Notes under the pieces: model-generated
Databases searched by the model: none
The model's input: the letters and a program-made list of their open reading frames with translations, nothing else
Told to the model about the DNA's origin: nothing
Translations under genes and position numbers: made by a program
NCBI GenBank assembly: GCA_943787485.1
Contig: CALSMP010000005.1
Coordinates: forward strand, 186,001 to 250,000
Direction of reading: 5' to 3'
Source of the DNA: an uncultured Luminiphilus sp.
GTDB taxonomy: Bacteria > Pseudomonadota > Gammaproteobacteria > Pseudomonadales > Halieaceae
Length of the DNA: 64,000 nucleotides
Part shown: piece by piece, positions 1 through 64,000 of the stretch
How positions within the stretch are numbered: position 1 is the first letter of the stretch
Layout: the number at the start of each line of letters is the position of its first letter

Positions 1-139
1 GGGCTTCCGCGAGCGCCGACCCGCCGGATCGATCGCGCTCTAGAAGATGGAGCGTCATTCGCTGCGCCGATTTTGGACCGACGCCAGGCAGACACCGAAG
101 CGCTTCTATCAACGCCGTAATTGAGGGAGAAAATTTCAT
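1..139 (-). CDS. recR: Recombination mediator protein RecR (partial, N-terminus only)
   Basis: The reverse strand from position 139 begins [20 protein letters not shown] and continues [16 protein letters not shown], which is the typical RecR amino terminus with its helix-hairpin-helix segment. RecR works with RecF and RecO to load RecA at gapped DNA. Only the first 46 codons lie in the window, and the zinc finger and Toprim domain are beyond the edge. The ATG overlaps the stop of the preceding 50-codon ORF (ATGA), so it is translationally coupled and lies in the dnaX operon, as is usual. Identification rests on family knowledge of the N-terminal sequence and on position after dnaX. Confidence 0.9.
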
Positions 140-288
140 ATTTTCAATAGCTTATCGTTTAAATGGAAAGCTAATAATAAATGCATATAGCGCACGTCGG
201 CGCGCCGATACTCAGCCTGCAAGCACGGCTCGGATTGAGCAGATTGGGCGGCTGCCGCAATAACCTGCGCCACATTTCTCGCCATCAT
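136..288 (-). CDS. Small hypothetical ORF (50 aa) between dnaX and recR
   Basis: This ORF starts at an ATG overlapping the dnaX stop (ATGA at 285-288) and ends at a TGA overlapping the recR ATG. It begins [20 protein letters not shown] and ends HLNDKLLKI. The tight overlap on both sides suggests it is translated, or at least keeps ribosomes moving from dnaX to recR. In most bacteria ybaB/ebfC, encoding a nucleoid-associated protein of about 107 residues, sits exactly here. This peptide is half that length and shows none of the glycine/glutamine-rich YbaB start, so I do not call it YbaB. It could be a degenerate remnant or a coupling peptide. No function is assigned. Confidence 0.5.
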
Positions 289-2060
289 GGCGATTCTCCG
301 AAATTGCGCGGAGGCCTGATCGATCCTTCCACCACCGTGGCGTCGTACTCGCCGAGGAATTGAGCGAGCAGCTGGTCGTGCTGCAGGGCTTCCTCGGCAG
401 CCCTCTGACGCTCCTCTAGCCGCCTCATGCGCAGCTCCTGCGGTGTTTTGGAGCCCACCCTGCCGGGAACCACTTCTACTTCTACTGACTGCTCGAGGAC
501 CTGTTGAAAAGCCAGCTCCAATGCCGCCACCTGACGCTCACGAAATAGCGATGCATTATTTTCATCAAGAACAAAAGACAGCTTCCTGCCGGCAACCGCC
601 ACCAGCTCACAATGTAGCGCAATGTTCTGGGTGACCCCGACCAAGCCCAGACTCTCAAAAAACTCGGGCCAATTCTCGCAGGTGGGGAGGTCCTCTTCCC
701 CTCGACCTCCAGCCCTAGCTAGCGCTGATACTTCTATTTTTGGATTACGTTCGCTCTCCATCAGCGGCTCGATGATGCTGGGGGTATCCGTGGGGTCGGC
801 TGAAGCCACCAACATATCGTCGACCTGAACTACGGGCTCGGTCTCGATTTGCGGTGACGCCACCGGCTCTACCGGTGGCCTAGACTTTTTTCCCGGGGGC
901 GCCTCGTTCGATTGCGCCTGTTTCGAAGCCGGGCCTGACTCCGAAGTTAACCCTCCCTGCCCCGCGACATCGATAGGGGCCGGCCGAAACGCCATCATCC
1001 TGAACAGCGTCATTTCCAGCGCAGCCCTAGGATCGGGGACGATCGGCAGGTCGCGCCTTCCGTTAATAGCAAATTGATAACACAGCTGGGTGTCTTCGAG
1101 GCTCATCTGTTCAGCAAAGTCGCGCATTCGCTCGGCCTCGCTCCACACACCATCCACCGAGTCGGGGACTAACTGTAATGTGGTCAGCTGATGAAAAACC
1201 CCGATGAGCTCGTCAAGCGTCGCCCCGTAATCGGGCGCGTGCTCCGCAATGCTAGCCACACCCTCAAGCAGCTTCGTCGCATCACCCGACACGACCGCCT
1301 CGACCACATCTAATACGCGCCCCCTATCGACAGTACCGAGCATGTCCCGGACATCAGCCTCGATCAGTTTTCCCGAACCGAAAGCGATGGCTTGGTCGGT
1401 CAAACTCAGGGCATCACGCATCGAGCCTTCGGCACCTCGCGCTAACAGTTGCAAGGCGCCATCATCAAAGGCCACTGACTCTTCGCTTAGGATCTGCGCA
1501 AGGTGCTCAACAATTTGCTCAGGCACCATATTTTTTAGGTTGAACTGCAAACAACGCGAGAGAATGGTTGCGGGCAGCTTTTGCGGGTCTGTCGTCGCCA
1601 GCAGAAATTTCGCATGCGGCGGCGGCTCTTCCAGTGTCTTGAGGAGCGCGTTAAAGCTGTGGTTGGAGAGCATGTGCACTTCGTCAATGAGATAGATTTT
1701 GAAGCGCGAGCGTGTTGGGGCGTACTGCACGTTATCGAGCAGTTCGCGGGTATCCTCGACTTTGGTTCGAGATGCGGCGTCTACCTCGATCAGATCGACC
1801 GAACGCCCCTCCGCAATTTCTCGGCAGGAGGCACAGTCGCCACAGGGAGTTGCGGTGACGCCACCATCGCAATTTAGGCACTTGGCCAAAATTCTGGCTA
1901 CCGTGGTCTTGCCGACGCCGCGGGTTCCCGTGAACAAATACGCGTGATGAAGCCGATCATGATCGAGCGCGTTTACCAGCGCTCTCAGTACGTGCTGCTG
2001 CCCAACCATCTCCTGAAAGGTGCTGGGTCGCCATTTGCGCGCAAGAACCTGATATCCCAT
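285..2060 (-). CDS. dnaX: DNA polymerase III subunit tau (and gamma by frameshifting)
   Basis: DnaX is the clamp-loader ATPase that opens the beta clamp and, as tau, bridges polymerase cores and the DnaB helicase. The protein starts MGYQVLARKWRPSTFQEMVG; an ATG nine codons upstream lies outside the family's normal start. It has a Walker A motif (GTRGVGKTT, about residues 44-52), four zinc-binding Cys (CLNCDGG...CGDCASC), a Walker B with DEVH, and the SRC sensor (ILSRCLQF). Full length is 591 residues, close to E. coli tau (643). The C-terminal third is low in conservation until the alpha-binding tail. A slippery heptamer at 885-891 would give a 393-residue gamma. The gene shares an ATGA overlap with the small ORF before recR. 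Confidence 0.96.
   Translation of the reverse strand: MGYQVLARKWRPSTFQEMVGQQHVLRALVNALDHDRLHHAYLFTGTRGVGKTTVARILAKCLNCDGGVTATPCGDCASCREIAEGRSVDLIEVDAASRTKVEDTRELLDNVQYAPTRSRFKIYLIDEVHMLSNHSFNALLKTLEEPPPHAKFLLATTDPQKLPATILSRCLQFNLKNMVPEQIVEHLAQILSEESVAFDDGALQLLARGAEGSMRDALSLTDQAIAFGSGKLIEADVRDMLGTVDRGRVLDVVEAVVSGDATKLLEGVASIAEHAPDYGATLDELIGVFHQLTTLQLVPDSVDGVWSEAERMRDFAEQMSLEDTQLCYQFAINGRRDLPIVPDPRAALEMTLFRMMAFRPAPIDVAGQGGLTSESGPASKQAQSNEAPPGKKSRPPVEPVASPQIETEPVVQVDDMLVASADPTDTPSIIEPLMESERNPKIEVSALARAGGRGEEDLPTCENWPEFFESLGLVGVTQNIALHCELVAVAGRKLSFVLDENNASLFRERQVAALELAFQQVLEQSVEVEVVPGRVGSKTPQELRMRRLEERQRAAEEALQHDQLLAQFLGEYDATVVEGSIRPPRNFGESP
860..891 (-). promoter_or_regulatory. Programmed -1 ribosomal frameshift signal in dnaX
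   Basis: On the minus strand the heptamer A AAA AAG (885-891) lies in the tau frame. A -1 slip reads GTC and then TAG (880-882), ending gamma at 393 residues. Six nucleotides after the heptamer comes a perfect 7-bp stem, CCACCGG / CCGGTGG with loop TAGAG (860-878). A GAGG Shine-Dalgarno-like element sits ten nucleotides upstream. All three parts match the arrangement known from E. coli dnaX (heptamer, downstream hairpin, upstream SD). That the slip occurs here is inferred. Confidence 0.85.
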
Positions 2061-2107
2061 AGCTATTTCTGGCCCAATCCTGTGCACGCATCAATAGGGA
2101 GGTAACC

Positions 2108-2203
2108 CGGGCAGCCGCACCCCGGCACCCGACGCGATAGTTACCGTTGCTCCCTTCCGGGCCTGGCGGGGTTCACTATCTGTCGCTGCGAGGGGACCAC
2201 CCG
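2108..2203 (-). ncRNA. ffs: 4.5S signal recognition particle RNA (bacterial small SRP RNA)
   Basis: The reverse strand contains the conserved SRP core GTGAACCCCGCCAGGCCCGG followed by AAGGGAGCAACGGTAAC. This is the apical hairpin and Ffh-binding symmetric loop of the small bacterial SRP RNA. The flanks GGGTGGTCCCC (5') and GGGGTGCGGCTGCCC (3') can pair to close the rod, so ends are set at about 2203 and 2108. The RNA binds Ffh and FtsY for co-translational membrane targeting. It lies upstream of dnaX on the same strand, as in many gammaproteobacteria. The exact mature ends are estimates. Confidence 0.93.
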
Positions 2204-2357
2204 AGTCACCATGATTCCCGCCAACGGCGGGGGGACATAGTGTCGCGAAATCATTAACGTTCCGCAACTTTAGTTACCGCCCAACCACCTTCGATGACAC
2301 CGTATGTAAAAGCTGTTAACATTCAGCCCTTTCCTGCTACCCCGGATCATCAACGCC

Positions 2358-3470
2358 TTGGCTGTCAATCCCTCAGCGCTGAAAGTGACACTGCTCGCAG
2401 TGGCTGTTGCCGCACTGATAACGACTGCGGTGACGCAACTGCTCTATGCCACCAAACCCAACACACTCTCGGGGACGGCAGCGCCCCTGCCCGTCGCGGT
2501 GACACCATTCATCAAGCAGTCAGCTTACACCCGGCTGGGTCGCTTTATTGGCGTGGTAAGCGCGGAAAATGACAGCCTCGTTGCGTTTGAAGTAGCTGGC
2601 AGCGTGAGCTCCCTCCCCGCGACGAACGGACTTCGCGTTATCCGGGGAGATCGTCTTGCGACGCTGGACACCGACAGAAAAACAGCCGCCCTGGCCACCG
2701 CCGAAGCGGAAATACGCCGAGTAAAAGCCGATTTGAACCTCGCCCAACTGCAACAGCAGCGGGTCACCGATCTACTGGAAAAGGGATTGGTATCTCAGCA
2801 AGCCGTTGACGAGGCTAACTACACCGTCGATGCACTCCAAGCGACACTGGACAGAGCAACGTCAACCGCAACTGGAGCAGGTCTCGACATCGAAAAAAGC
2901 ACGCTAACCGCCCCCTTTTCTGGCGTCGTTGCTAAACGACTGGTGGAAGTAGGCGCAGTGGTCAACGCGGGCACCCCGGTTCTTCAGTTGATTTCAGACG
3001 GGAAGCTCGAAGCGCGTATCGGCGTGCCCCAGCAGATTGCGGCCACCTTAAGCATAGGAGATAGCTATACGATCACAGCAGACAATCGGTCCTTCACCGG
3101 ACGTCTGCGAGCCATTAGGCAGGATATTGATCCGGTAACACTGACGGTTGGCGCGATTTTTGATTTGCCAGAGGCATTGGCACTACTTGACGGGCAGTCT
3201 GTCACCCTCGAACTGGAGGAGTCCGTGCCAATGGAGGGCGGCTGGCTGCCTCTCGATGCGCTCACTGAGGGCGATCGTGGCCTGTGGAACGTATTAGTGG
3301 TCAACGCGGAAATTGAGGGCCACATCGCCCGACGGGAGACGGTAGAGGTAATCTATAGCCGAGGTGATCAGGTCTTTGTCAGGGGCACGCTGGCCGAGCA
3401 GGCGCTGGTAATCAGTGGCGGACTGCAACGCCTGAGTTCGGGCAGAATCGTGGAGCCTTTGGGGCTATAG
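2358..3470 (+). CDS. RND efflux system periplasmic adaptor (membrane fusion protein)
   Basis: This is an HlyD/AcrA-type adaptor of 370 residues that links an inner-membrane RND pump to an outer-membrane channel. It has an N-terminal hydrophobic segment (about residues 7-28), a lipoyl half-motif followed by a short alpha hairpin (about residues 85-150, EAEIRRVKADLNLAQLQQQR), the return lipoyl half (TAPFSGVVAKRLVEVGAVVN), a beta-barrel and a membrane-proximal domain. The start is a TTG at 2358, the first credible start after an in-frame TAA at 2307, with a GTG about nine codons later as an alternative. The stop is three nucleotides before the pump gene, so the two form an operon. No outer-membrane factor is encoded nearby. 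Confidence 0.87.
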   Translation: MAVNPSALKVTLLAVAVAALITTAVTQLLYATKPNTLSGTAAPLPVAVTPFIKQSAYTRLGRFIGVVSAENDSLVAFEVAGSVSSLPATNGLRVIRGDRLATLDTDRKTAALATAEAEIRRVKADLNLAQLQQQRVTDLLEKGLVSQQAVDEANYTVDALQATLDRATSTATGAGLDIEKSTLTAPFSGVVAKRLVEVGAVVNAGTPVLQLISDGKLEARIGVPQQIAATLSIGDSYTITADNRSFTGRLRAIRQDIDPVTLTVGAIFDLPEALALLDGQSVTLELEESVPMEGGWLPLDALTEGDRGLWNVLVVNAEIEGHIARRETVEVIYSRGDQVFVRGTLAEQALVISGGLQRLSSGRIVEPLGL

Positions 3471-3473
3471 GCC

Positions 3474-6400
3474 ATGCTTGCCCGTCTGCTTTTCACCCAC
3501 TCCCGCTATTTGAGCCTGATTATTCTCACGACGATAGTCGTGGGATACAGCTCATTTAATACCTTGGGGCGACAAGAAGACCCAACCATCACCCCCTTTA
3601 TCGCCAAAATTGAGACCTTGTTCCCCGGCGCAAGCCCCAGCCGTGTCGAGTCGCTTGTTACCAAACCCCTTGAGGAGGCACTGCAGGAAATTCCCGAGCT
3701 CGAGGAAATAAAATCCACCTCCGCGAGCGGCATCTCGGTTATCGCCATCGAAACAGATTATCGATTGTCCCTTAGTGAGATCGATCGAGTCTGGACGGAA
3801 ATTCGAGATGTGGTGGCTAGTGAGGCTGAACGCTTTCCTGAGGGCGTTATGCCGCCGGTCGTAGACGATGACCTGATAACCGCGTTTGTAAAGATCATGG
3901 CGATTTCTAGTGCCGAGGGGCGCAACCTGCCCCCTTCTGTGCTCAGACGCGAGGCGGAGCTTTTTGCCGATAAGATTCGAACGATTCCACGAACCAAGCG
4001 GGTCATGTTTTTCGGCATGCCGGAAGAAGAAATTCGTATTGAGCTGGACGCCAGAAAACTCGCTCAGCTCGGCATGAGCGTCCGAGATGTAAGCGACATT
4101 GTGGCCGCCGCTGATGTGAAGGTGCCGGCAGGCAAGCTGACAGCCTCAGGGTCAGCGCTGACCATCGAACTCAGCGGCGACTTTGTCGATTTAGAAGCGA
4201 TTAGAAATCTGCAACTCCGGACCCAGCCAGACGGTGCCAGCCTTAGGCTGCAAGATATTGCCACTATCTCCCGGGGTGAGCGCCGACCGGCGAACAGTTA
4301 TGCCCTCTCAGACGGACGCCGATCGGTCCTGCTCGGGGTTGAGATGGACCTTGGGTATCAGGTAGATCGTTACAGCGATCGGTTCGACGCGTTTCTGGAG
4401 GGCTACCTTGCTGAGGCACCCGCGGGGCTTCTCATCGAGACAGCTTATGACCAGAGCCTGTACACGGAGGCGCGACTTCGGTCGGTCGCTAACAACCTCC
4501 TGATGGGCGTGGCATTGGTGATCTTGGTCTTGCTTTTTACTCTGGGCTGGCGCGCTGCCGCAGTCGTCGCCTTCGTTTTGCCCTTGTGCACGCTTTTGTC
4601 GATGATTCCGCTGCTTTATTTCGCGGTGCCCATCCACCAGATGTCGCTCACCGGCCTGGTGGTGGCATTAGGGCTACTTGTTGATGGCTCTATTGTTATG
4701 ACGGATGAGGTGCGAAAGCGACTGATCGAGGGCCTCAAACCCATTGATGCAATGACCGGAGCTGTCTCTCGCCTGCGCGTCCCACTCGTTGCATCGACTC
4801 TGACGACGGTCCTTACCTTTCTTCCTATGGCCATTCTCGAGGGACCGGCGGGTGACTTTCTTGGGTCAATCGCTATCTCCGTCATCGTCATGCTGGTTTC
4901 TTCAATGGTGCTCGCGTTAACGTTGACTCCGGTGCTGGCAGCACGGCTCCTCCCAGACGGCTTGTCAGCGGCCAATCGCTGGTGGCAGTTCGGCGCTCAC
5001 CTACCCGCAATAGCGCATCGTTTCCGACAGTCTCTGGATTGGTCTCTGAGGTTTCCCTTGGGTGCGATGGCCCTCGCCCTGTCACTGCCGCTCACCGGCT
5101 TTTTCAGCGCGGGCGCATTGACCAATCAGTTTTTTCCGGGCACGAGTCGGGATCAATTTTATCTACAGGTCACCCTCCCCGATAGCGCCTCAATTGAAGA
5201 CTCCCTCGAACTGGCACTGGCGCTCAACAACGATCTAAGTAGCGAGCCTCTCGTTCGCCGGGTTGAGTGGTCCGTCGGCGAGAGCGCGCCGGCCTTTTAC
5301 TACAATATGCGCTCGAACAAAAAATCCACCCCCAATTGGCTGGAAGCGCTGGTTCTAACTCACGACGACAAGAAGACCGACACGCTAATTCGACGTTTGC
5401 AGCGCGAATTGGATCGTCGCTACCCAGCAGCGCAAATCATAGTAAGGGGGATTGACCAGGGCCCGCCTGTGGAAGCGCCGATAGAGGTGCGCGTGCTCGG
5501 CCCTAACTCAAGCACCCTCAAAGCCCTTGGGGAGCAGTTCCGGCAGCGGCTGGAGAACCTTCCTGATGTCACTCACACCAAAATGAGCGTGACAGCGGCG
5601 CCTCCGAAGCTCAGCTTCGACTTCGACGAGGGAAGCCTCAGCCGTCTTGGCTTAACCCGGAAGCAAGTCGCCGGTCACATCAATGATGCGCTTAGGGGGC
5701 TGACCAGTGGTGAACTGCTGGAAGACACCGAGCGAATTCCGGTAAGGACGAGCCTGAACCTCGACGAGTGGTCCTCGATTGAGCGGATAAGCAATCTCCA
5801 GCTACCGGTTCGCGACGGTGGCTCGGCGGTTCCTGCCGTCCCGCTAGGATCGCTGGGTGAGATACGGCTCGAACCTAACGACAGCCCTATCTCGCGAAGA
5901 GACGGTGTGCGTAGCAATACAATTCAAGGATTTCTGACCCGAGGCGTGTTACCCGCAGAAGCACTGAAGTTGTTGGAGCAGGACCTGGTGGCAAACCCGG
6001 TGGATTTGCCCCACGGGTACCGCTATATTTTTGGGGGTGATAGCGAAGAGCGGGCGGGCGTGGTTAACGACCTGATAGCGCCCCTCGGAATTATCCTAGC
6101 CGCCCTCATTGCTACTATTTTGCTGACCTTTAACTCCTGGCGCCTCACCGGTGGCGCACTTTTAGTTTGCGGCTGTTCTTTCGGTTTAAGCTTGTTGGCT
6201 CTGGCGATCTCCGGCTTCCCCCTTGGGATCCAAGCGCTAATAGGCATCATCGGCTCGATCGGGGTGTCGATCAATGCCGCCATCATCATTTTGACCGCAC
6301 TGCAACAAGACACGGGAGCGGCGAGAGGCGACACAGAGGCAATTCGAAACGTGGTCATTGATTCAAGCCGCCATATCGTCTCAACTACCGTCACCACTTT

Positions 6401-6581
6401 TGGCGGCTTCTTACCGCTGATATTGGAGGGGGGGAAATTTTGGCCGCCCTTCGCCGTAGCGATTGCCGGTGGGGTGCTTTTGTCGACCGTTATTTCCTTT
6501 TATCTGGTGCCACCACTCTTTCTCGTGACACTCAAGCGGCGCGGTAACGAAGGCATCCTCAAAGCAGGAGTTGCCGTATGA
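3474..6581 (+). CDS. RND-family efflux transporter permease (AcrB-like)
   Basis: The protein has 1035 residues and the internal two-fold repeat of the HAE1/AcrB family: one TM helix, a large periplasmic loop, six TM helices, a second loop and five more. It exports hydrophobic compounds or drugs using the proton gradient; the substrate cannot be inferred. TM4 reads ALGLLVDGSIVMTDE near residue 404, so only the first of the AcrB Asp pair (D407/D408) is kept. TM10 reads IGVSINAAIIILTA near residue 930, with no lysine at the AcrB K940 position. The gene is three nucleotides after the adaptor, and its stop overlaps the TetR start (ATGA). Confidence 0.9.
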   Translation: MLARLLFTHSRYLSLIILTTIVVGYSSFNTLGRQEDPTITPFIAKIETLFPGASPSRVESLVTKPLEEALQEIPELEEIKSTSASGISVIAIETDYRLSLSEIDRVWTEIRDVVASEAERFPEGVMPPVVDDDLITAFVKIMAISSAEGRNLPPSVLRREAELFADKIRTIPRTKRVMFFGMPEEEIRIELDARKLAQLGMSVRDVSDIVAAADVKVPAGKLTASGSALTIELSGDFVDLEAIRNLQLRTQPDGASLRLQDIATISRGERRPANSYALSDGRRSVLLGVEMDLGYQVDRYSDRFDAFLEGYLAEAPAGLLIETAYDQSLYTEARLRSVANNLLMGVALVILVLLFTLGWRAAAVVAFVLPLCTLLSMIPLLYFAVPIHQMSLTGLVVALGLLVDGSIVMTDEVRKRLIEGLKPIDAMTGAVSRLRVPLVASTLTTVLTFLPMAILEGPAGDFLGSIAISVIVMLVSSMVLALTLTPVLAARLLPDGLSAANRWWQFGAHLPAIAHRFRQSLDWSLRFPLGAMALALSLPLTGFFSAGALTNQFFPGTSRDQFYLQVTLPDSASIEDSLELALALNNDLSSEPLVRRVEWSVGESAPAFYYNMRSNKKSTPNWLEALVLTHDDKKTDTLIRRLQRELDRRYPAAQIIVRGIDQGPPVEAPIEVRVLGPNSSTLKALGEQFRQRLENLPDVTHTKMSVTAAPPKLSFDFDEGSLSRLGLTRKQVAGHINDALRGLTSGELLEDTERIPVRTSLNLDEWSSIERISNLQLPVRDGGSAVPAVPLGSLGEIRLEPNDSPISRRDGVRSNTIQGFLTRGVLPAEALKLLEQDLVANPVDLPHGYRYIFGGDSEERAGVVNDLIAPLGIILAALIATILLTFNSWRLTGGALLVCGCSFGLSLLALAISGFPLGIQALIGIIGSIGVSINAAIIILTALQQDTGAARGDTEAIRNVVIDSSRHIVSTTVTTFGGFLPLILEGGKFWPPFAVAIAGGVLLSTVISFYLVPPLFLVTLKRRGNEGILKAGVAV

Positions 6582-7237
6582 GCAGTTCGCCGCGCTCCTA
6601 TCACCACGGTAACTTAAAGGACGCGCTGATCGTTGCGGCGGCGGAGCTAATCGATAGTCATGGGACAACCGAATTCAGTATCACGGACGCCGCTAATCGC
6701 GCTGGAGTAAGCAACGCAGCTCCCTATCGCCACTATAAAGACAAGCAAGATCTGCTTGAGCATGTTAGAGAGCTCGCCTTCCTCGGCCTCTATGAGGCGC
6801 TTGATCAAGCGAGCCATGAAAACAGCGAGCGGCACGGGGCGGCAGATCAGATCATCGCCATCGGCCTCGCCTATCTCTCTTATGCTCGCGACAAAAAGCG
6901 CTTTTTTTCACTCATGTGGGAGCATGCACCACCCGATACAGATTCAGCGACCAAGATGTCAGGGTTCTTTGTATTGGTTGACGCCGTATCGGCCTACTTA
7001 TCAAACAACCCCCTTGAGGCAAGTCACAACCCTAATGAGTGTGCACATCAGGCTGCACGGCAACCGCCCTCAGAAGCGTTATCGCTACGGATCGCAACCC
7101 AGCTATGGGCGCTGGTTCATGGGCTTGCCACGCTAGAGCAACATAATTTGCTAACAAGATTTGATACCGCCGCAAACGCGGATACCCTGTTATCGACTAG
7201 CTGTCATTCGCTCCTGAAAAGCTTGACCGAATGCTGA
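6578..7237 (+). CDS. TetR/AcrR-family transcriptional regulator
   Basis: This 219-residue protein opens SYHHGNLKDALIVAAAELID followed by a TetR helix-turn-helix (about residues 28-52, FSITDAANRAGVSNAAPYRH, then YKDKQDLLEHV). The C-terminal region resembles the WHG-type ligand domain. The ATG overlaps the end of the RND permease gene, so it belongs to the efflux operon and most likely represses it in response to a pump substrate; this is inferred from context. A longer low-complexity stretch around residues 140-160 separates the last helices. Confidence 0.88.
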   Translation: MSSSPRSYHHGNLKDALIVAAAELIDSHGTTEFSITDAANRAGVSNAAPYRHYKDKQDLLEHVRELAFLGLYEALDQASHENSERHGAADQIIAIGLAYLSYARDKKRFFSLMWEHAPPDTDSATKMSGFFVLVDAVSAYLSNNPLEASHNPNECAHQAARQPPSEALSLRIATQLWALVHGLATLEQHNLLTRFDTAANADTLLSTSCHSLLKSLTEC

Positions 7238-7332
7238 CACCCTGGCATGCCCGCGATCCATCGCATTGGGGGTGACAGGTGAAATCTGCCGGGACTTGGG
7301 TAGTGGATCCCAGAATGGCATACTGCGCGCCT

Positions 7333-7409
7333 CCGCCCGTAGCACAACCGGATAGTGCAACGGCCTTCTAAGCCGTAGGTTGCAGGTTCGAGTCCTGCCG
7401 GGCGGGCCA
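7333..7409 (+). tRNA. tRNA-Arg (anticodon TCT)
   Basis: The acceptor stem CCGCCCG pairs with CGGGCGG, followed by discriminator G and an encoded CCA. The anticodon arm CGGCC-TTCTAAG-CCG places TCT at the anticodon position, and the T arm is GCAGG-TTCGAGT-CCTGC. The 77-nt cloverleaf is complete. It decodes AGA/AGG. No duplicated 3' end was noticed elsewhere in the window, so there is no sign that it serves as an integration site here. Confidence 0.95.
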
Positions 7410-7472
7410 CCGACTAACTTGCTTTAATCAGCATTGCGCATTAGCCATCCATGTATTGGGAGCCCCTGCTTG

Positions 7473-8582
7473 ATGAAATTGTTTGAGCGTGCCGTCCTCC
7501 ACATAGGCGGAGAAAAGACTGGATCAACCAGTCTCCAACATCGCTTGGACCTCTCGCGGGACACCCTGCTGCAACAAGGCTTCTATCTACCCCAAACGGG
7601 CACACATAACGGGAACGCTTGGGGCTTTGCCGCGATCGGTCAGCATCACCCCAAATTTTCCATGCACCACCAAATGACTCAGACCACGAAAAGTCATGAG
7701 GAGGCCGTCAGCGAGTTGATCGAAGCCTACAACACTGAACTGGGCCGTGCGCGAGAGACTTGCGATACATTACTAATATCCTGCGAACACCTCCAAACTA
7801 TGGTCGACCTTCGCGGCATTAGGCGCCTGCTCGAATGGCTTTCGACCATCACAAAGCGGATTGATCTGGTTTACGTTATAAGACGGCAGGATCAAATCAT
7901 TCAAAGCCTTTTCAGCACCGCACTTCGCAATGGCGCATTGATCGAGCCACTTGTTCAGCATAAAACCGTGGCTCGAATCGAAAACAAGCGACTGAATCAC
8001 TGGACTGCCATTACCCAGTATCTCGCGCTCCCAAACATTGTGCCCATGACAGTTAGACCCGTTCGTTATCGGGGTGTAGACGAGATGCCCCTGTTTGAAC
8101 AAGAGCTGAATGAGGCGATCGGCATCTCAGAAAGGTTGCCCGAGTCGATGCAACAAAAAAACCTGTCCCTAGATGCGGACGCGGTGAAATTTTTGGCTAC
8201 TCTCACACACCCCGAGATGCAGCATCATATCCCCTGCTCCAGCGAACAGCTCAGTGGGATCATTGATACACTTGAGGCCACCCACAATGGTCAAAAATTT
8301 GACATGCCAAACAGCTGGGCCAGGGAGGCAATGCTTCCTTTTGGGCCAAGCAATCAGCGAACATTACAAGCCTTTCTAGACGACGGTTATCCGCTGTTCA
8401 CGCAGGAGGGTTTTCGGATGTACCCTCACATGGGTGATCTCACCATTGCGATGTCAAGAGACGAATTCTTTGCCTTCGTTGAAGAGCGCAACGGGTTGTC
8501 TGAATCCTATGGCGACCTCCCAAAGGACGTTTTGGAAGCTCCGTTCTCCCGGATCAGTGACCTGATGACAATTTCATCGTAG
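7473..8582 (+). CDS. Putative sulfotransferase-like protein (PAPS-binding P-loop)
   Basis: The start is ATG at 7473, giving MKLFERAVLHIGGEKTGSTS; the longer frame to 7434 has a poor start. The motif HIGGEKTGSTSLQ (residues 9-21) matches the 5'-phosphosulfate-binding loop of sulfotransferases (GxxKTGTTxLQ). A later RRQD segment after a hydrophobic strand (IDLVYVIRRQDQ) resembles the 3'-phosphate-binding region. At 369 residues it is a typical single-domain length. The acceptor molecule is unknown; cell-surface glycans are common for bacterial homologues. It stands alone between tRNA-Arg and a convergent secreted protein. A GGGCC-ACTCG-GGCCC hairpin follows the stop at about 8588-8602. Confidence 0.65.
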   Translation: MKLFERAVLHIGGEKTGSTSLQHRLDLSRDTLLQQGFYLPQTGTHNGNAWGFAAIGQHHPKFSMHHQMTQTTKSHEEAVSELIEAYNTELGRARETCDTLLISCEHLQTMVDLRGIRRLLEWLSTITKRIDLVYVIRRQDQIIQSLFSTALRNGALIEPLVQHKTVARIENKRLNHWTAITQYLALPNIVPMTVRPVRYRGVDEMPLFEQELNEAIGISERLPESMQQKNLSLDADAVKFLATLTHPEMQHHIPCSSEQLSGIIDTLEATHNGQKFDMPNSWAREAMLPFGPSNQRTLQAFLDDGYPLFTQEGFRMYPHMGDLTIAMSRDEFFAFVEERNGLSESYGDLPKDVLEAPFSRISDLMTISS

Positions 8583-8638
8583 GAGCGTGGGCCACTCGGG
8601 CCCATAACAACCTCGAGCGACCACTCTAAAGAGGATAC

Positions 8639-10045
8639 TTATCGCGATGAAAGCGCCCGTGGAGCTTGCTTCCGAATGCTATTGAGCTGAGCGAAGAACA
8701 ACTCGTGGAGGTTTGAACTCGTTGCTTTAGAGAAATAACCGGAGGCCGCTGATGCGCTCTCGAGCACGTCGTTATTTACGGTGTCACCGACTACAACGGC
8801 GGGTCCCTGACCCCGCCCAACAATATTACCCTCAGTACCATCCCCCAACGAGATATCCGCCGCGGCAGTTGATGTACCGAAGTTGTTTGCCACCATGGCC
8901 CACCCGGAAACGACCGAGCCTAAAAATCCCTGACCAGGGTCACCGCTGAACAAGTCAATCCATATTCCCGAGGTACCCTTAAAGCGATTGCCACTGATTA
9001 GACCATTAGAGGTATCCAAAAACGCGACCCCGCTACCGCTAGTGTTATCGTCGCTACCTTCAAAAATGTTGCCCGAGATAACGACTGCATGATTCATGCT
9101 TTTACCACTTTGACCGCCCAATACGGCAATACCCGATGTAGACAAACCACCATCGATAAACCGATTAGCACCTTTTATCGTGGTCGCATTATCTGATGGG
9201 GACGCTGCCGTGCTGGCGATAAATACTCCCGTCGTTCCAAGCCCGGTTCCCACGTCGTATCCAGCAACATCATTGAAGTTAATTGTATTTTCGAGGATGG
9301 TGGTGCTTTGGAAGGCGTCGATCACAGAAATGGGCAGGCCTACCGCAGCAAATGTGCTGTAGTTGATATCCACCTGCCCTCCCCCACCGATTGAGGTCAA
9401 GACCCCGTAATCGAGATTATCCAGCTCCGAGCGGTTCACCTTCAACGTACCCAGTACTTTTTCGCTGACCGGATCACAGTCGGGGTGGCTATCCATAGTT
9501 ACGCCTACAACAAAATCCGAGCCATCCACACCCAGTCCAGACATAACAACCCTGTCCACGTTACCAAACGCTGTTCTATTGGCCGAGCAGCTATCGGGGT
9601 CCGAGTAAAAAGCCACCAGACTCGCCGCCGATCCGGACTCACAAGGTGAGCCAACCGCGATCGACATATTCCTGATACCGACATTGCCGACAACAAATTC
9701 CATCGCCACGCCCGGCGCGCCATCACAAACCAGTGATTCATCCGCGACAGTTACCAAAGTCGCCGCCTTTGATGTCCCCCGCAGATCACCCACAAATCCC
9801 TTGGTACTAAGCCCGCTAATTTGATACTCGCTGGAAACCAGAAAAACGTCACGGTATCCACCCGACACCGCGGCATCTAGGGCGCATTGAATGTTATCGG
9901 TGTCACTGGCGTCCGAAGAGGTCACCTCTATCGTGCCGCCATTAAGTACTACGGCGCTGGAGCACCCCAAATTTTCTTGGGCAACAGCGGACAATGGCAG
10001 CGCTATTGATAGTGACAGGGCAAGGGAAACGAAAAGTTTGCGCAT
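8639..10045 (-). CDS. Secreted right-handed beta-helix repeat protein
   Basis: The 468-residue product begins with a clear signal peptide (KLFVSLALSLSIALPLSAVAQ, cleavage near residue 22). It continues with many short Asn/Gly/Ser-rich beta-strand turns such as VVMSGLGVDGSDFVVGV and NHAVVISGNIFEGSDDN, the pattern of parallel beta-helix (pectate-lyase-like) proteins. There is no recognisable catalytic signature, so an enzymatic role is not assigned; surface polysaccharide binding or cleavage is possible. It converges with the sulfotransferase gene, and the reading frame is complete. Its 5' side faces the small RNA locus at 10.2 kb, with about 170 bp between its start and that promoter. Confidence 0.7.
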   Translation of the reverse strand: MRKLFVSLALSLSIALPLSAVAQENLGCSSAVVLNGGTIEVTSSDASDTDNIQCALDAAVSGGYRDVFLVSSEYQISGLSTKGFVGDLRGTSKAATLVTVADESLVCDGAPGVAMEFVVGNVGIRNMSIAVGSPCESGSAASLVAFYSDPDSCSANRTAFGNVDRVVMSGLGVDGSDFVVGVTMDSHPDCDPVSEKVLGTLKVNRSELDNLDYGVLTSIGGGGQVDINYSTFAAVGLPISVIDAFQSTTILENTINFNDVAGYDVGTGLGTTGVFIASTAASPSDNATTIKGANRFIDGGLSTSGIAVLGGQSGKSMNHAVVISGNIFEGSDDNTSGSGVAFLDTSNGLISGNRFKGTSGIWIDLFSGDPGQGFLGSVVSGWAMVANNFGTSTAAADISLGDGTEGNIVGRGQGPAVVVGDTVNNDVLESASAASGYFSKATSSNLHELFFAQLNSIRKQAPRALSSR

Positions 10046-10218
10046 GAAAACATCCTCAACACGTAGTTATTTACTATTGGGTAACTGATGGTACGTAAGC
10101 TTACAACAATATCCGTTTTAGGTGGCGCCTTTGCCAGGTCCATGTAAGCCCTATGAATCCGCCTCATCGTGTCTGTTCGCTGCGTAAATGACTTTCTGTT
10201 TTTTTATTAAATTTTTAC

Positions 10219-10247
10219 TTTACAATGCATTATGCATTGCATATTAT
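10219..10247 (+). promoter_or_regulatory. Sigma70-type promoter of the CsrB/RsmZ-like RNA
   Basis: TTTACA (10219-10224) and TATTAT (10242-10247) are separated by exactly 17 bp, which predicts a transcript start near 10254. The spacer is made of repeated ATGCAT units. A TGTAAG element at 10143-10148 equals the left half of the GacA upstream site known in pseudomonads, but the right half (CTTACA) is not present at the correct distance. A separate GTAAGCTTAC palindrome lies near 10094. GacA control is therefore only a possibility. Confidence 0.6.
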
Positions 10248-10253
10248 GGCGCC

Positions 10254-10429
10254 AAGTCAGGAAGACCGGGACGCCGCTGGGCGGGTCAAGGAAGACCCAA
10301 AGGCTAGGAAAGCCCAGCAGGCAGCTCTCACTTGGGGCATGGAGCGCCCCTTTTATCTATCAATGGTCGTCAAATTCCACCAGGTACATTGCCGACACTT
10401 TCGATGGGCGTAAAACGCCCATTTTTTTT
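10254..10429 (+). ncRNA. Candidate CsrB/RsmZ-type CsrA-sequestering small RNA
   Basis: Four consecutive hairpins each expose GGA in the loop, the known CsrA/RsmA recognition form: GTC-AGGAA-GAC (10256-10266), GGGTC-AAGGAA-GACCC (10283-10298), GGCT-AGGAA-AGCC (10302-10314) and GGGGC-ATGGAGC-GCCCC followed by TTTT (10334-10354). A strong intrinsic terminator ends at 10429. A well-spaced promoter precedes the first hairpin. The RNA would be about 100 nt if it stops at the fourth hairpin, or about 175 nt to the second terminator. Short ORFs crossing the region on either strand have no ribosome site or protein-like composition. Assignment rests on structure read by eye; no covariance model was run. 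Confidence 0.68.
10404..10429 (+). terminator. Rho-independent terminator of the small RNA
   Basis: ATGGGCG-TAAAA-CGCCCAT is a perfect 7-bp stem followed by a run of T (10422-10429). It lies downstream of the GGA hairpins and reads on the plus strand. The 150 bp after it, up to the end of the Lrp gene, show no further gene. Confidence 0.88.
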
Positions 10430-10588
10430 ATCCAGGCTTGGGGCAGCCCTCGACCCCATTTAAGCCCCCTAAAGGCTGCCTCGGTAACGTTAGCAACCGG
10501 TCGTTTCACAGAGCGCTCGCGCAAAAAGACCTCAAGGACTTTCAGACCTGCCGGTTCTATACCCCCCCGATCTGGCAACTCTCCGTAA

Positions 10589-11066
10589 TCAAAGCTGGGT
10601 ACCGAGTGGCAACTGCGTCGTATTTTTTATCTCGGTTACAGCCATGTGGGAATGCAACTCCCGGATCATTTCACTGGCAGTAAGCGTATTGCGAACGAAG
10701 TCTTCGTAATGGCGGATATCTTTCGTCACAATTTTTAAGATGTAATCCCAAATGCCCGTCATGGTGTAACACTCCACCACCTCGGGGTGAGCGCTCCATC
10801 TCAGACTCAAAGGCGAGCAAATTTTGACGCCCCGATTGGGTCAGGTTAACCGTGGCGAACACCACGATTTCCATGCCAAGTGCCTCCCGGTTGAGCACCG
10901 CCACCCGGCGCTGAATGAGACCCGCCTGTTCGAGCCTGTTGACGCGGCGCCAGCACGGTGATTGGGACAGACTCAACCGCTCAGCCAACGCCGCCGTGGT
11001 CATTCCCGCATCCTCCTGCAGGAGAGCGAGAAGCGATCGATCTACTCGGTCGAGCTCAATATGCAT
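10589..11066 (-). pseudogene. Lrp/AsnC-family regulator, reading frame broken
   Basis: The first frame from 11066 gives MHIELDRVDRSLLALLQEDA, a winged-helix domain (LAERLSLSQSPCWRRVNRLE) and the hinge strand EIVVFATVNL. At about 10790-10803 the frame changes, and the second frame continues AHPEVVECYTMTGIWDYILK with the RAM effector domain to the stop at 10589. Joined, the product is a normal Lrp protein of about 158 residues. One extra base, or two missing, explains the break; there is no long homopolymer. It may be a sequencing error or a real mutation. It diverges from the 2-ketoacid oxidoreductase/leucine dehydrogenase operon, which it probably regulates. Confidence 0.8.
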
Positions 11067-11095
11067 TTTTTTACCTATAAACCGTATAAAAAGAG

Positions 11096-11113
11096 AATAT
11101 TTATCTAAATATT
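11096..11113. promoter_or_regulatory. Candidate Lrp/AsnC operator (AATATTT-ATCT-AAATATT)
   Basis: A perfect 7-4-7 inverted repeat lies in the 97-bp divergent region between the Lrp-type gene and the indolepyruvate oxidoreductase. AT-rich 15-18-bp palindromes are the usual form of Lrp/AsnC sites, and regulators of this family commonly bind between themselves and a divergent target. Binding is inferred from sequence and position only. Confidence 0.5.
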
Positions 11114-11163
11114 GGGGTTTTAGCCCAAAAAAAGCAAACTAATTCCCGATCCTGTACAGCACA

Positions 11164-14100
11164 ATGGCTCCATCACCTCCCAAGAGGATCGACTCGGTGA
11201 ACGCACCGCTACCCACTGCCTTGCGCGAGGTAAGTCTCTCCGACAAATATGCGCTCGATAAAGCCAGGGCCTACATGACGGGCATCGAGGCCTTGGTGCG
11301 ATTACCGATTCTGCAACACCAGCGCGATATGCAACGGGGGCTAAACACCGCGGGGTTTGTCTCAGGATATCGGGGTTCGCCGCTGGGCGGCGTTGATCAG
11401 GCCATGTGGCAGGCCAAACATTATCTCGACCAACACAATGTTCACTTTCAACCCGGCGTAAACGAGGAGCTGGCCGCCACTGCTGTCTGGGGAAGCCAGC
11501 AGACCCAACTCTTTGAGGGCGCCAAATACGATGGTGTTTTCGGCATGTGGTATGGCAAAGGCCCCGGCGTCGACAGAAGCATGGACGTGTTTAAACATGC
11601 CAATGCTTTTGGAACCAGTCGCCATGGCGGCGTACTGGCCGTTGCTGGCGACGATCATGCCTGCAAATCCTCCACCTTGCCCCATCAATCGGAGCACAAC
11701 TTTATTGGCGCCTCAATTCCCGTGCTCGCGCCCGCCAACGTGCAGGAGGTTCTGGACCTCGGCATCTTCGGCTGGGAGCTGTCGCGCTACAGCGGTTGCT
11801 GGGTAGCGCTGAAGGCAATCACAGAAAATATGGATTCTGCAATTTCCGCCGACATTGATCCCGAGCGTGTGGAAATAACGATACCCGAAGGTGTTGAACT
11901 ACCCCTAGATGGGGTTCACGCTCGATGGCCTGACAAACCGATCGAGCAGGAACTGCGCCTCAATAAGTACAAGATTTATGCGGCTCGCGAATTTGCCCGG
12001 GTTAACCAGCTGAACCGCATCACTATCGACAGCCCGATCCCCCGCTTCGGCATTATCTCCACCGGCAAGGCCTATCTCGACGTACTCCAAGCGCTCGAGG
12101 ACATGGGAATCGATCGCGCCGCCGCGGCAGAAATTGGAATTCGGGTTTACAAGGTAGGCATGCCCTGGCCCTTGGAGCCACAAACAACCCATGAGTTCGC
12201 CGAAGGGCTCGAAGAGATTTTGGTTGTCGAAGAAAAGCGCTCGATTCTTGAGGATCAGCTTACCTCGCAGCTCTATAATTACCCGGTGGGCTCGCGGCCC
12301 CGAGTCGTTGGCGAGTTCGACGAGACAGGCGCAGATCTTCTCCCCAACACCGGGGAGCTAACCCCCGCAATGGTTGCGCTTGCCATTGCCGCTCGCATCC
12401 AACGCTTCTATACCAACCCCACTCTGGAACAGCGTGTTAAATGGGTTAAAGATAAAGAGCAATCCCTCGCCAGCAAAAAAGCTAGCCTGGAGCGAGTCCC
12501 CCACTTTTGTTCTGGCTGTCCCCACAACACCTCAACAAAAGTGCCAGAAGGCAGTCATGCACTTGGGGGCATTGGGTGTCATTACATGGCCACCTGGATG
12601 CCTGATAGAGAAACCCACACCTTCACCCAGATGGGTGGCGAGGGTGCAACATGGATCGGACAGGCGCCTTTCACTGCGACTAAACATGTGTTCCAAAATC
12701 TGGGCGATGGCACCTACTTTCATTCAGGTTTGCTCGCTATTCGCGCGGCAATCGCTGCCAAAGTAAACATTACCTACAAGATCCTTTATAACGAAGCCGT
12801 AGCGATGACCGGCGGACAGCCAATAGATGGGCAGCTCTCGATTGACAACCTGATTCAGCAACTGAAGGGCGAGGGTGTGAAAAGAATTGCCTTGCTCTCA
12901 GACACACCGGCTGCACACCAAGATCGAATTCGCGCATGGCAAGGTCTTTCCGTCCACCACCGCGATGAACTCGATCGGGTCCAACGGGTTCTGAGAGAGA
13001 TGACGGGGACCACCATCATTATTTATCAGCAGCCCTGTGCCGCTGAAAAGCGCAGAAAACGCAAACGCGATCAGCTGGCGACACCGAACAGGCACGTTGT
13101 CATCAATGAGGCGGTTTGTGAGGGCTGTGGAGACTGCAGCCTCCAAAGTAATTGCCTATCAGTGCTGCCCAAGGAGACAGCTCTCGGCCGAAAACGGCAA
13201 ATCGATCAAAGCGCCTGCAACAAGGATTTTTCTTGTCTCAAGGGATTCTGCCCAAGCTTTGTTTCCGTCATTGGTGGCGAGCTGAAAGCCGGCGACAGCA
13301 CAAAGCTGAAACGATTGGAACGCCCCACCCTCCCCGAGCCCAGCTTGCCCACCTTGGATAAACCATGGAATACCGTTGTGGCAGGGATTGGCGGTACCGG
13401 TGTATTGACGATCACGTCGCTTATCGCGATGGCTGCCCACCTCGAGGGCAAAGGTTGCGCCACCATGAACCAAACGGGTCTAGCGCAGAAGTTCGGTGCA
13501 GTTACCAGTCACGTGCGGGTCGCTGCGCAGCAGGAAGACATCAAGGCAGTCAGAATTCCCGCTGGCGAAGCAGATCTCCTGATAGGTTGCGACCTAGTCG
13601 TGGCGGCGAGCCATGATTGCCTCGCCAAAGGAGCGCGGGAGCGCACCCACACGGTGGTCAACACGGCGGAGCAAGCTACCGCCGCCTTTATTCATGACCC
13701 TGATGCAAAGTTTCCAGCCCAAGAGATGCTGCAGCAAATCGCCGAAGAGGTCGGCCAGGCTGACTTGCACACGGTAGATGCAACAACAATCGCGAGACAA
13801 CTTTTGGGGGACACCATTGGTGCTAATCTGTTTCTACTTGGCATCGCATGGCAACGAGGCTTTGTTGCGGTAGGTCATGCTGCAATCATGCGCGCTATCG
13901 AGCTTAATCACGTTGCCGTGCAGTTTAATCAGGATGCGTTTGAGCTCGGCCGGCAATATGCTCACGACCCAAAGCCCATTGCATCCGCCCTCCAGACGCC
14001 TAAAACCAGCGCTACTGATCTCGACGACATCATCGCTGATCGCAAATCGCGCTTGCAGGATTACCAGGACACCCGCTATGCCGCCCGTTACGAGCGGCTT

Positions 14101-14700
14101 GTTAATCAAATTCGTCAGTCTGATATGCATGTCGATCGAGCGTTTTCTATTACTGAAGTGGTTGCCAAGGAGCTATTCCGGCGAATGGCCATCAAAGACG
14201 AGTACGAAGTCGCGAGACTGCATTCGTCAGCGCTATTCAAAGACCAACTCAAGGATCAATTTTCAGGCGACTACCGGCTTCGTTTTCATTTAGCGCCACC
14301 GCTGCTTAGTCGGCGAGACAAGGTGACTGGTCAGGTTCAAAAACGCGAATTTGGAGGTTGGGTGCTGATTTTGTTTCAAGCAATCGCATTCTGCCGATTT
14401 TTACGTGGCACTCCTTTTGACATCTTCGGCATGACCCAAGAGCGCCGTCGCGAGCGTCATGATCTGAAAAACTATGTCCAGCACATCGAGCAAGTCACCA
14501 CCTTGCTGACCAGCAACAACTACAGCCGGGCAAGGGAGTTGCTTAGTTTGAGCGCCAAACTTCGAGGATACGGGCATGTCAAAGATGGCAACCGGGACAA
14601 ACTGCAGAGTGAAGAGCAAAGGTTGATAGCCCAACTTAAATCTGGCGAAAACATTGTAAAAATACTGGAACCCTCTCCCCTTTACCCCCCCCCAGAGTGA
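11164..14700 (+). CDS. Fused indolepyruvate ferredoxin oxidoreductase (alpha-beta)
   Basis: This 1178-residue single-chain enzyme oxidatively decarboxylates aryl- or branched-chain 2-ketoacids to acyl-CoA, reducing ferredoxin. The N-terminal half holds the IorA-like pyrimidine-binding domain (GFVSGYRGSPLGGVDQAM) and the thiamine diphosphate domain (FCSGCPHNTSTKVP...GIGCHYMATWM). A 4Fe-4S site follows (VCEGCGDCSLQSNC), then the gamma/IorB-like domain (GIGGTGVLTITSLIAMAAHL). Length agrees with fused proteobacterial homologues. It is followed 19 bp later by an amino acid dehydrogenase, so together they turn amino acids into acyl-CoA. With aryl substrates the product would be phenylacetyl-CoA, the entry compound of the paa pathway further along. 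A run of nine C lies just before its stop. Confidence 0.88.
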   Translation: MAPSPPKRIDSVNAPLPTALREVSLSDKYALDKARAYMTGIEALVRLPILQHQRDMQRGLNTAGFVSGYRGSPLGGVDQAMWQAKHYLDQHNVHFQPGVNEELAATAVWGSQQTQLFEGAKYDGVFGMWYGKGPGVDRSMDVFKHANAFGTSRHGGVLAVAGDDHACKSSTLPHQSEHNFIGASIPVLAPANVQEVLDLGIFGWELSRYSGCWVALKAITENMDSAISADIDPERVEITIPEGVELPLDGVHARWPDKPIEQELRLNKYKIYAAREFARVNQLNRITIDSPIPRFGIISTGKAYLDVLQALEDMGIDRAAAAEIGIRVYKVGMPWPLEPQTTHEFAEGLEEILVVEEKRSILEDQLTSQLYNYPVGSRPRVVGEFDETGADLLPNTGELTPAMVALAIAARIQRFYTNPTLEQRVKWVKDKEQSLASKKASLERVPHFCSGCPHNTSTKVPEGSHALGGIGCHYMATWMPDRETHTFTQMGGEGATWIGQAPFTATKHVFQNLGDGTYFHSGLLAIRAAIAAKVNITYKILYNEAVAMTGGQPIDGQLSIDNLIQQLKGEGVKRIALLSDTPAAHQDRIRAWQGLSVHHRDELDRVQRVLREMTGTTIIIYQQPCAAEKRRKRKRDQLATPNRHVVINEAVCEGCGDCSLQSNCLSVLPKETALGRKRQIDQSACNKDFSCLKGFCPSFVSVIGGELKAGDSTKLKRLERPTLPEPSLPTLDKPWNTVVAGIGGTGVLTITSLIAMAAHLEGKGCATMNQTGLAQKFGAVTSHVRVAAQQEDIKAVRIPAGEADLLIGCDLVVAASHDCLAKGARERTHTVVNTAEQATAAFIHDPDAKFPAQEMLQQIAEEVGQADLHTVDATTIARQLLGDTIGANLFLLGIAWQRGFVAVGHAAIMRAIELNHVAVQFNQDAFELGRQYAHDPKPIASALQTPKTSATDLDDIIADRKSRLQDYQDTRYAARYERLVNQIRQSDMHVDRAFSITEVVAKELFRRMAIKDEYEVARLHSSALFKDQLKDQFSGDYRLRFHLAPPLLSRRDKVTGQVQKREFGGWVLILFQAIAFCRFLRGTPFDIFGMTQERRRERHDLKNYVQHIEQVTTLLTSNNYSRARELLSLSAKLRGYGHVKDGNRDKLQSEEQRLIAQLKSGENIVKILEPSPLYPPPE

Positions 14701-14719
14701 ACGACGCAAGGAGTGCACC

Positions 14720-15790
14720 GTGAACTTTTTTCAACACCCTGATTATAAAAATCATGAACAGGTCGTATTCGCTAGTGACCCCGCCAGCGGACTGCGAGCA
14801 ATTATCGCCATCCACAATACCGCATTAGGGTCAGCCGTCGGGGGGTGCCGAATGTATCCCTATGCAAACGAAGCTTTGGCGCTTACCGACGCCCTGAGGC
14901 TATCTTCGGGCATGACCTACAAAGCGGCACTTGCGAATCTGCCCTTTGGGGGAGGAAAGTCTGTGATCATAGGCGACCCTCGGCACGATAAATCGCCAGC
15001 GTTGATGCGCGCGATGGGTCGAGCAGTTAATCGCTTAGGGGGCCGCTATATCCTCGCAGAGGACTCAGGGACCGGTCCGGAAGATATGCGCCACGCGGCA
15101 GAGGAAACGTCGTTTGTCGCCGGAGTGGAGGATAACCAACACGGTGGCGACCCCTCGCCCATGACCGCATTGGGCGTGTTCCTGTCCATTAAGCAAGCGG
15201 TGGACTTCGTCTATCACACGGAGGACCTACGCGGCCTGCGAGTCGCCGTACAGGGATTAGGGCACGTTGGCTACCACTTGGCGATGCTATTGCACGAGGC
15301 TGGGGCAACGCTCTATGGCGCTGATCTCCACCAACCCAACCTTGATCGCGCCGTTGCCAACTTCGGTCTAGTACCCGTCAGTGGAGAGACTATCTTAAAG
15401 ACTGAATGTGACGTCTTAGCGCCCTGTGCTCTCGGGGGTATTTTAAATGGCAGATCTATCCCACACATTCGCGCTTCGATCATAGCGGGGGCCGCAAATA
15501 ATCAATTGGGCACCACTGAGGACGACCTTCGTCTTATGGAGGCTGGCATCGTCTACTGCCCAGACTTTGCCATCAACGCTGGCGGCATTATTGAGGTATA
15601 CCATCAGGGGTTAGACTCCTCTCCCACTACCCGTCAGCAAGCAATCGAGGTCATCCCGAGAACCCTGCTGGCTATTCTCCAGGCAGGAGAAGCAAAAGGT
15701 AGTGGCACTGACGCAGTCGCTATTCAACTTGCTGAAGCGCAGATCGCAGACCACTGCGCAGTGATAAAGCCCATGGCGATGTCGGCCTAG
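14720..15790 (+). CDS. Leucine/phenylalanine-type amino acid dehydrogenase
   Basis: The 356-residue NAD-dependent Glu/Leu/Phe/Val dehydrogenase family member converts a branched or aromatic amino acid to its 2-ketoacid. It starts at GTG 14720 after a good AAGGAG site. Visible features are the glycine-rich substrate loop (GGGCRM..., about residues 41-45), the catalytic Lys region (YKAALANLPFGGGKSV, residues 70-85), LAEDSGTGPEDM, and the Rossmann fingerprint VQGLGHVGYHLA (about residues 180-191). It is co-transcribed with the ferredoxin oxidoreductase that would use its product. Substrate (Leu, Val or Phe) cannot be settled from sequence alone. Confidence 0.87.
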   Translation: MNFFQHPDYKNHEQVVFASDPASGLRAIIAIHNTALGSAVGGCRMYPYANEALALTDALRLSSGMTYKAALANLPFGGGKSVIIGDPRHDKSPALMRAMGRAVNRLGGRYILAEDSGTGPEDMRHAAEETSFVAGVEDNQHGGDPSPMTALGVFLSIKQAVDFVYHTEDLRGLRVAVQGLGHVGYHLAMLLHEAGATLYGADLHQPNLDRAVANFGLVPVSGETILKTECDVLAPCALGGILNGRSIPHIRASIIAGAANNQLGTTEDDLRLMEAGIVYCPDFAINAGGIIEVYHQGLDSSPTTRQQAIEVIPRTLLAILQAGEAKGSGTDAVAIQLAEAQIADHCAVIKPMAMSA

Positions 15791-15822
15791 CAGGATGACG
15801 GATTAATACGGTGGCGGCTTGA

Positions 15823-15899
15823 TGGGGTGGCTGACGGGGATCGAACCCGCGACAACAGGAGTCACAATCCTGTGCTCTACCAACTGAGCTACAGCCACC
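15823..15899 (-). tRNA. tRNA-His (anticodon GTG)
   Basis: Read on the minus strand, GTGGCTG pairs with CAGCCAC, followed by C and an encoded CCA (15823-15825). The anticodon loop has GTG in GATTGTGACTC, and the T arm is CGGGTTCGATCCCCG. The base at 15899 supplies the extra 5' G (position -1) expected for tRNA-His. Confidence 0.95.
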
Positions 15900-15905
15900 A
15901 TAAAG

Positions 15906-15983
15906 TGGTCGGGGAGGAGGGATTCGAACCCCCGACATCCTGCTCCCAAAGCAGGCGCGCTACCAGACTGCGCTACATCCCCG
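15906..15983 (-). tRNA. tRNA-Pro (anticodon TGG)
   Basis: The minus strand reads CGGGGATGTAGCGCAGTCTG, with anticodon stem-loop CCTGC-TTTGGGA-GCAGG giving TGG. The T arm is GGGGGTTCGAATCCC, and the acceptor end CCCCG is followed by A and CCA. It lies seven bases upstream of tRNA-His on the same strand, so the two are probably one transcript. The 173 bp from here to folD hold no further gene. Confidence 0.94.
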
Positions 15984-16156
15984 ACATTAACGCTGACAGT
16001 GAAGCCTGTCAGACAAGACGCAGTTCACACCGACGTGCAAACCGGCCGGCATAGTACTTGGAAGCAGAAAGTGGGTCAATTCACAAGGTTTGTACTTTTC
16101 CTCAACAACATCTTCTGAAACACTGGCGCCCTCTTTTAAGCAAGGGTATATCCATC

Positions 16157-17002
16157 ATGACCGCCACCATCCTCGACGGTAAACACGTCGCCGCTCTGAC
16201 CGAGGCAGCACTTACGAAGCGAGTCAGCGCTTTGAAGGAAAAATCAGGGGGTAGAACCCCGGTGTTGGCGACCATACTGGTGGGCGATGACCCCGCTTCA
16301 GCCACCTATGTCAAGATGAAGGGCAATGCCTGTCGCCGCATAGGCATGGAGTCGATGGCTATTGAACTCCCTGGCTCAACCCGCACCAATGATCTTCTGC
16401 GCCAAATTGAAGAGCTCAACGCAAATCCTGATGTCCACGGCATACTGCTGCAACATCCCGTGCCCTCACAGATTGATGAACGCGCTGCCTTCGACATGAT
16501 CTCACTGGCGAAAGACGTCGACGGCGTTACCTGCCTCGGGTTTGGCCGAATGGCGATGGGAGAGGCTGCCTATGGGTGCGCGACGCCCCAAGGCATTATG
16601 CGTTTGCTGGCCCACTACGAAATCCCCCTCGAAGGAAAACATGCGGTGGTTATTGGCCGGAGCCCCATTCTGGGCAAACCCATGGCCATGATGATGTTGG
16701 AAGCCAATGCCACTGTAACCATCTGCCACTCCAGAACCCAACAGCTTCAGGATCACATTCGCCAGGCAGACATCATCGTGGGCGCAGTGGGTCGGCCCGA
16801 GTTCATCCGAGCGGACTGGATCAAGGATGGCGCGGTAGTTGTCGATGCGGGCTATCACCCTGGCGGCGTTGGCGATATCGAGCTGGCGCCCTTATTGGAT
16901 CGTGTTACCGCCTATACCCCTGTGCCCGGCGGCGTTGGACCCATGACCATCAACACGCTTATTCAACAAACCGTGGAGTCAGGCGAAAAGGCCCTGGGCT
17001 AA
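16157..17002 (+). CDS. folD: Bifunctional methylenetetrahydrofolate dehydrogenase/cyclohydrolase
   Basis: FolD interconverts 5,10-methylene- and 10-formyl-tetrahydrofolate with NADP. From the ATG at 16157 it is 281 residues, close to the usual 285-300. Family motifs are present: [14 protein letters not shown] with the catalytic Lys (about residue 53), [32 protein letters not shown] (cofactor site) and [12 protein letters not shown]. The longer ORF to 16058 relies on a TTG with no ribosome site and lacks family support. The gene converges with cysS, leaving only nine bases between the stops. Confidence 0.96.
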
Positions 17003-17011
17003 ACCGCTGGA

Positions 17012-18385
17012 TCAGGAGCGCCGCCAGCTGGTCCCGTCGGCGCCGTCCTCAAGCACAACGCCCTTACTCGATAACTGGTCGCGAATTTCATCCGCACGCG
17101 CGTAGTTTTTTCCAGCTTTCGCCGCTATTCGCTCAGCAATCAGCTGCTCCACGGTCTCTGCACTCACCTGTTCAGACTGGGTTGCTGTGAACCACTCCTC
17201 AGGATCATGAGCTAACAATCCCATGAGTGCGGCTCCGGCCATAAGCTCCCCTTTCGCGCGCGCAACCTCAGCCGGGTTGGCTTTGTTCAATGCCTTCGCA
17301 GACGCGTGCAAAGCGGCAATCGCTTTAGGGGTATTCAGATCGTCCTTCAGGGCCTCAAAGACCTCGGTTTCGCTTGCATCAAACTCCGCCGCTTCCACGT
17401 CTACATGCTGCCGAAGCGCATTGTAGAGAGTATCGAGACTCGCACGCGCGCCATCAAGCAAGTCGGACGAAAAGTTGAGCGGCGACCGATAGTGCGCAGA
17501 CAGCAGACTAAATCTCAGTACCTCACCCGGATAGTGAGCCAGGAGCTCTCTCACCGACCGGACATTGCCCAGAGACTTCGACATTTTTTCACCGTCCATG
17601 TCGACATAGGCATTGTGCAACCAGTGCCTTACAAACTCCCCGCCATAAGCACAACAACTTTGCGCACGCTCGTTTTCGTGGTGGGGAAAAATAAGGTCGC
17701 GGCCGCCACCGTGTATGTCGATGCTTTCGCCCATATGGGCTCTAATCATGGCCGAGCATTCAAGATGCCAACCTGGCCGACCGCGCCCCCAAGGGCTATC
17801 CCAACCCGGATCCTCGGGTGAGGACGGTTTCCACAACACAAAGTCGCCGGGGTGTCGCTTGTATTCCGCGACTTCCACCCGAGCACCGGCAAGCATATCC
17901 TCAAGCTTTCTGCCACTCAGTGCGCCGTAACTGGGCATTGACTCCACAGCAAAGAGGACATGGCCGTCACTGACGTAGGCGTGATCTTTTGCCACTAAAT
18001 CCTCGGTCAACGCGATCATCGCGTCAATGTTATCGGTCGCATGGGGCTCAAGCGTTGGCACCAGCGTGTTCAGGGCCGCCATGTCTTCGCGAAACTTAAC
18101 CGTAAATTCGTCACTCACCGCCTGAATATCACCACCCCGCTCTCGGGCTGCGGCGATAATTTTGTCATCGATGTCGGTGATATTGCGGGCGTAAACGACC
18201 TTGGGATAAAGCTGTAGAAGCAAGCGGTAAAGCACATCAAAGACCACGACGGGGCGAGCGTTGCCAATATGAGCGAGGTTGTAGACCGTGGGGCCACACA
18301 CATACATGGTGACACTCTGGGGATCCCGTGGGACGAAGGGATGCTTTTTACCGCCCTGGGTATTAGTCAGCTGCAACTCAGTCAC
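17012..18385 (-). CDS. cysS: Cysteinyl-tRNA synthetase
   Basis: This class I synthetase of about 457 residues has the zinc/ATP region [19 protein letters not shown] (HIGH-type motif HIGN), [17 protein letters not shown] and KMSKSLGN. I prefer the GTG at 18385, which overlaps the glnS stop and gives [10 protein letters not shown]; an in-frame ATG at 18406 would add seven residues inside glnS. It is immediately downstream of glnS and translationally coupled to it, so two aminoacyl-tRNA synthetases share a transcript. Confidence 0.95.
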
Positions 18386-20036
18386 CCTGCTGTCCCCAGA
18401 CGTCACGCAAACCGATAGTCAAATTAAAGACCGGTCGTGCGGCAGAATGATCGTAACGATCTGCCACAAAGTAGCCTTCCCGCTCAAACTGAAACACCGC
18501 TTCGGAGGCCGCATTCACAAGAGCAGGCTCAATGACTGCCGAGTGTATTTCCCGCAATGACGCCGCATTCACCACACTCAGCACATCATCTGACTTTGCT
18601 GGGTTGGGCACAGTAAATAGCCGATCATAGTGTCTAATGGTCGCCTTAACACCGGCCGGCGCCGACACCCAGTGGATAACGCCTTTGGGCTTGACGCCAT
18701 CTTCGGGATCTTCACCGAGCGTTTTGGGAATGATTCTGGCATAAACGCATTCAACTTCTCCCCGCTCATTGTGGTCACAGCTATCGGCCTCGATCACATA
18801 GGCACCGCGGAGCCGGACTCGCTTTCCAAGCACCAACCGCTTGTACTTTTTATTGGCTTCTTCCCGAAAATCTTCTTTATCGATCCACACCTCGGAGGAA
18901 AACGGGACCAGTCGGGTGCCTTGAGAGGCGTCCGACGGATGATTAGCAAGTGTAAGCTGCTCCTCGGCTTCGACATTGGTTAGCACAACCTTCAACGGGT
19001 CCATTACACACATTGCTCTGGGCGCATGATGATTCAGATGATCACGCACTGCACTTTCTAACATGGCGACATCAACAACACTGTCAGACCGAGACGTGCC
19101 CACCTCCTCACAAAAGTGGCGAATGGCCGCTGCGGGATAGCCCCGCCGACGCAGGCCAGCGATGGTCGGCATGCGAGGGTCGTCCCATCCTGCCACGGTC
19201 CCACTATCAACAAGCTGCTTGAGTATGCGTTTACTGGTCACGGTGTAACTCGTATTTAAGCGAGCAAACTCGATTTGACGTGGTCGATGCGGAACTGGCA
19301 GTTTGTCCAGAAACCACTCATAAAGTGGCCGATGGTCCTCAAACTCCAAAGTGCAAATAGAATGGGTAATTCCCTCAATCGCATCTTCCTGACCATGAGC
19401 AAAGTCATAGGTCGGGTAAATTGGCCACGCATCTCCCGTCTGATGATGATGGGCATGACGAACGCGGTATAAAATAGGATCACGTAAATTGATATTAGGC
19501 GACGCCATATCGATTTTGGCACGCAATACGCGAGCGCCATCCTCAAAAGCGCCTGCGCGCATTTGCTCAAAAAGGTCTCTGTTTTCAACCGGAGATCTTT
19601 CGCGATAGGGGCTGTTGCGTCCGGGCTCAGTCAACGAGCCTCGATAGTCTCTGGCCTCTTCGACGGTAAGGTCGCAAACATAGGCTAAGCCAGCGTCGAT
19701 AAGATGTAGAGCCCATTCGTAGAATTGCTGAAAATAACTGGATGCATAGCGCACATCGCCACTCCAGCGGAAGCCCAACCACTGCACGTCTTCCTGTATC
19801 GAATCAATATACTCCTGGCTCTCCTTCTCGGGATTGGTGTCATCAAATCGCAGATGACAGCGACCACCAAACTGCTCGGCTAAGCCGAAGTTAACCGTTA
19901 TCGATTTTGCATGGCCAATATGAAGGTAGCCGTTGGGCTCAGGCGGAAACCGCGTGACCAGCTCATTCACATTCCCCTGCTTCAAATCTGCTTGGATTTG
20001 GGAGCGGAGAAAATTACTGCGTAACTCGGAGCTCAT
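18378..20036 (-). CDS. glnS: Glutaminyl-tRNA synthetase
   Basis: The start at 20036 gives [20 protein letters not shown], the normal family amino terminus. The much longer ORF to 20180 is not supported. The 552 residues are the size of E. coli GlnS (554). Class I motifs are [15 protein letters not shown] and VTSKRILK (KMSKS equivalent), and the C-terminal anticodon-binding beta barrels follow. The gene shares about 200 bp of upstream sequence with the divergent ppiB and overlaps cysS downstream. Confidence 0.96.
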
Positions 20037-20239
20037 GGAATATCCACTAAAATGGGGCGCACATAATAGCAAGCAAGAGCGGGCGACACAGCTAGGTGAT
20101 GGTGTAACTTGTGCCGATAACACGCTAATAACAATCAGAAATTTGTTTTGACGCCTCCCGAGTAGTTTTCGGCATCGCACTGGCCGCTTAAAAGGTGTAG
20201 GATGCGCGCCCTGAACCCGACCACCCAGGAACAGTACAC

Positions 20240-20743
20240 ATGACCCACGTAGAAATGACCACCACGTTTGGCTCCATTACCCTTGAGCTTGACAGCGACA
20301 AAGCACCCAAGACTGTCGAAAATTTTCTTTCCTATGTCAACGATGGCTTCTACAACGGCACAATTTTTCATCGGGTTATCGACAACTTCATGATTCAGGG
20401 CGGCGGTTTCGACGCCAACATGCAGCAGAAACCGACGGCCGATCCGATTGAAAATGAAGCTGACAACGGTCTTACCAACGATCGCGGTACGATTGCCATG
20501 GCGCGAACGATGGACCCGCATTCCGCTACAGCACAGTTTTTTATCAACGTAAAAAACAACGACTTTCTGAACCACAGTGGCAAGAACATGCAGGGCTGGG
20601 GTTACACGGTTTTTGGCCGGGTCGTCAGCGGCGATGACGTCCTCGATAAAATCCGCGCTGTGTCTACGGGCAATCTCGCCGGACATCAAGACGTCCCCAC
20701 CGAATCTGTGATCATCGAGTCCGTCGCGGTAGTAGAAGCCTAA
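20240..20743 (+). CDS. ppiB: Peptidyl-prolyl cis-trans isomerase B (cyclophilin)
   Basis: This 167-residue cytoplasmic cyclophilin has no signal peptide. Characteristic segments are [15 protein letters not shown] (catalytic Arg and surrounding loop), [16 protein letters not shown] and [14 protein letters not shown]. It speeds proline isomerisation during folding. The stop is two bases before lpxH, and the ppiB-lpxH arrangement next to glnS/cysS is common in gammaproteobacteria. Confidence 0.95.
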
Positions 20744-20745
20744 GG

Positions 20746-21474
20746 ATGGGAACAACGCTGTTTATCAGCGACTTGCACCTTAGCGACAGCACGCCTGCCA
20801 TCGAAGCAGGCCTGTATCAACTGCTCGACCAGCAGTCGACACTTGATCGACTCTACGTATTGGGTGACTTCTTTGAGTACTGGATTGGCGATGACGACGA
20901 CACCCCCCTGCATCGTCGGATCATCGATCGGCTTGCGGCTGTCAGCGCTGGCGGCTGCGACATCTTTTTAGTTCATGGCAATCGCGACTTTATGCTTGGA
21001 ACGAACTTTGCACAGGCGACAGGTGCCACGCTTCTGGAAGACACCACGGTTATTGAGGTTCTGGGAAAGCCGACGTTGATCATGCACGGAGACACGCTGT
21101 GTACTGACGATACAGAGTATCAGAAGCTGCGGGCGGTCATGCACGATCCCGTCTGGAAAACGAATATCCTACAGCAATCACTGGATGAACGCCGGGCGTT
21201 TGCTGAAAGTCTGCGAACGGCAAGCAAGGAAAAAGCAGAAAATGACCCCGGCAACATTGTTGATGTCAATCTTGATGAAGTGCAGGCGGTGATGTCCGCT
21301 GCAGGCGTGAGCCGCTTAATCCATGGCCACACCCATCGCCCTGATCGCCACCAGACGCCCGCAGGAGAACGCATTGTTCTTGGCGACTGGACAAGCCAAC
21401 TAGGCTGGTATTTGGAAGAAACCCAAGGCACCTTGCGCTTGCAGTCGTTCGAGCTACCCCAAACATATGTTTAG
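20746..21474 (+). CDS. lpxH: UDP-2,3-diacylglucosamine diphosphatase
   Basis: LpxH makes lipid X in lipid A synthesis at the inner membrane. The 242-residue calcineurin-like phosphoesterase shows all metal motifs: SDLHLSD (residues 6-12), GDFFEYWIGDDD, HGNRDFM, HGDTLCTDD and HGHTHRPDRH. Length fits the family (about 240). It is directly downstream of ppiB (two-base gap) and converges with miaE. Confidence 0.95.
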   Translation: MGTTLFISDLHLSDSTPAIEAGLYQLLDQQSTLDRLYVLGDFFEYWIGDDDDTPLHRRIIDRLAAVSAGGCDIFLVHGNRDFMLGTNFAQATGATLLEDTTVIEVLGKPTLIMHGDTLCTDDTEYQKLRAVMHDPVWKTNILQQSLDERRAFAESLRTASKEKAENDPGNIVDVNLDEVQAVMSAAGVSRLIHGHTHRPDRHQTPAGERIVLGDWTSQLGWYLEETQGTLRLQSFELPQTYV

Positions 21475-21535
21475 TCGCAGATATAAATTCAGGAAAGGTA
21501 GGTGCGCTCCTCTACCGCTAATCGGCGAAGAACTT

Positions 21536-22153
21536 CTATGACGACGGCACCCCGCTGTGAAAACGCATCTCTCGATCGGGAGACTCAATGAGCTCAAGCT
21601 CCCGAGCACGGAAGACCGAAAGTCTAGATTCGAGCTCATCCTCACCCGCAAGATCGGCGGCGAGCTTTAGGTAATCCTGAAAATGACGCGATTCGCTTTT
21701 CAACAGCGACGCGTAAAAAGCCCCTAACTCTTCATCGAGATGGGGCATCAGCGCAGCGAAACGCTCGCATGATCGCGCCTCAATCAGCGCGCCTACGACC
21801 AGGGTGTCCACCAACCTACCGGGGTCTTTTTTTCTCACTAAGTCCCGCAATCCGGCGGCGTAGCGAGAGGCCGTGACTAGCGTATATTCGATGCCACGAC
21901 GCTCCATAATTTTGATGACCTGCTCAAAATGTCTAAGCTCCTCGCGAGCGAGACGTGACATTTTATTTAGGAGCGCCGGGTGTTCGGTGTGCCTGTGCAT
22001 CAAGCTCATCGCCGTCGCAGCGGCTTTTTTCTCACAATTGGCGTGATCTATCAGCAGCGTTGGTACATCCTGAATAGCCGATTCCACCCAGCGCTGCGGG
22101 GTTTCACAGGGCAGGAACGCATGCACGGCGGCGAGATTAATAGCAGCAGACAC
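21536..22153 (-). CDS. miaE: tRNA 2-methylthio-N6-isopentenyladenosine hydroxylase
   Basis: MiaE is a non-haem diiron monooxygenase that hydroxylates ms2i6A37 in tRNA. The sequence has CETPQRWVESA, LLIDHANCEKKAAATAMSLM, SRLAREELRHFEQVIKIM and ESRHFQDYLKLA, with Glu/His iron ligands in the LIDHANCEKK, REELRHF and ESRHF segments. I place the start at GTG 22153, preceded by GAGG and seven bases after the upstream stop, giving about 205 residues as in Pseudomonas-type MiaE. The longer ORF to 22237 would overlap the DUF1289 gene. Confidence 0.85.
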   Translation of the reverse strand: MSAAINLAAVHAFLPCETPQRWVESAIQDVPTLLIDHANCEKKAAATAMSLMHRHTEHPALLNKMSRLAREELRHFEQVIKIMERRGIEYTLVTASRYAAGLRDLVRKKDPGRLVDTLVVGALIEARSCERFAALMPHLDEELGAFYASLLKSESRHFQDYLKLAADLAGEDELESRLSVFRARELELIESPDREMRFHSGVPSS

Positions 22154-22160
22154 AAATGCC

Positions 22161-22658
22161 TCAGGAACAAAACAGATCGGGAGTAGCAAGGTACCGCTCA
22201 TGATGGGCGACAGACAACTCCCAAAATTCACGGTCAACCTGCTCCATCAGCTCCCGTAACCCGCCCTCTGAACAGGCGACTAGCACCCCGAACCCGTAGC
22301 GCTCAGGGTCCTTGATCTGACTAGCGCCGGCCTTTAACAGCGAGAAAAGACCGCAATATTCATCGTGCTCAGCACGGAATCGAATCTGCTGCGTCTCAAG
22401 CTGCCAGCGCAACAAGCCTGGGTCTGTGACCTCGAAACGGTTACGCATACACAAACTGAGAAAACCAGCTAATCGACTGTCGACGATGCGTTTCTCTTCC
22501 TCAGAATAGGCATTCCAGTCGATCACCTCGTGGGCAAAGCGTTTGCAACCTCGACATACCGCATCGCCAATACCCGTTGAGCACACCCCTATACAAGGAG
22601 TTTTCACTCTTGGCCGCACGGGCGCGGAAGTCGGGAAAGAGGGGTTGGTCATGGGCAT
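22161..22658 (-). CDS. DUF1289 domain protein
   Basis: This 165-residue protein has the DUF1289 cysteine cluster near its start (TPCIGVCSTGIGDAVCRGCK, residues 20-39), then ARFxxE-like text (RKFAHEVIDWNAYSEEEKR in type). The Cys spacing suggests an iron-sulfur or zinc site. The remainder (about residues 70-165) has no family that I recognise. The start could be the first or third Met. It sits directly upstream of miaE (seven-base gap), so the two are probably co-expressed. Its function is unknown. Confidence 0.75.
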   Translation of the reverse strand: MPMTNPSFPTSAPVRPRVKTPCIGVCSTGIGDAVCRGCKRFAHEVIDWNAYSEEEKRIVDSRLAGFLSLCMRNRFEVTDPGLLRWQLETQQIRFRAEHDEYCGLFSLLKAGASQIKDPERYGFGVLVACSEGGLRELMEQVDREFWELSVAHHERYLATPDLFCS

Positions 22659-22780
22659 AGTCTAGGATATGGATGCCCTGAATGCACACCATTGGGGCTA
22701 TTTGGCTCCCATTCAACCGGGTCGAAAGGTATACTCCGCGCTGCCTATCATGATCAACCAACACCCGGGGGAGTAAGACC

Positions 22781-25393
22781 GTGCTTGAAGCCTATCGCGC
22801 CCATGTGGCCGAACGTGCCCAATTGAATATCCCAGCCAAACCGCTCAACGCCGAACAGGTAGCAGCACTTATTGAACTGCTTAAAAACCCGCCGGAAGGC
22901 GAAGCAGCGTTTCTACTCGACCTTTTGGCTAATCGAGTTCCACCGGGGGTTGATGAGGCCGCGTACGTCAAGGCCGGTTTTTTGTCAGCCATCGCCAAGG
23001 GTGAGCTGGCCTGCGCGCTGATCCCCCGTGAAGATGCGGTCGCACTGCTTGGCAATATGCACGGCGGCTACAATATTGAGACCCTTGTCGGGCTGTTGTC
23101 AGACCCAGACCTCGACACACAGGCGGCAGAGCAGCTAAAACATACGCTGCTCATGTTCGAAGCCTTTCATGACGTGGCGGATCTCGCCAAAAGCGGCAAC
23201 GAACACGCGCAAGCCGTGATGGAAAGTTGGGCTGCCGGGGAGTGGTTCACCAGGCGAGACGCGGTTGCCGAGTCCATTAAAATGGTGGTGTTCAAGGTCA
23301 CCGGCGAGACCAACACGGACGACCTCTCTCCCGCGCCCGATGCGTGGTCGCGACCCGATATCCCGCTGCATGCAAACGCGATGTACAAAATGACGCGAGA
23401 TGGTTTGTCACCTGAAGAACATGGTGTCACCGGCCCCATGCAGCAAATTGCGGACATCCAGTCGAAGGGACTGCCGGTCGCCTTCGTTGGCGATGTTGTC
23501 GGAACCGGCTCCTCACGAAAGTCTGCGACCAACTCCGTCCTGTGGTTCTTCGGTGACGATATGCCGGGTGTGCCCAATAAACGCTCAGGGGGCGTGTGTA
23601 TTGGCGGCAAGGTCGCGCCAATTTTCTACAACACCATGGAAGATGCCGGCGCTCTTGTATTCGAGGCTCCGGTCGACAACCTGGGGATGGGTGACATCAT
23701 CGAGATACGACCTTATGAGGGCAAAATTCTCAATGAGGCTGGTGATGTTCTCTCTGAATTCTCCCTTAAATCCGAGGTTTTGCTCGACGAAGTCCGAGCT
23801 GGAGGCCGAATCAACCTCATTATCGGCCGCGGGCTGACCACCAAAGCACGAGAAGCTCTGGGTCTTGGGGACAGCGATCTGTTTCGAAAGCCCGAACAGC
23901 CTGTTGATAGCGGCAAGGGCTTCACGCTGGCACAAAAAATGGTCGGGCGCGCCTGCGGCATGGAGGGCATCCGTCCGGGCACCTATTGCGAACCGCGCAT
24001 GACGACAGTGGGGTCTCAGGACACCACCGGACCCATGACGCGGGATGAACTCAAGGACCTGGCCTGTCTTGGCTTCTCCGCTGATTTAACCATGCAGTCC
24101 TTCTGCCACACGGCGGCCTACCCTAAGCCCGTTGACATTGATACTCAGCACACGCTGCCCGATTTCATCATGACCCGCGGCGGCGTCTCTCTGCGACCCG
24201 GCGACGGCATCATCCACAGCTGGCTGAATCGTATGCTGCTGCCGGACACCGTCGGCACCGGCGGCGATTCCCACACCCGTTTCCCGATGGGAATCTCTTT
24301 TCCCGCGGGCTCCGGCCTCGTTGCCTTTGCTGCCGCGACGGGGGTCATGCCCTTGGACATGCCGGAATCTGTTCTGGTCCGGTTTAAAGGAGAAATGCAA
24401 CCGGGTATTACTCTCCGGGACCTCGTTCATGCGATCCCCTACTATGCCATCCAGCAGGGACTACTCACGGTCGAGAAGAAGGGCAAAAAGAATATCTTCT
24501 CGGGTCGGATTCTTGAAATTGAGGGTCTCGATTCTCTCACCGTCGAGCAGGCCTTTGAGCTTTCCGATGCCTCCGCCGAACGCTCGGCTGCTGGTTGCAC
24601 CATCAAATTAGGCGAAGAAACCATTGCCGAGTATTTGCGCTCTAATGTTGTCCTTCTGCGTGCCATGATTGCCGAGGGCTACGGGGATCCGCGGACCCTG
24701 GAGCGCCGAGCGCGCAGCATGGAGGCCTGGCTCGAAAATCCGGCCCTGCTCGCCGCCGACGCCGACGCCGAGTACGCCACCATCATTGAGATCGATTTGG
24801 CCGAGGTCACCGAACCGGTCGTCTGTGCGCCCAATGATCCCGATGACGCCAGGCTGCTTTCCCAAGTCGCAGGGGATAAGGTTGATGAAGTCTTTATCGG
24901 AAGCTGCATGACTAACATCGGGCACTTTCGAGCCGCGGGCAAACTACTGGAAGCCCACGGTAAGCCGGTTTCGACTCGCATGTGGATCTGCCCTCCCACG
25001 CGCATGGACGAGCACCAGCTCATGGAAGAAGGATATTTTTCTATTTTCGGAAAAGCCGGAGCTCGCACTGAAATGCCGGGCTGTTCCTTGTGCATGGGCA
25101 ACCAAGCGCGTGTAGAGCCCAACTCAACCGTGCTCTCAACATCGACCCGAAATTTCCCGAACCGACTTGGAGACGGCGCCAACGTCTATCTCACCTCCGC
25201 CGAACTCGCGGCGGTTGGGGCCCTGCTTGGCAAGCTACCGACGCCTGCCGAGTATTTGGAGTTTGCCAACAAAATAGACTCGATGGCCGACGAGATCTAT
25301 CGCTACATGAATTTTGACCAGGTCGTTGAATTTCAAAAGTTGGCAGATGACGGCGCACGTATCGCAGCAACTATCATCGATCAGGTCGCCTGA
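22781..25393 (+). CDS. acnB: Bifunctional aconitate hydratase 2/2-methylisocitrate dehydratase
   Basis: AcnB interconverts citrate and isocitrate in the TCA cycle. The 870 residues start from GTG 22781 as [14 protein letters not shown], the classic AcnB N-terminal HEAT-like domain. The swivelling domain then precedes the catalytic domains, the order specific to AcnB. Iron-sulfur ligands are in [14 protein letters not shown] and [11 protein letters not shown]. The gene stands alone and ends against a large inverted repeat that separates it from the convergent HpaR-like regulator. Confidence 0.97.
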
Positions 25394-25398
25394 TATCA

Positions 25399-25459
25399 GC
25401 CCCGATCCAGCGTAACACCCTCGAGTTCAACCGACTCGTGGGTGATCAGCTATCGGGGC
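25399..25459. terminator. Bidirectional terminator-like inverted repeat between acnB and the MarR gene
   Basis: Outer arms GCCCCGAT (25399-25406) and ATCGGGGC (25452-25459) enclose a second near-perfect hairpin (ACCCTCGAGT...ACTCGTGGGT, 25417-25443). The regulator's stop codon (25446-25448) lies inside the structure. There is no T tract, so the intrinsic terminator role is probable but not certain. Confidence 0.5.
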
Positions 25460-25958
25460 GTTCCTCCCCCTGCAAATCGCCAAAAGCGGGCGCGGGATCT
25501 GTAAGAGCATCGACCAGCGATTGAAGCATGTCGTAGAGCGCGCTCAAGTTGTCCCTGCCGAAACGCGTCTCTATGTAGGCATAGCGGGCTTCAGATTCCG
25601 GAGCGATCAATTCAATGAGATCCCTGCCAGCAGGGGTGATACTTATCAGCGAGCGTCGGCTGTCGCGTCCGCAAGGTGAGCGTTCAAGAATGCCTCTGCT
25701 TTCCAAGTTCTGCACGATACGACTCACACTCGGCCTCAAGAGCGAGCATGCCTCAGACAGTTCGCCGACATCATAGGCTTCAGCCTCCGCCAATGCCCGC
25801 ATCACACGCCATTGCTGTGTCGATAGGTCGTGAGCGCGAAGATGGGGGATAAAGGTCCTAAGCACCGCCTCGTGCGCGCGAAGCAGCGTCATGGGCAGTG
25901 ATCGATCAAAACGTCTCAGCGCGAGGGCATCCGTGGTGTCGCACGCTCCGCTATTCAT
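25446..25958 (-). CDS. MarR-family regulator, HpaR-like
   Basis: From the ATG at 25958 the product is 170 residues, normal for MarR. The segment MTLLRAHEAVLRTFIPHLRA followed by LSTQQWRVMRALAEA is characteristic of the HpaR branch, which controls homoprotocatechuate (4-hydroxyphenylacetate) degradation in other bacteria. The winged helix (LRPSVSRIVQNLESRGILER) and wing (DSRRSLISITPAGRDLI) are clear. It diverges from the amidase gene at 26223. The palindrome AGGCTAGCCT at 26158-26167 in the shared region is a possible operator. The aromatic effector is inferred from the subfamily. Confidence 0.85.
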   Translation of the reverse strand: MNSGACDTTDALALRRFDRSLPMTLLRAHEAVLRTFIPHLRAHDLSTQQWRVMRALAEAEAYDVGELSEACSLLRPSVSRIVQNLESRGILERSPCGRDSRRSLISITPAGRDLIELIAPESEARYAYIETRFGRDNLSALYDMLQSLVDALTDPAPAFGDLQGEERPDS

Positions 25959-26222
25959 TTCACCATTGGATCCAGATGCCACGATAACTCCTGTCTCTGC
26001 TATGCGGGGCCCGTTAATACCCCCTCGCATTCGGCGATGCCCCAAACGTGGCGCAAAGTAGCTGCCGACGCTGGGCGCCCATCGTTCACTGTTAAGTGTG
26101 TGGCCACAAATGTCAACGAGCAAGACCGTTGATGGGGTAGTCTCTGTCCTGTACTTGAGGCTAGCCTAGCTTAGCAAAGGCCCGCCGGGAGATTGACAGC
26201 CCCGCCAACGGAGTGCCGCCCC

Positions 26223-27671
26223 ATGATAACCAATAAGGCTCCATCGATAAGCGATGTCGAGGTACTTCCTCGCGCTATCGATATCATGGCAGCACTGGAA
26301 CGGAGAGAGATCAGCGCGCGAGAATTACTGCTGCAGACTTATCAAGTAATCGCGCGCCGCAACCCGCATATCAATGCGATTTGTACACTGGTTGATCTGG
26401 ACACGGTCCTGCCTCAAGCGGACCAGATTGACTGTGCGCGAGTCGCCGGAGACCCCCTGGGCCCACTTGCAGGCCTGCCGATTGCCGTCAAGGACTTGGC
26501 AGCAACCCGCGGGATATTGACGACACTCGGTTCAACGCTGTTTAAAGATCACATCCCCGATACTGACTGCCTGCTCGTGGAGCGACTGAGGGCCGCCGGC
26601 GCCATCATCATTGGCAAAACAAACACGCCCGAGTTTGGTGCTGGTTCACATACTTTTAATGACGTTTTTGGTGCGACCCACAACCCCTACGCGCTGAATC
26701 TCACCGCTGGCGGTAGCAGCGGCGGAGCTGCGGCGGCGCTGAGCGCGGGCTTGGTTCATTTGGCAGACGGCAGCGATATGGGGGGCTCGCTTCGAAACCC
26801 CGCCGCGTACTGCAATGTCGTGGGAATGCGTCCCTCTCTAGGGCGCGTCCCATCGTGGCCGATGGTGCCCCTTCCCTGTGCCCGCATGTCCGTGGAGGGC
26901 CCCATGGCGCGTACCGTGGAAGACTGTGCTTTTTTCCTAGACGCTATCGCCGGTCCAGATAAGCGAGATCCCCTCTCGAAGGCGCTCCCGCCCATGGCAC
27001 CTGCTCACCCCATCGCTCCCGTTGAGAATCGATTACGACTCGGTTGGGCACCACAACCCGCTGGCCTACCCGTCGATCAAGAGATTGCCGCCGTCCTAGC
27101 CAAAGCCCCCAGCCTGCTATCCGGACTCGGTCACCACGTCGAGGAAATCGCCCTCGAGGCACTCTCTGATGCCATGGAAATTTTTAAGATCAATCGGGCG
27201 GCAAGCTACGCTGCTCTTGCGGGCGAGCTCTACCACCAGCACAAAGACAAACTCAAACCGACACTCGCAACTAACATCGCGCAAGGCCTTCAGTTAACCG
27301 ATGCAGACATCGAAAAGGCTGAGCGTAGCCGACAGCGCGTGTCAGTAATGTTGAACACGCTATTTGATACCTATGATTATCTGCTAATGCCAAGCACACA
27401 GGTGATGCCTTTTCCCATTGAGACCGAATACCCCACCGAGATCAACGGGCAGGCCATGTCCTCATACATTGACTGGATGAGTGTTTGCTGCATCCTAAGC
27501 CCCTTCGGCGTGCCCTGCCTGTCGGTCCCGGCGGGGTTCTCCGCGACAGGTCTGCCCGTGGGTCTGCAGATCGTAGGGCGACCCCAGGACGACAGTGGCG
27601 TGCTGCAGCTTGCCTATCTGTTCCAACAGCACACCCATTATTGGAAACAGCAGCCAGACATGGCATGGTAA
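26223..27671 (+). CDS. Amidase (amidase-signature family)
   Basis: This cytoplasmic amidase is about 482 residues from ATG 26223. It has the catalytic Lys (AVKDLA), the Gly/Ser loop (TAGGSSGGAAAALSAG) and the second Ser in DMGGSLRNPA, completing the Ser-cisSer-Lys triad. It hydrolyses a carboxylic amide to acid plus ammonia or amine; the substrate is unknown. It is divergent from a HpaR-like regulator and seven bases upstream of an AtoE-type transporter, suggesting an operon for uptake and use of an amide or its short-chain acid product. Confidence 0.85.
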   Translation: MITNKAPSISDVEVLPRAIDIMAALERREISARELLLQTYQVIARRNPHINAICTLVDLDTVLPQADQIDCARVAGDPLGPLAGLPIAVKDLAATRGILTTLGSTLFKDHIPDTDCLLVERLRAAGAIIIGKTNTPEFGAGSHTFNDVFGATHNPYALNLTAGGSSGGAAAALSAGLVHLADGSDMGGSLRNPAAYCNVVGMRPSLGRVPSWPMVPLPCARMSVEGPMARTVEDCAFFLDAIAGPDKRDPLSKALPPMAPAHPIAPVENRLRLGWAPQPAGLPVDQEIAAVLAKAPSLLSGLGHHVEEIALEALSDAMEIFKINRAASYAALAGELYHQHKDKLKPTLATNIAQGLQLTDADIEKAERSRQRVSVMLNTLFDTYDYLLMPSTQVMPFPIETEYPTEINGQAMSSYIDWMSVCCILSPFGVPCLSVPAGFSATGLPVGLQIVGRPQDDSGVLQLAYLFQQHTHYWKQQPDMAW

Positions 27672-27678
27672 ACAGGCT

Positions 27679-29046
27679 ATGAGTACCCTGCAGCGACTGC
27701 GCGAGTTGATGGAACAGCGAATTCCGGATCCCCTTACCTTCGCGGTGTGGCTAACCCTGTGCATGATTGGACTTGCCCTGGCCTTAACCCCCGTATCCCC
27801 GGGAGAGCTGGTATTGCAATGGGGTGCCGGTCTAAGTGCCCTCCTCGCGTTTACCATGCAAATGGTACTCATCATCACCACCGCCTATGTACTCGCGCAC
27901 ACTGCTTTCATTCAACGTGGCTTAGTCAGACTGGCAAAGGTCGCGAAGTCTCCGACGCAGGCGTATGTCCTGGTGGTCCTCACCGGCGCCTTCTTTTCCC
28001 TTCTTTCATGGCCGCTTGGCCCCATTTCTGCCGCCCTAGTCGCGAGGGAAATTGCGCGCGATAGCCTTTCTAGCGGCCTAAAGGTGCATTACCCCTTGCT
28101 CGCAGCCGGGGGATTCGGAGGCTTTGTCGTATGGGAGATGGGCTACTCGTCCTCAATCGCCCTCGCTGTTGCGACAGAGGGTAATCCGACCTTCAGCGTT
28201 ATTAATCGCCTGATCCCGATTCAGGACACGCTGCTAACATGGTGGAACCTGTTGACCATTGGCACCACGCTGACCGCCGTCATTGTGACAGTGCTGCTAT
28301 GCCACAGACGAATGCAGATAACAGCGCCCGTCATCCCAGACGACCTAATAACGCCCCTAAAGATCGATCAGACCAAGGCGTCGGCAACCCAATCCAAACA
28401 CGCCGAACACATCGGCGAAGAATCGACCGACGAGAAGTACACAGGTCGGTTGCTGTCGTTGCTGACTGGGGTCTTAATCTTGTCCTATGTCCTTTACTGG
28501 TTTTATCGTGAGGGGGTCTCTCTCGAACTCAATATCGTGAACTGGACCTTTCTGGGTCTCGGCTTGCTGTTGGTACGGTCGCTACCCCACTACAGCGATC
28601 TATTTGCGGACGGTGCTCGAGTGGCCTCTCCCACGCTCTTACAGTATCCGCTGTACGCGGGCATTATGGGCATCGCCCTTCAAAGCGGGTTAGCGGAACA
28701 ATTCACGTCACAACTCATTTCGATCGCGACGGCGGAGGCACTGCCCTTACTCGCTTTTCTCAGCGCCGGTGTCATTAACATATTCATTCCCTCCGGGGGT
28801 GCTCAGTGGGCTTTACAGGGACCATCCTTTCTCGAAGCAGCCAAGCTGATGGAAGTCGACTTAGGCCTGATTACAATGTCAGTGGCCTATGGGGACCAGT
28901 GGACCAATTTGATTCAGCCGTTCACTGCCATTCCCCTGCTGGCGCTGACCGGGCTGCGTCTCAAGCATATCTACAGTTTCATGCTGCTCCTGTGCCTGAC
29001 GACCAGCTTTCCGCTGATGGTGGGGCTACTGCTCGGCAACTCATGA
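27679..29046 (+). CDS. Short-chain fatty acid transporter (AtoE family)
   Basis: The 455-residue integral membrane protein has about ten to twelve hydrophobic segments and family text such as FTMQMVLIITTAYVLAHT, GGAQWALQGPSF and AYGDQWTNLIQPF. AtoE-type proteins import short-chain carboxylates such as acetoacetate or butyrate. It follows the amidase with a seven-base gap and converges with the malonyl-CoA synthetase gene. Its real substrate here could be a product of one of the surrounding hydrolases. Confidence 0.82.
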   Translation: MSTLQRLRELMEQRIPDPLTFAVWLTLCMIGLALALTPVSPGELVLQWGAGLSALLAFTMQMVLIITTAYVLAHTAFIQRGLVRLAKVAKSPTQAYVLVVLTGAFFSLLSWPLGPISAALVAREIARDSLSSGLKVHYPLLAAGGFGGFVVWEMGYSSSIALAVATEGNPTFSVINRLIPIQDTLLTWWNLLTIGTTLTAVIVTVLLCHRRMQITAPVIPDDLITPLKIDQTKASATQSKHAEHIGEESTDEKYTGRLLSLLTGVLILSYVLYWFYREGVSLELNIVNWTFLGLGLLLVRSLPHYSDLFADGARVASPTLLQYPLYAGIMGIALQSGLAEQFTSQLISIATAEALPLLAFLSAGVINIFIPSGGAQWALQGPSFLEAAKLMEVDLGLITMSVAYGDQWTNLIQPFTAIPLLALTGLRLKHIYSFMLLLCLTTSFPLMVGLLLGNS

Positions 29047-29060
29047 CCGCAGCGGCACGG

Positions 29061-30563
29061 CTAGCGCCAGGTTTCTCTAAGCTTGTTTTTTTGCACCTTG
29101 CCCATGGTGTTTCGCGGAAGTGAATCCGTCACGCGAATGTGCTTCGGTACCTTGAACTTGGCAATGCGGTTGATTAATTGCTCCCGAAGGCCGTCTGGAT
29201 CCAACGTAGTTTCTGGTGCCGCCACCACCATCGCCACCACGGCCTCTCCAAAATCCGCATCGGGGATACCAAATACCGCTGACTCAGCAACGCCCTCAAG
29301 CGTGTTTAACAGCGCCTCAACCTCCTTCGGATAAACATTTAATCCACCAGTAATAACCATATCCTTGGAACGACCGACGATGGCCAGATAACCTTGACTA
29401 TCAAAACGACCCTGATCACCGGTAACAAACCAGCCGTCGGCGGTGAAGTCCTCTTGGGTCTTTTCGGGCATTCGCCAATAACCGGCAAATACGTTGGCCC
29501 CACGCACTTCGATTTCGCCAATTTCCCCAGCGGGCACAGGCTGATGCTTGGAGGTACAAACCCGGATTTCAGTGCCGGGCAAGGGGAACCCTACGGTTCC
29601 GGCACGGCGCTCCCCGTTAAGCGGATTGGAACTGTTCATACCTGTTTCACTCATGCCGTAGCGCTCGAGTATGGTGTGCCCCGTTCGGGCTGCAAAAGCA
29701 CTGAAGGTTTCTTCAAGTAACGGCGCGCTACCGGAGATAAACAGACGCATACTGGCGCAATCCGCGTTGCTAAAATCAGGATCCGCCAGCAGCCTTGTGT
29801 AGTAGGTAGGTACCCCCATCATGACCGTGCTCTTGGGTAAACATGCCCTGACATCCTGACGATCAAACCCAGCGAGCCAGTTCATGGAAGCACCACTCAT
29901 GAGAACGCAGTGGATTGCGACAAACAAACCGTGAACATGGAAGATGGGCAAACAATGGAGCAAGACGTCATCCGAGGTAAAACCCCAGTGGTCCACGAGC
30001 ACCGCCGCGTTACTGCGCAGATTTTCATGGGTCAACATAATCCCCTTCGGTCTGCCCGTTGTTCCCGAGGAATAGAGCAACACCGCGAGGTCTTCTGGTG
30101 CGCGCTCTGTGGTATCAAACACAGCACTTTGTTCTGCAGCCAAGCGGCTGAGCGAACCCTCCCCAACGGCATCCAGCGTGACAAGATGATCAATGCCACA
30201 TTGCTTGCACAGTGCTCGATAGTTTTCTTCCTTGGAGGGATCGCAAACCACCAGCGCGGGCTCGGCATTCTCCAGAAAATACGCCATTTCCTCTTGGGAG
30301 TAGGCGGTATTCAGGGGATGAAAAACCAGTCCTGCCCGCAGCGTCGCCAAATAGAACCAAAGATTCGCCACCGATTTCTCGACTTGAACGCTGACACGGT
30401 CCCCAGGCTGTAAGCCAAGCGCCAACAGCGCATTGGCGAACCTCGCCGATTGGGCCTCAAGATCCCCATAGGTGTATACCATGCCACTTTGGTCAGTGAG
30501 CAATGGCGTTGCGGCGCTGGGTGCGCGCCGCGCTAGGGTGGCGTAAAAATTGCCGTGGGTCAC
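29061..30563 (-). CDS. matB: Malonyl-CoA synthetase-like acyl-CoA ligase
   Basis: This AMP-forming ligase of about 500 residues has the P-loop YSSGTTGRPKGIMLTH, ERYGMSETGMNSSNP, TGDQGRFDSQGY, and the lysine motif PRNTMGKVQKN. The segment ERYGMSETGMN plus ERRAGTVGFPLPG resembles MatB, which activates malonate. The start is placed at GTG 30563 (VTHGNFYATLARR), 16 bases after the upstream stop and with AGG before it, because the ORF start at 30614 overlaps the deacetylase gene. If it is MatB, malonate or a malonylated compound is a carbon source for this locus; other short dicarboxylates are possible. Confidence 0.78.
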   Translation of the reverse strand: MTHGNFYATLARRAPSAATPLLTDQSGMVYTYGDLEAQSARFANALLALGLQPGDRVSVQVEKSVANLWFYLATLRAGLVFHPLNTAYSQEEMAYFLENAEPALVVCDPSKEENYRALCKQCGIDHLVTLDAVGEGSLSRLAAEQSAVFDTTERAPEDLAVLLYSSGTTGRPKGIMLTHENLRSNAAVLVDHWGFTSDDVLLHCLPIFHVHGLFVAIHCVLMSGASMNWLAGFDRQDVRACLPKSTVMMGVPTYYTRLLADPDFSNADCASMRLFISGSAPLLEETFSAFAARTGHTILERYGMSETGMNSSNPLNGERRAGTVGFPLPGTEIRVCTSKHQPVPAGEIGEIEVRGANVFAGYWRMPEKTQEDFTADGWFVTGDQGRFDSQGYLAIVGRSKDMVITGGLNVYPKEVEALLNTLEGVAESAVFGIPDADFGEAVVAMVVAAPETTLDPDGLREQLINRIAKFKVPKHIRVTDSLPRNTMGKVQKNKLRETWR

Positions 30564-30579
30564 CAGCGAATACCTACTG

Positions 30580-31692
30580 CTAGAGTCTTTTAAGGGTGGG
30601 CAAGGCCTGATCAATCGCCAGCTGCTGATGCGGTTGGAGATCCTGCCCCCCTAAACCGGCGTGGAGGGGCAAGAAGGGGTCTTCAACCCCGGTTTTAACG
30701 CCACTCAAGGCCTCCATCACCGCCAGGCCAAAGAAGGGAACGGTCCAGCTGTTGTATCCCCCTTCGTGGGTCAGCAACATTCGCCCGGCGCAATGCCGAT
30801 CAGCGGTGGAAAGTAGCTTTTCGGTCAGTGATCGGTAACCCTCGCTGTGCATTTGCATGCGCCCCAAGGGGTCGTAGGCACCCGCATCGAAACCGCTGGG
30901 AACTATAATCAATTCCGGCTCGAAGCGATCAAGCGCCGGCAATACAACTTGATCAAAAGCCGCCTCATACGCCCCGACACCCGAGCCTGGGGGTAGCGGG
31001 ATATTGATGTTGAAACCATCGCCCTTGCCCGATCCTGTTTCATGCACGTGCCCGGAATCTGGCGGGAAACAATTATCCTGGTGGACCGATATCGTCAGCG
31101 CGCGCGGGTCATCGTAGAACGCTGACTGGGTGCCATTGCCATGATGGACATCCCAATCCACGTAGGCTATCCGCGAAAGCCCAAAGGTTTCAAAGGCATG
31201 CATTCCCGCCAGCGCGGCGTTACCGAAAATGCAAAAACCCATGCCCTCACCCGCAATCGCATGATGACCCGGCGGCCTCACCAGGGCATAGGCGTTGTCC
31301 ACGCTGCCCTCAAGGATTGCCTCCAATCCCGCGAGGACACCGCCTGCGGACAACATCGCTATCTCATAACTGCCCCGTCCGGCAGGCGTGAAAAATCCGG
31401 CATCTCCGCCGGTATCCGCGCTAATTTTTTTAACGTTCTCCAAATGCTCAGGCGTATGAAAACGCAAAATCTCCGCTTCGGTCGCGTGACGCGGCTTGAT
31501 CATATGGAGCGCCTCATTCAACCCTGATACCTCGAGCAAGTTCCTAAACCGGCGCTTGGTCTCGGGGTTTTCGGCGTGAATATCGGGCTGAACCGGATTG
31601 CCGTAGGGCATCGGGCCCGCGTAGTTGCCGGTGTCATGCCACATATAAAGTTCATGGCAAATAAAGCCTGTACGCCTTTTTTTCAACGCCAT
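30580..31692 (-). CDS. Class II histone deacetylase / acetylpolyamine amidohydrolase-like protein
   Basis: The 370-residue zinc deacylase has RPPGHHA (catalytic His pair), YVDWDVHHGNGTQSAF (metal Asp and His), VPSGFDAGAYDPLG (second Asp) and LTHEGGYN. Bacterial members remove acetyl or similar acyl groups from polyamines or other amines rather than histones. It lies between a Tat-exported amidase and malonyl-CoA synthetase on one strand, so a role in stripping acyl groups from amine substrates is plausible. No signal peptide was seen, so it is cytoplasmic. Confidence 0.85.
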   Translation of the reverse strand: MALKKRRTGFICHELYMWHDTGNYAGPMPYGNPVQPDIHAENPETKRRFRNLLEVSGLNEALHMIKPRHATEAEILRFHTPEHLENVKKISADTGGDAGFFTPAGRGSYEIAMLSAGGVLAGLEAILEGSVDNAYALVRPPGHHAIAGEGMGFCIFGNAALAGMHAFETFGLSRIAYVDWDVHHGNGTQSAFYDDPRALTISVHQDNCFPPDSGHVHETGSGKGDGFNINIPLPPGSGVGAYEAAFDQVVLPALDRFEPELIIVPSGFDAGAYDPLGRMQMHSEGYRSLTEKLLSTADRHCAGRMLLTHEGGYNSWTVPFFGLAVMEALSGVKTGVEDPFLPLHAGLGGQDLQPHQQLAIDQALPTLKRL

Positions 31693-31731
31693 TGCTCTTT
31701 CTCCGATGTTAACGAATAGCTTAAGTCAGTC

Positions 31732-33264
31732 TTACGCGTTGCCCGCGTAAACAGCGGGCTTTCTGCCTCGCCACGGCCGGGCGCGCTCAAGCTGCCCCGC
31801 AAGCGACAACAGCAGCGCATCCTGTCCCACCGCTGCTGACAGCATACTCCCTATCGGCAACCCATTCTTACTCTGGCCAAGGGGTACTGACATGGAAGGC
31901 TGACCCGTCATATTGTACAAATGGGTAAAGGCCGACACAGCTTTAAATCGGCGGGTATAGGCGAGCAAGTCGTCGCCCTCCTGATAGGTGATCGTCCCAA
32001 GTTGCGGAGCAGGGGTCGATGTAACCGGCTGCAGTACAACATCGTACTGACGGTGAAAAGCCGCCATTTGAAATCCAATCCCATGCATAAGTTGAAGCGA
32101 CCCCGCGACGTCGGCGCCAGAGTACTTGGCACCTTCCCGTCGAATCATATGCGTCATAGGCTCCAACTCTTCGACTGCGATGGGGCGCCCTCTCGACTGC
32201 TCGACATAATCGAGCCAGGCTGTCATATCGCTGGCGATCAAGGTGTTCTGAACGGCGTTGAGCATGTTGTAGTCAATGCCGGGAGCCGCTTCTTCAACAT
32301 GATGCCCTAACATCTCAAGCAGCATGGCGGTATCGGTAATACAAGCCCGCACATCATCATCCAGATCGACCGCGGGCTCTGTCAGATTTAGTGCCACTCG
32401 CAGCCGCCTCGGGTCTCGCTTGCTACGCTCCAAAAATCCCTCATTACCCAAACCCGCGCCGTAAGGCGCACCGGACTGATAGCCCGCCAATAACTCGAGC
32501 ATGAGGGCACTATCTCGCACGGTGTGACAGACGACATGACCGACCGACATGCCCGCACCTTGCGTGCCGGGCGTCAGACCTCGGGTGGGTTTCAGGCCAA
32601 AAACGCCGCAGTGATTGGCCGGAACGCGTATTGATCCGCCTCCGTCAGTCGCGTGGGCCATGGGCAAGATACCGGACGCGACCGCCGCGGCTGAACCCCC
32701 GCTCGACCCACCGGTACTGTGCGCTATATTCCACGGATTCAAGCAGTCCCCCAGGTGAGTCCCTTCTGTTGTAAGCGCCAGACCAAATTCGGGGGTATTG
32801 GTTTTACCAAAAATCAAAAGGCCCGCTGCTTTAAATCGCCGCACAATCTCTGAGTCTGAAGTGGCCACTTGATTGGCATTTAAGGCGGAACCAGCGCTCG
32901 TCACAGTACCGCCGAGGCTTATCCCCAAATCCTTCAGTAAAAAAGGAACGCCGCTAAAGGGACCGGTTGGCAGGCCATTACTCAAGGCGGCCTGGGCAAG
33001 CTCAATATGATCCTGCGCGAGTACATTCAGGATTGGGTTGACCCGCTCGAGCCGGCGAACCGTCTCATCCAGCACGTCTTGCGCCGATACATCGCCTCGC
33101 GCAATCCACTGGGCAAGGGTTGTTGCATCAGCATCATCCCACGAGGTGACCAAGTCCCCTGCCCCCGCGTCTGCGTGCGCCCCTGCCGCTCGGAGCATCG
33201 GCAGAAGACCCGCCAGCGAGGCCAAACCACCCTGTCTCAGTACCTCACGTCGCGTAACTGCCAC
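31732..33264 (-). CDS. Tat-exported amidase (amidase-signature family)
   Basis: The 510-residue protein begins [20 protein letters not shown], a twin-arginine signal (RR at residues 5-6) with a hydrophobic core ending near AHADA. Catalytic elements are the Lys in FLLKDLG, the loop [15 protein letters not shown] and [10 protein letters not shown]. The sequence resembles 6-aminohexanoate-cyclic-dimer hydrolases, but many amides are possible. It is three bases downstream of the amidohydrolase stop, so both belong to one operon acting in the periplasm. Confidence 0.83.
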
Positions 33265-33267
33265 AGG

Positions 33268-35040
33268 TCACTGACCCCACACTTTTACACCCCGAAACCA
33301 GGTTTGCTCTGCGGCGGTCTCAGAGACAGCGCTAATGGGGATTTCATGAGGATCTTGATTGAGCACAATAAAGTCGGCCGACTTGCCCACCGCAACTTCC
33401 CCCGCGAACTGTCCAAATCCCATGATGGCCGCAGCTCGCGTAGTCCAAAGGGGAATAGCCTCGTCAAGACTAATAGCCTGTTCGACCCAGAATGTGTCGT
33501 CACTGCCGTTGGTTGGATGCTGTCGCGTTACCAGGGACTCAATGGCTGGCCAGGGGTTCATGTCAGCGGCGGCAGCCGGCCAGTCGGAACCCCCGTTGAT
33601 GGGCGCGCCCGCGGCCAGCAAATCCTTGGTTGGCCAATACTCAGCCCCGCGAGGCAAGCCCACAGCTTGGACAACCGAGTCAATAATCGGTCTGGGATAC
33701 CACAGGTACGGCGTGAAATCCGCCACTGCATTTAAGGTGTTAAACCGCGGAATATCCTCAGGCGCTACGTAGCCTGCATGAGCAAGCGAAATTGGTCTAG
33801 CGGTATTGCCATTTGCGGCGCGGGCATAGGCAATGGCGTCGAGCGCGACCCTCACGGCACCGTCTCCGGCGGTGTGGATTTTGATCAGATAACCCGCACC
33901 ATCAAATTCAGCAACCGCTTGGTTTAACTCGTCGGTGGGAATCATCTGCATCCCCAATGTCGACTCGGGGTGCTGTTCATCAGTGGTATAGGGCGCCAGC
34001 ATCAGCGCTGAACGCGATGCCGTTGGAACCCCATCCAGAAAAAATTTGATGGCTTTGATGTGCGTATTGGGTGAGGCATATTTAGCGACTCTCGCGTCAT
34101 AGGCCGCCACGGGCTCCAGCGGTACCATCTTCGCTCCGTGACCGTAACTCTGCTGGTACAGCAGCGCATGGACGGTGAGTTCACCGTCATTATCGGCGTC
34201 CTGATAAGCCAGAAGCGCACTCTCAGGTACCCGCGCATCGCCAAAAGCTGTTACCCCAAAGCCATTGGCGATCTGGGATACAGCGGCGATTGCTGCTGCT
34301 TTGTTTTGTCGGGTGTGGGGTGGAATCTGACTACTCACAACTCCTGCCGCCGCTTCGAGCAACACGCCGTTGGGAATGCCGTTAGCATCGCGAACGAAAA
34401 CGCCCCCTTCTGGATCGGCGGTGTCAGCGCTCAGTGTGATACCCGCTAACTCCATGGCCTTGGTATTGGCCCAACCGTGGTGTGCCGAGTCGTCATCGAG
34501 GAACACCGGATGGTCATTGGCGACCGCATCAAGAAACTCTCGTGGAGACTCGATGTTGTTGTCGACAAAGAAATTGCTGTTCCACTGCCCACCAACAATC
34601 CATTCAGGCGCATCGGGGGATGAGGCACAAGCGCTGATCGTATCGGCGAGCTGGTCGGGGGTCGTGCTGAAATCAAAATTGCACATATACAACACTTTCT
34701 CGCCGCCCTGCCACGGGTGCACATGCGCATCGATTAGGCCCGGGAGGATGGCTTTGCCCCCCATGTCAAAGATCTGCGTGGTATCCCCCGCCATCGCTAG
34801 GGCCCTATCCGAGTCACCGACATAACTAAAACGACCGTTACTGATTGCAAAGGCATCAGCGCGACTGGCCGACGTGCCGTCTGTGTAAACCACCGCATTG
34901 AGAACAACAGCATCAACCGACGAGTCGATGAGCGGGACCGCCACCTCTTGAGAGGAGTCCGACCCTCCGCAAGACGTTACCGACAAGCCCAGCACCATGC
35001 TGAAGCCAGCCAACCAAGAAATACGCGTCAGAGTGTTCAT
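33268..35040 (-). CDS. YtcJ-like amidohydrolase family 3 lipoprotein
   Basis: From ATG 35040 (MNTLTRISWLAGF) the product is 590 residues with a lipobox (LSVTSC), so it should be anchored in a membrane facing the periplasm. The metal motif DAHVHPW and the typical N-terminal text VVLNAVVYTDGTSASRADAF mark the amidohydrolase-3 (D-aminoacylase/YtcJ) family. These enzymes hydrolyse N-acyl or cyclic amide bonds. It follows the TonB receptor and a terminator, and precedes the Tat amidase. Confidence 0.83.
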   Translation of the reverse strand: MNTLTRISWLAGFSMVLGLSVTSCGGSDSSQEVAVPLIDSSVDAVVLNAVVYTDGTSASRADAFAISNGRFSYVGDSDRALAMAGDTTQIFDMGGKAILPGLIDAHVHPWQGGEKVLYMCNFDFSTTPDQLADTISACASSPDAPEWIVGGQWNSNFFVDNNIESPREFLDAVANDHPVFLDDDSAHHGWANTKAMELAGITLSADTADPEGGVFVRDANGIPNGVLLEAAAGVVSSQIPPHTRQNKAAAIAAVSQIANGFGVTAFGDARVPESALLAYQDADNDGELTVHALLYQQSYGHGAKMVPLEPVAAYDARVAKYASPNTHIKAIKFFLDGVPTASRSALMLAPYTTDEQHPESTLGMQMIPTDELNQAVAEFDGAGYLIKIHTAGDGAVRVALDAIAYARAANGNTARPISLAHAGYVAPEDIPRFNTLNAVADFTPYLWYPRPIIDSVVQAVGLPRGAEYWPTKDLLAAGAPINGGSDWPAAAADMNPWPAIESLVTRQHPTNGSDDTFWVEQAISLDEAIPLWTTRAAAIMGFGQFAGEVAVGKSADFIVLNQDPHEIPISAVSETAAEQTWFRGVKVWGQ

Positions 35041-35064
35041 CGCTAGGCTCTCCAAGAAAGAAGA

Positions 35065-35090
35065 CAAAAAAGGGGCCGTGTTGGCCCCTG
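35065..35090 (-). terminator. Rho-independent terminator after the TonB receptor gene
   Basis: On the minus strand GGGGCC-AACAC-GGCCCC is followed by TTTTTT. It lies between the receptor stop (35105) and the amidohydrolase start (35040), so it would lower transcription of the hydrolase operon relative to the receptor. Confidence 0.88.
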
Positions 35091-35104
35091 TTTAGATCAA
35101 TGCG

Positions 35105-37543
35105 TTACTGTCCGATGAAGTAACTGACGGTCACACCGTAGGTTCTTGGCATACCCCATGTTCGAACATAGGGACCATTACCCCCGCCGTAGGCCGAGGG
35201 ATAGTAGTCTTCATCCGAAAGGTTCTTGACCCAGCCCATGACGCGCCAGGCACCGTCCTGTGATCCCAGGCCGATACGCGCATTGGCTACGGTGTAGTCC
35301 TCAGTGGCATCCTCGGGTCGCGGCCCACCGGTCGTGGAACCCGTGTGGTTGAGATCAGCCGAGACATCCATCATCAAACTTCCCCCGAGGGAGAACTCGT
35401 ATCGTGCAAAGAGGGTGTACGAGAAATCCGGCGCCATCGCGAGCTCTTGGCCAGAGGCGTCGTAGTAGTTGATATTATTTGGATAGGAACTGTTCGCCGT
35501 ATCAACCGCCTGCCATTTTTTGACCTCGGTATCCAACCACGCGCCATTGGCCGCCACCGTAAGGCCTTCTGTCGGCTGCCAGGTGAGCTCGAGCTCCGCA
35601 CCCATAATTTCAGACTCGTCGACATTGGTCAGGCCAGAAATGTTTCCCACCAATGTGACCGCGCGATCTTGCTCCTGCTTATCTTCGTAATCGTAGAAGA
35701 ACACCGCGCCATTAAGTTGCATGGCGCCGTTTAGCAGCGTTGCTTTGGTGCCCACTTCGTAGGCGGTCAGCACCTCCTCCTCGTAGGGGATGAGCTGTGT
35801 GGTGGTATTGGAGTTGGCGCCATTGAAACCACCGGACTTAAAGCCGTTGGACACCGAGCCATACACCAACAGATCATCGCTGGGCCGCCAATCAAGACCG
35901 ACTTTCCCCGTCAGGCGACTGGTGTCGACACTGTCTTCGTAAGGATTGAAGGAGGGATCAAAGCCCCCAATATCGTTGATAGTTCCGCAATCACCGGGAC
36001 CTAACTCAAAGGGGCTGCCCGCAAGACCAAAAACGTTGTTTAAGAAAAGGCCCAAGGAACCATCATCGGCCACGTAAGTACAACCCTGCCAGTCACGCGT
36101 CTCGTTGGTGTAACGGGCACCTAGGACCAACGACAGTGCATCGGTAAGCCCAATTTCAACGTGGCCGAACACCGCAGCGGACTCCGTCTCCTGCTGATAC
36201 TTGGTATCCAACTCACGAATAGGGTTTGGGGCAAATAGGCCGACACCGAAAGGAATACTCGCTAGCGCATACACCGAATCCGACATGAAATAGTGGTAGT
36301 ACTCATCCATATCGTCGTAGGAATAATACAGCCCCCCTACCCAACTCATGCGATCGGATTCTCCCGACAACCGGATTTCCTGACTGAACACCTGCAGATC
36401 AGTCGTGTTGATATTACTGGAATCGTTATAGAAACCGCCGTCCCAGTCATTGGCTTCCTCGCGCTGGAAGTCGCTGTAACCACTGATCGCCGTCAGGGTC
36501 ATATCGCCGATCTCCCAATCCAGACGCAGTGCCACATTAGTTGTCTGGTTGTCACGCTGGGGCCGAAGATCGAAGGTGCGCCCGGTGATAGGGCTCGTGT
36601 AGCTGTTCGTCCATCCGGCCTTGGTGTTGTCACCTGTTGAAAACCATGGGGGCGTCTGTCCAAAGTTGGCGCCACCGGGGATCAGGTACTGGTCCATCGG
36701 GAGGTATGGCGCCATGAAAGGAGCGATGCCAATGTCGGTACCGTCATAGGCGGTGTTTGCCGTGTTTTCCGACTGATCATCCACATAGCTGACCATCAAC
36801 TTTGCGGTAAAGGAGTCGCTGAAATCAGACTCAACCGTACCTCGTATTGCCATGACATCATCGCGACCCAACTCGTCATCACCGACGGTGCTTTCCTGCC
36901 AGCCCTCGTTAGATTTTACGTAGCGCGCCGCTAGGCGACCGCGGGTCGATTCACCCAAGCTGCCGCTGACGAAGCCTTCGAGATCATAGGCCGAGTAGCG
37001 GCCATAGCTGCCGGTGATGCCAGCAGAGAATTCTTCGGTTGGGGCACGACTAATGAAGTTGATCTGCCCCGCGGTGGTATTTCGACCGTAAAGGTCGCCC
37101 TGTGGCCCTTTCAGAATTTCCACCCGGTCGGTGTCGAACAATAAGCCGCGTGTCATCACCGCGTAAGGCATGGCGACCTCGTCAAAATAAATGCCCACTG
37201 TCGATGATGCGGCCGTGGAATAGTCTTGGAATCCCACGCCCCGAATAGTGTAGAGAGGCACGCCGGTGGCGGCAGTCTCGTTCACCGTAAGCCCGGGGGT
37301 ATACATGGCGATATCCTCTGCGCTAAGAACGCCAAGCTCTCGAATTTGTTCGCCGGTGAAGGTGTTAATCGCAATACCAACATCGTTGGCGCTTTGCTCG
37401 CGTTTTTGCGCCGTAACAACGACCTCTTCCAGCTGCATGGCTGCCACAGGCAGCGTTAAAGATGCCGCGGCAACAGCCACAGCCAATACGTTCAATCCGG
37501 GCTTTCTGAATAAGCTTTGGCTGAATGTAGTCTCGTTTTGCAT
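35105..37543 (-). CDS. TonB-dependent outer membrane receptor
   Basis: The 812-residue protein has an N-terminal signal, a TonB-box-like start of the plug (LEEVVVTAQKREQSANDVGI), the plug motif VEILKGPQGDLYGRNTTAGQ and a C-terminal beta barrel ending YGVTVSYFIGQ with a terminal aromatic-rich strand. It imports a substrate across the outer membrane using TonB energy. Position beside an AraC regulator, amidases and the amine dehydrogenase suggests an organic nitrogen compound rather than an iron chelate, but this is inference. Confidence 0.88.
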   Translation of the reverse strand: MQNETTFSQSLFRKPGLNVLAVAVAAASLTLPVAAMQLEEVVVTAQKREQSANDVGIAINTFTGEQIRELGVLSAEDIAMYTPGLTVNETAATGVPLYTIRGVGFQDYSTAASSTVGIYFDEVAMPYAVMTRGLLFDTDRVEILKGPQGDLYGRNTTAGQINFISRAPTEEFSAGITGSYGRYSAYDLEGFVSGSLGESTRGRLAARYVKSNEGWQESTVGDDELGRDDVMAIRGTVESDFSDSFTAKLMVSYVDDQSENTANTAYDGTDIGIAPFMAPYLPMDQYLIPGGANFGQTPPWFSTGDNTKAGWTNSYTSPITGRTFDLRPQRDNQTTNVALRLDWEIGDMTLTAISGYSDFQREEANDWDGGFYNDSSNINTTDLQVFSQEIRLSGESDRMSWVGGLYYSYDDMDEYYHYFMSDSVYALASIPFGVGLFAPNPIRELDTKYQQETESAAVFGHVEIGLTDALSLVLGARYTNETRDWQGCTYVADDGSLGLFLNNVFGLAGSPFELGPGDCGTINDIGGFDPSFNPYEDSVDTSRLTGKVGLDWRPSDDLLVYGSVSNGFKSGGFNGANSNTTTQLIPYEEEVLTAYEVGTKATLLNGAMQLNGAVFFYDYEDKQEQDRAVTLVGNISGLTNVDESEIMGAELELTWQPTEGLTVAANGAWLDTEVKKWQAVDTANSSYPNNINYYDASGQELAMAPDFSYTLFARYEFSLGGSLMMDVSADLNHTGSTTGGPRPEDATEDYTVANARIGLGSQDGAWRVMGWVKNLSDEDYYPSAYGGGNGPYVRTWGMPRTYGVTVSYFIGQ

Positions 37544-37734
37544 TTCGATGGTCCCCTCATGCCGCCGATGAACTCGGCTTTCACGTTTTTGTTGAGGATG
37601 AGCTAACGCTCAGTTACCTCGCTTCTATCACCGCGTACCTGTTTGAATATACCGACACAAAGCTAATTGTTATTGACCAATCCGGCCATCAACTTGACGT
37701 TAATTCGCTCTCCCGCAGGGTGCACAGGGCAAGC

Positions 37735-38808
37735 CTATTGCAGCAGCGCTTTGATACTTTCGCGATAGCTTTGGGGCGTCTCGCCCACCCAGGAGCGAAA
37801 CGCCCGGCTGAAAGCGGACAACTCGGAATACCCAAGCTCGAAGGCAATATCGGTCAGAGACGCTTTGGAATTGGCCAACAAAAACTTAGCCCGTCGCTCC
37901 CTCGCCAAATTCTTCGCCTCCTGAAAGGTATATCCCTGCTCCGCCAGTTTTCTTCGCAGGGTTCGCGGCGAAATCTGGAGTCGCTGAGCTATGCTCTCTG
38001 AATCGGTGTACTCCATTGATTCCTGCAGCATGATGTGGCGGCAGACTGTACTGACAAACCCCTGATGCTCATCACCTAGAGAAAAATAGGTCTCCATGGC
38101 ACTGGCAAGAATACGAAACAACAACTTGTTGCTGGTCAGGAAGGGTTGATTGAGAAATTTCGGGTGGAAACGAATGCTATTGTGTTCGCTTTCAAAAGTA
38201 AGCTGGCAGTTAAAAAAGCTCTGCAACTCACTAATATCATTGGGTTTATCGTGCTGGAAAGTCACCTCAAGCAAGGGGATTCGACTCCGAGTAGCCACGT
38301 TTAAGGTTTGCACCAAAAAACCCATCAAATAGTCATTCAGTTGCACCATTCCCGAGCCTGCTTCGTGCAGCAGATCAGCGCTGAATTGGGCCGGGCTGTA
38401 CCCTGGCTGAAAATCCGTTTTGATTGCGGTGTCGATGTACTGGTCGTAGGCGTTCAAGAAAGCAAGCCCCTCGCCCACTGAAGGCGCCGCCACCATCGCG
38501 ACGACTAACAAGCTGCTCGATTCGTAATGAAAGTCCTGCCCCATCGACAGTCCCATGAATGGATTGCTTGTCACCTCAGCGGCGCGCTGGAACAGGCTGG
38601 CAACGCGCTCTACCGGTAGCGGCCGGTCGTACTCTTCGCTATTGTTAAAGTTGATGTCACAGGCTTCAAAAATCGGACCAGGATTTACCTCCCGATCCAT
38701 AAGGTAATCTCTGACGTACGCCGCAAATCGCGGCGATAGGCTGGGGGCGAACCCCGGCTCGCTGACGAGGTGAAGTGCCCCCTTAGTCCTTGCGAATGAC
38801 CTGGGCAT
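37735..38808 (-). CDS. AraC-family transcriptional regulator
   Basis: The 357-residue regulator has a long N-terminal effector domain of the arabinose-binding-like (OruR/ArgR-type) class (EACDINFNNSEEYDRPLP, about residues 48-65). Its C-terminal double helix-turn-helix is SIAQRLQISPRTLRRKLAEQ and LTDIAFELGYSELSAFSRAF. Its start overlaps the end of the cytochrome c4-like gene by 26 bp, so it ends the aldehyde dehydrogenase-aau operon and probably activates it in response to an aromatic amine. About 190 bp without a gene separate it from the downstream TonB receptor gene. Confidence 0.86.
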   Translation of the reverse strand: MPRSFARTKGALHLVSEPGFAPSLSPRFAAYVRDYLMDREVNPGPIFEACDINFNNSEEYDRPLPVERVASLFQRAAEVTSNPFMGLSMGQDFHYESSSLLVVAMVAAPSVGEGLAFLNAYDQYIDTAIKTDFQPGYSPAQFSADLLHEAGSGMVQLNDYLMGFLVQTLNVATRSRIPLLEVTFQHDKPNDISELQSFFNCQLTFESEHNSIRFHPKFLNQPFLTSNKLLFRILASAMETYFSLGDEHQGFVSTVCRHIMLQESMEYTDSESIAQRLQISPRTLRRKLAEQGYTFQEAKNLARERRAKFLLANSKASLTDIAFELGYSELSAFSRAFRSWVGETPQSYRESIKALLQ

Positions 38809-39361
38809 AGTAGGCCCCTAAGGCCGACATCGCCGCCGGCTCCAGGTCTTTGACAACATTTGCCATCAGCGGATGGTACCGAGCCCCCCGCTTGAACCCC
38901 ATCAGCTGATTTGCGATGTAGGGAGCACTCTGGCCCGCCAGAATGGGCCACTCGGTGGCAACAGGGTGTCCTTGCATGCCATGGCACGCGTGACAGTAGC
39001 CGGCCCTGTTACGCCCCTCCTCCACCAACGCCGCATTGCCATTCGCTGCAGCAACCAGAGGCTGGCCAGAGAACCAGCTCGCCAACTCGACGATGTCCTG
39101 ATCGCTCAGCTGTGCCGCGATAGGGTTCATAATGGGGTTATTGCGATCGCCACTCCTGAATGCCCTGAGTTGCAATGTGAGGTAGTCGGCGTTTTGGCCT
39201 CCCAGATTGGCGTAGCTGGGATCAATCCCGACCCCGTTTGTACCATGACAGGCTCTGCAGGTTGCCAATGCAGAAGGCTCATCGCCAAAAGCGACTCCCG
39301 ATCCTCCTGATAAAAGGACAAGCACAAGACATGCACGACGCAACAAGCCTGGGTTTACCAT
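38783..39361 (-). CDS. Dihaem cytochrome c (c4-like)
   Basis: The 192-residue exported protein has a signal peptide ending near SGVAFG and two haem sites, CRACH (about residue 34) and CHACH (about residue 124). Each is followed by a similar fold (NLGGQNADYLTLQLRAFRSG and ILAGQSAPYIANQLMGFKRG), as in cytochrome c4. Met ligands are offered by NPIMNPIA and HPLMANVV. It likely carries electrons from the amine dehydrogenase towards the oxidase. The start overlaps the stop of the monohaem cytochrome gene (TAATG). Confidence 0.86.
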   Translation of the reverse strand: MVNPGLLRRACLVLVLLSGGSGVAFGDEPSALATCRACHGTNGVGIDPSYANLGGQNADYLTLQLRAFRSGDRNNPIMNPIAAQLSDQDIVELASWFSGQPLVAAANGNAALVEEGRNRAGYCHACHGMQGHPVATEWPILAGQSAPYIANQLMGFKRGARYHPLMANVVKDLEPAAMSALGAYYAQVIRKD

Positions 39362-39834
39362 TAGATCTCTCCTGTCTCCGGTAACCGCGCAATCTCAGCC
39401 AACACGGCCGCACGGGTATGATCTATTTCCTGAAGGGGTGACTGGCGCAGCCGCCCCACCTCGTCTGCGGTGTAGGGTCGATACTCCCCATTGATCAAGC
39501 TCGATCCCGCAAAATTTTCAATGCACCAATTCAATACCTCGGCCAGCTGCGCATCCTTCAGTTTGGATGTCGCTGACCCGGGTACCTGCACCATGAACTC
39601 CCGACCGCGCTGCGACCGGAGAAACACGCCCATCATCCCTTTGAGGGGCGGCACGGCGTTAACTCCAGAGCCATCAGGAGTGTGGCAACCCTGGCAAAAC
39701 ATTTGGTAATGATACTTTGCCCGCGGCTCATTGATCTCTGCCTCGGCTGAGCTCCACGAGGTCACGAACGACTGCGCCAGCACCAACACAGCAGCGCAAT
39801 ATCGACTGCGAAAGAATTTACTCTTCAAAGGCAA
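39361..39834 (-). CDS. Monohaem cytochrome c of the amine dehydrogenase operon
   Basis: One haem motif, CQGCH, follows a signal segment (CAAVLVLAQSFVTSWSSAEA). The mature part ends with ALLEIARL-type helices. The start is uncertain: TTG 39834 or 39828 lies inside the end of aauA, and the longer ORF from 39903 overlaps it further without a good signal. The aau cluster of Alcaligenes faecalis, as I recall it, also has a small periplasmic monohaem cytochrome directly after aauA, so this is likely its counterpart. Possible roles are electron acceptance or help in cofactor formation. Confidence 0.78.
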   Translation of the reverse strand: MPLKSKFFRSRYCAAVLVLAQSFVTSWSSAEAEINEPRAKYHYQMFCQGCHTPDGSGVNAVPPLKGMMGVFLRSQRGREFMVQVPGSATSKLKDAQLAEVLNWCIENFAGSSLINGEYRPYTADEVGRLRQSPLQEIDHTRAAVLAEIARLPETGEI

Positions 39835-40333
39835 CGCCAACCACCACAGCGGTTGAACAGTGATACGCCGCGCTCGCTGTACCCAGACACCAGTTAATGT
39901 CATTGGTCTTGTCGGGCCTGTAGGGCGGCCTATCGCCCTCGTCCCGCTGACAAAGACAGGCGCCGCAGGTCGATTTACCGCAGCAATCGTTGTAGGAAAT
40001 CACGTAATTGCGTCCATCGGCCGGGTTGTGGCAGGTGCCGATCCAAGTCACCGGGGACATTTCGGTGCCCGGTGGACAGGTGTTAGCGCTACCACCACAA
40101 CAACTACACAAAAATCCGTCAATGGCGCAGTACCGCCAATAGTCGCAATCTGTGTCGCTACCCTCCTCCACTGGCCGCGCCGCACCACCCTCGGCGCGGG
40201 CAACGGGTAACAAAGGAACGGTACTGGCACCAACCAACACGCCGCCAAGTGTCTTCAGCATGCCGCGTCGGGACGCCGTCTGTGCTGCCGCGCGCGCACG
40301 TCGCTCGAGCAGCTTATCGATCAATGACATCAT
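39818..40333 (-). CDS. aauA: Aromatic amine dehydrogenase small (TTQ) subunit
   Basis: The 171-residue precursor has a twin-arginine leader (SRRGMLKTLGGVLVGAS) and a very Cys-rich mature chain with 14 cysteines. The two tryptophans that form tryptophan tryptophylquinone are W97 (SPVTWIGTC) and W148 (DINWCLG), 51 residues apart as in known enzymes. D72 and D116 match the active-site aspartates. W148 to the HC pair (C159) is 11 residues, which fits aromatic amine dehydrogenase better than methylamine dehydrogenase (13). The residue equivalent to AADH Thr172 is Ser160. The enzyme deaminates phenylethylamine or tyramine in the periplasm to the aldehyde. Confidence 0.85.
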   Translation of the reverse strand: MMSLIDKLLERRARAAAQTASRRGMLKTLGGVLVGASTVPLLPVARAEGGAARPVEEGSDTDCDYWRYCAIDGFLCSCCGGSANTCPPGTEMSPVTWIGTCHNPADGRNYVISYNDCCGKSTCGACLCQRDEGDRPPYRPDKTNDINWCLGTASAAYHCSTAVVVGVAFEE

Positions 40334-40944
40334 GATTTGACCTCCACGAAGCGCTCTTCGTCGCGCTTATTCATATATTCTTGTATCGACGCCACGTTGC
40401 GCTCCTTTGCCTCAAACAACGAATCCAAATGCTCGCGAGAATTGACAATACCCATCGATGAGACGCGCTGATTCTCATCAATCAAGACGGCATAGGGCAG
40501 CTTGGAAACACCGTAGCTTTTGCCCACGAGTTCGCTCACCACGTAGGGCAGCTCAATGGATTTACGACTAACATAGCCTGCGTGGTCTTGCTCATCACCA
40601 TCACTCACGAGCACCACATCAACCCACTCTGCCTCGGCGCGAGCAACCGCCATCAAAGCCGGGGTGAGCTCACCACACACGGGGCAATCGGGAGACAGAA
40701 AAAACAGAAGCTGGGAACGGCCGCCCAGAGGCCCAGCGATCGAGACTCTCTCGCCTGTGAGCGTGAGCGCTTCAAGCGCTGGGGCCGCCTGACCGACCTC
40801 CAGCGTCCTATTCACCATAAGGGCGCCAGCTGGTGCAACACGTTCATACAACACGCCCACCTGTCGAAGCAAGACGTAGTTCATGATGGCGAGCACCACA
40901 ACCGTCAACCAAAGCAAAATGTTGGACACGACCAGCAAACTCAT
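40330..40944 (-). CDS. aauD: AauD/MauD disulfide-isomerase-like maturation protein
   Basis: From ATG 40944 the product is 204 residues with one N-terminal membrane helix (LLVVSNILLWLTVVVLAIMN) and a thioredoxin-like domain with a CPVC active site (LSPDCPVCGEL). MauD/AauD is thought to assist disulfide formation in the Cys-rich small subunit. The ATG overlaps the aauE stop (ATGA), and its own stop overlaps the aauA start. The longer ORF to 41094 lies within aauE and is not used. Confidence 0.87.
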   Translation of the reverse strand: MSLLVVSNILLWLTVVVLAIMNYVLLRQVGVLYERVAPAGALMVNRTLEVGQAAPALEALTLTGERVSIAGPLGGRSQLLFFLSPDCPVCGELTPALMAVARAEAEWVDVVLVSDGDEQDHAGYVSRKSIELPYVVSELVGKSYGVSKLPYAVLIDENQRVSSMGIVNSREHLDSLFEAKERNVASIQEYMNKRDEERFVEVKS

Positions 40945-41465
40945 TGTGCTGCTCCCCGCTGCCACCGCTGTCGGTTTTCGATCGCCTGATCCAACGCCGC
41001 GTAAGCGATAACACACACCAGCGCAACAGCGAGAGCAAGCCACACCGCGGTGACACCAAACGGCACGGCGAAGCCTGTGGCCCACAGGGCACACCCCGCG
41101 AGTACCACATTACGCCAGATAAGCTCGCCACCAACCCGAGTGTCTGATCCGGGGCCGCCGCAACCACAACGTAACTCGACCTGACCACGATAGACATGCC
41201 ACCCCATGACAGCGGCGTAACTTATCAGCAACGCTGCGGCAAGAATCAACCCTAGCTCACGAGAAGCAGGCGCCACCATCAGTGCCGCGGACCCTAGCTC
41301 AACAGCACCAATCAAACGCACCGCGCGAATACCCGCAGCACTTCCCAAGGTCGACGCGACCGTTTCTTGATAGGCTTGGGGCGAACGCCACTTAGATAGC
41401 CCCGCATGAGCGAACAGCACCGCCACAAAATAGGTGATGCCACTACCCAAAATTTCCATCAGCAC
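40941..41465 (-). CDS. aauE: AauE/MauE membrane maturation protein
   Basis: The 174-residue protein has four hydrophobic segments and the MauE/DoxX-like start (YFVAVLFAHAGLSKWRSPQA) with a CGCGG motif in the central loop (RCGCGGPGSDT). MauE is needed with MauD for folding or export of the quinone subunit. It lies two bases after aauB and overlaps aauD, preserving the BEDA order. Confidence 0.87.
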   Translation of the reverse strand: MLMEILGSGITYFVAVLFAHAGLSKWRSPQAYQETVASTLGSAAGIRAVRLIGAVELGSAALMVAPASRELGLILAAALLISYAAVMGWHVYRGQVELRCGCGGPGSDTRVGGELIWRNVVLAGCALWATGFAVPFGVTAVWLALAVALVCVIAYAALDQAIENRQRWQRGAAQ

Positions 41466-41467
41466 GA

Positions 41468-42646
41468 TTACTTGGCTCCCCAGAGAAAGAGTGGCGTTTC
41501 CTGACCAAAGCCAGTGATCTTTCGGATGAACTCGCCGGACAGGCCATCATAAAGCTCGACACTCATATCGACGGGGTTGGTCACCAGCACTTTTGGCTCT
41601 TCCCCTCTCCCCACGGCAAAGCTCAAGCCCCACTCCTGAAGCGGAATCCGTAGAACGCGGCGGCGGGAATCAGGATCAAACACCCAAATTTCTGCTCCGC
41701 CAGAATTATGCATACCGTCTACGCCGTTGGCTTCGGGATTCATCAAGAAATAAATGCGGCCCAGATCGTCCTCGCCATCAATCTCAATGCCGGCCGGCGC
41801 CCAGGTTGCCTCATCGGGCCCAACCAGAGACCACGGCGCCATCGGTGTGGCTGCGGACCCTGTCATAGCCACGGGGTGAACGGTCGCATCGAAGGCAGGG
41901 AAGTAAGCGATACCCCCCGACAGCGCGGGTCGCTCAAAGACAGGAGAGTCATCCGAATCAAAGAAAACGTCGCTAAAGCTGCGGCCACGCTCTGATCCGT
42001 CGTCATTCAAGGTAACCGTCAGCATGCGCCCGTCGGCACAAATCGAACTAAAGGCCATACCGCCGTTGGGGTAAATAAAGCTGCAACCGGGCGTCGGTAT
42101 TTCACCCATCAGTTCACGCTTCTCGAGATCTACCAAAGACACGGAGGTGGAAGGACTTAGGTTAAAAATGGCCAGCCACTTGTCCTCGTTCAGGGTCTGC
42201 AACACAACCCGCTCCGGCATTCCCATAAACCGCTTGCCACTGGGTAGCATGACCTCTCCGACCGGCGACAGCGTTACCGTGTCCCATATAGTCAGCACGT
42301 CGATCCTGTCGCCACGGGTACCGCGGGTGTGGAAAGTTTCCACTGACATGATTTCACCGCGAGAAGGCACCTGGAGAATTGCGCCCATCAAACTGTTATT
42401 GAACAGCCCCTTAACTTGGTCACCCAAGGTTTCTTCACTGCTGTCGATGACGTAGATCTTACCGTCTGACATGTGAAAGAACGCCACGTCATGCACGAGA
42501 AACCAATCAGGTGGGTAACGTTCGGGGAGTGTTTCTATAATGCCAGTTGGCTCGACAGGCAACGGTGGTGGCCTGTCTTCAGCGAGGGCGCTGAGCGCCG
42601 CTGCTGCCAATACCGCACTCACTAACAGTTTCTTGAGCATCATCAA
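41468..42646 (-). CDS. aauB: Aromatic amine dehydrogenase large subunit
   Basis: The 392-residue periplasmic protein starts with a signal peptide (KLLVSAVLAAAALSALA). It then has the beta-propeller repeats of the MauB/AauB heavy chain, for example YVIDSSEETLGDQVKGLFN and EIWVFDPDSRRRVLRIPLQE. The heavy chain forms the frame of the alpha2beta2 enzyme. The gene is 17 bases after the aldehyde dehydrogenase, which would oxidise the product. Confidence 0.87.
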   Translation of the reverse strand: MMMLKKLLVSAVLAAAALSALAEDRPPPLPVEPTGIIETLPERYPPDWFLVHDVAFFHMSDGKIYVIDSSEETLGDQVKGLFNNSLMGAILQVPSRGEIMSVETFHTRGTRGDRIDVLTIWDTVTLSPVGEVMLPSGKRFMGMPERVVLQTLNEDKWLAIFNLSPSTSVSLVDLEKRELMGEIPTPGCSFIYPNGGMAFSSICADGRMLTVTLNDDGSERGRSFSDVFFDSDDSPVFERPALSGGIAYFPAFDATVHPVAMTGSAATPMAPWSLVGPDEATWAPAGIEIDGEDDLGRIYFLMNPEANGVDGMHNSGGAEIWVFDPDSRRRVLRIPLQEWGLSFAVGRGEEPKVLVTNPVDMSVELYDGLSGEFIRKITGFGQETPLFLWGAK

Positions 42647-42663
42647 CTACTCCCCCCCGTCCG

Positions 42664-44085
42664 CTAACCTTTGGCGATTTGCATAGTTTGTATATTAGTG
42701 TATTCCACGAGCCCGTAACGCCCGAACTCAACGCCAACGCCTGACTGCTTGACGCCGCCAAAGGGGGCGTCAGGCTGGATCATCGCGTGGTTGTTCACCC
42801 AAGCTGTACCGCACTCCAATCGCGCCGCAAGCGCCTGGGCCTTTTCAACATCGCTCGACCACACCGATCCACCCAAGCCGACAGACACAGCGTTCGCTCG
42901 CTTGAGCGCATCTTCTACATCGCTGAATTTAATGATTGGCAGAATGGGGCCAAAGGGCTCCTCCTGCACGAGCCGACTTTCTTCTGGAATGTCTTTGACG
43001 ATAGTTACTGGGAAAAAATAGCCCGGCCGATCTAAGGGACTGCCACCGGTCATAAACGTGGCGCCATCAGCCTTTGCGGCTTCAGCGAGCGCGCATACTT
43101 TATCGAACTGCATTTTATTCTGAATAGGCCCAAAGTCCGGACTCTCCGACGCTGGACCGGTTTTTACGCTCGCCGCAATCCCGGCGAGTGCGGCACACAT
43201 GTCGTCATAAATATCTTCGTGGACATACAGCCGCTTGAGCGCGGCGCAGGTTTGTCCGTTGTTGATCATCGCTGTCGCAAAGATCTTACCGGCGGCCTCT
43301 TCAATATTGGTGTCCGGCAGGACAATAGCGGCATCGTTGCCCCCCAATTCCAAGGTGAGACGCTTCAAATTACCCGCCGCGGATTCCATGATGCGCTTAC
43401 CCGTCGCTGTGGACCCCGTAAAGACGATCTTGTCGATACCCGGATGTGCAGAAATACCGGCGCCGATATCGCCGCTGCCCGTGACGACGTTGAGTACACC
43501 GGGAGGCAATAGGTCGTTGATAAGATGCATGGCCTTAAGCACAGTCAGCGGGGTGTATTCACTGGGCTTGGCCACCACAGTACAGCCAGCCAGCAAGCCG
43601 GGAATGATGTGCCAGCAGGTGATCAGGAGCGGGTAATTCCATGGTGTGATGGAACCCACCACGCCAACGGGCTTACGGTGGACCTCTATCCGCGCGTCGT
43701 CGTTGTCCTGTATGACCTCAACGGGCAGATCCAGGCTCGCGGTGTAGCGAATCCAAGCTAGGCAGCCGCCCATCTCAAACATCGCACCCAGCCCAGCAAA
43801 GCCCTCCATAGGTTTACCCTGCTCGCTGCTCAGTAACGCGCCCAGCTCTGGCAGATTGGCTTCGATGCGATCTGCGATCTTGAGAATGATGGCTCGACGC
43901 TCATCCATGCTCATCGCAGCCCAAGCCGGTTGCGCTGCCCTCGCTGCCGCCACCGCCGCATCGAGGTCTGCCGCAGTCGCTTTTGGCACGGAGGCGATGA
44001 CCTCTTCGGTTGCGGGATTTAACACGTCAAAAGAATCGTCAGCTGAAACCGCCTGACCGTTTATAAGCATGTGATAGTCAGTCAT
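42664..44085 (-). CDS. NAD-dependent aldehyde dehydrogenase, probably for phenylacetaldehyde
   Basis: The 473-residue enzyme of the ALDH superfamily has the cofactor segment GSITPWNYPLL, the general base Glu in LELGGNDAAIV and the catalytic Cys in NNGQTCAALKR. It is the first gene of the aau operon, so the likely substrate is the aldehyde made by the amine dehydrogenase (phenylacetaldehyde or 4-hydroxyphenylacetaldehyde). The substrate assignment is contextual. About 240 bp without a gene lie upstream and contain the palindrome at 44251-44262. Confidence 0.85.
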   Translation of the reverse strand: MTDYHMLINGQAVSADDSFDVLNPATEEVIASVPKATAADLDAAVAAARAAQPAWAAMSMDERRAIILKIADRIEANLPELGALLSSEQGKPMEGFAGLGAMFEMGGCLAWIRYTASLDLPVEVIQDNDDARIEVHRKPVGVVGSITPWNYPLLITCWHIIPGLLAGCTVVAKPSEYTPLTVLKAMHLINDLLPPGVLNVVTGSGDIGAGISAHPGIDKIVFTGSTATGKRIMESAAGNLKRLTLELGGNDAAIVLPDTNIEEAAGKIFATAMINNGQTCAALKRLYVHEDIYDDMCAALAGIAASVKTGPASESPDFGPIQNKMQFDKVCALAEAAKADGATFMTGGSPLDRPGYFFPVTIVKDIPEESRLVQEEPFGPILPIIKFSDVEDALKRANAVSVGLGGSVWSSDVEKAQALAARLECGTAWVNNHAMIQPDAPFGGVKQSGVGVEFGRYGLVEYTNIQTMQIAKG

Positions 44086-44250
44086 GTGACCCCCGTTTTC
44101 ATTATTTTTGCGTAACTCTGGACCGCCGCAAACGCCAGCTTTCCGTTTTTTACCCTCACACCATTCCAGGTCAACGTCTTCCCCGCGACTCTCTCCGCTT
44201 GGAGCCTAAATCGGGCCGCCCCTTTGGCCTTCTCTCGGGGGGATAACTAG

Positions 44251-44262
44251 GTAACGCGTTAC
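44251..44262. promoter_or_regulatory. 12-bp palindrome GTAACGCGTTAC upstream of the aau operon
   Basis: A perfect 12-bp inverted repeat lies 166 bp upstream of the aldehyde dehydrogenase start and 64 bp past the end of the symporter gene. Its form resembles a dimeric repressor operator such as TetR-type sites. No matching regulator is known; the AraC protein of the operon usually binds direct repeats. Confidence 0.35.
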
Positions 44263-44325
44263 TCAGTTTAGTGTAGTCCTCGCCAGGTTAAAACCCCGCT
44301 GGTATAGCACCGTGCATCAACGCCC

Positions 44326-45996
44326 TCAGCTAGTGGCTCCCTCGCCTGCCGGCGAATCGCCAAACTCCGCACGCCACTCGAGCGCACGATAATTCTCTTT
44401 ATCAACGATGCCTCTCTCGCTGTTGTCAGCCATCGATACTAAAAACATCACCATGAAGGATAAGGGCATGGTGAAAAGCGCGGGGTAATCGTAGGGGAAC
44501 ACCGCCTGCTCATTACCCAACACCGATACCCAAACCTGCGGGCCTAACAAAATAAGCACAATAGAAGACACCAGCCCGACCAAGGCTCCCCAAATAGCGC
44601 CGCGGGTCGTAAGACCACTCCAAAACAGCGATAACAACAGCATAGGGAATGTCACGGATGCTGATACCACCATGGGAATCGTCGCGATAAAAGCCACGTT
44701 TTCATTCTGAAACGCAATGCCCAGCAGCACAGCAGCCAGACCAATTAAAAACACGCTAATACGTGTTAAACGAAGCTCCGTTACAGGATCGGGATTGCCT
44801 TGCTTTAAGACCTCGGCGTAAACGTCGTGGGATATCGCCGCCGCACCCGAGAGTGTGAGCCCGGCGACAACCGCCAGTATGGTCGCAAAGCAGACCGCCG
44901 ACATAAATCCGGTAAGCACGTCGCCACCTACGGCTGAGGCGACGTGGATAGCGGCCATGTTACTGCCGCCAATCAGAGCGCCATCACTATCAAAAAACGC
45001 CGGCGTATTGTAGACAAGGGCAATGGCACCGAACCCCAACACCAGCAGCGCGATATAAAAATAACCAATAAACAACGAGGCGTAATAAGCAGAGAGTTTG
45101 GCCTGTCGCATATCAGGCACGGTAAATAAACGCATCAGGATATGCGGCAGTCCAACCGTACCAAAGAGCATCGAAATCTGGATAGTCAGTATTTGAATCG
45201 GGTCATTGAATATGACGCCAGAGGAGAGGATAGCCTCTCCCTTCGGATGATTTTCGGTTGCCTGCTTCAGCAGCGCGGAAAAACTAAAGTCGAGCTTGGC
45301 GAGAAGAAGCAGTGCGATAAGCGTCACGCCAGCTAACAGCAAAATGGCCTTAATGATTTGCACCCATGTGGTCGCCAGCATGCCGCCGAAAGCCACATAG
45401 CCCAGCACCAATCCACTGACAATAACGAGAGCGAGCTCGTAAGGCAGGCCAAACAGTAACTGGATTAGCTTACCGGCCCCGACCATTTGAGCGATAAGGT
45501 ACATCACCACGATGACGATCGTGCTGAAGGCGGTCACCAACCGGATCGGATTTCTATCCAGTCGCTGCGAGATAACATCGATGAAGGTAAAACTGCCGAG
45601 GTTACGGACGCGCTTTGCGAACAGAAACATCAACACCGGCCACGCACCAAAGGCGCCAAGGGATAGGATCAAACCGTCGAAACCACCAATGAACATTAAT
45701 CCGGTGATACCCAAAAACGAGGCAGCGGACATAAAATCGCCGGCGATAGCCATACCATTTTGCGCTCCGGTAATCTGGCCGCCGGCGTTGTAGAACGTCG
45801 AGCTTGTTGTCGTTGCTTTTGACGCGCGCCAAGTGATAAACAGTGTCGCCACCACGAAGAGCAAAAACATGACTATCGCGGTCGGGTTAAGCGGCTGGCG
45901 CGCGACCTCGCCATCGATCGCACCCGCGCCGAAGGCCGGCAATGCGACGAAAGGTAAAAGAGCAACGACAACGCGGTGAAGTAAAGCCAACATCAT
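44326..45996 (-). CDS. ActP/PaaL-like sodium:solute symporter
   Basis: The 556-residue member of the solute:sodium symporter family has about thirteen membrane segments and the family core (TSSTFYNAGGQITGAQNGMA, then AIAGDFMSAASFLG). ActP carries acetate, and related PaaL carries phenylacetate. Being downstream of paaE and overlapping DUF485, phenylacetate uptake is likely. Family alignment cannot separate the two substrates by eye. Confidence 0.85.
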   Translation of the reverse strand: MMLALLHRVVVALLPFVALPAFGAGAIDGEVARQPLNPTAIVMFLLFVVATLFITWRASKATTTSSTFYNAGGQITGAQNGMAIAGDFMSAASFLGITGLMFIGGFDGLILSLGAFGAWPVLMFLFAKRVRNLGSFTFIDVISQRLDRNPIRLVTAFSTIVIVVMYLIAQMVGAGKLIQLLFGLPYELALVIVSGLVLGYVAFGGMLATTWVQIIKAILLLAGVTLIALLLLAKLDFSFSALLKQATENHPKGEAILSSGVIFNDPIQILTIQISMLFGTVGLPHILMRLFTVPDMRQAKLSAYYASLFIGYFYIALLVLGFGAIALVYNTPAFFDSDGALIGGSNMAAIHVASAVGGDVLTGFMSAVCFATILAVVAGLTLSGAAAISHDVYAEVLKQGNPDPVTELRLTRISVFLIGLAAVLLGIAFQNENVAFIATIPMVVSASVTFPMLLLSLFWSGLTTRGAIWGALVGLVSSIVLILLGPQVWVSVLGNEQAVFPYDYPALFTMPLSFMVMFLVSMADNSERGIVDKENYRALEWRAEFGDSPAGEGATS

Positions 45997-46235
45997 GACC
46001 GCTCCTCCCGCTGCGACAGCCAGAGGAAAACAGACTCAAGCACAATAAATAGCACGACAAGCACCACAAACATGACGATCGCCCCGGAGAGATACGTGGC
46101 TCCTAGGCGCTCAGCCAAAAAGCTCCCCCATGATGTCCAGTTCAGGGAGAACGAAAAATAGAGCAGCAAATGCAACCCTGTAAACAAGAAACGGCGGCGT
46201 GTCCGCTCTTTCAGCAGGCGATCCTTGGTAATCAT
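45993..46235 (-). CDS. DUF485 small membrane protein
   Basis: The 80-residue protein has two hydrophobic helices (FTGLHLLLYFSFSLNWTSWG and SGAIVMFVVLVVLFIVLESV), the standard DUF485 form. These are nearly always encoded just before ActP-type symporters and overlap them, as here (ATGA). It probably supports the symporter. It begins 61 bp after paaE. Confidence 0.87.
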   Translation of the reverse strand: MITKDRLLKERTRRRFLFTGLHLLLYFSFSLNWTSWGSFLAERLGATYLSGAIVMFVVLVVLFIVLESVFLWLSQREERS

Positions 46236-46296
46236 GTGGCGTATGTCCCGCTCTTTATTGTTGCTACAAGCATAATGAGATCACCCCCCCCGAGAG

Positions 46297-47400
46297 TCAG
46301 TGTCCGGCCCAACGCTTATCAAAGTCAACAACGACTCTGTCGCTTAAAGGATGCGCCTGGCAGGTCAAAATCATGCCATTGCTGACCTCGTCACCCGTTA
46401 GGCCTCGCTGAATATCCATCTCGACCTCCCCTTCAACCAGTAGCGCCTTGCAGGTGGAGCAAACGCCGCCTTTACAGGCGTATGGAAGATCGAGCCCCAA
46501 ATTCAACCCGGCATCAAGGAGGTTTTCTCCCGCCGCTGCCACATCGACGGTGTTGGCTCGACCATCGCTGATCATGGTGACTTTGGAAAGAAGTTCGGCG
46601 TGGGTCTGGGAACGGGCATGATGTTTCGCCACCCGAGCCTCGGCGTCCTCGGCGGAACTGCCGAAAAGCTCGTACAGCACCTTAGAGTCCTCGATACCTA
46701 TACCGGCTAAGCCACGCGAAACTTCTGAAATCATCGATTCGGGTCCACAGAGCATGAACCGATCAAAGCGGCGAAGATCTATAAGCCCGCTTTGCAATTG
46801 GGCACCCTTTTTGTTGTCGATGCGCCCATTTAACACCGGCGCATCCTGTTCCTCGCGGCTAAGGATGTTTATCCACTGAAACCGCTCCATGTATCGATTT
46901 TTCAAAAACGCGAGCTTTTGTCGGAACATAATCGTCGCGGTGCGCTGGTTGCCGTAAATGAGAGTCACCCGACTGTTTGGCTCGCCACGCAAAATTGATT
47001 GCATCAGGGACATCATGGGCGTGATTCCGGATCCCGCGGCGATAAATAGATACTGGCTCGCATCACAGGCATCGGGCTCGAGACAAAAGTGGCCCTGCGG
47101 CGACATCACCTCAAGCTCGGTGCCCACGGCAAGCTGATCGTTAATAAAATTTGAAAACACGCCACCGGCAACCCGCTTAACCGCAACCTCGAGCATGTCG
47201 TTTCCATCTGGAACGCAGATCGAATAAGAGCGACTGACCGTCACACCATCTATGACCGCTCGCATGGTGAGGTATTGCCCAGGACGGAATTTAAAGGCAT
47301 CCCGAAGATCCGGTGGGACCGCTAGGCCGACTCGAACCGCCGCGTCGGTATCAGGGATAATGTGGGCTACCGTCAAGGGATAAAACAGCTCGCTACTCAT
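46297..47400 (-). CDS. paaE: Ring-1,2-phenylacetyl-CoA epoxidase reductase subunit
   Basis: The 367-residue flavin reductase feeds electrons to the PaaA diiron site. It has a ferredoxin-NADP reductase module (FAD motif VSRSYSICVPD, NAD site FIAAGSGITPMMSLMQS) and a C-terminal plant-type 2Fe-2S ferredoxin (CKGGVCSTCKALL with a distant Cys in ILTCQAHPLS). Length matches the E. coli protein (356). It is two bases after paaD. Confidence 0.94.
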   Translation of the reverse strand: MSSELFYPLTVAHIIPDTDAAVRVGLAVPPDLRDAFKFRPGQYLTMRAVIDGVTVSRSYSICVPDGNDMLEVAVKRVAGGVFSNFINDQLAVGTELEVMSPQGHFCLEPDACDASQYLFIAAGSGITPMMSLMQSILRGEPNSRVTLIYGNQRTATIMFRQKLAFLKNRYMERFQWINILSREEQDAPVLNGRIDNKKGAQLQSGLIDLRRFDRFMLCGPESMISEVSRGLAGIGIEDSKVLYELFGSSAEDAEARVAKHHARSQTHAELLSKVTMISDGRANTVDVAAAGENLLDAGLNLGLDLPYACKGGVCSTCKALLVEGEVEMDIQRGLTGDEVSNGMILTCQAHPLSDRVVVDFDKRWAGH

Positions 47401-47402
47401 CG

Positions 47403-47930
47403 CTAGATCGCCTTCAACAAATCAAACGGCTCCAAACATGAGGCACAGCGAAAGAGCGCCTTGCAAGCCGTCGAACCAAACTCACTCACTGCCTCAACAT
47501 CAGTACTGCCACATTGAGGGCAGGTCGCCGCCGCGACCCCATCAAGAGGCGCCGCCACGCCGTAGCGCTGCAATTTTTCTCTCGCGGCAGAGGTCAGCCA
47601 GGCCGTTGTCCATGCCGGGCTCAAGGTCTTGACGACCCGCACATCGGGATAGCCCGCATCAGTCAATGCCTTACGCGCGTCCTCTTCCATGATCTGTAGT
47701 GCCGGACAACCAATATAGGTCGGTGTCAGCGTCAACACCACGACGTCACTTTCAAACCGCACGTCCTGAAGCACGCCGAGTTCGTACAGCGATATCACCG
47801 GGATTTCAGGATCCATCACATGATCGAGCAGGCGCCACAGCTCAGGCCACTCACTCTGCGCGCGTCGCTGACGGCGCTGCATTTCTTCCTCAGGAAGCAA
47901 AGGAATAAGGTTGTCCTTCGACAGAATCAC
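47403..47930 (-). CDS. paaD: Phenylacetyl-CoA epoxidase assembly protein PaaD
   Basis: PaaD belongs to the DUF59/MIP18 iron-sulfur assembly family and is needed for an active epoxidase. The domain core reads DHVMDPEIPVISLYELGVLQ, with LTPTYIGCPALQIM. A C-terminal zinc-ribbon-like set of cysteines follows (CPQCGS...CKALFRCASC). The start is placed at GTG 47930, ten bases after paaC, because the ORF start at 48008 lies inside paaC; an ATG near 47884 is another option. Confidence 0.9.
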   Translation of the reverse strand: MILSKDNLIPLLPEEEMQRRQRRAQSEWPELWRLLDHVMDPEIPVISLYELGVLQDVRFESDVVVLTLTPTYIGCPALQIMEEDARKALTDAGYPDVRVVKTLSPAWTTAWLTSAAREKLQRYGVAAPLDGVAAATCPQCGSTDVEAVSEFGSTACKALFRCASCLEPFDLLKAI

Positions 47931-47940
47931 TCGGCCAGTC

Positions 47941-48699
47941 TCACCAGCGCAACCCTGGGTAGGCCCGCTGCATAAACTGTAATTCCGCAAGCAGGAACCC
48001 CAGGTCATCAGTGTGAATACCCCGACGCCCTCCCTCGACCGCCCAATCGGTATCTGGCACCGTCAAGGTTGCTTCAGTCAGTACCTCAGAGACCGACTCG
48101 AACCATGGAGCACGCAACGCCTCGGTATCTACCGCGATGCCCGCTTCAATCAGTGTGGCAGCCAGTGCGTCGACTTCAAACATTTCGTTGGTATACCCCC
48201 ACAACTCATCGACGGCCTTCTGGGCGCGGCTGTGACTCTCGTTAGTGCCATCGCCAAGACGCAGCATCCACTCCCTGCCCCGTCTGACATGATAAGTAGC
48301 CTCTTTTTCGGCCTTGGCAGCGATCCCCGCCAATCGGCTGTCATCGCTATGTTTCAGCTTCTCCATAAACAACAGAGCCAAACTGTCGAATAAAAACTGG
48401 CGCACGATGGTGAAGGCAAAATCACCTCGAGGAAGCTCGCAAATAAGCAGGTTGCTGAATTCGCGCACATCACGGGTATAGGCGAAAGTGTCTTCAGTGG
48501 CGTCGCCTCCGCTCAGTTCGGCGGCGTACTGGTAAAACAGGCGCGCCCTCCCGACAAAATCGAGCGCCACATTGGTGAGCGCAATGTCCTCCTCAAGAAA
48601 CGGTGCACGACTTGTCCACTCGGATAACCGATGTCCAAGAATAAGTGCATCGTCTCCCAGTCGAAGGCAATACGTTTTGACGGCCTCATTCACGGTCAT
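47941..48699 (-). CDS. paaC: Phenylacetyl-CoA epoxidase structural subunit PaaC
   Basis: The 252-residue ferritin-like subunit pairs with PaaA. Recognisable text is LGDDALILGHRLSEWTSRAP, VALDFVGRARLFYQYAAEL and EKEATYHVRRGREWMLRLGD. It lacks a full diiron site, as known for PaaC. Its ATG overlaps the paaB stop (ATGA), and the gene is intact. Confidence 0.94.
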   Translation of the reverse strand: MTVNEAVKTYCLRLGDDALILGHRLSEWTSRAPFLEEDIALTNVALDFVGRARLFYQYAAELSGGDATEDTFAYTRDVREFSNLLICELPRGDFAFTIVRQFLFDSLALLFMEKLKHSDDSRLAGIAAKAEKEATYHVRRGREWMLRLGDGTNESHSRAQKAVDELWGYTNEMFEVDALAATLIEAGIAVDTEALRAPWFESVSEVLTEATLTVPDTDWAVEGGRRGIHTDDLGFLLAELQFMQRAYPGLRW

Positions 48700-48980
48700 A
48701 AACTGTCAATACCCTCAGGTAAGTCATACATTGCAGCATGGCGATAAGGCTTGTCGTCGAGTGGGTCGTAGAAGCTATCGCAGTCTGACTCCTGAGATGC
48801 GGTGATATCTCCAGCCGCAACCACCCAGAGGCTAACGCCCTCACTACGGCGGGTATAAACGTCACGCGCATATTCCAGCGCCTGCTCGGGGTCGTCGGCA
48901 TGCAGGCTGCCGACATGCTTGTGATCGAGGCCTCGGCGAGATCGCACGAACACTTCGTAAAGCTTCAGCTCGTCAGACAT
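48696..48980 (-). CDS. paaB: Phenylacetyl-CoA epoxidase subunit PaaB
   Basis: The 94-residue protein shows the PaaB signature (YEVFVRSRRGLDHKHVGSLH and DPEQALEYARDVYTRR). It joins the PaaAC dimers in the epoxidase complex. The gene is intact, 24 bases after paaA and overlapping paaC. Confidence 0.95.
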   Translation of the reverse strand: MSDELKLYEVFVRSRRGLDHKHVGSLHADDPEQALEYARDVYTRRSEGVSLWVVAAGDITASQESDCDSFYDPLDDKPYRHAAMYDLPEGIDSL

Positions 48981-49004
48981 GAATTCAGACTCCTTCGGGC
49001 CTTG

Positions 49005-49962
49005 TCAGGCTGCATCGTGACGCCGGGACCGACGCTTCTTGTCATAACACGCCATGGCCTCGCGCACCCAAACGCCCTCGGCATGCGCCTCCACGTGATG
49101 GGCAAGCCGCTGCCGATTACAGGGGCCGTTACCTTTAATCACGCGCTCAAATTCCTCCCAGTCGATGTCACCAAAATCGTAGTGCCCGCGCTCTTCATTC
49201 CAGGCCAATGCGGGATCCGGCACTTTCAGGCCGATCGCAAGCGCCTGCTGCACCGCTTGGTCAACATACTGCTGTCGAAGATCATCGTTGCTTCGACGTT
49301 TTATTTTCCACTTCATGGACTGCGCCGAATGTGCAGACTCGCCGTCGTGGGGACCAAACATCATGAGGGAAGGCCACCACCATCGATCGAGAGCATCTTG
49401 AGCCATCGCGCGCTGCTGCTCATTACCTTGCATCAGCGTCATCATGATGTTGTAACCCTGGCGCTGGTGAAAGCTTTCCTCTTTACAAATACGAACCATC
49501 GCCCGGGCATAGGGGCCGTAAGAAGTATTCTGCAGAGACACCTGGTTGACGATCGCCGCACTGTCTACTAACCATCCAATGGCGCCCACGTCAGCCCAGG
49601 TCAACGAGGGATAATTGAAGATCGAGGCGTATTTGCTGGCCCCCGTATGTAGCCGATCAATTAATTCCTCGCGAGTAATACCGAGGGTCTCAGCCGCGGC
49701 GTAGAGATAAAGTCCATGCCCCGCCTCATCCTGAACCTTGGCCAGCAGAATGGCTTTACGCTCGAGGGACGGCGCACGGGTTATCCAATTGCCCTCGGGC
49801 TGCTCCCCAATGACCTCGGAGTGTGCGTGCTGCGAGATCTGGCGGATAAGCGTTTGTCGATATTTTTCCGGCATCCAATCCTTGGGCTCGATCTTCTGTT
49901 CTGCATCGATCCGCGTCTGAAAACTTCTCGTCATTTGGCATGGCGACTACATTTTCTGACAT
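49005..49962 (-). CDS. paaA: Phenylacetyl-CoA epoxidase catalytic subunit PaaA (5' frame break)
   Basis: PaaA holds the diiron centre that epoxidises phenylacetyl-CoA. The iron-binding helices are seen in [20 protein letters not shown] and [13 protein letters not shown]. The expected start is ATG 49962 ([14 protein letters not shown]), but a TTTT run near 49923-49926 shifts the frame before [16 protein letters not shown]. The ORF from ATG 49934 gives the correct body (309 residues) with a few altered N-terminal residues. I treat this as a one-base homopolymer error or a re-positioned start. Confidence 0.92.
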
Positions 49963-49992
49963 GACACTCTCCGGTTGCCCCTTGGCTGCTTG

Positions 49993-51203
49993 TTAAATTC
50001 GTTCAATCACCAAGGCAATACCTTGGCCGACTCCGATACACATGGTGCAAAGCGCGTACTTTCCTTGACGCCTCACTAATTCATACATGGCCGCTGTGAC
50101 CAGTCGCGCGCCGCTCATTCCCAGCGGATGACCCAGGCTAATGGCACCCCCATTCGGATTGACGTGCTCCGCATCGTCGGGCAATCCCAGACCTCGTAAG
50201 ACTGCCAAGCCCTGAGCAGCAAAGGCCTCATTCAATTCGATGACGTCCATTTGATCGATGGACAGACCAGCCTGACGCAGTACTTTCTGAGCAGCATCCA
50301 CAGGGCCATAGCCCATAATGCGGGGTTCGATACCGGAGGTTGCCATCGCCAGTACCCGCGCATTGGGGATCAACGAGTGCTCAACGGCCGCCTGCTCGGA
50401 TGCAATTAATAGCGCACACGCACCATCATTCACACTTGATGCGTTACCGGCGGTTACGGTACCCCCCCCCCCCGAAAGGGTGTCGGCAACGTCGCCAGCT
50501 TCTCAAGCGTGGTGTCGGATCGCGGCCCCTCATCCCCAGACACACGAAGCGGCTCCCCCTCGACGCTGCGGCACCTCCACAGTGACCAGTTCGGCATCAA
50601 AAGTTCCGTTGGCCTGTGCACGGAGGGCGCGCTGGTGGGACCGATAAGCAACGCATCTTGATCCACGCGGCTGACGCCAAATTGTTCAGCGACATTTTCC
50701 GCGGTTTCGGGCATGGAGTCGGTTCCCCATTTTTTCTGGAAGGCTTTGTTAACAAAGCGCCAGCCGATGGTTGTATCGTAAGTCTGGATATTGCGATCGA
50801 AGCCAGCCCCGGCTTTGCCAAACACAAAGGGTGCCCGACTCATCGACTCGACCCCCCCAGCAATCGCGCATTGAATTTCGCCAGACTTGATGGCTCTCGC
50901 CGCACTGCCCACGGCATCCATGCCCGAACCGCAGAGACGATTTAGCGTGACGCCCGGCACTGACATAGGAAGGCCCGCCAGCAGGCTACTCATGCGGGCG
51001 ATGTTGCGATTGTCTTCGCCCGCCTGATTGGCACAGCCTAACCACACGTCATCCAATGCTGCCCAGTCAAACTGAGGGGTGCGCGTTACCAAGGCTCTCA
51101 GGGGTATGGCGGCCAAATCATCGGTTCGAATGGAAGACAAACTACCGCCGTAACGTCCGATCGGGGTTCGCACAGCGTCACAAAGTAATGCTTGCTTAGT
51201 CAC
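49993..51203 (-). pseudogene. paaJ: 3-oxoadipyl-CoA/3-oxo-5,6-dehydrosuberyl-CoA thiolase, frame broken
   Basis: The thiolase releases acetyl-CoA in the last steps of phenylacetate breakdown. The N-terminal frame from GTG 51203 has the active-site Cys (VTLNRLCGSGMDAVGSAARA). The frame is lost at about 50640, regained by about 50540 (TTLEKLATLPTPFRGG), lost at a 12-base C run (50462-50473), and regained as ASEQAAVEH...VIELNEAFAAQ and NPNGGAISLGHPLGMSG to the stop at 49993. At least three indels are needed. All catalytic residues survive in one frame or another. The GTGA overlap with paaI is intact. Sequence error is the likelier cause. Confidence 0.88.
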
Positions 51204-51648
51204 GACGCACCCTCATCGCCTGCCACCAGCGCGCCGCCGATAGTCGCCGAGTTGCCTCTAAATTCAGCAACCACCTGTCCCAGCTGATTGACTACTTGTA
51301 CATCGTACACGCCGGTTCTTTTCCCTTGATGCACGACCTGCGCGGTAGCGGTCAGAACATCTTCAAGCTTTGCTGACTTCAAAAAGTCAATGCGCGCACC
51401 CGCCCGCAACCGTGACCCTGGTTCCTGCTGTTACAGGCAAACGCAAAGGCGCTGTCCGCCAAGGTAAAGATGAACCCGCCATGACACAGACCGTGACCAT
51501 TAACCATGTCCTGACGAACCGGCATGGAGATAACCGCGGCGCCAGCGGTTACCGATACCAAGGTCATGCCTAGCCCCTGGGTCGCGTGGTCACCAGACCA
51601 CATCGCATCCGCCGCCCGTTGCGCCAAGTTATCTGTAGCTTCAGTCAT
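51200..51648 (-). pseudogene. paaI: PaaI-type hydroxyphenylacetyl-CoA thioesterase, frame broken
   Basis: PaaI is a hotdog thioesterase that releases CoA from stalled phenylacetyl-CoA derivatives. The first frame gives MTEATDNLAQRAADAMWSGD and the hotdog helix NGHGLCHGGFIFTLADSAFA. The frame breaks near 51400, and AGARIDFLKSAKLEDVLTA continues in the next frame to 51200. Joined length is about 148 residues, as in the family. The start overlaps the paaG stop (ATGA), so the operon layout is preserved. Confidence 0.87.
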
Positions 51649-52437
51649 CGGCCTTTGTACTCAGGTTTGCGCTTCTCGAGGAAGGCCTTAACGCCCTCGG
51701 CATAATCTTCGGTAAAACCCCGCTGTGCGCATGAGCGACTTTTCGAGCTCGAGCTGATCATCCAGTGAATGGGTCATCGACGCGGCGAAGGCTTGTTTGG
51801 TGAAGGCAAAGCCGCGTGTTGGTTGCGTCGCCAGGTGAGTGGCAAGCCCCATGACGGTGCTCATAAGTTCGTCATCATCGACGACTTCCCAGATCAACCC
51901 CCACTCCTTGGCTTGCTCGGCAGACACTTTAGGCATCAGCATGGCCATGCCTTTTGCCCGCGCCATACCCACCAAGCGCGGAAGGTGCCAAGTGCCCCCC
52001 GAGTCTGGAATCAAGCCGAGCATGGCAAAGGACTCCACGAACTTAGCCGAGCGTGCTGCAAACACGAGATCACAGGCGAGCGCGATGTTTGCTCCCGCAC
52101 CCCGCTGCGACGCCGTTCACCGCGCAAATCACAGGCTTTTCCATCGACGTGATACGCCTGATCAGCGGGTTGTAGAACTTCTCGACCGAATCCCCCGAGA
52201 TCAATGCGCTCGCCCGGCGCGATATTGCGATCGTTCAAATCCTGACCGGCGCAAAATCCACGTCCCGCTCCGGTAATGACTACGGCGCGAATCGACTCGT
52301 CCTCCGCAGCAAGTGCAAGCGCCTCTGCGACTTCGACATGCATGTCAGCGGTAAAGCTGTTCAAGCTGTCGGGGGCGATTGAGCGTCAGGCATGCGACCC
52401 CCTGTGCCACGTCGAAAAGAATGTGCTGGTAGGCCAT
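51645..52437 (-). pseudogene. paaG: 1,2-epoxyphenylacetyl-CoA isomerase PaaG, frame broken
   Basis: PaaG is a crotonase-fold isomerase that turns the epoxide into the oxepin. Starting at ATG 52437 (MAYQHILFDVAQGVACLTLN) the frame breaks at a five-C run near 52375. It continues SFTADMHVEVAEALALAAED and GAGRGFCAGQDLNDRNIAPG, breaks again near 52195 and 52100, then reads AARSAKFVESFAMLGLIPDS, and breaks once more near 51725 before KRKPEYKGR. Four indels restore a full family-length protein of about 263 residues. The start lies two bases after the paaZ stop. Confidence 0.87.
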
Positions 52438-52439
52438 TC

Positions 52440-54486
52440 CTATACCTCCCGTCGCTCGACGAGCGTCAATATGTCGTAGACGGCAACCGGCGCTCCCTCC
52501 TGGTTACTGACTTCAACCGCCCACACCACAACACCATTCGGTTTTTCGTCACCCCGGGGCGCCTTTTTGATTTTTCGCTTGACCGTCAGCTTGCACTGGA
52601 TAGTGGTCCCCGCGGGGCACCGGCTCGACGAACCGCAGGCCTTCCAGCCCGTAATTTGCGATCACAGGTCCCGGCGGCCGGATCGACAAACATGCCGGCC
52701 GCAGCGGAAATAACGAAATAACCATGTGCCACGCGCTGACCAAAGAATGAATCCTTGGCTGCGATTTCATCAAAGTGAGCATAGAAGTGGTCACCACTGA
52801 TACACCCAAAGTTCACGATATCGGCTTCGGTGACGGTACGTCTGTGGGTTATCAGCGTTTCGCCGATCTGCAAATCGTCAAAGTATTTTTTGAACGGATG
52901 AATCGGATCGCTTATCTCCCGTGCTCCCCGATGATATTCGCGGGTTATGGCGGTGAGCGTGGTGGGTGAACCTTGGATAGCCGTTCGCTGCATGTAATGC
53001 TTGACCGCTCTAAGGCCGCCAAGCTCTTCGCCGCCGCCCGCTCTGCCGGGGCCGCCGTGAATGAGATTCGCTAGGGGCGAGCCGTGTCCGGTCGACTCTT
53101 TCGCACAGTCTTTGTTCACGATTAGCATCCGCCCGTGCCAGGGGGCGGCACCTAAAATCAGCGTGCGTGCCTCCACATCGTCAGCGGTAAACACCGAGGC
53201 CACCAACGACCCCTTGCCCAAGCGGGCAATGTCCACCGCCTCGCCTAGAGAGTGATAGGGCATCACCGTAGCAACGGGACCAAAGGCCTCTATCGCTATG
53301 CACCCGCGTCGCACTCAACGGCGAATCACACCGCAGCAACGTCGGTGGGTAAAAGCTTCCCGGGTTAGCCTCTAGTCCGGCGAGCGCCATCTCTCGCTCG
53401 CCACCGACAACGACCGACGCCTCTTCACACAGTTCCAACACCCGCGCATGAACATCCTCTGCCTGCGCTTTGCTGACTAACGCACCGAGACGCACTTCTT
53501 CCAGGGCGGGATCACCCGCCGTTATCTTGCCAAGCCGCTGGCTCACTGCATCGACCACCGCATCCATCAACTCAGCCGGAACGATGACTCGCCGTATTGC
53601 CGTACACTTCTGCCCGGCCTTGGACGTCATTTCACGCACAACTTCCTTGACGAAGAGTTCAAACTCGTCATCAGTCGGCTGTACCGACTGACCCAGAATG
53701 GCGCAGTTAAGTGAATCCGCCTCCATCGTGAACGGAATACTGTTGGCCAACAGGTTAGGATGATTCTTTAGCGCTTGCCCGGTCGCAGCTGACCCAGTAA
53801 AAGTAACCACATCCTGCTCGTTCAAATGATCCAACAAATCATCGATGCTCCCGCAAACAAGTTGGATCGCACCCTCGGGCAACAAGCCGATATTAATTAT
53901 TTCTTCGACGATAGCCTTGGTCAGGTAGGCGGTTGGCGTTGCGGGCTTAATGATGACCGGCACCCCAGCAGCCAAGCTCGGCGCCACTTTTTCGAGCATG
54001 CCCCACACCGGAAAGTTGTAGGCATTGATGTGGACAGCAACGCCAGGTTTTGACGTGAGAATGTGACGCCCCCACAAACGTGCCATTACGCGAGAGCCCC
54101 TCCATTTCGCCCTCAAGCAGGACCGTATCGTTTGGAAACTCGCGCGTCACAAGACTGGCATAACTGAACACCGTGCCAATACCACCCTCGATGTCAGGCC
54201 AGGCGTCGGCGCGGGTTGTTCCGGTCTTGAAAGACAACGTGTAGAAGTCTTCCTTTTTGGCCATGAGCAGCTTAGCGGTTTCCTTCAGCGCTATCGCCCG
54301 CTCGTGGAAGGTCATGGCCCGCAGCGCGACACCTCCGACCCGACGGCCGTATTCGACCACCTCGCGCATATTGATGCCGCTCGAATCCACGTGGCACACG
54401 GGTTCACCGCGGACAGCATCCACAACCGGCCTGCCCTCTCCAGACCCTGTAACCCACTTTCCTTGGACATAGCTTTCAAGCTTCAT
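52440..54486 (-). pseudogene. paaZ: Bifunctional PaaZ (oxepin-CoA hydrolase/aldehyde dehydrogenase), frame broken
   Basis: PaaZ opens the oxepin ring and oxidises the resulting aldehyde. The N-terminal aldehyde dehydrogenase part runs MKLESYVQGKWVTGSGEG through AYNFPVWGMLEKVAPSLA and the Cys region SKAGQKCTAIRRV. The C-terminal MaoC-type hydratase part includes [20 protein letters not shown] and [14 protein letters not shown]. Breaks occur at a C run at 54069-54073 and near 53300, 52670 and 52615; the stop is TAG 52440. The restored length is about 681 residues, equal to E. coli PaaZ. First gene of the paa operon, divergent from an amidase. Confidence 0.88.
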
Positions 54487-54550
54487 GACTGGGGCGGCTC
54501 CGTTCCAGCTTCAACTTCGAAATGATACATAAATTATTCAAAACTAGGAA

Positions 54551-54575
54551 GACCTGTAATATATTATTGACCTGT
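54551..54575. repeat. Direct repeat GACCTGT x2 in the paaZ-amidase divergent region
   Basis: GACCTGT occurs at 54551-54557 and 54569-54575, 18 bp apart start to start, around an AT-rich stretch. The 149-bp region holds the promoters of paaZ (minus) and the amidase (plus). Repeats of this spacing suit a regulator on one face of the helix. No PaaX or PaaR gene is in the window. Confidence 0.4.
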
Positions 54576-54635
54576 CTCAAGCGGTAATCTGGCAGTCAGC
54601 GGGCCACCCCGCATCGCACGACATTGGAGATACTC

Positions 54636-56087
54636 ATGGATAAGTACATAGCGCCTCTGAACAGCCTGCCGAGGGTCAGTCACCCCTTTAGAATGCTGCT
54701 TACGATGTTGATCGGATTCTGGCTGACGGGTTGCTCGAAACCAGAGCCTGCCGCACCCGCTGATGACGAAGCGCGAGTTGCGGAGGAATCGGTTGAACTG
54801 ATTCATCAGAGCCCCATGAGCGCCAATACCACGCCTCATCGAGCTTTCATCACGCAGGCCGAGTTGCCACCGCTTGGGGAAGGACCACTCAGCGGCGTGC
54901 GCATCGGCGTTAAAGACAACATCCATGTCGCTGGTCTACCCAATACCGCCGGCACGCCCTCTTTTGATGCTCTCGTGCCGGCACAGGACGCTCTCCTTGT
55001 TAAACGACTTAGGAAGGCTGGTGGCATTATCGCCGGCAAGAATAATCTCCATGAACTCGCCTATGGCATCACCAGTGCGAACGGCGCCTATGGCATCGTG
55101 CAAAATGCCACTGATCCCTCGCTATTGGCGGGTGGCAGCAGTGGCGGGACGGCTGTGGCGGTTGCCCTCGGGCTGGTCGATATGGGTGTTGGAACGGATA
55201 CGGGAGGATCGGTCCGCATACCTGCCGCATTAAATGGGATTGTAGGCTTTAGACCCACGACCGGGCGCTACCCCAACGACGGCATGACGCTTATCTCAGG
55301 TACGCGTGATACCGCCGGCCCCATCACGGCTAACGTCACAGATGCGGCGGTGCTGGATACAGTGCTATCCGGCGCCCTTCCCAATGAGCTGCCAGCGGTA
55401 ACCCTCAAGGGTGTGCGACTAGGGGTCCCCCGCGGCTACTTTTATGACAACCTGAGTCCCCGCGTGTCCGCTGCCATGAACCACTCCCTCGAGGCCCTCA
55501 AAGCTGCCGGGGTCGAGCTTGTCGAAGCCGATATCGAAAATGTGGGTGCGCTAAGCGCTGCCGTGGGCTTTCCCGTGGTGCTTTATGAGACCAATCTACT
55601 GCTCCGGGAGTACCTGCTGACCCACCGTCCCGATCTCAGTATTGAAGATTTTCTCGATAGCATTGCCAGCCCGGACGTTAAAGCCGTGGTCGGGGATGCA
55701 CTCGCTGGGGTCATCGATGAGGCGACCTACCAAGCAGCGGTAACCGAGCACCGGGCGGCCTTGCAAGCGGCTTACCAGAACTATTTCGAAGGCCACGCAG
55801 TATCCGCCGTGATATTCCCAACGACGCCGATCGAAGCACAGCCCATTGCAACCAGTCTCGAGATGGTCACCCTGAATGGGGCGAGCGCGCCAACCTTTAT
55901 GACATATATCCGCAACACAGATCCGGGTTCCAATGCAGGCGTCCCTGGCATAAGCCTCCCTGCACTTGTTACCGAACCCGGCCCACCAGTGGGGCTGGAA
56001 CTCGATGGTCCCCGCGGCAGCGACCGGGACCTTTTAGCTTTGGCTCTGGCGGTTGAGGCGCTATTCATCTCCGCTCAGAATCCTTGA
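54636..56087 (+). CDS. Amidase-signature lipoprotein
   Basis: From ATG 54636 (after GGAGA) the 483-residue protein has a lipoprotein signal (LTMLIGFWLTGC). Its amidase core includes the catalytic Lys in GVRIGVKDNIHVAG, the loop LAGGSSGGTAVAVALG and DTGGSVRIPAAL. It resembles indoleacetamide or mandelamide hydrolases. A membrane-anchored, outward-facing arylamide hydrolase next to paaZ would deliver phenylacetate from phenylacetamide; this is inference. The next gene starts six bases after its stop. Confidence 0.82.
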   Translation: MDKYIAPLNSLPRVSHPFRMLLTMLIGFWLTGCSKPEPAAPADDEARVAEESVELIHQSPMSANTTPHRAFITQAELPPLGEGPLSGVRIGVKDNIHVAGLPNTAGTPSFDALVPAQDALLVKRLRKAGGIIAGKNNLHELAYGITSANGAYGIVQNATDPSLLAGGSSGGTAVAVALGLVDMGVGTDTGGSVRIPAALNGIVGFRPTTGRYPNDGMTLISGTRDTAGPITANVTDAAVLDTVLSGALPNELPAVTLKGVRLGVPRGYFYDNLSPRVSAAMNHSLEALKAAGVELVEADIENVGALSAAVGFPVVLYETNLLLREYLLTHRPDLSIEDFLDSIASPDVKAVVGDALAGVIDEATYQAAVTEHRAALQAAYQNYFEGHAVSAVIFPTTPIEAQPIATSLEMVTLNGASAPTFMTYIRNTDPGSNAGVPGISLPALVTEPGPPVGLELDGPRGSDRDLLALALAVEALFISAQNP

Positions 56088-56093
56088 ACCCCC

Positions 56094-58016
56094 ATGGAAT
56101 TCCATCTCAATGGATTTCGCCCCGGCGACCCTCGGGACCACCGGCGACGCTCCTCTGCACCCGCTCCACAGCCACTGCCGAGCACGACTGATGTCCTGAT
56201 CGTAGGCTGCGGGCCCGCGGGCTTAATGCTCGCCACTCAACTCGCCAAAATCGGCGATATCTCGGTAGTGATTATCGACGAGAAGACCGGCCCTATCGAA
56301 CTCGGCCAAGCAGACGGTATCTCAGGTCGATCACTCGAGATCTTTCAAGCCCTGGGATTTGAAGAGCGCGTTCTGAAAGAGGCGTATTTTCTGCAGGCGA
56401 TTACCTTTTGGAACAGCGATTCTGATGCCCCTGAGAGGCTTGTTCGCCGCTACAAAAAGCCCGATGGCCGGACCGTCTATTCGCAATTTCCTCACGTGGT
56501 GTTAAATCAAGCACGGGTCCACGACTTTTTGCTAGAGAGCATGGCGCGCTCGCCGAGCGAGCTCACACCTCACTACGGCGTGAAGCTAGCTGACCTGCAG
56601 ATACAAACCGGCAATCCACAGGCGAGCCACCCGGTCCTCGCAACCGTTACCGCCCAGATCCCGGGAGCAGATAACGACAGTGGCGCACTATCAAGCATCC
56701 AAGCCAAGTATGTCGTGGGTTGCGATGGCGCCAGAAGCACGGTCAGACAGCATCTCGGCATCGCGCTCGAGGGCGAGGCCGCCAACAGCTCTTGGGGGGT
56801 CATGGACCTGCTGGCGTTGACTGATTTCCCCGATGTCAGAATGAAATCTATTATTCAATCCAGCCACCACGGCAATATCATGATCATTCCACGCGAGGGA
56901 GGCCATCTGCTCCGCATCTATGTGGAACTCGCCAAGCTGAAAGAAGGCGCCCGCCTCTCTCGAGACAACGTGAGCGTTGAGCAACTGATCGACAACATCA
57001 AAAAGATTCTTTCCCCCTTTACGTTTGAGGTAAAGGAAATCGTCTGGTGGTCAGTCTATGAGGTCGGTCAGCGCCTTGCACGCCGCTTTGATTCTCGGCA
57101 CCTGGCACCCGAAGAAGCCGATCATCCGCACGGTTTCATCGCGGGTGATGCCTGTCACACGCACAGTCCCAAAGCGGGCCAAGGAATGAATATTTCCATG
57201 CACGATGCCTTTAATCTGGGCTGGAAGTTGGCTGCAGTGCTGCAGGGCAGGAGCCCCCCAGCTATCTTGCACACCTACACCCAGGAGCGTCGCCGAATCG
57301 CCCAAGAGCTCATCGATTTCGATCGAGAACTCGCCGAACTCTTTTCCGCCTCGACAGGAGAAGAGACTTCGGATGATGCCGGGTCTCCGCTTCAGCAGGC
57401 GCTGCTTCGGGCCGATGGTTACGTGTCAGGAACCCTGAACACCTATGCGACTTCGCTGTTAACAAGCCAGGCCACCATGGACAACCCCCCAATCAACTTA
57501 CAGATTGGGAAACGCCTGTCTTCTCTGGTGTTGGCCAGACTCGCGGATGCACGGCCCATGCATCTGAGTGAAGCGCTGACAGCTGACGGACGCTGGCGCC
57601 TCATTTTGTTCAGCGATGACGCCTCGCCAGCACAACCCACATCACGTCTACGGGCTCTCGCCAGCTGGCTTGCTGACAATGAAGCGTCACCCCTCCTTCG
57701 CACCCAAGAGCCCACGAAAGATATAGATGCGGTGATTGAGGTTCTTACGGTGCTACAAGCTGGCGACGAAGCCTTGGAATTTCAAGATTTCCCCGACCTG
57801 CTGTGGCCCAGCAGAGGTACCCTTAAGCTTCGGGACTACAACAAACTATTTTGTCCTCAATCGGATGCCTTGCACCCCTTTGATTACTTCGGCATCGATC
57901 GTTCGCTCGGATGCGCAGTCATTGTGCGTCCAGACCAGCACGTTGCTGCCTGTTTTGCGCTGGACGATACCGCGGCAATTCAGGCGTTTTTCGAGCACTG
58001 CCTGCTCTATCCCTAG
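56094..58016 (+). CDS. FAD-dependent aromatic hydroxylase (phenol 2-monooxygenase/MobA-like)
   Basis: The 640-residue flavoprotein has the FAD motif DVLIVGCGPAGLMLATQLAK (about residues 33-52), the DG segment YVVGCDGARSTVRQ and the GD motif GFIAGDACHTHSPKAGQGMN. A C-terminal thioredoxin-like domain follows, as in phenol hydroxylase and 3-hydroxybenzoate 4-hydroxylase. It adds one oxygen to a phenolic ring; the substrate is unknown. It follows the amidase by six bases and converges with the penicillin acylase gene. Confidence 0.83.
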   Translation: MEFHLNGFRPGDPRDHRRRSSAPAPQPLPSTTDVLIVGCGPAGLMLATQLAKIGDISVVIIDEKTGPIELGQADGISGRSLEIFQALGFEERVLKEAYFLQAITFWNSDSDAPERLVRRYKKPDGRTVYSQFPHVVLNQARVHDFLLESMARSPSELTPHYGVKLADLQIQTGNPQASHPVLATVTAQIPGADNDSGALSSIQAKYVVGCDGARSTVRQHLGIALEGEAANSSWGVMDLLALTDFPDVRMKSIIQSSHHGNIMIIPREGGHLLRIYVELAKLKEGARLSRDNVSVEQLIDNIKKILSPFTFEVKEIVWWSVYEVGQRLARRFDSRHLAPEEADHPHGFIAGDACHTHSPKAGQGMNISMHDAFNLGWKLAAVLQGRSPPAILHTYTQERRRIAQELIDFDRELAELFSASTGEETSDDAGSPLQQALLRADGYVSGTLNTYATSLLTSQATMDNPPINLQIGKRLSSLVLARLADARPMHLSEALTADGRWRLILFSDDASPAQPTSRLRALASWLADNEASPLLRTQEPTKDIDAVIEVLTVLQAGDEALEFQDFPDLLWPSRGTLKLRDYNKLFCPQSDALHPFDYFGIDRSLGCAVIVRPDQHVAACFALDDTAAIQAFFEHCLLYP

Positions 58017-58059
58017 TAGCCCAGGGGATTGCATCCTTGATTCAACACGCGGGGCTTAC

Positions 58060-60594
58060 TCAGCGAAGAACAACTATTTCTTGGCTTACCGCTGAGGCTT
58101 CGACGTCAGCGCGCGTAAATGGCACCGGCTTGTAACCAAATTGCGCATACAGCTGAAGCTGATCGTCGTAGTGTGCCCCTGGCTCACCTGACATCATGCG
58201 GTGGCCACCCTGCCCCCCCGGTATGACATCACGCCCCTCAATCCCCTTGCCCGTAGCGACGAAAACGTTATTCTCACTTCCTCGATTTTGGTACGCAGAC
58301 AAGCTGAGCACATTGTCACTGTCCGCCTGTGGCACGCCGCGAAAGTTGTATGGCGGCCATTCCATTGGAGCAGCTGCCAAGCGCCAAGCACCCATCTCGG
58401 CGCCCTGCTCTTGTGCCAGTTTCTGCAGTGCCTCACGCAGACTGCGCAATACGACCCCCTCGACGGACTCGCCGTTGAGTAGATCAAATGCCGGCTCCTT
58501 GCCCGCGGTTTTTTCGTCAAGCCAATGCACCAAAGCTCGCATCGCCACTGACGTTCCCCAAGAAGCCCCAAGCGGCTGATTGGGATAACCGGTTGCCGCA
58601 AACCGGTAGTACTGATCCTCACCGACATCATCCAGAAAAACCTGACGCTGCAGTTGGTCGACAAACGCCTCCATCAGGGTGGGTGCGGGGCCGTAAAACC
58701 CCTTATCGTCGACGCGCCAGCTCTTGTCCCAGTCGGCGAGCAACGCGACGGCGGCCACTTCATCGCTGGACCCCTCGGCAACAGCAGCCAATAGCAACGG
58801 CATCAAATAACGGTGGTTCACATCCTCAAAACTGCTGCGCTCATTAATGGCAACGACATCAGCAACCGTAGCACCCGATTTGGCCTCGACTTGATCCATA
58901 AGAATGTGCACACGATCGGCCCGAGACCAGGTATATGACCATAGATCCGAACTTATCCACTCGGGAGCAGGTCGATTGTTCCAGTTGATGATATGACCGG
59001 TGCTTGGATTGCGAACTTTTGGATTATCGTCGTAGGGCCGCATTCCCTGCCAATCCACCGAGCCATCGCCCAATGCCGGAAGCCGCGGGTCGTGACCCGC
59101 AGCGCGGCGGGGATAATGCCCGCTATGAACATAGCCCAACTGCCCATGACGATCCATCGTATACATATTGATATTGGTGGTTTTTCCCCCCAGTCGACGC
59201 TCGGCAGCCTCGAGTGTGTGGTCTGTAGCCAGCCATACCCAGGTCATCAGATCCTGCACCGCTTTGCCCTCCCAAGCGCGAGCTCGCGCAACGGCGAGCC
59301 CCGCTGCTGGATCATGAGCAAGCACCATCCCTTGCTTCGCCCGTCTCGCCGTCACCAACACGTCCTCCTCGCCCTGCACGAGAATCCGCTCTGGCCAAGC
59401 GTCAAACGCGACCCACTCACCATCGTGCCAATACTGCTCAGGGTTTTCCGGATTAAGGGTGAGCCAAAATTCATCGGTTTGGTCTGAAATTCCTGCGGTA
59501 CTACCCCACGCCAAAGAGTCATTATGCGCAAACAACAACGACGGTAGCGCCAACAGCGTATTCCCAACCACATCAAAGTCACCGCCATGCAAACCAATGC
59601 CATAAACATAGCTGGGTGTTGCAAATCCAAATTGAGGGCCGTTTAGCAGCATACCTGAGGCATCGGAAACATCGGATACGGCCCAGTAATTACTGGCCGG
59701 GGAGAATTCTGCATGGGACAAATAACCGCTTTCTGCTACACGTGTTTTGAACCGGTCAGCCCTATCCCCACCCCGGCTCAGTCCTGCATAGCGACCCGCA
59801 GAGTCTGTGACGGTCCTAGCCAAAGGGGGCAACTCGCGCGTCTCCGTGAGATAGGTCGGTCGAATTAATTCTTGGTGAGTAATAGCGCCGGATCGTGGAA
59901 TTGTCGTCGGCGAGTCATCATCGGTGAGCCATTTGATGGTATTGAACAATGCCCATCCGCTCTGCTTACCATGCTTAAGCTCCATTGCCTGCAAAAACTC
60001 GAGATTGTCGCGCTCGCTGTTGAAGTCGGCGTAACGATGGGCAATGGACCCCACAAACATTGTCGCCACGTCATAGGCGGTCCATTCACTAGGCATAAAA
60101 TCGAAGTCAGCAAATGGCTTGGGTAGTAGTTCCATTTGTCGACCAGAAACCCGTTCGATCCACTCGTTCATACCGTCGGCGTAGCCTTGGAGGATATCGA
60201 GATCACGCTGCGCCAGCTGCTCAACCTGACGTCGCACGATCGGGTGGTTGTATTCCGTGCGGAGCTTCTTATCGAGAGTCACGTAGTCTGGACCCAGCAC
60301 CTCAGCAACCCGCCCCTGTGCCGTGCGCTTGAGCATCTCCATCTGAAATAAACGATCTTGGGCGACGGCATAACCAAAACCAAAGTAGACGCCGTAATTC
60401 GACTCGGCGAAAACTTGGGGTGTCCCGTAGGCATCGCGATAAATGGTAACTGCATTGGCAGGCGCATCGGCATCACCGCCGGCAAGACGCCGCTCGACGC
60501 TATGATCCCGATTACACCCGACGAGTGTCAGAGCAATGACCACCAGCACAGCAGCACTCATGGTTGGCCTGATGATTGTTTTAAGGCCAGGCAT
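58060..60594 (-). CDS. Penicillin G acylase-type enzyme, predicted lipoprotein
   Basis: The 844-residue Ntn-hydrolase precursor aligns by eye along its length with E. coli penicillin G acylase: GYAVAQDRLFQMEMLKRTAQ (residues 75-94), LLPKPFADFDFMPSEW, the self-cleavage and catalytic SNYW (Ser301), NGPQFGFATPSYVYGIGLHG, INWNNRPAPEW, and the end VPQADSDNVLSLSAYQNRG to QEIVVLR. It cleaves phenylacetyl amides to phenylacetate. The signal ends with lipobox LVGC (Cys27), so a lipid anchor is predicted; the E. coli enzyme is soluble. It lies downstream of a TonB receptor, with a terminator between. Confidence 0.9.
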   Translation of the reverse strand: MPGLKTIIRPTMSAAVLVVIALTLVGCNRDHSVERRLAGGDADAPANAVTIYRDAYGTPQVFAESNYGVYFGFGYAVAQDRLFQMEMLKRTAQGRVAEVLGPDYVTLDKKLRTEYNHPIVRRQVEQLAQRDLDILQGYADGMNEWIERVSGRQMELLPKPFADFDFMPSEWTAYDVATMFVGSIAHRYADFNSERDNLEFLQAMELKHGKQSGWALFNTIKWLTDDDSPTTIPRSGAITHQELIRPTYLTETRELPPLARTVTDSAGRYAGLSRGGDRADRFKTRVAESGYLSHAEFSPASNYWAVSDVSDASGMLLNGPQFGFATPSYVYGIGLHGGDFDVVGNTLLALPSLLFAHNDSLAWGSTAGISDQTDEFWLTLNPENPEQYWHDGEWVAFDAWPERILVQGEEDVLVTARRAKQGMVLAHDPAAGLAVARARAWEGKAVQDLMTWVWLATDHTLEAAERRLGGKTTNINMYTMDRHGQLGYVHSGHYPRRAAGHDPRLPALGDGSVDWQGMRPYDDNPKVRNPSTGHIINWNNRPAPEWISSDLWSYTWSRADRVHILMDQVEAKSGATVADVVAINERSSFEDVNHRYLMPLLLAAVAEGSSDEVAAVALLADWDKSWRVDDKGFYGPAPTLMEAFVDQLQRQVFLDDVGEDQYYRFAATGYPNQPLGASWGTSVAMRALVHWLDEKTAGKEPAFDLLNGESVEGVVLRSLREALQKLAQEQGAEMGAWRLAAAPMEWPPYNFRGVPQADSDNVLSLSAYQNRGSENNVFVATGKGIEGRDVIPGGQGGHRMMSGEPGAHYDDQLQLYAQFGYKPVPFTRADVEASAVSQEIVVLR

Positions 60595-60658
60595 TCATAT
60601 CTCCCTCATAGACGCAGCCAAACATTGCCCTACCAACACGCCCAAGTCGATACCAAGA

Positions 60659-60688
60659 TTAAAAAAAGGGGCTATAAAAATAGCCCCT
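60659..60688 (-). terminator. Rho-independent terminator between the TonB receptor and penicillin acylase
   Basis: On the minus strand GGGGCTA-TTTTTA-TAGCCCC is followed by TTTTTTT. It ends the receptor transcript 21 bases after its stop, so acylase expression needs read-through or its own promoter. Confidence 0.9.
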
Positions 60689-60708
60689 GAACAAGCGAGT
60701 TGCCATCC

Positions 60709-63009
60709 TCACATCTGGTAGCGCACAGAGACTCCCCAAAGCTCAGGAGCCCCCCATACGCCAATGACACCGGGACCGATGGTATAGCTATGAGATACCC
60801 ATTGTTCATCGGTAATGTTCTTACCCCAGAGAGCCAGCTGCCAAGACTCATTGGCAGAGGTCCAGGAAAGTCTCATGTCGATCAAATCAAATTCGTCGAT
60901 TTTCGTGTTCTGATTGATGTAGTCATTGATTTGCTCATCGGTGTGATAGTAGTCAGCTCGAAGACTGACCACGCTTCCCCCTGGCAACGGGAAATCAACC
61001 ACACCTCCCAATGAATATTTATTCTCAGGAGCCTGTCGCAGGGAATCGGAATTCCCCGGTATAGCTGTCGGGTCGATACCGTTAATAGTGAAATCACTAA
61101 CCGCGGTATCTAGGTAGGCATAGCTGCCGAACAGCCGGAAATTTTCCGTTGGCGCCCACGTAATTTCGGCTTCTACACCGGCAATCTCGGCCTCACCGAC
61201 GTTTTCGGTAATGAACTGGCCAAAATTGGGGTTGTCTACGGTAGGCCCGAAACGCACGATTTGCAGGTCTGTATAGTCCATGTAAAACGCCGCGGCGTTC
61301 ACTCGCAAGGTGCGATTAAGGAAATCACCCTTCAAACCGATTTCGTAGTTGATCACGTCCTCGGGATCGATAGGACGAGAGGCCTGCTCCGGTGTTCCCG
61401 CTCCACCGCCAAATCCGCCACTCTTAAAGCCCCAGGAAGCGGTGCCATAGACCATGACATCGTCATTGATGTTATAGGTCAGCGTAAATTTAGGGGATAC
61501 GTCACTCCAGCTCTCCTTGGCATTCACCGTAAAGGTCTGTGGAATGATCGACAGGCTACCACCCACACCGGCACAGTACTGGCTGAAGTTTGCCTGCCCC
61601 TCCGCGCTGCCGCAGTTGACGCCAGTCGTGGTGGTATCTTTCTCATCAGAGGTATACCGAACGCCAAAAGTTGCGGTTAACGCGTCGGTAATATCATAGT
61701 CGCCTTGAAAATAAGCGGCGTAACTGGTGGTCGTATTTTCTTGGCGAGACACCTCATTGCCGATATCGATAGCACCGCCCCAGGTCTGAGTGCCCGGATC
61801 GACGAAAACACCGCCCCCAACGGTTTGTGGCAACAGCAGACGATATTGCTCTGTCCGCTCCGAATCCTCATCCAGGTAATAAATCCCCGCCACATAGTTG
61901 AAGCGGCCATCCAAGTTGGATGTCCAGCGAAACTCTTGCGTGAAGGTATCAATGTCCTGTGTGATGTCATCGATGATTTCGACAGGAATACCTACACCAA
62001 TCGAGGCCATGCCCCAGTCAGTCTTGGCGTTGCGAAAGCCTGTAATGGACGTCAGGGTACCCGAACCGAAATCTATATCCCCTTGCAAGCTAAAACCGGA
62101 AGCCTCTCGGTCCGAGCCGCCACCCTGTTCTCTCGTTCCCGCGGGCGCCGCTACTTTTCTGAAATCGCCGCCCCACGCTTTCCAACTGTCGACGGTTGGG
62201 CCGCCATTCCCAAATACCGGGAAGCGCCCCATATCCTCCCGCTCATCCTCCATATAATCGGCAGACAGCAACCAATCCATGGAATCCGTCTCCCAGCGCA
62301 ACTGGGCTCGGTAAGAAGTAACGTCCTCATCCTGCTGATCCACGCCCATAACGAAGTTATCGACATAACCATCGTGCTCTCGATGGTTAAACACCAATTT
62401 GCCTGAGAGAGAGTCGGTGATCGGTCCCGACACCAAACCCTGATAGCGAAGGTTTCCTTTCGTACCGGCAGACACTTCGGCACGAATATTGGCTTCTTGA
62501 GAGGGTCGCATGGTCGTGACGTTGATAGCACCTCCCACCGCATTACGACCAAAAAGAGTCCCCTGAGGGCCGCGCAGCACCTCTATCCGCTCAACGTCAA
62601 ACATCTCCTGATTAATCGATGCGATAGAACCGATATAGACCCCATCGAGAAACATTACTACCGAGTTATCCATGCTGGGCCCGTCGTCGGCAGAGCTCAC
62701 ACCGCGCATGGAGAGAATCGCTTGGCCGGGGGCGAATTCAGCATAGGCCATACCGGGCACTCTGAAAGCGATTTCTGTGGGCCCAAAAATTTGAGCTTCA
62801 TTAAGCTCATCTCCCGTAATTGCACTTACCGCTACGGCAACATCTTGGAGGTTCTCCTCACGGTAGTTCGCGGTGACGAAAACCTCTTCAAGCTGACCAC
62901 CCTGCGCGTATACCGAGGTGGCGGGCACAGCCGACACCAAAGCTATTCCCAAACCACCAAACAACGCCTGGTGACAAGACACGGCCATCTTTGACTTTTT
63001 CATTTTCAT
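60709..63009 (-). CDS. TonB-dependent outer membrane receptor
   Basis: The 766-residue protein has a signal peptide, a TonB-box-like start (LEEVFVTANYREENLQDVAV), the plug motif VERIEVLRGPQGTLFGRNAV and a beta barrel ending LWGVSVRYQM. It sits between paaK and the penicillin acylase on the same strand, so uptake of a phenylacetylated or aromatic compound is a reasonable inference. It is not close in sequence to the other receptor at 35.1 kb apart from family motifs. Confidence 0.88.
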   Translation of the reverse strand: MKMKKSKMAVSCHQALFGGLGIALVSAVPATSVYAQGGQLEEVFVTANYREENLQDVAVAVSAITGDELNEAQIFGPTEIAFRVPGMAYAEFAPGQAILSMRGVSSADDGPSMDNSVVMFLDGVYIGSIASINQEMFDVERIEVLRGPQGTLFGRNAVGGAINVTTMRPSQEANIRAEVSAGTKGNLRYQGLVSGPITDSLSGKLVFNHREHDGYVDNFVMGVDQQDEDVTSYRAQLRWETDSMDWLLSADYMEDEREDMGRFPVFGNGGPTVDSWKAWGGDFRKVAAPAGTREQGGGSDREASGFSLQGDIDFGSGTLTSITGFRNAKTDWGMASIGVGIPVEIIDDITQDIDTFTQEFRWTSNLDGRFNYVAGIYYLDEDSERTEQYRLLLPQTVGGGVFVDPGTQTWGGAIDIGNEVSRQENTTTSYAAYFQGDYDITDALTATFGVRYTSDEKDTTTTGVNCGSAEGQANFSQYCAGVGGSLSIIPQTFTVNAKESWSDVSPKFTLTYNINDDVMVYGTASWGFKSGGFGGGAGTPEQASRPIDPEDVINYEIGLKGDFLNRTLRVNAAAFYMDYTDLQIVRFGPTVDNPNFGQFITENVGEAEIAGVEAEITWAPTENFRLFGSYAYLDTAVSDFTINGIDPTAIPGNSDSLRQAPENKYSLGGVVDFPLPGGSVVSLRADYYHTDEQINDYINQNTKIDEFDLIDMRLSWTSANESWQLALWGKNITDEQWVSHSYTIGPGVIGVWGAPELWGVSVRYQM

Positions 63010-63111
63010 GGTTGTGCTCCTTTGTGTTTTACCGCTGTTTACATGCTAGTTATTTGAATTTACTTGCAAATTGACGATCCAGCCTCTAGTCGCGCCTCGC
63101 AATGACTCACC

Positions 63112-64000
63112 TCAGCGCCGATCAATGACTCGCTTAGCCTTGCCTTCCGAGCGCGGAATGCCGCCGACCTCGTGTAGCTTCATCTGGCAGCTAATGCCTA
63201 TATAAGATTTGATCAGCTGCTGGAGCTCTTCCGACTGCGCCCCAGCGTCCTGAGCACCGGGGGCGGATTCAACGTGCAGGAGCACCTCATCCATATTCCC
63301 CGAACGGGATAGCTCTATTTGGTAGTGGGGGGCCAGCGCATGCTTTTGAAGCAAAATTTCCTCGATCTGGGATGGAAAGACGTTAACTCCCCGAACAATC
63401 AGCATATCGTCCGAACGCCCTGTGATCTTAGCGATACGTCGCATCACGCTCTCAGTCCCGGGCAACAGCGAGGTTAAATCTCGCGTACGGTATCGAATGA
63501 TCGGGAATGCCTCCTTGGTGAGGCTGGTAAAAACGAGCTCACCCTCTTCCCCAGCAGGCAGCACCTCCCCCGATTCCGGATCGATTATTTCTGGGTAGAA
63601 ATGATCCTCCCAAATCGTGGGGCCATCTTTAGATTCAACAAACTCCTGCGCCACGCCTGGTCCCATCACCTCGGACAAGCCGTATATGTCGGTGGCATCG
63701 ATACAACAACGCGCCTCAATCGCCTTACGCATGGCATCGGTCCACGGCTCCGCCCCAAAAATACCGAGCCGCAATTTGAGCGCCGCGGGATCAATCCCCT
63801 GCCGCTCGATTTCGTCGGCGATATTCAGCATATAAGATGGCGTAACCATGATGATGTCCGACTCAAAATCGCGCAAAAGCTGCACCTGCTTCTCGGTTTG
63901 GCCACCCGACATCGGAATCACGGTACAGCCCAGCTTCTCGGCGCCGTAATGCGCTCCGAGTCCGCCAGTAAAAAGCCCATAACCGTACGCGACCTGTACA
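63112..64000 (-). CDS. paaK: Phenylacetate-CoA ligase (partial, C-terminal part)
   Basis: PaaK activates phenylacetate to phenylacetyl-CoA, the first intracellular step. The reading frame is open to the window edge (YGYGLFTGGLGAHYGAEKLG before residue MIPMSGGQ), so the amino terminus lies beyond it. Visible are YGLSEVMGPGVAQE, GELVFTSLTKEAFPIIRYRT, GRSDDMLIVRGVNVFPSQIE and the end GKAKRVIDRR. It is separated from the main paa operon by about 9 kb. Confidence 0.94.
   Translation of the reverse strand, partial: VQVAYGYGLFTGGLGAHYGAEKLGCTVIPMSGGQTEKQVQLLRDFESDIIMVTPSYMLNIADEIERQGIDPAALKLRLGIFGAEPWTDAMRKAIEARCCIDATDIYGLSEVMGPGVAQEFVESKDGPTIWEDHFYPEIIDPESGEVLPAGEEGELVFTSLTKEAFPIIRYRTRDLTSLLPGTESVMRRIAKITGRSDDMLIVRGVNVFPSQIEEILLQKHALAPHYQIELSRSGNMDEVLLHVESAPGAQDAGAQSEELQQLIKSYIGISCQMKLHEVGGIPRSEGKAKRVIDRR

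Follow-up and report, generated by a model that had tools for sequence, protein, structure and literature searches.

A conserved small RNA with GGA-loop hairpins in Luminiphilus, a candidate titrator of CsrA

Results

Organization of the locus

The DNA analyzed here (hereafter, the window) is a 64-kb stretch from an uncultured Luminiphilus sp., positions 186,001–250,000 of contig CALSMP010000005.1 (assembly GCA_943787485.1). One of its intergenic regions holds, in order, a promoter-like pair of hexamers, a small RNA body of 105 nt and a strong intrinsic terminator (Table 1). Both flanking signals had been proposed by a sequence-only reading of this DNA, as TTTACA-17 bp-TATTAT and as a terminator ending in eight T, and both were found. 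The hexamers match the consensus at 10 of 12 positions, which by itself is at chance level (1 such match found against 1.0 expected). Terminators number 2 in the same comparison against 0.9 expected by chance, and the fold of the present one has a z-score of −3.64, with none of 200 shuffles being as strong.

Table 1. Features at and around the RNA locus (window coordinates)
Feature	Position	Strand	Remarks
Gene for a 468-aa protein	8639–10045	−	adjoins the RNA
Palindrome CGTAAGCTTACA	10094–10105		about 150 nt ahead of the RNA
Sigma70-type promoter, TTTACA-17-TATTAT	10219–10247	+	−35 at 10219–10224, 17-nt spacer, −10 at 10242–10247
Small RNA body	10250–10354	+	extent matched by covariance models
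SL1, GTC-AGGAA-GAC	10256–10266	+	loop GGA in 22/22 RNAs; pair 8-16: 20 U-A, 2 C-G
Outer stem P2	10276–10318	+	10276–10282 pairs with 10312–10318; encloses SL2 and a single-stranded AGGA
SL2, GGGTC-AAGGAA-GACCC	10283–10298	+	ANGGAN hexaloop, 22/22 RNAs; compensatory changes in two pairs
Alternative hairpin, GGC-TAGGAAA-GCC	10302–10314	+	third hairpin of the sequence-only reading; overlaps P2, not conserved
SL4, GGGGC-ATGGAGC-GCCCC	10334–10350	+	ANGGA in 17/22 RNAs
Strong intrinsic terminator	10403–10429	+	stem from 10403, T run 10422–10429
Lrp/AsnC-type gene	10589–11066	−	domains in separate frames
Lrp/IOR/amino-acid-dehydrogenase cassette	10.6–15.8 kb		about 5 kb, between the RNA and two tRNAs

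On one side, the RNA is adjoined by a gene whose product looks secreted by eye and has no Pfam match; related-looking proteins flank the RNA in two other loci (L002 and L049). On the other side lies an Lrp/AsnC-type gene. Its HTH and ligand-binding domains are read in separate frames, which points to a frameshifted gene or an assembly error, and its homologue in L002 occupies one frame.

GGA hairpins of the window RNA

A strict site was defined as a stem of three or more Watson-Crick pairs closing a loop of 5–7 nt that contains AGGA or ANGGA. The 105-nt RNA has four such sites. Among 3000 dinucleotide shuffles of these 105 nt, 2534 had no site, 425 had one, 38 had two, 3 had three and none had four; elsewhere in the window, on either strand, clusters of 90 nt reach two sites at most. 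Thus, the four GGA-loop hairpins described earlier are all present. SL1, SL2 and SL4 are conserved in relatives; the third hairpin is not, and it competes with P2, a covarying outer stem that the sequence-only reading had missed. Minimum-energy folds choose the 7-bp stem of P2, which is the stronger of the two, and when the window RNA is folded in this way the GGA of the third hairpin stays unpaired. At the same place, energy folds of the six other type A relatives (defined below) form a different short stem. The overall fold energy is mildly unusual, with z-scores of −1.97 for 185 nt and −1.64 for 103 nt.

Relatives of the RNA

A DNA search of 58 genomes returned one diverged copy (in G031) besides the window's own. 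An indolepyruvate-oxidoreductase-like gene (IOR; PF01558, PF02775) was traced through the 57 genomes of the genus, with a match in 41, and 30 loci were taken; two further copies were recovered at IOR loci by means of a fixed string. A covariance model built from these four copies, the window RNA included (R1), matched 25 of the 57 genus genomes at E 0.1 or better, at 29 places. After inspection, 23 places in 23 genomes were accepted, again counting the window's own. The six rejected places comprise five (L065, L066, L068, L070 and L071) that represent the common 3′ end of a cold-shock gene, as checked for L071 (PF00313, E 4.9e-30), and one (L069) that by eye is without the set of GGA hairpins.

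The accepted RNAs fall into two types. Type A includes seven copies of 105–110 nt, found in G000 (the window genome), G015, G031, G033, G065, G068 and G073. Type B includes 16 copies of 92–99 nt (L050–L064 and L067), all of them in genomes other than those with type A. No match was accepted in the other 34 of the 57 genus genomes, some of which are incomplete; these include the nearly complete G005, G016, G030, G063 and G077, searched with R1 and the two models described next. Such genomes may have other sponges, or none.

In the window genome this RNA is the sole match, at the cut-offs applied, of each of three models (R1, E 3.6e-22; R2, E 1.0e-8; R3, E 8.6e-14), the window RNA itself being a row in R1 and R3. 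R2, which was built from type B only, picks it as the sole match in that genome at E 0.01 or better. It should be noted that type B was found with a type A model; the likeness of the two types is therefore partly by construction, and the R2 match is partly circular. At its threshold, R2 did not detect the G073 copy (type A). Among 140 genomes of the family, R2 at E 0.01 matched 25, namely 24 in the genus (22 with an accepted RNA) and G087; of 390 genomes sampled from the order, three were matched, two in the genus and one that is not convincing. Applied to 45 folD or IOR loci, it returned only L030, which is a copy already counted as L047. R2 matches in G013 and G009 (L093, L094) and in G182 (L171) were rejected, having no set of GGA loops by eye.

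The looser model R3, run on 36 genomes, matched at 30 places at E 1, counting the window RNA. Eight were inspected: L092 (G087), L093 (G013), L180, L182, L186, L190, L192 and L196. Two of these belong to G004: the GGA hairpins of L182 are arranged differently, and L196 is a repeat. L092 and L180 are taken up at the end of the paper.

Gene neighborhood and flanking signals

The gene order provides support for the homology of types A and B that is independent of the models. All seven type A copies adjoin IOR (six) or an Lrp-like gene (one, at a contig end). Five type B loci share the order RNA (+), tRNA-His (−), tRNA-Pro (−), folD (+), and the two tRNAs are present in 11 of 12 type B loci; the exception, L056, is close to the end of its contig. 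For type A, the folD side was examined in the window; there, the RNA, the tRNAs and folD follow in the same order, with the cassette listed in Table 1 between the RNA and the tRNAs.

Promoter- and terminator-like signals occur at the window locus, and hexamers of the promoter kind also precede the RNA in relatives. Upstream of the 23 RNAs, the best hexamer pair, chosen each time as the best match and without a control, agrees with the consensus at 7 to 11 of 12 positions with a spacer of 16–18 nt, and stops 1–3 nt short of the model start in 21 of the 23. At the other end, SL4 of the window RNA is followed by TTTT, and in 15 type B rows a T-rich tail comes after the matching hairpin. The 3′ end of the RNA may be at SL4, as seems to be the case in type B, or at the terminator further downstream; its predicted length is accordingly about 100 nt (to SL4) or about 175–180 nt (to the second terminator).

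Conserved structure and loop motif

Two alignments were examined, A4 with 22 RNAs and A5 with 15 type B RNAs. L058 was kept among the 23 but is absent from both alignments, since its sequence contains N and hardly differs from that of L059. With A4 as input, RNAalifold returned SL1, SL2 and SL4. None of the 264 pair cells of these stems is broken (261 are Watson-Crick and 3 are G-U), and 3 of the 12 pairs have two-sided changes. The five stem pairs of SL4 are invariant in the 22 RNAs, so that no covariation support comes from SL4; the stem of SL2 is invariant in type B.

A four-helix structure including P2, drawn by hand for A5, has 91.8% of its cells paired. Two-sided changes occur in 7 of its 22 pairs against a shuffle mean of 3.4, with none of 500 shuffles being as high, bearing in mind that related sequences can exceed shuffles; slid-partner controls gave lower values. 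One of five measures, the number of further pair types in A5, was not above shuffles (95/500). In these 15 RNAs, the counterpart of P2 shows changes on both sides in 6 of its 10 pairs and has 82% of its cells paired. G-U cells outnumber A-C cells in A5 (15 versus 9), which mildly favors the plus strand. Single-RNA energy folds gave the architecture in most of ten genus RNAs, the fold of L047 being without SL1.

The loop motifs of SL1 and SL2 are present in all 22 RNAs (Table 1), and 5 of the 22 have an SL4 without ANGGA. By the strict definition, the window RNA alone has four sites; 14 of the 23 RNAs have three, six have two and two have one. The loop of SL2 is an exact ANGGAN hexaloop closed by C-G, in which A and GGA are invariant, all four letters occur at the first N, and A, C or T at the second. 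In the available text of PMC7652899, RsmE is described as contacting the A and GGA of an ANGGAN loop. This combination of a free second loop letter with a fixed A and GGA is the pattern of CsrA-type recognition, not that of a pairing seed. It argues, together with the display of the motif in three hairpins by 17 of the 22 RNAs, against a trans-acting structured RNA whose loops pair with mRNAs, for example in an Hfq-dependent manner, with the GGA loops acting as seeds, or bind another protein. Such an RNA would be expected to have the terminator with a T run that is seen here, and GGA could pair with UCC stretches; on balance, we consider it unlikely.

Coding potential

The sequence-only reading had placed no coding gene in this region, and the relatives bear it out, as no reading frame holds across the 23 RNAs. 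The longest frames are of 16–29 aa, in 4 of the 23. Two observations could nevertheless be taken to suggest an mRNA leader, an attenuator or a short coding transcript. In the window, ORFs of 62 and 118 codons start near the −10 element. In type B, an ATG or TTG is found at −14 in 15 of 16 copies, inside a conserved TGCRA word, and the frame from −14 is open to the RNA end in 11 of 16. The frame closes early in the other five: L052 and L061 have a stop at codon 9, L058 and L059 have one at codon 23, and L067 combines an early stop with the lack of a start at −14. In addition, the differing lengths of type B RNAs shift the frame, so that L060, L061, L062 and L067 read SL2 in another frame than do L050–L056. 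The −14 start lies within the TGCRA promoter word, presumably upstream of the transcript start, and is absent from all seven type A copies; three frames of the window have no Pfam match at E 1; and the next downstream gene is on the opposite strand (the Lrp-like gene in the window, the tRNAs in five type B loci). Taken together, these features make a leader or coding transcript highly improbable.

GGA-hairpin patterns elsewhere

A search with a GGA-hairpin pattern yielded 48 stretches, 18 of which are on contigs of accepted genus copies. About 13 of the other 30 look like one repeat that follows a stop codon. Repeats with GTCAGGATGAC and GGCC-ATGGAT-GGCC (L129, L131, L133, L151, L152, L156, L162 and similar ones) occur directly after apparent stop codons in Lysobacteraceae/Rhodanobacter-type genomes. 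A single viral contig also matches the two-hairpin GGA pattern (L170, 2761–2804, plus strand). That the Luminiphilus RNA is itself a dispersed REP-type palindromic repeat resembling a GGA-hairpin RNA by chance, as these GGCC-ATGGAT-GGCC matches and the similar repeat L196 in a genus genome without an accepted copy might suggest, is scarcely credible: the DNA query and the three models each match the window genome only once, the neighborhood is fixed, and the promoter-like pair keeps a constant distance.

CsrA, GacA and the upstream region

The window genome encodes a CsrA (PF02599; contig C17, E 2.1e-25). The protein is canonical and shares 44 of its first 61 residues with E. coli CsrA. CsrA was found in 45 of 58 genomes, including G005, G016 and G030, all of which are without an accepted RNA match (G063 and G077 were outside that search).

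With E. coli UvrY as the query, no GacA/UvrY ortholog was found in ten Luminiphilus genomes, three of which were represented by matches at 1e-10 or better only. The matches have about 23–25% identity over most of the query, and the better ones (to 36%) are partial. The ten include RNA carriers (G000, G010, G015, G024 and G065, with completeness of 82–99%) as well as the single-contig genomes G005, G030 and G077, which are without the RNA. In other families, the same query matched at 49–60% over its full length in 11 of 18 genomes and not in the other 7; the absence of a clear GacA is therefore not special to the genus.

The GacA box is TGTAAG-N6-CTTACA. The regions upstream of 24 RNAs (up to 404 nt; less for L044 and L064) were scanned for its half-sites at spacings of 0–10 with at most two mismatches. 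No box with the standard spacing was found. Half-sites were seen in the window only, where CGTAAGCTTACA matches with spacing 0 and overlaps a spacing-4 match. This palindrome, not seen at the relatives, we take to be two GacA-box half-sites without a spacer. As neither a GacA ortholog nor a standard GacA box was found, transcription of the RNA would be set by another regulator.

One lead to such a regulator is offered by YGCAA/TTGCR words; the 23 RNAs have 58 of them in total within at most 64 nt of upstream sequence. Segment-swap shuffles gave a mean of 27.5 and a maximum of 39 (200 shuffles), and regions further upstream have about 9.6 per equal length. In all 16 type B promoters, TGCRA begins 12–13 nt ahead of the model start, before the −10. 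The words could possibly be the operator of some regulator, and were picked after looking, so that they serve as a lead only.

Known RNA families and literature

The RNA is unannotated, as had been supposed: at gathering scores, Rfam models of any family gave no match in the region, and no Csr/Rsm family appeared in a search at E up to 10 of positions 10050–10600 and of 20 loci, in which the weak non-tRNA matches were below their own gathering scores. The CsrB model (RF00018) has no match in the window genome at E 1; none of 16 genomes passes its cut-off, which indicates that this model is narrow. The same applies to PrrB_RsmZ (RF00166), whose cut-off is passed by only 1 of 16 genomes; it has no match at the locus and three weak ones elsewhere in the window genome (E 0.34–0.91). 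Among the open-licence matches listed in a literature search on Luminiphilus, NOR5/OM60, Halieaceae, Congregibacter and Cellvibrionales, there is no such RNA, and the matches listed for NOR5/OM60, Halieaceae, Congregibacter and Cellvibrionales make no mention of CsrA.

Discussion

The locus encodes a conserved structured RNA with three AGGA/ANGGA-loop hairpins; a sigma70-like promoter precedes it, and the same genome encodes a canonical CsrA. From these sequence features, we think it very probable that the product is a small non-coding RNA that titrates CsrA. It shares with the CsrA-titrating class several GGA hairpin loops, an ANGGAN loop and a CsrA in the same genome. The titration-type architecture proposed by the sequence-only reading has gained support from the conserved GGA loops of SL1, SL2 and, in most RNAs, SL4, from compensatory changes in SL1 and SL2 pairs (22 RNAs) and in P2 (15 type B RNAs), and from the CsrA gene. 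When the RNA is made, CsrA dimers would bind its GGA loops and would thereby be drawn off mRNA leaders, allowing CsrA-repressed genes to be translated.

Rsm RNAs are short intergenic RNAs with promoter and terminator signals and several AGGA/ANGGA-loop hairpins. The Luminiphilus RNA resembles RsmX, RsmY and RsmZ of Pseudomonas in being short and intergenic, in its AGGA/ANGGA hairpins and in the presence of a CsrA/RsmA protein in the genome. It differs from them in that no RF00166 match at the locus, no GacA ortholog and no standard GacA box were found, and in its three conserved sites with a covarying outer stem around SL2. With CsrB of Escherichia coli it shares GGA in hairpin loops and the proposed titration of CsrA, but it is much more compact, with about 105 nt to SL4 compared with 369 nt, and with three conserved sites compared with the 22 GGA given for CsrB in the available text of PMC7652899. 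Our best reading is that this compact RNA represents a new, unlisted family that would work like RsmX/Y/Z.

Several points count against titration, among them that there are only three conserved sites, that ANGGA has been lost from SL4 in 5 of 22 RNAs, that 34 of 57 genus genomes are without an accepted match, and that neither GacA nor a GacA box was found, unlike for the validated Rsm RNAs. According to the part of PMC5568370 available to us, Gac orthologs are present in every species whose RsmA-regulating RNAs have been validated, and further RNAs of this kind have been predicted in species with RsmA but without Gac. That part of the source has no Luminiphilus entry among its predictions, to which conservation and covariation over 22 RNAs are added here.

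The RNA is perhaps under a transcriptional input other than GacA; its transcription might be set by a regulator that reads the YGCAA repeats of the promoter. A wider scenario, in which Luminiphilus kept CsrA and the sponge, lost GacA, and rewired the sponge to such a regulator, has in our estimate slightly less than an even chance. If true, a widespread coastal marine lineage runs its Csr circuit off a non-GacA input. More generally, the RNA is a testable candidate CsrA antagonist for coastal marine bacteria (Halieaceae), and a conserved candidate sponge without a detectable GacA makes Csr circuits without Gac directly accessible to experiment.

Two RNAs outside the accepted set are suggestive as more distant candidates. 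One (L092, 1501–1591, plus strand) is in G087, which belongs to another genus of the family. It has three GGA hairpins (3 strict sites), the last being ACAGGGATGT, with a T run after it. The other (L180, 1501–1610, minus strand), in G060, is a different RNA candidate in a stretch without ORFs of at least 120 aa; it has GGA hairpins (2 strict sites), the last of which carries ACAAGGATGT. Both were left out of the count because their model E-values are weak (0.0024 for G087 and 0.0054 for G060, per genome, with 36 genomes searched). The SELEX consensus for CsrA appears in the available text of PMC7652899 as RUACARGGAUGU, and the last hairpins of both candidates fit ACARGGAUGU.
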